Positions 1 to 33,179 of a DNA stretch of 33,179 nt are shown here, one piece after another (the stretch's first letter is position 1; each line of letters opens with the position of its first letter). The DNA comes from Parcubacteria group bacterium GW2011_GWA2_48_9 (lineage in GTDB: Bacteria; Patescibacteriota; Patescibacteriia; UBA10025), in contig LCPQ01000008.1 in NCBI GenBank assembly GCA_001003705.1, positions 1 through 33,179 of the forward strand, written 5' to 3'. Both the position numbers and the translations under genes were made by a program. The notes beneath the pieces are model-generated. The model did not search any database. It saw only the letters and a list, made by a program, of their open reading frames with translations, and was not told the DNA's origin.

Positions 1-69
1 TACAGCATCCGGTGGGTCACGTGCAATCGTTTGGCGGGAAGCGATTCTTGATTTATACTATGAGTAACT

Positions 70-1002
70 ATGGATATCTTCGCAATGATCCTTACTGTTG
101 CCGGTTTGGTGCTTTTTGAAACCATCAGCAGCATAGATAATGCTATTATCAACGCCGAAGTACTCTCCACGATGAAGGAGAAAGCCCGCCGGTGGTTCTT
201 GCTTTGGGGGATGATTTTTGCCGTGTTTGTCATTCGCGGCATACTTCCCCTCTTGATCGTGTGGTTTACCACGCCGACACTTGGGTTCTTCGGGGCGTTT
301 ACCGCCACATTCAGCAATGATCCTTCGGTCCACGAAGCCATCGAGTCTTCTGCACCAATATTATTGATCGGCGGCGGCACGTTTCTCGTATTTCTTTTCT
401 TCCACTGGCTGTTTCTCGAGCCAAAGAACTACGGCCTCCGCGGGGAACGCTTCTTCCATTCGCAGGGCGTATGGTTTTACGCAGTAGTATCAATCCTGCT
501 TGCCGTGATCGTCTGGTACGCGCTTCAGGAGAGCCCGATGCTTGCTTTCGGGGCCGTGGTTGGCTCGACGGCGTTCTTCATCACACATGGATTCAAGCAA
601 AACGCCGAACAACAGGAGCAGAAGCTCATGCAGGGAGACTTATCAGATATCTCGAAGATTTTGTATCTCGAAGTGATTGACATGACGTTTTCTATCGACG
701 GCGTTCTCGGGGCTTTTGCCTTTACACTGTCTGTTCCTTTGATCCTCATCGGCAACGGTGTCGGCGCGTTTATCGTTCGCGAATTTACCATACGCAATAT
801 TGAACGCATTAAGAAGTACACGTATCTCAAAAATGGTGCGATGTATTCCATCCTGTTTTTAGGTTCTATCATGCTTCTCGATAGTTTCGGCTTTCACATC
901 CCGCAGTGGCTGTCGCCTGTCGTCACCTTCCTGGTGATTGGTTACTTTTTTAACAAGTCGCGTCGGGTGCTTTCGCAACAGAACGCACTAACTGCACACT
1001 AA
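70..1002 (+). CDS. DUF475/TerC-like integral membrane protein
   Basis: Multi-TM ORF with 'FETISSIDNAIINAEVL' and 'LEVIDMTFSIDGVLGAFAFT' motifs typical of the TerC/DUF475 superfamily. Confidence 0.85.
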   Translation: MDIFAMILTVAGLVLFETISSIDNAIINAEVLSTMKEKARRWFLLWGMIFAVFVIRGILPLLIVWFTTPTLGFFGAFTATFSNDPSVHEAIESSAPILLIGGGTFLVFLFFHWLFLEPKNYGLRGERFFHSQGVWFYAVVSILLAVIVWYALQESPMLAFGAVVGSTAFFITHGFKQNAEQQEQKLMQGDLSDISKILYLEVIDMTFSIDGVLGAFAFTLSVPLILIGNGVGAFIVREFTIRNIERIKKYTYLKNGAMYSILFLGSIMLLDSFGFHIPQWLSPVVTFLVIGYFFNKSRRVLSQQNALTAH

Positions 1003-1003
1003 T

Positions 1004-2812
1004 ATGGCCACATTCATAGGTACGTCGTCAACTGAAGAAATCAAATCCAAGGTCGATATCATTGACCTTATTCAAGAGTACGTCCAACTCCGCCAGGCAG
1101 GGACGAATTGGAAGGCGAACTGCCCGTTTCATTCGGAGAAGACACCGTCTTTCATGGCATCGCGTGAAAAACAGATTTGGCACTGCTTCGGCTGCGGCGA
1201 AGGGGGAGATATTTTTTCCTTCGTACAAAAAATAGAGGGACTGGAATTTCCCGAAGCATTGCGACTATTGGCTCAGAAGGCTGGAGTGCAACTGCCGACT
1301 TTCAATCCCGAATTGCAAACAAAGAAAACACAGATGCTTGATGTCATAAAAGCAGCATCGCAGTTTTTCGCCACAAAATTACGTGAACCGTCGCAAGGAA
1401 AGATTGCCCGTGAGTATTTACAGACTCGCGGTGTGAGCGATGAAACGATTGACGATTTTGGGATTGGATATGCGCCTGACGCATGGGATCAGCTGAACAC
1501 GTATTTGATTCAGAATAAAATTTCCGTACAAGATATTTTTCAAGCAGGCCTCACTATCAAGCGTGAGCGCGGTGACGGGTACTATGACCGTTTCCGGAAC
1601 CGTCTGATATTTCCACTTCGTGACGTGCACGGAACTGTCATCGGATTCGGGGGACGCGTGCTCGCCGCTGACGACCAGGGAGCGAAATACATCAATTCAC
1701 CCCAGACCCTTGTCTATGATAAGAGCGGCTATCTCTTCGGGCTCGACTCTGCCAAACATGAGATACGAAATACCAAGCTGGCCGTCATTGTAGAAGGGTA
1801 TATGGACGTGGTTGCTTCACACCAGGCGGGTGTGACCAATGTGGTCGCCTCATCAGGCACTGCATTGACTGATAGGCAGGTACGACTTCTGAAACGGTTT
1901 ACCGACATTGTCGCGCTGGCTTTTGATGCCGACTTGGCCGGTGAGGACGCTTCGCGGCGAGGGATAGACGTCGCACTTCGCGGTGGGTTGGAAGTCCGCA
2001 TTATCACCCTTTCCCATGGAAAGGACCCCGATGAATGTATTAAAGAAGACCTTGAGGCTTGGAAAAAAGCCATCGCGAGTGCGCAGGGAATTATGGAATA
2101 CACATTTGCCCGAGCAGTTCGGGGAAAGGATATGAGTACCCTAGCGCATAAAAAAGAAGTGACGAGAACAGTTCTCCAGGCGCTCACGAGGATTCCCGAC
2201 CCGATCGAGCAGACGCACTATCTTCAAAAACTCGCCGCGCTTGTCAGGGTTGAAGAATCAATTCTTCGAGACAAACTCGCATCACTCCAAAAGACCCAAA
2301 GCCCCTCAATCCGACCGGCTCAGCAACAGCCAATGAGCGAGCGTCCCCAAAAGGATAGGTACCAGTCACTCATTGAACGGCTCATGGCATTCTTCGTCTT
2401 TAGACCGGATCTTGCCGTAGAAGTGACTGGTTCCGCCGCCGAGGAGATGATACCAGAGGGACGTATGCGGGATCTTTACAAACAACTGCTAATTTCGTAT
2501 ACTTCAGAGCACAACGATACGGCTGAAACCGTCGTATCCCTGCTGAGCAGCAAGTACCCCGGCTTAAAGGAATTTGTTGCGGTACTTCTCATGAAGGCTG
2601 AACACGAATTTAGCTCACTCGGCGAGGATGATTTCATCCGCGATCTCCAACAAACAATCGCCGAAGTTCGGCTTCTGTATTACACTCGCGAACTCACAAA
2701 AATTGCAGAACAGATGAGCGAGGCCGAAAGCAAAGGTGATGAGAGTGCGATGACGCGTCTCAGTACACGGCATAGCGAGCTTTCTGAAAAGCTTGCTCAT
2801 CTCCAAGAATAA
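1004..2812 (+). CDS. dnaG: DNA primase DnaG
   Basis: N-terminal CHC2 zinc finger '[30 protein letters not shown]', 'FGGRVL', Toprim '[16 protein letters not shown]'. Confidence 0.97.
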
Positions 2813-2850
2813 GTATTTTCTTTACCCCCCCGATTACTTTTTCATACCAC

Positions 2851-4029
2851 ATGAAGAAGCGAAAGCACGTAGCAAAGAAAGCTCGTCCAGAAAAGAAAAA
2901 GATTGCAAGAAAAACCAAGAAGCGCATCATAGAGCCCCCGCGAATCCACGAGGAAACGGTTCTCAGGTTGATTCAAAAAGGACGCTCGCGTGGTTTTATT
3001 ACCGAGACCGAAATTCTCTACGCACTTCCCGAAGTTGAAGAACAACTTGATCAGTATGAAGGGATTTTGGATCGGTTGGACAGCATGGGTGTCCAGGTTA
3101 TTGAACACACACCACCGCTCATCGGAGACCTGACACCTCTCGAGCCGACTAAAGAGAAAAAGAAAACCAGGGAATCAAAAGCTTCTCTGGATCTTTCTGA
3201 TATTTCAAATGATTCCATACAAATGTACCTGCGTGAAATAGGAAAGGTGTCGCTCTTGAAAGGGGAAGAGGAGGTTTCACTCGCGAAGAGAAAGGATAAG
3301 GGTGATACTGAAGCGAAGAAAAAGCTCGTCGAGGCGAACCTTCGGCTCGTCGTCAGCATTGCGAAGAAGTTTACTGGACGCTCACTTTCACTCCTCGATT
3401 TGATTCAAGAAGGGAACATCGGCCTATTTCGTGCGGTTGAAAAATTCGATTACCGAAAAGGGTACAAGTTTTCCACGTATGCGACATGGTGGATCCGCCA
3501 GGCGATTACCCGTTCGCTTGCCGACCAGTCACGGACAATTCGCATTCCCGTCCACATGGTGGAAACCATCAATAAATTCCAGCAGGTTGAACGCCAGCTG
3601 ATACAGGACTTGGGGCGGGAGCCGCTGCCTGAGGAGATTGCTGCAGAAATGGGCGAAGAAGTTGACAAAATCCACCATATCATTAAAATCTCACAAGACA
3701 CCGTTTCATTGGAAACATCCGTGGGTGACAGTGACGACGAAGATTCAGTGCTCGGTGACTTCATTGAAGACGTGAAGACGGTAACACCTGACAGAGTAGC
3801 TGCGATGAGACTACTGCGAGACCACGTGATAGGCATCATTCAGGAACTGTCGCCTCGCGAACAAAAGATTCTGGAAATGCGGTTTGGATTGAAGGACGGC
3901 GTCGCCCATACACTCGAGGAAGTCGGCCAGGAATTCGGCGTCACCCGCGAACGTATCAGACAGATTGAAGCTAAAGCCCTGGAAAAAATCGAAGTGCATG
4001 AGGGCATGAAGCGGCTGAAGGATTATTAG
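2851..4029 (+). CDS. rpoD: RNA polymerase sigma factor RpoD (sigma-70)
   Basis: Region 2 '[40 protein letters not shown]' and region 4 '[27 protein letters not shown]'. Confidence 0.97.
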
Positions 4030-4044
4030 AAAGGCCCGCTTAGC

Positions 4045-4116
4045 TCCGCGGTAGCTCAATGGTAGAGCAACCGGCTGTTAACCGGTGGGTTCCCAGTTCG
4101 AGTCTGGGCCGCGGAG
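4045..4116 (+). tRNA. tRNA-Asn (GUU), copy 1, intact
   Basis: Cloverleaf: acceptor TCCGCGG/CCGCGGA, anticodon arm ACCGG-CTGTTAA-CCGGT, T arm CCCAG-TTCGAGT-CTGGG. Confidence 0.95.
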
Positions 4117-4238
4117 CTAAGCGGGTGTTTTTGTCTACATTATAGTAGCGAAATGGGTCGCGGCAACAAGTCCCGCACGCGGGACGCAGGCCGCGACGGG
4201 CATGACGATGTCGCCGAAGGCGACCGGCATGCCCAGGG

Positions 4239-4253
4239 AGAGCAACCGGCTGT
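4239..4253 (+). other. Partial tRNA-Asn 5' exon (AGAGCAACCGGCTGT), duplicate of 4064-4078
   Basis: Exact 15-nt copy of the D-stem/anticodon portion of the upstream tRNA, ending at the predicted 5' splice site. Confidence 0.85.
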
Positions 4254-4474
4254 GAAGTAACGCAGCCTCTCGAGGAGACTCAAGAGTGAAAACGAGGTGA
4301 AATTCTGGAAGCCCCGCAGCCGCGGGGTAATCAGAAGCCAAGTCCAGCTCAGCTGGAAAGGTTCAGAGACTAGGGAGGAATCCCGTACTCTCCGCGTTGA
4401 GCGTTGGGGAAGCGCCTCGGTCGCCTTCGGCGACATGATATAGTCCACGCCCTTTGGTAACAAGGGGATCAGTG
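4254..4474 (+). ncRNA. Group I self-splicing intron (no ORF inside), flanked by partial tRNA-Asn exons
   Basis: P7 strands 'GTTCAGAGACTA' and 'ATGATATAGTCC'; 'AATCAGAAGCCAAG' Q-like element; P1 pairs exon GGCTGT (4248-4253) with internal guide GCAGCC (4262-4267), ending in a U.G pair at the 5' splice site; terminal G (4474) before 3' exon TAACCGG. Confidence 0.9.
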
Positions 4475-4512
4475 TAACCGGTGGGTTCCCAGTTCGAGTC
4501 TGGGCCGCGGAG
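4475..4512 (+). other. tRNA-Asn 3' exon (duplicate of 4079-4116)
   Basis: Exact 38-nt copy TAACCGGTGGGTTCCCAGTTCGAGTCTGGGCCGCGGAG, starting at the predicted 3' splice site. Confidence 0.9.
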
Positions 4513-4659
4513 TTTAGGGTTCGATCACGTAGACATATTATTACGCTAGTTCATGTCCTGGACCCCTATTTGGGAATCTCGCCTCCGAAGCTGAGAGGGG
4601 TGTTTTCGTATCCACGAGCATATTAGCTTGTCCGATAGTAAGCATGATATAATTCAAAC

Positions 4660-6384
4660 ATGATATCCGACGAGAAAAAAGAAAAGTCAGACCAAGGTTT
4701 ATTTTTTTCTGCCGGACAGTCTCATCTCCAAATGAAATTACGGCGAAAGCCGCTCTTATTTTTTTCCATAATCACGGCCCTTTTTTTGGTATCTGTGGCG
4801 GCTTTTGGTCAAGAAGGAGGATACTATGTCCCAACCAACCTGGCGGAAATTACGGATGTTTCAGAAGTAACGGATGTAGTTCAAGACCCAAGCGTAAATT
4901 TCTACAAAACGATCAGGGCCAGATGCCAGGAATCCGTCGCGGAAAACTCAGAAGCTACGGAAAAACAGTTCCAGCAATTGTGCTGCCAGCCGCCGGACTA
5001 CTGGTTAAACCCGCAGTGCCCCCTACAGCAGGTTGGCCAAGACCTTCCATATGCTCCATCCAGGGAATTTGGTACTCAAGAAGAGCAAGACGCGTACCAA
5101 TCTGTTATCAGTTGCCTACAAAACGATGGTTCTGATGAAAGCTGCATTCGTAACGATACCCTCAACGGCATCGGGCAGGCTATCGAACAAGAAAAAGATG
5201 CATGTGTAAAACCCTGTGAAGGTGTTTTACAAAGTTGTAATGAGGGGTGTGTAGATCCAGGCTGGACTACCCCAGAACGCTACCAAGCTTACCTTGGTTG
5301 GATCGACTGCGAACTCCAACAATTAAATGGATGGTTTGATGAGTGTCAAGAAGCGCAGGTAAGGTATACAGAGATTATGGGGGGTTACAATTCGGCGCTC
5401 CGTCAGCAGGCCTACAAAGATTTTTTTAACTATAATTCCTCTGGAGGCACTTCTCTCCAACCAGCTCCAGTTGCAACCACTGATACCGCCTGTCAAAATG
5501 ATTGTCTCCGTGAACAGTCAGTGTGCGAAGACCCATGCAATACCGTGAATAATCAGCGAGGCAGTCAAGCAGACGTCGCGGCACACCAAGCGCTGGATGA
5601 TTGGAAGAATAGAAACAATACCATCAGTAACACAGCACCGACCAACGTAGCCAACGCGGAGACCGGCCCCCTGGCTAGAAAATTGGCTGCTTTTAAGAAA
5701 GCGGCAACTCCCGTTGCACCCACATCGACTGTCGACGCCAGCGGTACAACAATAGCTCCGGAAAAGTTGGCGCAAGGACTGGGAGATGCACAACCGTCGG
5801 TCCGACTCGGATTCGGTCTGAACAACATCAAAACAGATGAATTAGTCAGCTTGGAGATCCAGCCAGGCCTTCCAATCGCAGCCATGGTTTTGACTCCTGC
5901 ACAACCGATCGATGACGGAGTCATAGCCGTGACCATGATTGACGGGGCAAAACTGCAGTTTCAGGGAGTGCCGCCGCCCGAGCCGACTCGTTATGAGCTG
6001 AAAGATTATTTCCAAGTGGGTACCACGGTTGGCCAGGCAGAAGCTCACCCCTGGAAAGAAGCCTTGTTTGAATTTTTATTGCCCTTGGTTCCTAACCAAA
6101 ACTATGAAAACGCGGAAATGCTTCGCTGGAATCAGGATCAGAACGAATGGGATACCTTACCCGTTGAACAGATTGGATGCGGATCAGCCACCTGCAGGTT
6201 TATCGCGTCCTCGTCAGGGACAAGTTATTTTGCCATTGTTGTAAAAAAAGACACATCATCATACGCAGTAGCGGGAGTACTATTCTGGGGCGGGTTGGTA
6301 TTCCTCGGTATATGGCTTATTCGGAGAAGGAAGAAGCGGAAAGCTATAATAAAGGCCTTGCAAGGTAAAGATCTGCACAATTAA
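4660..6384 (+). CDS. Secreted/membrane-anchored Cys-rich protein (signal region, C-terminal TM + basic tail)
   Basis: N-terminal hydrophobic 'PLLFFSIITALFLVSVAAFG', C-terminal TM 'VAGVLFWGGLVFLGIWLIRRRKKRK'; true start may be the internal Met at 4732. Confidence 0.7.
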   Translation: MISDEKKEKSDQGLFFSAGQSHLQMKLRRKPLLFFSIITALFLVSVAAFGQEGGYYVPTNLAEITDVSEVTDVVQDPSVNFYKTIRARCQESVAENSEATEKQFQQLCCQPPDYWLNPQCPLQQVGQDLPYAPSREFGTQEEQDAYQSVISCLQNDGSDESCIRNDTLNGIGQAIEQEKDACVKPCEGVLQSCNEGCVDPGWTTPERYQAYLGWIDCELQQLNGWFDECQEAQVRYTEIMGGYNSALRQQAYKDFFNYNSSGGTSLQPAPVATTDTACQNDCLREQSVCEDPCNTVNNQRGSQADVAAHQALDDWKNRNNTISNTAPTNVANAETGPLARKLAAFKKAATPVAPTSTVDASGTTIAPEKLAQGLGDAQPSVRLGFGLNNIKTDELVSLEIQPGLPIAAMVLTPAQPIDDGVIAVTMIDGAKLQFQGVPPPEPTRYELKDYFQVGTTVGQAEAHPWKEALFEFLLPLVPNQNYENAEMLRWNQDQNEWDTLPVEQIGCGSATCRFIASSSGTSYFAIVVKKDTSSYAVAGVLFWGGLVFLGIWLIRRRKKRKAIIKALQGKDLHN

Positions 6385-6556
6385 CCTACCCATAGGTTTG
6401 AAACGCGCCGGTCCAGCGAGCATGGTCCGCCACTCTTCGGTGACGGGTCTTTTCTTTTTGGGTTTTATCGTTGACAGGGCGAGTGAGCCACATTACACTT
6501 GGATAAATACTCAAAAAGATTCAAACGCAGTTTCCACGCATAACGGCGGAGGATCG

Positions 6557-7129
6557 ATGTATCGAGAACAGCTCATTGAATTAGTGGATCTCATGTTCGC
6601 CAGTGTCGACCAAGCGCTCGCGGCACTCGAGAGAATACCCGGCAGTTTCTGGCGCACACAGCCGGATACGTTCTTCGGCCCCGGCGAACAGCTCGTACAC
6701 GTCTGCCAGTCGGCAGGCTTCGCAGCACGGTTTATTTCTACGCAGGCGGCCGGCCAGGAATTCCCCCTCATGGAGCCGTTTGCTTCGGCGGCCATGAACC
6801 GTTCGCGTCTCGCCAAACTGAATCTGGAAGGAGCTCGCGGCCAGTTCAACGAGATATGCGTCGATATTGACACCTTCAGGGTATGGGTTCATGCGAGCCT
6901 GCAAAGAACCCGTGAAAAGATCGCGGCTATACCCGAAGAGCAGTACGGCGTACAAGTTTCACACCCGCTCGTGGTCATGAAAGGGATCGCGCACAGCGTT
7001 CTGATCAGATTGATCCTGATCAACGGCGGCCATCATATTGGCCAGTTTAACCAGCTGGTCAAAGCGGCCGGCTACGTGCATGAAGCCGTCTTCCCCGTGA
7101 TCTTTGGGGAGTTTCTCGAGGAAGAGTAG
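6557..7129 (+). CDS. DinB-like four-helix-bundle protein
   Basis: Start MYREQLIELVDLM with upstream GGCGGAGG; 'LVHVCQSAGFAARFI' and 'HHIGQFNQLVKAAGY' resemble DinB/DUF664 histidine motifs. Confidence 0.6.
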   Translation: MYREQLIELVDLMFASVDQALAALERIPGSFWRTQPDTFFGPGEQLVHVCQSAGFAARFISTQAAGQEFPLMEPFASAAMNRSRLAKLNLEGARGQFNEICVDIDTFRVWVHASLQRTREKIAAIPEEQYGVQVSHPLVVMKGIAHSVLIRLILINGGHHIGQFNQLVKAAGYVHEAVFPVIFGEFLEEE

Positions 7130-7187
7130 TCTCTCAATAACGTACACATGTTCGAAGCCGGTATGCTGCAAAGCATCCCGGCGTTTT

Positions 7188-7222
7188 CCCCCACACCAAT
7201 CGGATTGATGTGGGGGTGTTCT
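7188..7222. terminator. Hairpin between convergent genes
   Basis: CCCCACACCAAT-CGG-ATTGATGTGGGG stem followed by a T-rich tract. Confidence 0.6.
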
Positions 7223-7647
7223 TATTGTTTTGTGTAGAGTCCTATTAATTCAGCCGAGTCGAGCGAATGCTCTTTTACCTTTTCTACGAAGTCTTCCTTC
7301 GTCACTCCTTCGAGCCGCTCGACACTCAATGCGTAGATTGTGAAGACGTATCGATGCGTTCCCGAGGGCGGGCACGGGCCGCCGTAGTTGGTTTGCCCGA
7401 AATCGTTTTCTATTTCTTCGCCGGCCGTTTGCCCCTGCGGGATTTCAGTAACCGAACGGGGAATGTTCACGATCAACCAGTGGTCCCAGTTGCCACCCGG
7501 CGCGTCAGGGTCTTTGCACGACAGTGCGTAGCTTAAAGTTTTCTCCGGCGCCTCGTACCAGGTAAGATGTGGAGAGGAATTTTTCCCGTCGCAGGTGAAG
7601 CGGGCGGGGATGAGGTCGTTGTGAGAAAAGTCGAGACTCTTAGCCAC
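7222..7647 (-). CDS. YbhB/YbcL-type PEBP family protein
   Basis: 'SPHLTWYEAPEKTLSYALSCKDPDAPGGNWDHWLIVNIP' and 'YGGPCPPSGTHRYVFTIYAL' are hallmark PEBP motifs. Confidence 0.95.
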   Translation of the reverse strand: MAKSLDFSHNDLIPARFTCDGKNSSPHLTWYEAPEKTLSYALSCKDPDAPGGNWDHWLIVNIPRSVTEIPQGQTAGEEIENDFGQTNYGGPCPPSGTHRYVFTIYALSVERLEGVTKEDFVEKVKEHSLDSAELIGLYTKQ

Positions 7648-7652
7648 CATAG

Positions 7653-9344
7653 TTAGTTCGTAGCGAGCAGTTTCTGATCGTGCTTGCGCCAATTCTTCAC
7701 TGTTTCCACGTCGAGGCGGCCATCTTGGATGAGCGACGCCAAGTGCTTGCCTCCCAAGAAGTGCGGCAAGACGACGTAGTCAGCACCGGCTTCGTAGAGT
7801 TTTCTCGCCTCCCAATTCGTGTAGGCAGTCACGATAGTTTTCGGCGCGTTACCCGTTTGGCGTTTCATCTCGAGGATTTTTTCTATCAGAAGAAGATTGT
7901 CCTCGAGGTCAGGGATGGTTGAAATGACGATATAGGCGGTGTCGAGATGCACGTGATTTTGGATATCTGGGTCCGTGATATCACCAAAGACGACTTTGTA
8001 CCCTTCCGCTTGCAGGCCTTTTACTATTTCCGGGTCGAAATCAACGACTACTAGTTTTTCTTTCCCTACCGTATGGAGAAGCTGGCTGCCGAGGCGGTGA
8101 GCGCCTGCCAGCACGATCGGCCCTTTTGTGATTTGGGGAAGCGGGATGTCTTCATTCGCGTCGCGCCGTTCGAATATCTTCAAGTGCCGCTCGAATCTGT
8201 GGTAGAGCGTGTGCTGGTGTTTGATAAAGTACGTTGAAACAAGAAAGGTGATGATACCGACGGCCGTGACTATTGAAACCTCCCGCGTACCGACATGTCC
8301 GAGCGTCAAACCCATCGCCATCAGGATGAGGCTGAATTCGGATATCTGCGCTACGGTGACGCTCGCGAAGAAGCTGGTTTTCCGCTTGAAGCCCAGCCAT
8401 CCCATAATTGCCAGTACGATGATTGGGTCGGCAATGATAACAAAGAGCGCCAGGATAAGTGCGGGAACAATGATCCCGACGATATTCTCGACAACAAGAG
8501 AAGCGCCTAACATGACGAAGAAGATTACAATAAAAAAGTCCCGCAACGGACGGAGCTGGGCCTCGATTTGGAACTGTTCCAGAGATCTTGCCAGTGCGAC
8601 ACCGGCGAGGAAGCCGCCGATCTCTATCGAGAGCCCGATAAAATCGCTCGAGACAAACAGGCTCATGCCAAATGCCCACGCCACGCTCGTCAAAAAAAGC
8701 AGTTCAGGCGACCGGGCAAGCCGTTCAAAAATCCAGGGAAACGCTTTTTGCGAAAGCCAAATAATCAGAGCGAAAAGGATAATACTCTTCGTGATCGTGA
8801 GCAGGAAGTTTACGATGCTCACCGACTCGGGGTTTTCCTGGAATCCCACGAGGAAAATGAGCATAAAGATGGCCACGACATCCTGCACGAGCAAGAAGCC
8901 CACGACTATCCGTCCATAGAGCGACTGAAGATCGTGTTTCTCTGAAAGGAGTTTTACGACGACGATGGTACTGGAGAACGTGAGTGCTATGGCTATATAG
9001 AGCGCGGGGAGCGATGCGAATCCAAGTATTTTTGCCAGCCCGAATCCCAAGATTGTCGTTATGACAATTTGTCCGATACCGGTGAGCAGGGCTGTCTTTC
9101 CTATAGACTTCAGAGTGTCGAAACGCATCTGCAATCCGACGAGGAACAGTAGGAGGGTGATCCCGAATTTCGCCATGACATCCAGCAATTCACCTGACGC
9201 GCCGTCGTGTAGGCCTATTGCCCCGATAATAATGCCGGTTAGCAGGTAGGCGACGATTGTCGGCTGTTTGAGTATGCGCGCAAGAATTCCAAGAGCGGCG
9301 GCAATGACCACTATCAGGGTGATGTCGACGAAAGGGGTTGTCAT
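7653..9344 (-). CDS. Kef-type monovalent cation/H+ antiporter (CPA2) with C-terminal RCK_N/TrkA-N domain
   Basis: Multi-TM Na/H exchanger domain plus 'IVLAGAHRLGSQLLHTVGKEKLVVVDFDPEIVKGL'. Confidence 0.93.
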   Translation of the reverse strand: MTTPFVDITLIVVIAAALGILARILKQPTIVAYLLTGIIIGAIGLHDGASGELLDVMAKFGITLLLFLVGLQMRFDTLKSIGKTALLTGIGQIVITTILGFGLAKILGFASLPALYIAIALTFSSTIVVVKLLSEKHDLQSLYGRIVVGFLLVQDVVAIFMLIFLVGFQENPESVSIVNFLLTITKSIILFALIIWLSQKAFPWIFERLARSPELLFLTSVAWAFGMSLFVSSDFIGLSIEIGGFLAGVALARSLEQFQIEAQLRPLRDFFIVIFFVMLGASLVVENIVGIIVPALILALFVIIADPIIVLAIMGWLGFKRKTSFFASVTVAQISEFSLILMAMGLTLGHVGTREVSIVTAVGIITFLVSTYFIKHQHTLYHRFERHLKIFERRDANEDIPLPQITKGPIVLAGAHRLGSQLLHTVGKEKLVVVDFDPEIVKGLQAEGYKVVFGDITDPDIQNHVHLDTAYIVISTIPDLEDNLLLIEKILEMKRQTGNAPKTIVTAYTNWEARKLYEAGADYVVLPHFLGGKHLASLIQDGRLDVETVKNWRKHDQKLLATN

Positions 9345-9489
9345 GGAGGAAGTATAGCAAAAAGGAGGCTGAGAGCCGAGAGCTCAGAGCTCAAGAGCCA
9401 GAAAGTTACAACGTGTAGCGGTAGAGCTTGCTCTGCTGGTTATTTGCGGGTTAACGAATTACGAATTGCGGATTGGTTTGTTCGTAAAA

Positions 9490-10302
9490 TCAAACCAATG
9501 TTATCCGATTCTTTCTCACTTCCACTATCCCGTCTTTCTTCAAGGTTGTGGTGGCTTTTACGGTGTCCTGTCTAGTCCGCTTTAAAGCCTTCATGACCTG
9601 CCCGATATCCACAAATGGTTTTGTCGTCAGTTGCCGGACAATTTCACCCCTGATTTGTCGCAGTGAACCCTCGAACTTCGATTGTTTCGAGAGAGCCGGG
9701 ATATGCTTAATCTGCGCTGGCAGAACGAGCCGGCTATAGTCCATGAGCGCGTTGTGCCAATCACGGGAACGTTTTTTTGGCAGTAGTCTCCATGCAAGTT
9801 TTTCGACTTCTTTCAGCGATGTCGTTGCGGGCAGGTTGAGCTCATATAAAATAACCCGTCTGATGTTGGTATCAATCGTTATGAACGGTTTGTTAAAAGC
9901 GAAAATAAGTATTGCCCGCGAGGTATACGGGCCGATGCCAGGGAGCTTTTCCAATGCTTCAGGATTGTCGGGAATTTTTCTGCCAAACTCGTCGACGACC
10001 GCCTTTGCCAGTTTCCCGAGATTAAGCGCGCGGCGGTTGTACCCGAGGCCTGACCAGAGTTTTAGAAGTTGGAGGTTAGAAGCCCGAGAAAGGCGTTGCC
10101 AATTTGGCCATTTTTTCACCCATGCGATGTATTTCGGCACGACGCGGTCCACCTGAGTTTGCTGCAACATGATTTCAGCTACGGTGATTTTGTACGGATC
10201 TGTGGTGTTACGAAACGGCAAATCTCGACGGTGGAGTCTGTAGAAGCGGAGGATTTTTTTGCGAAAGGATTGTACTTTTGTTAGTGGGGATCTTTGCATC
10301 AT
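9490..10302 (-). CDS. MutY/endonuclease III-family DNA glycosylase lacking Fe-S cysteines, with C-terminal winged-helix-like region
   Basis: 'EIMLQQTQVDRVVPKY', HhH 'LPGIGPYTSRAILIFAF', 'TIDTNIRRVI'; no Cys in the ORF. Confidence 0.9.
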   Translation of the reverse strand: MMQRSPLTKVQSFRKKILRFYRLHRRDLPFRNTTDPYKITVAEIMLQQTQVDRVVPKYIAWVKKWPNWQRLSRASNLQLLKLWSGLGYNRRALNLGKLAKAVVDEFGRKIPDNPEALEKLPGIGPYTSRAILIFAFNKPFITIDTNIRRVILYELNLPATTSLKEVEKLAWRLLPKKRSRDWHNALMDYSRLVLPAQIKHIPALSKQSKFEGSLRQIRGEIVRQLTTKPFVDIGQVMKALKRTRQDTVKATTTLKKDGIVEVRKNRITLV

Positions 10303-10427
10303 TGCAGTATACCATGGCGGGTTCCTTACGGTTGTTTTCACATACATACATTTGACAACGTGTCAGAAGAAAGGTAACGTCTTATACGTCAAAACTGATC
10401 ATTTTATCGCAATCAAAGGAGCTACGG

Positions 10428-10856
10428 ATGAGCAGGTCAAAACGAATTGTCACTGCCGTTGTGTTCGCAGTTGTCGTAGTAGTACTGGCGCTTTTTCTTC
10501 CCATCCAGCCCGAGTCGACGCGGTGGACGTCGTACGATGGGAAAGTTTCTGTCGACATTGATTCACTATACCGAACAAACTCGGTTACCTTCACCTCGCC
10601 GCGAGAGGGTGAAAGAACCTATCGGATGCCGCTGCCAGTGGACCAGGACGGGAACGGTTCACTGGGGTTCGATGACACCGCATTGATCGAACTTCTGCGA
10701 CGCTATTGGAACCAGCGGGAAACAGCGAAAGGAGACGACGGTTTTGAGATCGTTGACTGGGCTGTGGACCTCCAAGGTCCCGAAGGCAGCGGTAGAATCG
10801 TTGGTGTCTACTTTTACGGATGGTCGCGATACACGAGCATTGTCACAGGAAACTGA
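10428..10856 (+). CDS. Hypothetical protein, N-terminal TM anchor
   Basis: ORF with hydrophobic N-terminus, AAAGGAGC RBS and a downstream terminator. Confidence 0.6.
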   Translation: MSRSKRIVTAVVFAVVVVVLALFLPIQPESTRWTSYDGKVSVDIDSLYRTNSVTFTSPREGERTYRMPLPVDQDGNGSLGFDDTALIELLRRYWNQRETAKGDDGFEIVDWAVDLQGPEGSGRIVGVYFYGWSRYTSIVTGN

Positions 10857-10877
10857 TAATCTCGGAAATCGGAACTT

Positions 10878-10920
10878 AAGCCCGACGCAGTCAGCATTGA
10901 CGTCGGGCTTTTTCTTTCTT
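10878..10920 (+). terminator. Rho-independent terminator
   Basis: AAGCCCGACG...CGTCGGGCTTTTTCTTTCTT. Confidence 0.88.
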
Positions 10921-11056
10921 AGAAGTAAATAACGCACCGTTTGAGAATTGATAAGCCATTCAAATCGCGGGCGTGCAGGGAATAGAAACGTGGGTTTTTC
11001 TACTGGATGTACTTGCTACGATTATAGTGTACTGTTGTGGTAGGAGATTAATTTAT

Positions 11057-11200
11057 TTGCCTTCGGCGAGTTACTTTTTTCCTTGATAAAAAAAGTATTG
11101 TTCACCTTTCAGGTTCACGAAGGGATGCAAAAAAATCAAGTCGCGCCAAACTCGCCCACACACCGTAAAACGGTGTGGGGGTCAAACAGTGGCGCGACAG
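11057..11200. repeat. Dispersed palindromic repeat, copy A
   Basis: Shares TTGCCTTCGGCGAGT.AC..TTTTTT.., AAAAAAATCAAGTCGCGCCAAACTC and GGTGTGGGGGTCAAACAGTGGCGCGACAG with 27795-27908; stem GTCGCGCCA/TGGCGCGAC. Confidence 0.9.
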
Positions 11201-11221
11201 ATTATTTAATAATATTATGTG

Positions 11222-11250
11222 TTGACATTCTTAGATAGGCATTCTATGCT
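11222..11250 (+). promoter_or_regulatory. Sigma-70-like promoter TTGACA-N17-TATGCT
   Basis: Exact -35 hexamer, 17-nt spacer, near-consensus -10; upstream of tRNA-Asn copy 2. Confidence 0.6.
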
Positions 11251-11340
11251 CTAACAGGTATGAAGCGTTTCAATAATAATTCAAGCATTTTTTCAAAACC
11301 GCCGCCGGCGTGACGTTTTTCATAGTTTAGAAAGACTTCG

Positions 11341-11364
11341 TCCCGCTCACTGGCGGGATGTTTT
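11341..11364 (+). terminator. Hairpin with T-rich tail (terminator-like)
   Basis: TCCCGC-TCACTG-GCGGGA-TGTTTT. Confidence 0.45.
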
Positions 11365-11373
11365 GTATACTGT

Positions 11374-11445
11374 TCCCCTGTAGTTTAATCGGCAAAACGC
11401 TGCACTGTTAATGCAGTCATGGTGGTTCGACTCCACCTGGGGGAG
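11374..11445 (+). tRNA. tRNA-Asn (GUU), copy 2
   Basis: Acceptor TCCCCTG/TGGGGGA (two wobbles), anticodon arm CTGCA-CTGTTAA-TGCAG, T arm GGTGG-TTCGACT-CCACC. Confidence 0.88.
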
Positions 11446-11490
11446 TTGGTAAGTTGATTTTTCTCACGACAAAACGTACCATACTGGCGT

Positions 11491-11835
11491 ATGAACGAAC
11501 TGAAGTTTTTGACTGACATGATCGTCGCGTTCCGCAATGCGCGTGACTGGGAACGGTACCACCAGCCAAAAGAGCTGGCTATTTCGGTTGCCATTGAAGC
11601 AGCGGAGCTTATGGAAAAGTTCCAATGGGCACGGAAGGCCCAGGCAGAATATATTGAAGCCCATAAGGAAGAGATAGCCGATGAGCTTGCCGATGTTGTT
11701 ATATATCTGTTGTTGCTTGCCTACTCGCTCGATATTGATGTAAAAAGCGCCGTTGAAGAAAAACTTGAAAAGATGCGAAAGAAGTATCCAGTGGAAAAAG
11801 CGCGGGGGCGCGATATTAAGTACACCGAGCTATGA
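11491..11835 (+). CDS. MazG-like nucleotide pyrophosphohydrolase, copy 1
   Basis: 'EAAELMEKFQW...EEIADELADVVIYLLLLA' ExxE...ExxD motif. Confidence 0.92.
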   Translation: MNELKFLTDMIVAFRNARDWERYHQPKELAISVAIEAAELMEKFQWARKAQAEYIEAHKEEIADELADVVIYLLLLAYSLDIDVKSAVEEKLEKMRKKYPVEKARGRDIKYTEL

Positions 11836-12176
11836 GCGATATACAGCAACTGACAAAGAAAATCATGGATTTTTTCGAGGAGTATGATTGGGTGAAGTTC
11901 CACCATCCGAAGGAGCTCGCCGTAGATATTCTGACCGAGTCCGGTGAGCTTTTGGAGTTATTCAAGTGGCAAACCAACAATACTCCCGAACGGATTGAGA
12001 AGAACAAAGGACATATCGCGGATGAAATAGCAGACGTTGCCGTAAGCGCACTAGAATTAGCGCATGTATTGAAGCTCGATATGCGGGAGATTATTGAGAG
12101 AAAAATGGAAAAGAATGGGGAAAAATATCCAATTGAGAAAGTTCATGGAAAAGATGTGAAGTACACCGAGATTTAA
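11832..12176 (+). CDS. MazG-like nucleotide pyrophosphohydrolase, copy 2
   Basis: ATGA overlap with the upstream paralog; 'ESGELLELFKW...HIADEIADVAVSALELA'. Confidence 0.92.
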   Translation: MSDIQQLTKKIMDFFEEYDWVKFHHPKELAVDILTESGELLELFKWQTNNTPERIEKNKGHIADEIADVAVSALELAHVLKLDMREIIERKMEKNGEKYPIEKVHGKDVKYTEI

Positions 12177-12197
12177 GAGATGGTCATTTTTTCGCAA

Positions 12198-12309
12198 GGG
12201 CGAGTTACTTTTTATAACTAAAAAGTAACCAAAAAGTTCTGGGGTTTTTGATTCGCGTGATGTATTCTTTCTGTACTTGTTGTCGGCAGGGCTCAGCAAA
12301 AACCCCAGA
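12198..12309. repeat. Related palindromic repeat, copy C (different second module)
   Basis: GCGAGTTACTTTTT-ATAACT-AAAAAGTAACC, then 13-bp inverted repeat TCTGGGGTTTTTG (12238-12250)/CAAAAACCCCAGA (12297-12309). Confidence 0.75.
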
Positions 12310-12368
12310 CCCCGTCACGGTACAGGGTTTGGGTATTTTCAGAGAAGAAACTATACATACCGATTACT

Positions 12369-12755
12369 ATGGAACGAGAACAATTCGAACACTACATAGA
12401 GGAAGCAATTCACGAAGTACCGGAGAGACTTCGAGAAAAAATTACGAATGTCGCGTTTGTCATTGAGGACGATGTGCGCGCGGCACGAACTACTGAGCGC
12501 GAAGTGAAAACTCGCGGCATGCTGCTCGGGTTATATCAGGGAATTCCCTTGAGTCGGCGTGGAGTTAATTATGGCAGTGTACTTCCCGACAAGATTACAT
12601 TGTTCAAAAACGCCATTGAACGCGTCGCAGGCGCAGACGAGCAACGTATCAGAAAACTCATCCGTGATGTTGTTCATCACGAAATCGGCCACTACTTCGG
12701 CATTGACGAGCACGGCGTGAGGAAGCTTGAACGAAAACGTCGAAAGAAGAATTGA
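12369..12755 (+). CDS. Zincin-like metallopeptidase family protein
   Basis: 'RDVVHHEIGHYFGID' HExxH motif, small single-domain protein. Confidence 0.85.
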   Translation: MEREQFEHYIEEAIHEVPERLREKITNVAFVIEDDVRAARTTEREVKTRGMLLGLYQGIPLSRRGVNYGSVLPDKITLFKNAIERVAGADEQRIRKLIRDVVHHEIGHYFGIDEHGVRKLERKRRKKN

Positions 12756-12764
12756 ACGCAGGGA

Positions 12765-14048
12765 CTAGTATCTGCGTCTCCCTGATCTGCGGTTCCAACT
12801 CTCACGGCCTTTTCGCCCGTAACGGTTGTATGCCGCGTTTTGGTTTTGCGGATTGGAAGAATCTGAGTGCACTCCGCGTGGCGACGACATACGCGGCGCC
12901 GGAAGGTTTGCAGGAAGTTGCCGTACCGGCAATGTTTTCCGTAGCAGGCGTTCGATGTTACGGACGTCACTTCGCTGGTCGAATGTAGCAAACGATATTG
13001 CCAGACCCTCACTGCCTGCGCGTCCTGTACGTCCTATGCGGTGCACGTAGTCCTCTGGTTGTGACGGCAAATCGAAGTTAATAACTACCTCGATACCTGT
13101 TACATGGATGCCGCGAGCGGCAATGTCCGTCGCTACAAGTACACGGTATTTGCCTGACTTGAATCCTTCCAATGCGTCACGCCGTTGGGCGAGCGTCCGG
13201 TTCGAATGAATATCCGCTGCCGCATGTCCCATCGTGTGTACGTGACGGGCGAGCTTGCTGGCCGTGTATTTCGTCCGGGTAAACACTAAGATCGGGCCTG
13301 GATACTGTTTCAGAAGGACTTCGAGTAAATGCGATTTGGATTCTTTTTGGACAAAAAATACTTCCTGGATCACTTTTTCTATCGTGGTTCCAGAAGGAGC
13401 TATTTCTACATGTATCGGAAGCGCCATATGCCGGTGCGCGATTTCAAGTATTCCCTTTGGCATGGTGGCGGAAAAAAGCATCGTTTGCCGCTGCCGGGGG
13501 ACGGCAGCCAGGATACGTTTTATCTGGGGAGCGAAGCCCATATCCAGCATACGATCCGCTTCGTCTAACACGAGGATACGGACATCGGAAAGAGTCAGAG
13601 TACGCTGTTCCATGTGATCGAGCATTCTGCCGGGAGTCGCGATCACTACATGGGGTTTGCGCTGAAGCGCGTTCCGTTGGGTTACCATCGAGGCTCCGCC
13701 AATAAGCAGTGCTGTGCGAAGGCCGAGCGACTTGCCTATAGCGTGAAGTGATTCCTCCACCTGTACTGCTAATTCACGCGTGGGAAGGAGGATAAGTCCG
13801 CGGCCTTTTATTTGCGCTAAACGTTGCAGCATAGGGATGCCGAACGCGAGCGTCTTACCTGTACCGGTCTGCGCGATGGCGATCAGATCTTTCCCCTCGA
13901 TGCCGATGGGAATCGAACGAAGCTGCACAGGAGTTGGTTCGGTGTAGCGGAGGCGATGAATCGCGTCGAGCAAACTCGGGGCGATGCCCAGGCCTGCGAA
14001 ACCGTTGGAAGATGGTGTAATCACACACGTACTGTAGCATACGGTCAC
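12765..14048 (-). CDS. DEAD-box ATP-dependent RNA helicase (RhlE-like)
   Basis: 'AQTGTGKT', 'DEAD', 'SAT', 'HRIGRTGRAG' motifs; basic C-terminal tail. Confidence 0.96.
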   Translation of the reverse strand: MTVCYSTCVITPSSNGFAGLGIAPSLLDAIHRLRYTEPTPVQLRSIPIGIEGKDLIAIAQTGTGKTLAFGIPMLQRLAQIKGRGLILLPTRELAVQVEESLHAIGKSLGLRTALLIGGASMVTQRNALQRKPHVVIATPGRMLDHMEQRTLTLSDVRILVLDEADRMLDMGFAPQIKRILAAVPRQRQTMLFSATMPKGILEIAHRHMALPIHVEIAPSGTTIEKVIQEVFFVQKESKSHLLEVLLKQYPGPILVFTRTKYTASKLARHVHTMGHAAADIHSNRTLAQRRDALEGFKSGKYRVLVATDIAARGIHVTGIEVVINFDLPSQPEDYVHRIGRTGRAGSEGLAISFATFDQRSDVRNIERLLRKTLPVRQLPANLPAPRMSSPRGVHSDSSNPQNQNAAYNRYGRKGRESWNRRSGRRRY

Positions 14049-14161
14049 AGCGCTGTCGCATCGGACGAAGCCGGTTAACGAGTTGGCGAATTGACGGATT
14101 GCGGATTGGTTTGGTTTTTACAACGTTGCACTCTGCCCCAAAAGACCGTATTATATTTCAC

Positions 14162-14728
14162 ATGACTCCAACTGTTCTCAACCTTCTCTCAATTCTCACA
14201 ATTATTGGTGATGTCATGATCGTTGGCATACTGGGCTTGTCGGTGTATGTCTGGGTTTCGAAAAAACAGGATAGCCGTCTGTTTGCGTTGGTCGGTGACC
14301 GTGGCGTTCTTTTCGCGTTCATCGTCGCCATTATGGCTACTGCAGGAAGTTTGTATTTTTCTGAGATCGCGCACTTTGCTCCGTGCAAACTGTGTTGGTT
14401 TCAGCGCATCTTTATGTACCCGCAGGTAATTGTTTTAGGAATTGCATTGTGGAAGAAGGAGCGAACCGTCGCTGTCATGCAAAGCCTGATTCTTTCAATT
14501 ATTGGCGTCTTGTTCGCGGCGTACCACTATTACCTCCAAATGTTTGCGACGACAGTGAAACCCTGCTCGCCGGATGACCCGGTTTCCTGTGCGGAAAAAG
14601 TTGTCGTCCGCTACGGCTACATCACGATTCCGATGATGGCGCTAACAGCGTTTCTGATGATTATCCTATTTCTCGTCATGGTGCAAATGCGGGACAGGAG
14701 AAATGCGGAAAATCAGCCGGCTCACTAG
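14162..14728 (+). CDS. Disulfide bond formation protein (DsbB/BdbC family)
   Basis: Four TMs with 'APCKLCWFQRIFMYPQ' CxxC and 'KPCSPDDPVSCAEK'. Confidence 0.9.
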   Translation: MTPTVLNLLSILTIIGDVMIVGILGLSVYVWVSKKQDSRLFALVGDRGVLFAFIVAIMATAGSLYFSEIAHFAPCKLCWFQRIFMYPQVIVLGIALWKKERTVAVMQSLILSIIGVLFAAYHYYLQMFATTVKPCSPDDPVSCAEKVVVRYGYITIPMMALTAFLMIILFLVMVQMRDRRNAENQPAH

Positions 14729-14854
14729 TGCATTCACCGTTTATTGCGGGTAGGTTCATGAGTATGTCCTTGACGCAAGGACTTCTTTTCATGTAAAGTC
14801 TTGAAATAACAAACAACGAACTTGTAGAAACTGTACGTTTCCAGGGGAGGGGTT

Positions 14855-15262
14855 ATGCAATTCTTGAAGGGTTCCGGGGTCGGGCTTGCCGGCGGCTTTC
14901 TCGGTTTTTTCGTTGTACTACTGCTCATCATGGTCAGTTCCGTGTTTACCGATTTGCTGACGGTGCAAGCATGGGTAGCCGTCGTCACGATGGTTGTGAC
15001 GGCGATCATGATTTGGGACAAGGGATGCAGCAGGTACATCAACTCTCCGTGGGAACTGTTCTTCGTGAGCATTTTCAGCTTGGGTATCTGGCTGATCGTC
15101 TGGTGCCCTCTCGCCAACGTAGTCATGGACTTTCTGGAACTCTCCGTTCCCGTCAGTGGGATGGCCCAATCAGTCGGGCAAATCACTCTCGCATGGCTCA
15201 TCAATGGAGTCGTCGCCGGCATCATCGCACATTGCAACTACATCTTCGACACTCGGAAGTAG
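14855..15262 (+). CDS. Small multi-TM membrane protein, hypothetical
   Basis: Hydrophobic ORF with GGGGAGGGG RBS and a downstream terminator. Confidence 0.65.
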   Translation: MQFLKGSGVGLAGGFLGFFVVLLLIMVSSVFTDLLTVQAWVAVVTMVVTAIMIWDKGCSRYINSPWELFFVSIFSLGIWLIVWCPLANVVMDFLELSVPVSGMAQSVGQITLAWLINGVVAGIIAHCNYIFDTRK

Positions 15263-15299
15263 TTTACCGGGCACTACACGCCCATCTATACGCATATAT

Positions 15300-15336
15300 C
15301 TCGCACCCCCTCTCTCTGTGGGTGCGAGTTTTCTTC
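15300..15336 (+). terminator. Rho-independent terminator
   Basis: CTCGCACCC...GGGTGCGAGTTTTCTT. Confidence 0.85.
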
Positions 15337-15351
15337 TTGAAACGCATGTCC

Positions 15352-16167
15352 CTACAATACCGGTGCCAAGAATGCCATCAACCCGATCCATAGTCCCACA
15401 TATATCAGTTTACGGGGTACATGGTCGATCTCTGGAGTAAGGCGGTTCGGCAGACGCAGTACGGCCATCATAAACGCCGCCGAAGCAATAGCATAGAGAA
15501 TTATGAAAGGCACTGTTCGTGAAGGAAAAATGAACCCGATAGAAATAGCCCCTGTGATGCAGAAAGCCACGGTTATCCTGATGTGTGACATCGGCATGAG
15601 GTGTGGCAACGTAATGCGAAATCCTCTGTCTACTTCAATATCTTCCACGTCCTTGACTATTTCCATCGCCATAATGGCGAAAAAGATTACGAGGGTTGTG
15701 AGAAGATTGAAAATGTTCACCGAACTGCCTACTGTCGCGCCAAAGAGAATAAGAAATGCCGACAAAAGTGCGGCAAGAACATTTTTTAGTACAGGGATTT
15801 TTACACAAACCCGCGAGTAGAGGACTGCTGCGAGAACGAAAAACAGAAATAACAGCACAATTTTCACTGATGCCATACGTGAAAGTGCCGTACCGATACT
15901 GAAGGAGATGATGGCAACAAATAATGCAACCTTTGGATGGAGTTTCGCGAATGGTTCCCCTTTACGGGCATCAATATCTCGATCCTCGTAACCATTATAT
16001 GCCAGCGTGCCCGCGGACAAGAAAAATATCGCAACGATGCTGATAAGTTCATCAGGTGAGGAGGGCCATCTCTTTTGACTTTGGATTATACCGACAACGA
16101 ATGCCCCAACGGGTGCGAATGTCATAGGGAAGCGAATGAGGCGGAGATACTGCCAGATGAGTTGCAT
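15352..16167 (-). CDS. UbiA-family prenyltransferase
   Basis: 'NGYEDRDIDARKGEP' (NxxxDxxxD) and 'DVEDIEVDRGFR' aspartate motifs in a multi-TM protein. Confidence 0.88.
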   Translation of the reverse strand: MQLIWQYLRLIRFPMTFAPVGAFVVGIIQSQKRWPSSPDELISIVAIFFLSAGTLAYNGYEDRDIDARKGEPFAKLHPKVALFVAIISFSIGTALSRMASVKIVLLFLFFVLAAVLYSRVCVKIPVLKNVLAALLSAFLILFGATVGSSVNIFNLLTTLVIFFAIMAMEIVKDVEDIEVDRGFRITLPHLMPMSHIRITVAFCITGAISIGFIFPSRTVPFIILYAIASAAFMMAVLRLPNRLTPEIDHVPRKLIYVGLWIGLMAFLAPVL

Positions 16168-16328
16168 ATGATAAGTATATACTAGGGAACTGCCATACAA
16201 CTAATAATAACCTAAATACGCAGCGTTTAGTTGCCTTATAATTATTTGGGCGGTACGCTATCAGCAGTCACCGGTGTTCGTGAGAATGCCTGCCGCTCGG
16301 GGGATGTAACGCTTTTACCTATCATACG

Positions 16329-16907
16329 ATGTATATACCAATGGGAGACGAAAACAGCATAGAATACATCAATGAACTTGTGCGCGGAGCCCAGGGCGGC
16401 GATGAAAATAGCCTTGGCCGTCTCTATGAACTTTTAAGCGTCAGAGTGTACCGATACCTCATTACGCGGGTTAGCCACAGGGAAACGGCCGAAGATCTCA
16501 TGCAGACAGCTTTCCTTGAAATGATTCGCTCACTGTCACGATATAAGATACGGGCGGGAGCGAAATTTACTACCTGGCTTTTCCAGATAGTGCGGCACCG
16601 GTTAATAGACCACTATCGGCGCCAGAAGATCGTTCTCCCCTTGGATGAGACCGTCGAATCTCATCCCGATCTGCAGACCGATCCCGCCCCACCAGATGTA
16701 GGAGAATCCAGTAAACAAGTACTTTCCGCTCTGGGAACACTGCCGGAGCGCCAACAGACCATCTTGCATCTTTTTTACCAGGAAGAGATGTCACCGAGTG
16801 AAATTGCTGAAGTCATGAACATGTCAGCCATCAGTGTACGAGTAGAAAAGCATCGTGCGATTAATAAAATCCGATATCTCTTCGTTGAAGGGGGAACAAC
16901 CATATGA
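16329..16907 (+). CDS. ECF-type RNA polymerase sigma factor 1
   Basis: 'ETAEDLMQTAFLEMIRSLSRYKIRAGAKFTTWLFQIVRHRLIDHYRR' and 'MSPSEIAEVMNMSAISVRVEKHRAINKIR'; start may be 16341. Confidence 0.92.
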   Translation: MYIPMGDENSIEYINELVRGAQGGDENSLGRLYELLSVRVYRYLITRVSHRETAEDLMQTAFLEMIRSLSRYKIRAGAKFTTWLFQIVRHRLIDHYRRQKIVLPLDETVESHPDLQTDPAPPDVGESSKQVLSALGTLPERQQTILHLFYQEEMSPSEIAEVMNMSAISVRVEKHRAINKIRYLFVEGGTTI

Positions 16908-17848
16908 TACGCAAGGAACTATCACAACATGAGGCAGAGGAGCTGATCAGAAAGGTATCATACCCCGTTCTGAATCCCACTTCACAACAACGTATCAAAC
17001 AGACCCTGCTTTCGGAATTCACGAACGTAACAAACGCGCGTGATGAACGATATACTATGCAGGAGGAGAAAACATTTTATCACTTATCAACACAACCCAT
17101 GATACCTATTATCATCGCAATTGTGATGGCTATCGTCGGGGCCGGAACCGCCATCGCGTCAAATTCTGCCAAGCCGGGCGACGCGCTGCACGGAGTCGAC
17201 CAAGCTCTCGAGGACGCACGTCTTAATTTCACTCTAGGTGATACCGCGAAGGCGGAGTTCATGCTTGAAATCGCCCAAGAGCGTGAGAAAGAGCGCTTCG
17301 AACTCGAGTCAGAAGGTAGATCTGAAAATGTCAGCGAGGCGGAGGAGCATATTGATCGCTCGCTCGATAACGCGCTCGAAACTATTAATCGTGTGCGCGC
17401 CGAGCAGGAAGAGCGCGGTAACGACAACGCCGCAGATACTCTCTCGGACGTCCAAGAGAAACTTACCGAACTCCAAAGACGCCACCAGGAGCGCACCCAG
17501 GGCCAAGACAATGGCGGTAACAACCAGCAAGGTGGACAAGGAAACGACAATTCGGATGATGAGGGAGACGACAGCTCGAATGGGAATGACAATGCAAACG
17601 ACAATTCAAATTCATCGGACGACGTAAACGATGATCGTGACTCAAATGTGAATGGGACTAACGATGAAAACAGCAATGCAAACGACAATTCAAATTCATC
17701 GGACGATCAGAATGACGATTCCGACAGCAATGCGAACGATGATGTGGAAGATGATAATTCTAATATTAATGAAGACGACTCTGATGTGAATGGCAGCGCA
17801 GGTAGTAGTTTACCTGTCCAAGCAGCCGCCCCGAGAGTTACCCGATAG
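16904..17848 (+). CDS. DUF5667-like membrane protein with Asn/Asp/Ser-rich repeat tail; candidate partner of ECF sigma 1
   Basis: ATGA overlap with the sigma gene; TM 'PMIPIIIAIVMAIVGAGTAIA', 'SAKPGDALHGVDQALEDARLNF'. Confidence 0.75.
   Translation: MIRKELSQHEAEELIRKVSYPVLNPTSQQRIKQTLLSEFTNVTNARDERYTMQEEKTFYHLSTQPMIPIIIAIVMAIVGAGTAIASNSAKPGDALHGVDQALEDARLNFTLGDTAKAEFMLEIAQEREKERFELESEGRSENVSEAEEHIDRSLDNALETINRVRAEQEERGNDNAADTLSDVQEKLTELQRRHQERTQGQDNGGNNQQGGQGNDNSDDEGDDSSNGNDNANDNSNSSDDVNDDRDSNVNGTNDENSNANDNSNSSDDQNDDSDSNANDDVEDDNSNINEDDSDVNGSAGSSLPVQAAAPRVTR
17591..17706 (+). repeat. Intragenic 84-bp-period repeat (32-nt exact core)
   Basis: AATGCAAACGACAATTCAAATTCATCGGACGA at 17591-17622 and 17675-17706. 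Confidence 0.9.
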
Positions 17849-18051
17849 AATTATTCAAATTAGTATTACGCTCTGGCAGCACTATCGTGCCAGGATGCTA
17901 ATGGCCATCCGCCCCGCCGGCGGGTGGTTTTGGATTATACAACAGTCATACGTTCTTATTGACTTACGCTTCGTTAACCAGTATATTTGCTTAAAATATG
18001 AACATGGTTCAAAGAGAAGGATAAACCTCTACGGAGGGGAAAGGAGGATCG

Positions 18052-18267
18052 ATGCCGAGCATGACCATCCCTGAGTCCGCAAAGGGTGGGGACCAGTGTC
18101 CGGCGCCGGATTGCACGGGCGTGCTCCGTTATGCCAGTGGATGAGGTGGCTATTACCTGGAGTGCAGTCTGCACCCCCTCGACCATTTCCGTGGTGCAAC
18201 ACGGGCGGAAGTGGAGGCAAGCCAAAGCGCAACACCAGCCGCATGCGGATGCAAGAGTTCCTCGTAA
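18052..18267 (+). pseudogene. Small zinc-ribbon protein ORF interrupted by in-frame TGA at 18142-18144
   Basis: RBS GGGAAAGGAGGATCG then ATG; MPSMTIPESAKGGDQCPAPDCTGVLRYASG*GGYYLECSLHPLDHFRGATRAEVEASQSATPAACGCKSSS*; followed by a terminator. Confidence 0.6.
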
Positions 18268-18285
18268 CACGCAGTAGATCTGGTA

Positions 18286-18316
18286 CGCCCCGTGCATTCC
18301 TCGGGGCGTTTTTCCT
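18286..18316 (+). terminator. Rho-independent terminator
   Basis: CGCCCCG-TGCATTCCT-CGGGGCG-TTTTTCC. Confidence 0.88.
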
Positions 18317-18390
18317 ATTTTTGTGTCATACATAGGTTGTTTGTGACGCGATGAAACATTTATTCCACTTACGGTGTATTATTATTACCT

Positions 18391-18957
18391 ATGCACGACC
18401 CGGGGGACTTAAGCGATGAACAGCTTGTAGAAAAGGTACGGGACGAAAACCACGGGCTGTATCGCCACATTGTCGAACGGTATGAACAAAAACTTCGCAG
18501 GTACGCGATGACGTTTGTTCATGACACGGAAGTAGCCGATGACGTCCTGCAGAATGCGTTCATGAAAGCGTACATCAACCTCTGGGGGTTTAACACGAAG
18601 AAGAAATTTTCCAGCTGGATATACCGGATAGTCCACAATGAGGCTATTAATGAAATTAAAAAGCGAAAAAAAGAGCTGTATCTCGAAGACACGCCCGAAG
18701 CGGAGATGGTAGAAAGCACTGAAGACGGTGCAGATGTTACGACGGACGGAAATCGAACAAAAGAAATGCTCGAACAAAGCCTCGAACGGCTGCCGCTCAT
18801 GTACCGAGAACCGCTCGTACTCTACTATCTCGAAGAGCGCAGTTATCAGGAGATAGTAGACATTCTCCATATGCCGGTTGGTACCGTGGGCACAAGAATC
18901 CGCCGCGGGTTGGCGCTTTTAAAAAAAATCGTAGAAGATCATCATTCACCACTATGA
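18391..18957 (+). CDS. ECF-type RNA polymerase sigma factor 2
   Basis: 'EVADDVLQNAFMKAYINLWGFNTKKKFSSWIYRIVHNEAINEIKKRKK' and 'RSYQEIVDILHMPVGTVGTRIRRGLALLKK'. Confidence 0.95.
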   Translation: MHDPGDLSDEQLVEKVRDENHGLYRHIVERYEQKLRRYAMTFVHDTEVADDVLQNAFMKAYINLWGFNTKKKFSSWIYRIVHNEAINEIKKRKKELYLEDTPEAEMVESTEDGADVTTDGNRTKEMLEQSLERLPLMYREPLVLYYLEERSYQEIVDILHMPVGTVGTRIRRGLALLKKIVEDHHSPL

Positions 18958-19667
18958 ACGACAGACGGTCCCTCGCGGACAAGATTACGCAGTCAATAAA
19001 CGAGCATAAAGTAAAAATGCATCCGAAAGTATATTTCACGCTCGGATCTGGCATGCTGGGAATTGGACTCGCAGCTTCCATGCTCGCTGCGGCGTTTTTT
19101 TGCGGCGTGACGCTGTTCCGGCTGCGCATGCACCAACCTTTTGACTTTCTCGGTGCACCGAAAGGTTTCGAGGCGTTCATCGGCAACATGCCGTGGATTC
19201 CTATTATACTTGCTCTTGCCGGCATCATTGCTGGTACGTGGATCATGCGTAAGTATGATTTTAGCTATCGGCACGCGTTTATCGGGATCGCCGGGGGATT
19301 TGTTTCTTCCCTGTTGGTATTTGGCATCGTGATCGATGCGGTAGGTCTGCCTGAACGCGCAGGGGAGTCCACCCTCATGCGGCCATTTGTTGAGCAGAGA
19401 TTTTCGAACGATACGTGGTTGATTGGCGTGGCAAATGACGTCAGCGACGACAGGTTTAATCTCGCTGTGCCGCGTGGGGACGTCATCCATGTTTATTTTC
19501 GCAATAATACAGTTATCGAGCCGCCGATACCCCTCCAGGAGTTCGAATGGGTACGGGTCATAGGAGAGTGGAATGATGAAACTTTTGATGCGGATGTCCT
19601 ATTTCACGAACTTCCACCGCGCGGCGTCGGCCATATCATGCGATTCCAAATTCCTATCGAAAGATAA
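18954..19667 (+). CDS. Multi-TM protein, candidate anti-sigma/partner of ECF sigma 2
   Basis: ATGA overlap with the sigma gene; several TM segments followed by a C-terminal OB/beta-like region. Confidence 0.65.
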   Translation: MNDRRSLADKITQSINEHKVKMHPKVYFTLGSGMLGIGLAASMLAAAFFCGVTLFRLRMHQPFDFLGAPKGFEAFIGNMPWIPIILALAGIIAGTWIMRKYDFSYRHAFIGIAGGFVSSLLVFGIVIDAVGLPERAGESTLMRPFVEQRFSNDTWLIGVANDVSDDRFNLAVPRGDVIHVYFRNNTVIEPPIPLQEFEWVRVIGEWNDETFDADVLFHELPPRGVGHIMRFQIPIER

Positions 19668-19716
19668 TCTCCGCCTCCTTTGTAGTACTTGGTGGAAAGG
19701 AGGTGATACCTATCGA

Positions 19717-20250
19717 ATGAAGAACAAACTATTAGTTGCCCTTATCGCCGTCGTCGGCATCATCGGCGCGACAGCCCTCGTCTCGAATATAGTGTCAGCA
19801 CATGGCTTGGGTTTCGGAGCGAACCTCGATACTGAGGCCCAGCTACTCGGCATGACGGCCGATGAGCTCGGGACTGCTCTCGAAGAAAAGACCATGCCCG
19901 AAATTCTTGACCAACAGGGCGTGACACACGTCAAACTTGAAGCTTGGAGGAATGAGCAAGAGCTTGGACGGCAAGCACAGCTCCTCGATATGAGCGTCGA
20001 TGAGCTTAAAACTGAGCTCGAGGGCAAGACCTTCGCCCAATTGCTCGACGAAAAAGGAATCACGCATACCCAGCTGATGGAAAAGCGCCATAAATTCATG
20101 AAGGAGCGCATGATAGAACGTCTCCAGGAGGAAGCGGACGCCGGTACCATCACGCAAGATGAGATGCAGGAGCACCTTGACCGGATGGAACAGCATCAGG
20201 CAGAGGGCGGATTCCGCCTCGGACACGGCATGGGGCACGGACCATTCTAA
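19717..20250 (+). CDS. Secreted protein with tandem helical repeats and His/Gly-rich C-terminus
   Basis: RBS GGAAAGGAGGTG; signal peptide; two 'AQLLxMxxDELxxxLExKTxxxxLDxxGxTH' repeats; 'LGHGMGHGPF' tail. Confidence 0.75.
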   Translation: MKNKLLVALIAVVGIIGATALVSNIVSAHGLGFGANLDTEAQLLGMTADELGTALEEKTMPEILDQQGVTHVKLEAWRNEQELGRQAQLLDMSVDELKTELEGKTFAQLLDEKGITHTQLMEKRHKFMKERMIERLQEEADAGTITQDEMQEHLDRMEQHQAEGGFRLGHGMGHGPF

Positions 20251-20360
20251 GAAGTCATACCCCCCGAAGACTCCACGAAAGCCATGCAGATTCTAGACAT
20301 GCATCGGCTTTTTTGGTGTTGATGCGCAATAAGAAAATTTTCGCATGTAGTGTACTTGAG

Positions 20361-20394
20361 AAAAAGAAAAAGCCCGTCGCAGATGCGGCGGGCC
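20361..20394 (-). terminator. Terminator of PEGA lipoprotein gene
   Basis: Minus strand GGCCCGCCGCATCTGCGACGGGCTTTTTCTTTTT. Confidence 0.85.
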
Positions 20395-20427
20395 GTACTA
20401 TCATGGGGGAATGAGCGATTGTGACAC

Positions 20428-20787
20428 TCACGATGTCGGGTCGGACGACGTGGCCGGTGCTGTGTCGTCAGATTCGACAAGGGGCGATAAGGTGGCATGG
20501 AGTTTTGCCCACTCACCACAGTAGGTCATTGCCTCTATCCAGTCGGCATACCCGGACATCTCCAGATGTACGATGTGCCTTCCTTCGGACACGACGAATG
20601 TTGCCGGCGTTATCAGTCCGGTTGCATATCCGTCCAGAACGACATGCGCTCCTTCAGGTTCGGAAACCACGTACAATGTTCCTGACTCAGGAAGAATTGA
20701 GGTAGATCCCGAATCGTTGGGACTGTTTCCGCAACCGCTGAAGAACATACCAAGTCCGACGAGAGTGATGATGCGCGTAAATTGCAT
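20428..20787 (-). CDS. Single-PEGA-domain lipoprotein
   Basis: Lipobox 'FFSGC', 'GTLYVVSEPEGAHVVLDGYATGLITPATFVVSEGRHIVHLEMSGY'. Confidence 0.85.
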   Translation of the reverse strand: MQFTRIITLVGLGMFFSGCGNSPNDSGSTSILPESGTLYVVSEPEGAHVVLDGYATGLITPATFVVSEGRHIVHLEMSGYADWIEAMTYCGEWAKLHATLSPLVESDDTAPATSSDPTS

Positions 20788-20961
20788 GGAGCGACCCCTT
20801 TCGCTGATTTCGATGGGCTGTATTTGTATGTTTTCATACGGTAGCGGATAAACAGCTAGGAGTCAATGTCCACCGGGTCTTTGCTATGCCGCGCAGCCTG
20901 CAGTTGCTTTTCTTGCTGAAGGCACATAGACTAAATGCATTATTGGCTAATTCCGCCGACC

Positions 20962-22287
20962 ATGAGATTCCGTTTTAGTCTTCTTGTAGGTATTTCGTTG
21001 GCTATAGCATTGGCACTTGTTTACATACCGTCGACTTCGGCCGACCGGGATGATTGCGGAACAGGATATGAATTCCGGCCTTCGAGCGGCGTCGGCTGTG
21101 TTCAAATCAACTGCGGCACTATCAAAGATGCCCACTATTCGTATACCGAGCGCTGTATCTGCGGCTCGGCGGGCAGTGAATTTGAAAACCCCGCTGACCC
21201 GAACAAATCATGTAATTACCCGGCAGACTACGCGAGCTGTCCGGGGTGTCTCTTTGCATGCGTACATGCGGATGAGGACTGTCCTGATGCGCCAGGATTG
21301 GCAACAAACAAAAATACGAATTCAACCACTAATTCGTCATCAAACGCTAACACGAATAAGAATGTTAATACCGCCGCGAACACGAACCAGCCCACCAACA
21401 AAAATATTAATTCGAGCAACGCCAATGCTACTCCGCCCATAACCACCCAGGGTTCGATCAGCCCGACATGTGCCGACGAATGCCATAAATATTTGCGCGG
21501 CAAAAAGAACGCCGAAGTACTGTCTGCCGAGGGAGAATACCCCGATTGCAGCTGTCAGATCGACATTCGGGACAACGGCGGCAATGTGACTCAAACTGTG
21601 TCAGTAGACGGCTCTATTGAAACGACGTATACGTTTGATCCCTCATCGGGCGTGTTGATATCAAAGACAATATTCAACCGTAAAGACGAAATAGAGAAAA
21701 TACGCAAGCGGCTCGGATACCGCTACACGGAAAAAGAAATTGACGAACTCCTAGCGCCGGATAAAGTTGATCAGTGGTTTCAAGGCCAGATCAAGAATAT
21801 TAAAACCGAGACCGGCCTGCTGCACCCCCAATTCTGGTGGCAGCATGTCGTAGCGATGCTCGACCACGGGTCAAACGGCAACAGCGCTGATTTTGTCGAC
21901 GTCCACGAATTTGGCCGGTGCGGCGACTCGATGATGTGGCTGGAACGCAATCTCACCACTGATCTTAATTTAGGCGACGATGCAGACGAGCCGGGCCAGA
22001 AACACGAAGCTATGTTGTCGATTACCGGTGAAAAGTACGGCAACATGCTCAACCATACATCGTTGATGGTCAGGCCACCCGGCATTACGAACGCCGAGTG
22101 GGAAGACATAGTGAAGGAGTTGAAAAATCTCTCCGGAGGCGAGGAAAGCAACCCCGGCATGCTTCCAGGCAGCCTGTCGAATATCGATCCGCGGCTTTTA
22201 GATGCTAAGGTACTGGATCCCTATAAGAAACAGACCACCACTGTCAGGGAGTTTATCAAAGGATGGTCGTATATCCGTATTAGCTAG
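20962..22287 (+). CDS. Secreted Cys-rich protein with Asn/Thr-rich linker and C-terminal candidate Cys-His-Asp (papain/transglutaminase-like) domain
   Basis: Signal peptide 'MRFRFSLLVGISLAIALALVYIPSTSA'; N-terminal Cys clusters; 'TNKNTNSTTNSSSNANTNKNVN' linker; 'FGRCGDSMMWLERNL', 'NHTSLMV', 'VLDPYKK'. Confidence 0.65.
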   Translation: MRFRFSLLVGISLAIALALVYIPSTSADRDDCGTGYEFRPSSGVGCVQINCGTIKDAHYSYTERCICGSAGSEFENPADPNKSCNYPADYASCPGCLFACVHADEDCPDAPGLATNKNTNSTTNSSSNANTNKNVNTAANTNQPTNKNINSSNANATPPITTQGSISPTCADECHKYLRGKKNAEVLSAEGEYPDCSCQIDIRDNGGNVTQTVSVDGSIETTYTFDPSSGVLISKTIFNRKDEIEKIRKRLGYRYTEKEIDELLAPDKVDQWFQGQIKNIKTETGLLHPQFWWQHVVAMLDHGSNGNSADFVDVHEFGRCGDSMMWLERNLTTDLNLGDDADEPGQKHEAMLSITGEKYGNMLNHTSLMVRPPGITNAEWEDIVKELKNLSGGEESNPGMLPGSLSNIDPRLLDAKVLDPYKKQTTTVREFIKGWSYIRIS

Positions 22288-22295
22288 TCGGCCGT

Positions 22296-22787
22296 ATGAA
22301 GAAAAAAATTATCATTATTGCAGTCATGGTTTTACTGGTTGCTATACTCGGCGGCGGGTATCTCTTCTTACGCCATGTCCCGGCAGTTACCTACGCCGTC
22401 AATGAGATAGACAGCGAATCGCACTGGGGGTCTATCAGCGGCTGGTTAAGTTATCCGAGTGAAGTGATCCCGCCCATGGGCATATGCGCGGAAACGGTGG
22501 AGGGGGAAGATCTCTACTGTACCTATCAGATGATTCAAGATGAGGAGTTTCAATACGGGTACGGTTTCGAATTATCAGTGCCTCCAGATACCTATTATGT
22601 TTACGCACACCTGCTGACAGACGGCACTGAAAAGATCGGATACACTGATGAATACAAGGCCTACTACTCGAAGTTCGTGACGTGCGGGCTGGACATTAGT
22701 TGCACCTCGCACGCGCCCATCCCCGTCAAAGTCGGCCGCAACGAATACATCCAGGATATTTTGCCGGTTGATTGGTTCGATTTTTAA
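22296..22787 (+). CDS. Hypothetical membrane-anchored secreted protein
   Basis: N-terminal TM; directly follows the preceding gene. Confidence 0.6.
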   Translation: MKKKIIIIAVMVLLVAILGGGYLFLRHVPAVTYAVNEIDSESHWGSISGWLSYPSEVIPPMGICAETVEGEDLYCTYQMIQDEEFQYGYGFELSVPPDTYYVYAHLLTDGTEKIGYTDEYKAYYSKFVTCGLDISCTSHAPIPVKVGRNEYIQDILPVDWFDF

Positions 22788-22808
22788 ATACGAATGTACG
22801 AATTTTTG

Positions 22809-22886
22809 TACGAATATACGAATCAGAGATATCAAGAACAACTAACTAAATTGAACACCGACAATCAGTTTATTCGTATATTCGTA
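22809..22886. repeat. Perfect 15-bp inverted repeat, 48-nt loop
   Basis: TACGAATATACGAAT (22809-22823) / ATTCGTATATTCGTA (22872-22886). Confidence 0.9.
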
Positions 22887-22966
22887 GCGATTTGTAATTC
22901 GTAATAATTAAGAAAAAGGCCCGCCGCGAAGTGCGAGGGGCCGTTTGATGTTCGAGGAAAGAGCTG

Positions 22967-24805
22967 TTAGTAGGTGACACTCACCGTACCGGGACCGAGC
23001 GATTGGCCGGGTATGATCCGGTAATCCTGGCCGGTAAGTGTGACGATGTGTACGCCATCATCCATGCGTACGGCGAGCGCCGAGTTGTCCGGTGTCCACG
23101 CGTATCCCCAGATGAATAGTGACTGTACAAGCTGGCTATGTGTCCATGTACCAACTATTCCGGTCCGTAACGAACGCATATTTCTTCTGTATGCGAAGCG
23201 CTGGCGGTCGGGAGAAATCTGCAGGTAGGTGACGGTGTCGTTGATGACTTGCGCGATCGTCACGGCAGTGTCGGAGGCATAGGTCACCGGGGCGGTAAAA
23301 ACGCCCTTACCATATCGCCTAAACACTACCTCCACCTCATTGATCCAGGCGAGCTGAAGGTGTTCATCATACTCACTGCCGAATACTCGACTGACGATTT
23401 TCCGCTGGGTGCCGTCCGGACGCATCAATGCGAGATACGGATTGTATCCCCACGTGTGGTGGATATACGCGACTACTGAGTCACCGAGCGAGAAGACCGG
23501 ATTGTGCTGGTAAGTTCCTCCGGAGCTCTGAAAGAGCCTGGTGAATGTAGATGTGAGGTTATCGAATCGGTACACGCCGTTGTAGTAGTATCCGTGGATC
23601 TGATACCTTCCGTCATGGGACCAGGAGAAGTCGATGCCTCGTCCACCATCGGTCGCCGGAGAATTGGCGATGAACTGTCCATTCCGGTCGAGGACGGTGA
23701 CGCCCGTTCTCGAGAGGTATGTCAGGCGCTGGCCGTCAGGCGACCACAGCAATCCGTATTGGTCGGCACGAAAGTCGCTTGCGACTTTCTTTGGTGTCCC
23801 ACCCTCGCTTCCGATGATGAAGATAGAATCCCGAATCGTGTAGGCGATGAGCAGGTTAAATGCATGTGACAGCGTGGCTGATACTGTGCCGATTTCTCCG
23901 GGCAGGACGCGGATCGTGTGTTCTGACGGGTAATAGCCAGCCAAATTCAACAGGATCGTATGCGTCCCAGAGTCGGGAAGCGGAACAGTCGCTGGAGTAA
24001 CGTATGACGTGAGTGTGCCGTTGACCGAAATACTCGCACCCGACGGATCTGATGATACAGCTACCGAACTCGATAAAAGTGTTAAACTCGCATTGACCAC
24101 GGTAGCCGGCCCCGATGAAACCAGTATCGAGTCTGACCACACGACGTAGTACATGCGTTTCAATTCCACGAAGCGCATGCCAGTAGGAACATTTGAGATC
24201 GTGCTCGGCGTTGCCTTCAGGGTATTTGCTCCGTCGATCCAGATCGACGCGCCCGAGGGCGTTGAGTTTACACTCACGCTGCCGGTGAGCCGGATAAGAT
24301 TCGCTTCGATAACACGGGCAATGTCATTCTGCGCCCACTGGGTTGTCGTCCAGTCGACGTAGCCGGTTTTTTTCAGCAATACTGTGTGTTGGCCTTGGGG
24401 GAGGTTAGGTATCGTTGCCGGAGTCACGAGACCTGTCGAATCACCATCCAGGAAAATGTTCGCTCCCGACGGGGTCGAAGCGATGTAGAATGATCCGGGG
24501 ATCGAGAGAACGAGTGCTGCGTGATACGGCAGGGTCTTCGACACTTCGATGGTGACGCTGTCCCTGTAGGTGACATATCCCGATGCTGAGAGCTGGAGCT
24601 CGTACGTTCCCGCAGTCAGTTCGAGCGTGTCGGGTGTGGTGGATCCCGCCTTTGCTCCGTTGAGATAAATGTTGAGTCCCGAAGGCTCCGAGGTGATTGC
24701 AAGGGATCCGGTGGTCGGATCCGGCTTGTTCGGCTTCTTCGTACACCCGGTAACTGCGAATACGATGCCTAAAACGATGGTCATGATGATCCGTGTGAGG
24801 CGCAT
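22967..24805 (-). CDS. Lipoprotein with four PEGA domains and a TolB/WD40-like beta-propeller
   Basis: Lipobox 'VTGC'; four repeats of 'xxxSxPSGxxIxxxGxxxxxxTPxT...'; propeller-like 'SPDGQRLTYLSR', 'SHDGRYQIHGYY', 'TPDNSALAVRMDDG'. Confidence 0.88.
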   Translation of the reverse strand: MRLTRIIMTIVLGIVFAVTGCTKKPNKPDPTTGSLAITSEPSGLNIYLNGAKAGSTTPDTLELTAGTYELQLSASGYVTYRDSVTIEVSKTLPYHAALVLSIPGSFYIASTPSGANIFLDGDSTGLVTPATIPNLPQGQHTVLLKKTGYVDWTTTQWAQNDIARVIEANLIRLTGSVSVNSTPSGASIWIDGANTLKATPSTISNVPTGMRFVELKRMYYVVWSDSILVSSGPATVVNASLTLLSSSVAVSSDPSGASISVNGTLTSYVTPATVPLPDSGTHTILLNLAGYYPSEHTIRVLPGEIGTVSATLSHAFNLLIAYTIRDSIFIIGSEGGTPKKVASDFRADQYGLLWSPDGQRLTYLSRTGVTVLDRNGQFIANSPATDGGRGIDFSWSHDGRYQIHGYYYNGVYRFDNLTSTFTRLFQSSGGTYQHNPVFSLGDSVVAYIHHTWGYNPYLALMRPDGTQRKIVSRVFGSEYDEHLQLAWINEVEVVFRRYGKGVFTAPVTYASDTAVTIAQVINDTVTYLQISPDRQRFAYRRNMRSLRTGIVGTWTHSQLVQSLFIWGYAWTPDNSALAVRMDDGVHIVTLTGQDYRIIPGQSLGPGTVSVTY

Positions 24806-24961
24806 ACAACGACTCCTTTCGTGAGATTTCGATGGACGGTTTTACGTCTTGTGTTTTCAAATTACCTTACCGCAGGGGGAGGGCGGCGTCAAATGTGTGA
24901 ATACAGTACGATGCTTGGTTGATTTTGTGCTCAAGAAAGGATAAAATTCTTATATAGAAGT

Positions 24962-25558
24962 ATGCAAATACCAAAGAGAAAACAACTCATGTATCTCGGT
25001 ATCACTTTAGCAATCATAGTTATTGGGTACATACTTTTTGGACAAAAATCTTCCAGTTCACAATTACTAAATAATCAACAGAATGCCATGCAAAAAGAAT
25101 ACGACTTCCCCGGAGTATTACCCGCCGAGAGGATTCAGGGTAAGAGGGTGACTATTCAGACCAATAAAGGCACCATAGAGATCGAACTCTATCCAGATGA
25201 TGCACCCAAGACGGTGAGCAACTTCGTGTACCTCGCCGAAGAGGAATTCTACGACGGCCTCACGTTTCATCGCGTTGTTCCCGGTTTCGTCATCCAGGGT
25301 GGTGACCCGAAAGGAACAGGCGTTGGGGGGCCGGGGTACCAATTCGAAGACGAACGGGTCACGAAAAATTACGACCAAGGCATTATCGCTATGGCGAACG
25401 CCGGTCCGGATACGAACGGCTCGCAGTTTTTCATCATGCTGGAGGACAACCCGTCCTTACCAAAGAGCTATACTATTTTCGGCAAAGTGACGCAGGGGAT
25501 GGATGTGGTGAAGAAAATTGTTGTAGGTGATAGGATGGAGAAGGTGGGGATTCACTAA
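24962..25558 (+). CDS. Membrane-anchored peptidyl-prolyl cis-trans isomerase (cyclophilin)
   Basis: 'FYDGLTFHRVVPGFVIQGGDPKGTGVGGPGY', 'GSQFFIML'. Confidence 0.96.
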   Translation: MQIPKRKQLMYLGITLAIIVIGYILFGQKSSSSQLLNNQQNAMQKEYDFPGVLPAERIQGKRVTIQTNKGTIEIELYPDDAPKTVSNFVYLAEEEFYDGLTFHRVVPGFVIQGGDPKGTGVGGPGYQFEDERVTKNYDQGIIAMANAGPDTNGSQFFIMLEDNPSLPKSYTIFGKVTQGMDVVKKIVVGDRMEKVGIH

Positions 25559-25587
25559 TGTATCTTGTTTAGAGGAGCACTGTTACT

Positions 25588-26667
25588 ATGACCTATAACA
25601 CTGGAGAAAAACGGGCATTCTTCTACATCATCGCTGCGGTTGTGGCGTACCTGTCATTCCTGGTACTGCGTCCTTACTTTTCAGCTATCGTGCTCGCACT
25701 GCTCACTGTCGTGATCTGCAAACCGGTGTATGGTTTTTTCACGCGGTTCTCTTTTAAAAAAGAAAAACTCGCCGTGACCATGTCCGTCGTGTTTGTCTTT
25801 CTGGTAGTCTTCATCCCGATCGTCATCGTGGGCGGTTTGACCGTTAACCAGATCGGCCAGTTCAAAGACGATTTGGCGCTTACGGACAGTAATACCACTC
25901 TCGAACGTGTGGTTGATCGGGTGAACGATATCTCAGCATCGTTACCCGGTGATCGTGCACCTCTCACCGTTGCCGGCGCACACGATAAGATTAGTGAATG
26001 GGCGCAGGCTGTTGGATCGTTTTTCCTCGAACGCCTGCCGAGCATCGGGACCGGAGCATTCCAGACCGTGACTTGGATCATCATGTTCCTGATTTTGTTG
26101 TATACCTTATTCCCGATCCAGCACAAACTGTTTGCATTTTTCCAGGACGCCAGCCCGCTCAATGACCGCATGGACGTGATTTATGCCACGCGGGTGGTGG
26201 AGATGTCCACCTCCATGATCAAGGGCACGTTGCTTGTGGCGTTAGTGCAGGGCGCTGTCTCAGGCATTTTCCTCGCTATTGCCGGAGTGCCGTACGTACT
26301 CTTTTGGACGATGCTCATGATTTTTCTCGGAGTCATTCCGATGGTCGGCTACGGCTTCGTATTGATCCCAATTGCGGTAGTACTGCTGGTTACCGGAGAT
26401 ATTTGGCAGGGGATTATGCTTATAGTGGCGAGCGTGGCCATTATTGGAAATATCGATAACTATCTGCGTCCGAAGCTGGTGTCAAAAAAGGCGGAGCTTC
26501 ACCCGGCGCTTGTGATTCTCGGCGTTATCGGCGGACTTCAGGTATTCGGGGTGCTCGGCTTTATCTACGGTCCGGTGATCATGATCCTTTTCGTCACGAC
26601 CTTCGAGATGTACCAGAAGTACTTCCGTACGTCGGGAGGGGGTAAAGGCGATTTTTTTGTGAATTGA
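25588..26667 (+). CDS. AI-2E/PerM-family transporter
   Basis: 8-TM layout, 'GIFLAIAGVPYVLFWTMLMIFLGVIPMVG', 'NIDNYLRPKLVSKKAELHPALVILGVIGGLQVFGVLGFIYGPV'. Confidence 0.93.
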   Translation: MTYNTGEKRAFFYIIAAVVAYLSFLVLRPYFSAIVLALLTVVICKPVYGFFTRFSFKKEKLAVTMSVVFVFLVVFIPIVIVGGLTVNQIGQFKDDLALTDSNTTLERVVDRVNDISASLPGDRAPLTVAGAHDKISEWAQAVGSFFLERLPSIGTGAFQTVTWIIMFLILLYTLFPIQHKLFAFFQDASPLNDRMDVIYATRVVEMSTSMIKGTLLVALVQGAVSGIFLAIAGVPYVLFWTMLMIFLGVIPMVGYGFVLIPIAVVLLVTGDIWQGIMLIVASVAIIGNIDNYLRPKLVSKKAELHPALVILGVIGGLQVFGVLGFIYGPVIMILFVTTFEMYQKYFRTSGGGKGDFFVN

Positions 26668-26826
26668 TTTTGCGTAAAAAAATAATATATACCGCACCCT
26701 TATTCGCCAGCACACCGTGTTGAACAGTGTTTTTATGCGTCAGCCCTCCCTTCATGCGAGTGTTTGCCATCTTTCTCTATGTATGCGAAAATGGTGAGGC
26801 TGTAAAAAATAACCTCAATCATACAT

Positions 26827-27774
26827 ATGAGTACCGAAGAGCACCATCACGACGTTATCACTCAGGTGACCGAGCAGTTCGCTGAAGTGTACAGCGGCTC
26901 GAGCCAGGGAATATACATCTTCCTTGACGACCATCATTATTCGCTGAATAACCGCTTACTCGGCTTGCTTGGCTATGCGTCTACCGATGAGATACTGGCT
27001 GACGGCAAGTCATTCCTGGAAAAACTGATCGAACCCCAGAGCCAGGCAAAATTGGTCGAAGCATACCAAGCTGCCATGCAGCAGATGACAGGTTCCACGC
27101 TGTCCGTGAGTTGGCTGAAAAAATCGGCCACCGAAAGTGGTGGTGGAGTCTCGGGTTTGGCCGCGCAAGTTCGTAATTGGGAAGCCATTAAGGTGGTGCG
27201 AAAGTGTTTCCCCACGCTCTCGCAAATCATTCCAGATATTTGGGTGTGGACCGATGTCGCTCGGGCGCGCCAGTTGGGTGGTCCGACGAGCGCGAATAGT
27301 TGGGGGTCGCTCTACATGATTCATTCCACTTGGCCGTATCGCTTTGTGGCGCTCTCGGTCTATGGCCTGGACCTTTCCGAGAAACTTCTCGATATAGCGA
27401 AAAAAGACAATCCGACGGTAGAGTTTACTCAAGGCGACATGCGGCAGCTCCCATATGCTGATGGACAGTTCGACGGCGTGTTTGCGAAAGCGTCGCTTCT
27501 TCATATTAAGAAGGACGATATTGACCAGGTATTGAGTGAGATACGCCGGGTGCTCAGACCCAAAGGTATCTTTCATGCGGCGGTGAAACAGGGTGAAGGG
27601 GAAAAAGAAGAGACAGAGGATGATTACGGGTACTCATACAAGCGATTTTTTTCATACTGGCAGCCGGAAGAGTTTAAACGTCTGCTCACTGAGAGGGGAT
27701 TCAACATCACTAACTCCGATATTCTCAAGCGTTCATTCACCTGGATCAGGATTATTGCGGTGAAGGGGGAATAG
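26827..27774 (+). CDS. Chimeric ORF: N-terminal PAS-like domain, anomalous linker, C-terminal class I methyltransferase fragment
   Basis: PAS-like 'GIYIFLDDHHYSLNNRLLGLLGY'; MTase 'YGLDLSEKLLDIAKKDNPTVEFTQGDMRQLPYADGQFDGVFAKASLLHI...LRPKGIFHAAVKQGEG'. Confidence 0.75.
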   Translation: MSTEEHHHDVITQVTEQFAEVYSGSSQGIYIFLDDHHYSLNNRLLGLLGYASTDEILADGKSFLEKLIEPQSQAKLVEAYQAAMQQMTGSTLSVSWLKKSATESGGGVSGLAAQVRNWEAIKVVRKCFPTLSQIIPDIWVWTDVARARQLGGPTSANSWGSLYMIHSTWPYRFVALSVYGLDLSEKLLDIAKKDNPTVEFTQGDMRQLPYADGQFDGVFAKASLLHIKKDDIDQVLSEIRRVLRPKGIFHAAVKQGEGEKEETEDDYGYSYKRFFSYWQPEEFKRLLTERGFNITNSDILKRSFTWIRIIAVKGE

Positions 27775-27794
27775 TTTTTCAGTAAAGAGTAGTC

Positions 27795-27908
27795 TTGCCT
27801 TCGGCGAGTCACGTTTTTTTTGATAAAAAAGTAACGAAAAAAATCAAGTCGCGCCAAACTCCCCCGCACACCGTAAAATGGTGTGGGGGTCAAACAGTGG
27901 CGCGACAG
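27795..27908. repeat. Dispersed palindromic repeat, copy B
   Basis: See copy A; same nested stems with a C-to-T change giving a G.U pair in the inner stem. Confidence 0.9.
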
Positions 27909-27960
27909 GCTGCTTTTGACGTTGGTAGTTCGAAGCCGAGGTCACCCTTTATTTAAAAGA

Positions 27961-28012
27961 AAAAACGGTTCCCACATCGGTGAGAGCCGTCAGGTAGAAC
28001 CGTTTTTTTTGG
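27961..28012. terminator. Bidirectional terminator hairpin
   Basis: AAAAAACGGTTC...GAACCGTTTTTTTT between convergent genes. Confidence 0.8.
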
Positions 28013-28013
28013 T

Positions 28014-28940
28014 TTACCCTTCCAGGTCGTGGAGGGCGTTGATTCGTTTGGGCATCGCTGGGTGAGTCGAGAACATGTCGTTCGGGTACGGATCCTCCGT
28101 ACAGAGTCCGCCGAAGGCGGTACCCGCGATGGGTCCGGCGATCTGAGCCCGGCCGCTGATTTTTTGCAGGGCCGTGATGAGGGGTCGACTGGTTCCCATC
28201 CGGCGCGCAGATCTCGCGTCGGCCGCGTATTCCCGTTGCCGTGAGACGAACATTTGGAGAATGACTCCGAGGATCCGCCCAAGCAAATAGAGTGTGCCGC
28301 CGACGAGGAGGATGACGAGTAACGCGGCGCCGCCGCTTCCTTTCGAGTTGGACGACGATCGGCGACTGTTGCCTGCTTTCCACGGTCCGAATCGCCAGAT
28401 CATCCAGCCGGTAAAGGACATTGTCATGACGGCGTACATCATCATCATCGAAACGAGAATATCCTTGTTCAGGATGTGTCCCACTTCGTGGGCCATCACC
28501 GCCGTGAGTTCCTGATCGGACAGCCGCTCGACGATGCCTTCGGTCGCGCCGACTGCCGACATGAATCTGATGCCCCACCCGAACGCGATTGCGTTCATCT
28601 CGCCACTCGGGATCATGTAGATCCTTGGGCGCGGCCTGAAATGTGCGGGACAGGCCCGAACGACAGCATCCCATAGTTTGGGACATTGCTCACGATACCG
28701 AATTCGGTACGCCTTCATGCTCCACTTCACGATGAGCTCGTTGAAAATGAGCATGATAGCGCCAATCACACCGGCACCGATAGCTCCCCACCGGAAGTAC
28801 TCGGTGGCCGATGGCGCCCATTTCTGAATCGCCGCCCAGCACAGGACATAGACCAAGACAAGTGCCAAGAATGCGACGATGAAGCTGACCCAACTCCGCA
28901 GCCAGGTCCCGAAAACGCGATACCCTTTTACCCTGTTCAC
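28014..28940 (-). CDS. HtpX-like M48 zinc metalloprotease
   Basis: 'VMAHEVGHILNKD' HExxH, N-terminal TMs, 'EYAADARSARRMG'. Confidence 0.93.
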   Translation of the reverse strand: MNRVKGYRVFGTWLRSWVSFIVAFLALVLVYVLCWAAIQKWAPSATEYFRWGAIGAGVIGAIMLIFNELIVKWSMKAYRIRYREQCPKLWDAVVRACPAHFRPRPRIYMIPSGEMNAIAFGWGIRFMSAVGATEGIVERLSDQELTAVMAHEVGHILNKDILVSMMMMYAVMTMSFTGWMIWRFGPWKAGNSRRSSSNSKGSGGAALLVILLVGGTLYLLGRILGVILQMFVSRQREYAADARSARRMGTSRPLITALQKISGRAQIAGPIAGTAFGGLCTEDPYPNDMFSTHPAMPKRINALHDLEG

Positions 28941-29167
28941 TGTTTCCCTCCCGGAATGAGTGATATTTCTCTCAAGTTTTCAAAGGCCAGTTAGCGCCGC
29001 ATGGTAGCAAAAAGCATGCTGCTAGTCAAGGTGCGGGAGTGAGCAATAGTAACCATGTCTTCGGCGGGCAGCTTTCCTTGACTCTTTGTGATGTTGTGCT
29101 AAGGTAGCGCCCTGAAAACAAACCGTTGTTACGCAGTCAAACGCTCTACAGATGGAGGGCTCAAAAA

Positions 29168-29593
29168 ATGTTCAAAGTAATCCACACCGATAAGGCGTCC
29201 GCTGCACTCGGGCACTACACCCAGGCCATCGTCGTCCCGCCGGGACACGCATTCATCTTTGTATCGGGGCAGATCGGATTGATTCCGGGCGCCTCGGACA
29301 TATGTGACGGGCACAGTGCAGTGGTCCAGACAGAGCTTGCCATGAGAAATGCGCAGGCGATTCTCCGGGAAGCGGGTGCCGACCTGAAGAACGTGGTATT
29401 CGCCACGGTTCTGCTGGCCGACATGGCCGATATGGCAGCCGTGAACGCGGAATACGCGTCGCTGTTCGGTGACCACAAACCGGCACGTGCGTCATTCCAA
29501 CCGGCCAGCCTCCCCAGAGGCGCGAAGGTCGAGATCGTTCTCACCGCGGCCGTATGGGTGCCGACCGGCGCAGGCGACAGCGCGCCTGCATGA
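29168..29593 (+). CDS. RidA/YjgF family protein
   Basis: 'ALGHYTQAIVVPPGHAFIFVSGQIGLIPG', 'AMRNAQAILREAGADLKNVVFATVLLADM', 'ARASFQPASLPRGAKVEIVLTA'. Confidence 0.95.
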   Translation: MFKVIHTDKASAALGHYTQAIVVPPGHAFIFVSGQIGLIPGASDICDGHSAVVQTELAMRNAQAILREAGADLKNVVFATVLLADMADMAAVNAEYASLFGDHKPARASFQPASLPRGAKVEIVLTAAVWVPTGAGDSAPA

Positions 29594-29621
29594 GGTTCCA
29601 TCGCAACCAGACATTGTTCGT

Positions 29622-29652
29622 AAGGGTCCCGCACAGCGCGACCCTTTTTCCT
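29622..29652 (+). terminator. Rho-independent terminator
   Basis: AGGGTC...GACCCTTTTTCC. Confidence 0.65.
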
Positions 29653-29734
29653 TTAGGTTGATTTTTCGTAAAAATCACTGTATACTTCATATATATTTAT
29701 CCGATCCACGCACTTGCGCGGAGTTTTTTCGTGT

Positions 29735-30274
29735 ATGACACAACGACGAATGTACCTCGATGAATATCCGTATTTTGTGACCTTCCGAACAAGGGTTGAT
29801 TTACGGTTGTTTGAGGATGAGGAGTATGCGGAATTGTTGGCAAAAATTATGTTCAACGCGGGCCGGTTAAAACAGTACGACATATTGGCATACCAAATCA
29901 TGCCGACCCATGTTCATTTGTTGGTTTTTCATAATAACAATTCGACCGCGCCCACGGAGAGGCGCGTTCCGGGGATTTATAAACCAAACCCAACGCGGGA
30001 CTCCGCGCCCGCGGTGGGGAATGAAAATTATACCATTTCCCAATTCATGTACACGGTTAAATCGTATTTTGCAAAAGTGTTACGTGTGAAATATGGTATT
30101 CCTTATTCCATCCTCTAACCCCGTTTCTATACCCGCATCGTTGATACTCCCAAATACCTCCGCACCGTCGTCGAATACATCCGGTTCAATCCCGATAAAA
30201 CAAATTTGTCAGAAAAATACAGCCGCGTCCCGTACCAGTTTATTGATGGTGAGAAAATTAACCAGCTATTGTAA
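29735..30274 (+). pseudogene. RAYT-like (REP-associated Y1/HUH) transposase with in-frame TAA at 30116-30118
   Basis: 'MPTHVHLLVF' HUH motif, 'ISQFMYTVKSYFAKVLRVKYGIPYSIL*PRFYTRIVDTPKYLRTVVEYIRFNPDKTNLSEKYSRVPYQFIDGEKINQLL*' continues in frame after the stop; exact start uncertain. Confidence 0.88.
29945..30015. repeat. REP-like hairpin doublet (two inverted 24-nt units) inside the RAYT ORF
   Basis: ACCGCGCCCACGGAGAGGCGCGTT (29945-29968) and reverse complement ACCGCGGGCGCGGAGTCCCGCGTT (29992-30015). Confidence 0.82.
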
Positions 30275-30325
30275 AAAACCACCTGCCACCGCGATCATTT
30301 CACGGAGTGAAGTTTTTATCGCAAA

Positions 30326-30360
30326 AAGAAAACGCGCAGCCGAGTATTCAGCTGCGCGAA
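30326..30360 (-). terminator. Terminator of nitronate monooxygenase gene
   Basis: Minus strand CGCGCAGCTGAATACTCGGCTGCGCGTTTTCTTTTT. Confidence 0.82.
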
Positions 30361-30363
30361 GTA

Positions 30364-31458
30364 TCAGTGTGCATGTGGCAAGGTGAGCGTCGAGGCGCGG
30401 ACGCCGTCCATCAACTCAGTAACGAGCTCGTGGACGGACATGATCCTGGTAACTCGCGGAGCGTTGGCACCGCAGAAGATCAGGCCGTTGGCGACGTCGC
30501 CTTTGTACGAATTGTCGAGCCGTTCTGCTATGCAGAATCCTGCTGCATCACGTTCACACGAGGTAATGCAGTGAAAAGGACAGCTCGGCGCGGGGATGTC
30601 ACCGCCTTGCAGTTGCCGTAAGAACTCGTTGGCGATCACTCTGCCGGGCATACCTACGGGGGATTTGATGATCCGCACATCTTCCGGACGGGCATTCAGG
30701 TACTCCCGCTTGAATTCCATTGCCACGGGGCATTCGTGAGTTGCCACGAACCGCGTACCCATCTGCACGCCAGAAGCTCCGAGTGAGAGCATCCTGGCTA
30801 TATCATCGCCGGTGAAGATGCCGCCCGCGGTGATCAGGGGAATCTTTCGACCGCATGCATCTTCATACGGTTTTATGACCTCGAGCGTTTGCTGGAGAAT
30901 ACTCTCAAGAGTAAAATCCTCCAGATGCTCCAGCTGATCCAACGAGAATCCCAGGTGACCCCCGGCGAGCGGACCTTCAATAATGAAGGCGTCGGGTATG
31001 CGACGGTAGTGCTCCCACCTTTTGAGGATGATACCGGCGAGTCTCGCCGAACTAATGATGGGCACCAGTGCCACGTCCGGGTCTTCGACCACAGCCGGCA
31101 GAGCACGGGGAATACCTGCGCCATAGACGATGATATTTGCACCGCCCTGTACTGCCGTGGCGATGAGGTCATCTACATTCGATAATGCCCCCATGACGTT
31201 GACAGCGAATGGCCTGTCTGTCCGCGCCCTCAGCTGTGAGAGCTCATACTGCAGTGCGGCTCGCGATGTCGTGACGAAATGCGTACCGCTCATGCCGTGT
31301 GAGAGATCACCCAGACCCATGGAGGTGAGGGTACCCAGGCACGATTCCTCGAGCACAGCCAGCACCAGTTGCCAGCCAGAAATCTTCACTCCCATACCTC
31401 CGGAAACCAGAGGTAGTGGAAATTCCCATCGACCGATCTGCAGTCTCGGGATATTCAT
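30364..31458 (-). CDS. Nitronate monooxygenase / 2-nitropropane dioxygenase family (FMN TIM barrel)
   Basis: 'PLVSGGMGVKISGWQLVLAV', 'PLAGGHLGF', 'PLITAGGIFTGDDIARMLSLGASGVQMGTRFVATHECP'. Confidence 0.93.
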   Translation of the reverse strand: MNIPRLQIGRWEFPLPLVSGGMGVKISGWQLVLAVLEESCLGTLTSMGLGDLSHGMSGTHFVTTSRAALQYELSQLRARTDRPFAVNVMGALSNVDDLIATAVQGGANIIVYGAGIPRALPAVVEDPDVALVPIISSARLAGIILKRWEHYRRIPDAFIIEGPLAGGHLGFSLDQLEHLEDFTLESILQQTLEVIKPYEDACGRKIPLITAGGIFTGDDIARMLSLGASGVQMGTRFVATHECPVAMEFKREYLNARPEDVRIIKSPVGMPGRVIANEFLRQLQGGDIPAPSCPFHCITSCERDAAGFCIAERLDNSYKGDVANGLIFCGANAPRVTRIMSVHELVTELMDGVRASTLTLPHAH

Positions 31459-31610
31459 GTTCTCCTCCAGTTCTCGTTCGGTTTAGAAGTCTTGGTAACG
31501 AACTAAAAAACACGTTTTGTATTTGTGTGATGTACAGCATGAATGGTGTGGGTTATAGGGGGAGTTGTCAATACCGTGCTATCTAGACTCTAATGAATTT
31601 ATTTTTAGGG

Positions 31611-31693
31611 GTCCGCTGAACCCTGAACCTGTCTGTCGTAGCTTCAGCGACGGCAGCGGACTTGCCAACCGAAGCACAACCTGCGGAGGTTGG
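31611..31693 (+). repeat. Hairpin cluster upstream of 31730 ORF
   Basis: GTCCGCTG (31611-31618)/CAGCGGAC (31654-31661); CCAACC (31665-31670)/GGTTGG (31688-31693). Confidence 0.6.
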
Positions 31694-31729
31694 TTGATTT
31701 TCGGCGAAAATGAGGGTACGCTCAAAAAA

Positions 31730-31987
31730 ATGACCGACCTCTACGAAAAAGTAAAAAAGTTGCTGGAGCAGAACACCAAGCCATTTCTCTCCATGTTTGC
31801 CCATGAGTCGGACAAGTATACTATCGTCCTGAATCGCACGGATGACTATCGCCAATACATGAAAGAAGAACAAGATCCCTGTCACATCGGTACGCCGGAG
31901 ATAGAGACAGACCGCATCGTGACCATGCCAAATAACCATCGGCAGGTGGTCGACTACATTTCCAAGTACATCCAGGAGAGAAAGTAG
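31730..31987 (+). CDS. Small hypothetical protein
   Basis: ORF MTDLYEKVKKLLEQNTKPFLSMFAHESDKYTIVLNRTDDY; the longer ORF to 31565 runs through hairpins and is probably not translated. Confidence 0.55.
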   Translation: MTDLYEKVKKLLEQNTKPFLSMFAHESDKYTIVLNRTDDYRQYMKEEQDPCHIGTPEIETDRIVTMPNNHRQVVDYISKYIQERK

Positions 31988-32015
31988 CTGTAGGCAGGTT
32001 GTCCTTCGCGCGAGG

Positions 32016-32067
32016 TTGACAATCACTTGACAATTGTATAGTGGTTGGTTTACAATTACTTTACAAT
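32016..32067 (+). promoter_or_regulatory. Four phased TTKACAAT boxes overlapping the start codon
   Basis: TTGACAAT at 32016 and 32027; TTTACAAT at 32049 and 32060; spacing 11/22/11 bp. Confidence 0.7.
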
Positions 32068-33121
32068 GCTGACTAAAGAGAAAATACTTCAGGCTGCTAA
32101 GGAAAAGAGGCAAATACGCACTGCCCAGTTTACTCGCGGTTTCGGGGTATCCCGCCAGTATGTGAGCGGGCTTATCCGGTTGCTAGTCGCCTCCGAGCAG
32201 CTGATCAAAATTGGTTCCACCCGTCGTGCGTTTTACGTGCTCCCTACGTACGCCCGTAGGCATCCGGAAATTCTCCCGTCACGCTTTTTGAAAACGTACA
32301 CGAATAAAGGACTGGAAGAACACCAGGTCTTGGCTGAAGTTGAAAAGAAATTCACCGTCGTTAGCCAGCTCAAGGAAACACTCAGGGATATATTCACGTA
32401 CGCGTTTTCTGAGATGTGTAACAATGCCATTGAGCATTCGAGGTCAAAAAGTATTTCTGTTGAAGTTTTCCTCAAAGCCAAAGAGCTATGTTTCATAATT
32501 GATGACGCGGGCATAGGGGTGTTTAGAAACGTTATGAAAAAGAGAAACCTGCGATCGCCGCTCGAAGCCATCCAAGACCTTCTGAAAGGCAAGACCACCA
32601 CCATGCCGAAAGCCCACTCCGGAGAAGGCATCTTCTTTACCTCAAAAGCTGCAGATGAGTTTACGTTAGATAGCTATGGCTACCAGATGATCACAAATAA
32701 TACGATTCCCGACGTGTTTATTCGCCAGGTTCCACGGAGCAAGCGCGGGACGAGAGTAACGTTCAAAATTCGTACGGATTCGAGCCGTCACCTGAGTGAA
32801 GTATTTAAAAGATACGCCGATCTCAAGTCGGAAAGTGGCTATGGATTCGACAAGACGGAAATTCGGGTGAAACTTTTTACTCTCGGAGGCATACATATCT
32901 CGCGGTCGCAAGCGCGCCGCGTTCTTCATGGACTCGAAAAATTTAAGATTATCCTGTTCGATTTTGATAAAGTTACCATGGTAGGGCAGGCATTTGCTGA
33001 TGAAATCTACCGGGTTTTTCACTCAAAGTATCCAGATATAGAATTGAACGCAACGAACATGAATGAAGCGGTGCGGTTCATGGTTATGCACGCTAAGACG
33101 GAAGCAGAGAGAAAAAAGTAA
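32066..33121 (+). CDS. HTH - GHKL (HATPase) - STAS-like DUF4325 fusion regulator
   Basis: N-terminal wHTH 'RQIRTAQFTRGFGVSRQYVSGLIRLL', ATPase N/G boxes 'FSEMCNNAIEHS', 'DDAGIGVF', 'HSGEGIFFTSKAADEF', C-terminal 'ILFDFDKVTMVGQAFADEIYRVF'. Confidence 0.88.
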   Translation: MLTKEKILQAAKEKRQIRTAQFTRGFGVSRQYVSGLIRLLVASEQLIKIGSTRRAFYVLPTYARRHPEILPSRFLKTYTNKGLEEHQVLAEVEKKFTVVSQLKETLRDIFTYAFSEMCNNAIEHSRSKSISVEVFLKAKELCFIIDDAGIGVFRNVMKKRNLRSPLEAIQDLLKGKTTTMPKAHSGEGIFFTSKAADEFTLDSYGYQMITNNTIPDVFIRQVPRSKRGTRVTFKIRTDSSRHLSEVFKRYADLKSESGYGFDKTEIRVKLFTLGGIHISRSQARRVLHGLEKFKIILFDFDKVTMVGQAFADEIYRVFHSKYPDIELNATNMNEAVRFMVMHAKTEAERKK

Positions 33122-33179
33122 ATTCCACTCAAATGTTCGCTAGCTTAGATGAAGAATCATAACTCTATGCACAAACCCG

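Follow-up and report, generated by a model that had tools for sequence, protein, structure and literature searches.

The closest described relatives of the intron considered here are the group I introns of bacterial tRNA genes (RF00028). Those of cyanobacterial tRNA-Leu and tRNA-fMet and of proteobacterial tRNA-Ile resemble it in having a P1 to P9 fold, a U.G pair at the 5' splice site and a terminal G, and insertion in the anticodon loop is common to this group and to our locus. REP/REPIN sequences, MITEs and the Rickettsia palindromic elements are short palindromic mobile repeats, and homing endonuclease cassettes, such as the fungal mitochondrial mobile ORFs that carry a partial gene duplication, restore the gene that they invade. 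Group I introns in the tRNAs of CPR bacteria have already been noted (PMC8172020). The intron described here is unlike the known bacterial tRNA introns in its site, tRNA-Asn 35/36, and in its host, a broken tRNA-Asn duplicate that lies beside an intact copy.

The stretch of DNA that we analysed (the window; 33,179 nucleotides) is contig C8 of a patescibacterial genome of 1.26 Mb in 44 contigs. Best matches to the sigma factor encoded in the window were from Patescibacteria, with Ca. Kerfeldbacteria at the top. The locus lies directly 3' of this primary sigma-70 gene, and a sigma-70 gene followed by tRNA-Asn was found in most of the relatives examined. The features of the locus are as follows.

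2851-4029, + strand: primary sigma-70 factor gene (rpoD-like), the upstream anchor of the locus (Pfam Sigma70 r1.1, r1.2, r2, r3, r4)
4030-4130, + strand: inverted repeat with arms at 4030-4051 and 4109-4130, then a T-rich run (repeat search, folding, comparison with other tRNAs)
4045-4117, + strand: intact intronless tRNA-Asn(GTT), copy 1 (ARAGORN; Rfam tRNA, 69.6 bits)
4139-4243, + strand: structured tRNA-associated element in the 5' half of copy 2 (covariance model R2 with this copy left out; family covariation)
4157-4197, + strand: element hairpin 1, GTCGCGGC ... GCCGCGAC, with an inner hairpin (fold and pair table)
4198-4234, + strand: element hairpin 2, GGGCATG ... AU bulge ... CATGCCC (fold and pair table)
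4238-4253, + strand: retained 3' end of the copy 2 5' exon, GAGAGCAACCGGCTGT, ending at the 5' splice site (near-identity to copy 1)
4254-4474, + strand: group I intron, 221 nt, P1 to P9 (RF00028; pair counts in an alignment of 23 introns)
4475-4512, + strand: tRNA-Asn 3' exon of copy 2, same as copy 1 over 38 nt (repeat search)
4571-4591, + strand: possible third tRNA-Asn 3'-end remnant, TGGGAATCTCGCCTCCGAAGC (18/21 against a tRNA-Asn 3'-end query; next best 9/21)

The intron is ordinary for these bacteria and is a new member of a known group. RF00028 matched 4244-4467 over its full length at 73.9 bits (E 3.5e-17; cut-off 50 bits), and no other group I intron was found with this Rfam model in the host genome. 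P1 is formed by GGCUGU at 4248-4253 and GCAGCC at 4262-4267, with U.G at its end; the terminal nucleotide of the intron, G 4474, stands ahead of TAACC, and joining the flanks places CTGT directly before TAACC. A first, sequence-only reading of this DNA had called the group I intron with a good P1 and P7 and a junction restoring tRNA-Asn at position 35/36, and both calls were borne out. The core from P3 to P8 was assessed in an alignment of 23 tRNA-Asn introns, the window's and 22 others: P3 and P7 were paired in 100% of cells and P8 in 89.9%. Over the whole alignment, 86.6% of cells were paired as against 74.2% after shuffling, 37 pairs were changed on both sides, and covariation from P1 to P9 was well above that of shuffled and slid controls. 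The U.G at the 5' splice site was present in 23/23 introns, and the row for the window intron contains every invariant core column. Given this intact core, the window intron is predicted, most likely, to self-splice.

Group I intron matches were found in 170 of 384 genomes of the class. The loci fetched yielded 61 distinct introns at tRNA-Asn 35/36, the window's among them, and the 60 others in the class fall into two sequence types. Five genomes (G001, G017, G047, G080 and G108) have a group I intron in a tRNA-Asn linked to rpoD. We considered derivation of the window intron from that of G001, a relative in the same family with an intron at the same site, and rejected it: the two belong to different sequence types, with no BLAST hit between them, so tRNA-Asn 35/36 has been invaded more than once. 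Related copies of an HNH-type ORF lie within the loop of P1 in the tRNA-Asn intron of G017 (L150) and G080 (L155, where it is broken) and between rpoD and the intron-bearing tRNA-Asn in G001 (L142) and G047 (L154); of the four ORFs, that of G047 alone reached the Pfam cut-off for HNH. A perfect inverted repeat of 19 nt links hairpin 2 of the element (4208-4226) to intron P8 (4418-4436); in the whole 1.26 Mb genome there are only five occurrences of its sequence, GTCGCCNNNGGCGAC.

Copy 1 is, as had been claimed, an intact and intronless tRNA-Asn(GTT) upstream of the intron. The inverted repeat around it lengthens its acceptor stem by about 10 bp, to 17 bp (-60.7 kcal/mol by folding). Acceptor stems with at least 10 extra pairs were seen in 13/47 tRNA-Asn genes and 1/128 other tRNAs; in addition to 4030-4130 of the window, tRNA-Asn lies inside a stem-extending inverted repeat in L004, L006, L007, L010, L012, L016, L018, L027 and L153, and some of these repeats end in a terminator-like T run. 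Another intact tRNA-Asn(GTT), unlike copy 1 in sequence, was called by ARAGORN at 11373-11446 of the window, which brings the intact tRNA-Asn genes of the genome to at least two.

Copy 2 retains the 3' half of a tRNA-Asn almost without change. Positions 4079-4121 and 4475-4517 share 95% identity across their 43 nt, and the match is 38/38 between 4079-4116 and 4475-4512, as the sequence-only reading had it; its claims that the tRNA match beside the intron is confined to a 15-nt 5' exon, here the stretch ending in CTGT at 4253, and that the intron at 35/36 sits in a rearranged tRNA-Asn duplicate behind an intact copy are likewise supported. After local splicing, the anticodon stem and T arm of copy 2 would be perfect and its acceptor 5' strand unmatched: the acceptor strands would be ATTATAG and CCGCGGA, which do not pair, and ARAGORN, which calls copy 1, called no tRNA in the spliced copy 2, with or without the element. 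The 5' acceptor strand differs from that of copy 1 at 6/7 positions; no change is seen in the 15 nt that precede the splice site. The spacer was also tried as an alternative tRNA 5' half and was rejected, since acceptor pairing fails. A remnant comparable to the possible third 3' end at 4571-4591 is present in L325.

The sequence-only reading had also proposed that the intact upstream tRNA serves as a second 5' exon, a 5' splice at 4073-4078 removing 4079-4474, such that tRNA-Asn would be made with or without splicing. GGCTGT does occur at both sites, the distal join gives a perfect tRNA-Asn that ARAGORN accepts, and among the upstream candidates only this 5' exon, 396 nt away, pairs with the 3' exon in full; some relatives, moreover, accommodate several hundred nt in P1 where an endonuclease ORF sits in its loop. 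However, with P1 forced to 4073-4078 the stretch 4030-4520 folded at -220.3 kcal/mol instead of -243.1 kcal/mol, a penalty of 22.8 kcal/mol, whereas the local P1 hairpin alone is worth -10.5 kcal/mol, and the upstream GGCTGT is buried in a complete tRNA with the extended acceptor stem described above. Each of the 60 other introns at this site directly follows an intact 5' exon, and that exon pairs with the 3' exon; the window alone has its fully pairing exon at a distance, in an intact tRNA. The distal product would be the tRNA that copy 1 already encodes, with no obvious gain, and another genome, G141, has the arrangement without any intron. We therefore consider the use of a second 5' exon very unlikely, although the distal site may on rare occasions be used.

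The region before the 15-nt exon had been read as spacer. The exon stands, but the spacer does not: 4139-4237 is a structured element with D-arm-like flanks (TAGCGAAATGG at 4146-4156 and GAGAGC at 4238-4243). Within 4139-4243 the order is TAGCGAAATGG, hairpin 1, hairpin 2 and AGGGAGAGC, and the same series was found in G141 after rpoD, in a second, intronless tRNA-Asn copy, in G059, in a broken tRNA-Phe half, and in G027. A covariance model of these four copies (R1) matched 36 of 193 genomes of the class, with 16 copies in G141, seven in G067, six in G001 and five in the window genome. A second model (R2) was built from 16 other copies, excluding that of the window, which were aligned without reference to structure. 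Their consensus has two hairpin domains with compensatory change at 21 of 25 pairs; 93.1% of cells were paired, compared with 67.9% after shuffling and at most 41.5% in slid controls, and 0/500 shuffles scored as high. R2 recovered 4139-4243 at 65.3 bits (E 1.4e-15) and, with E values of up to 1 allowed, matched nothing in 640 kb of further loci, most of them from outside Patescibacteria. Rfam 15 gave no match to the element above a gathering score, permissive thresholds yielding sub-threshold matches only, and a search of the open literature found no prior description. The family thus looks undescribed, as far as Rfam 15 and open papers go.

The 5' flank of the element in the window agrees with copy 1 at 10/17 positions (shuffle maximum 13), which is no significant similarity, and it resembles the TAGCGAARTGG flank common to other elements. 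We rejected the idea that TAGCGAAATGG is a chance match to a 5' exon: the flank is insignificant against copy 1 yet recurs in other elements, and it is therefore read as part of the element, which, judging by these sequences, may carry this piece of 5' flank itself.

Elements of this family usually lie beside tRNA genes. The window element is 22 nt downstream of copy 1 on the same strand; in the fetched loci, 34 of 45 copies have an intact tRNA within 400 nt, on the same strand in 33 of the 34, mostly at 10-70 nt and across many isotypes. The ends of R1 and R2 contain D-arm letters, which favour copies in tRNA halves and may partly account for weak phylum-wide matches that overlap tRNAs, but which by themselves do not favour a second intact tRNA next door. 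Within the host genome, 6 of 10 copies (E < 0.01) are no more than 250 nt from a same-strand tRNA, compared with an expectation of a few percent given the density of tRNAs. Many copies elsewhere have no tRNA 3' half. The clearest examples have the element inside a copy of the adjacent tRNA, which it divides in the D-loop after GG: in L334 (tRNA-Thr) its flanks match the neighbouring tRNA at 16/17 positions on the 5' side and 19/20 on the 3' side, and in L342, L359, L338, L322 and L323 the 5' flank agrees with the adjacent tRNA at 17/17. Among single loci, L329 of G059 has an intact tRNA-Phe flanked by the halves of a second one that is filled with hairpins; the acceptor strands of this second tRNA-Phe, GCCGCGG and CCGCGGC, remain fully complementary. 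G037 and G128 (L322, L324) have in common a long hairpin-rich stretch downstream of tRNA-Asn, which in L322 ends in a copy of the 3' end of the tRNA (GTCCAGTTCGCGGA).

In length (about 100 nt), richness in hairpins, lack of coding capacity and occurrence as several dispersed copies per genome, the element is like REP/REPIN sequences, MITEs and the Rickettsia palindromic elements. It differs from them in its two-domain fold with compensatory changes, its conserved AA(CUGC)UU and CGAUG motifs, and its strong placement in or beside tRNA genes. We prefer to regard the family as a mobile palindrome; no transposase was identified for it. Alternatively, it could be a functional class of structured RNA, carried in tRNA-like scaffolds beside functioning tRNA genes of almost all isotypes in Patescibacteria, with the scaffold in the window also hosting a group I intron that must splice for the RNA to be made; this we regard as a tentative idea with perhaps something to it, but doubtful.

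A narrower suggestion is that copy 2 itself is alive, its spliced, element-bearing RNA being a functional tRNA-like RNA, as that of the intronless copy in G141 might be, and the intron simply being removed. The family covariation indicates a strongly constrained structure, and in G141 copy 2 is intact outside the element, scores 40 bits as a tRNA and has acceptor strands that pair at 6/7 positions. Against this stand the unpaired acceptor strands in the window, the ARAGORN rejection even without the element, and the many copies lacking a 3' half, and we judge a living copy 2 improbable. It is less probable still, indeed hardly credible, that the tandem is an artefact in which two strain alleles, with and without the intron, were joined in a metagenome bin. 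Such a fault would be compatible with a 44-contig assembly and with the identity of the two 3' halves, but the flanks of copy 1 and copy 2 differ on both sides, an independent genome, G141, has the same two-copy tandem after rpoD with the same element, and tRNA-Asn also follows rpoD in tandem in G002, G048 and G067.

Broken tRNA-Asn copies are found at other loci as well. An interrupted copy of the 5' half precedes 10 of the 45 tRNA-Asn genes without an intron and 8 of the 61 with one (reverse-complement control, 0/63), and the interruption nearly always consists of hairpins. In L014, L028, L041, L044, L129 and L151, an old hairpin-interrupted 5' half is followed by an ORF of about 80 aa of the GIY-YIG type and then by an intact tRNA-Asn; Pfam confirmed the domain in the five ORFs examined, those of L028, L041, L044, L129 and L151. 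In this combination these loci are like homing cassettes and look like an endonuclease cassette that restores the tRNA it invades, which points to endonuclease-driven insertion, the 5' half being replaced in the process, as one origin of tRNA-Asn duplications. The window differs in that no GIY-YIG ORF was found in it.

Taken together, we favour, at a probability of roughly 0.7, a reading in which copy 2 is a pseudogene that has received both the element and a group I intron, the latter most likely still self-splicing. The tRNA-Asn locus linked to the sigma factor would have been duplicated, copy 1 remaining intact and intronless and, with the gene at 11373, supplying tRNA-Asn. Copy 2 would then have taken up the element in its D-loop region and the intron at 35/36. 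Splicing through the local P1 would join the element-bearing 5' part to the normal 3' half, and the joined RNA would probably not work as a tRNA, since neither its 5' acceptor strand nor its D-arm still matches. Copy 2 would thus be a pseudogene that harbours a live intron, which the intact copy 1 and the second gene at 11373 would permit. Simple decay is at odds with an unchanged 3' half and 15 nt before the splice site next to an altered 5' acceptor strand; for such uneven change, a recent duplication and element insertion, or gene conversion, must be assumed. With its intron in a broken duplicate, the composite locus is a new variant.

The element family is the more interesting result than the intron. 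Through this locus a family of structured repeats comes to light that Rfam 15 does not contain and that is associated with tRNA genes throughout Patescibacteria; this family would account for the broken tRNA copies in their reduced genomes and for the turnover of tRNA genes there. It also allows one to ask directly whether large insertions in the D-loop of tRNAs are tolerated, or used, by these bacteria.
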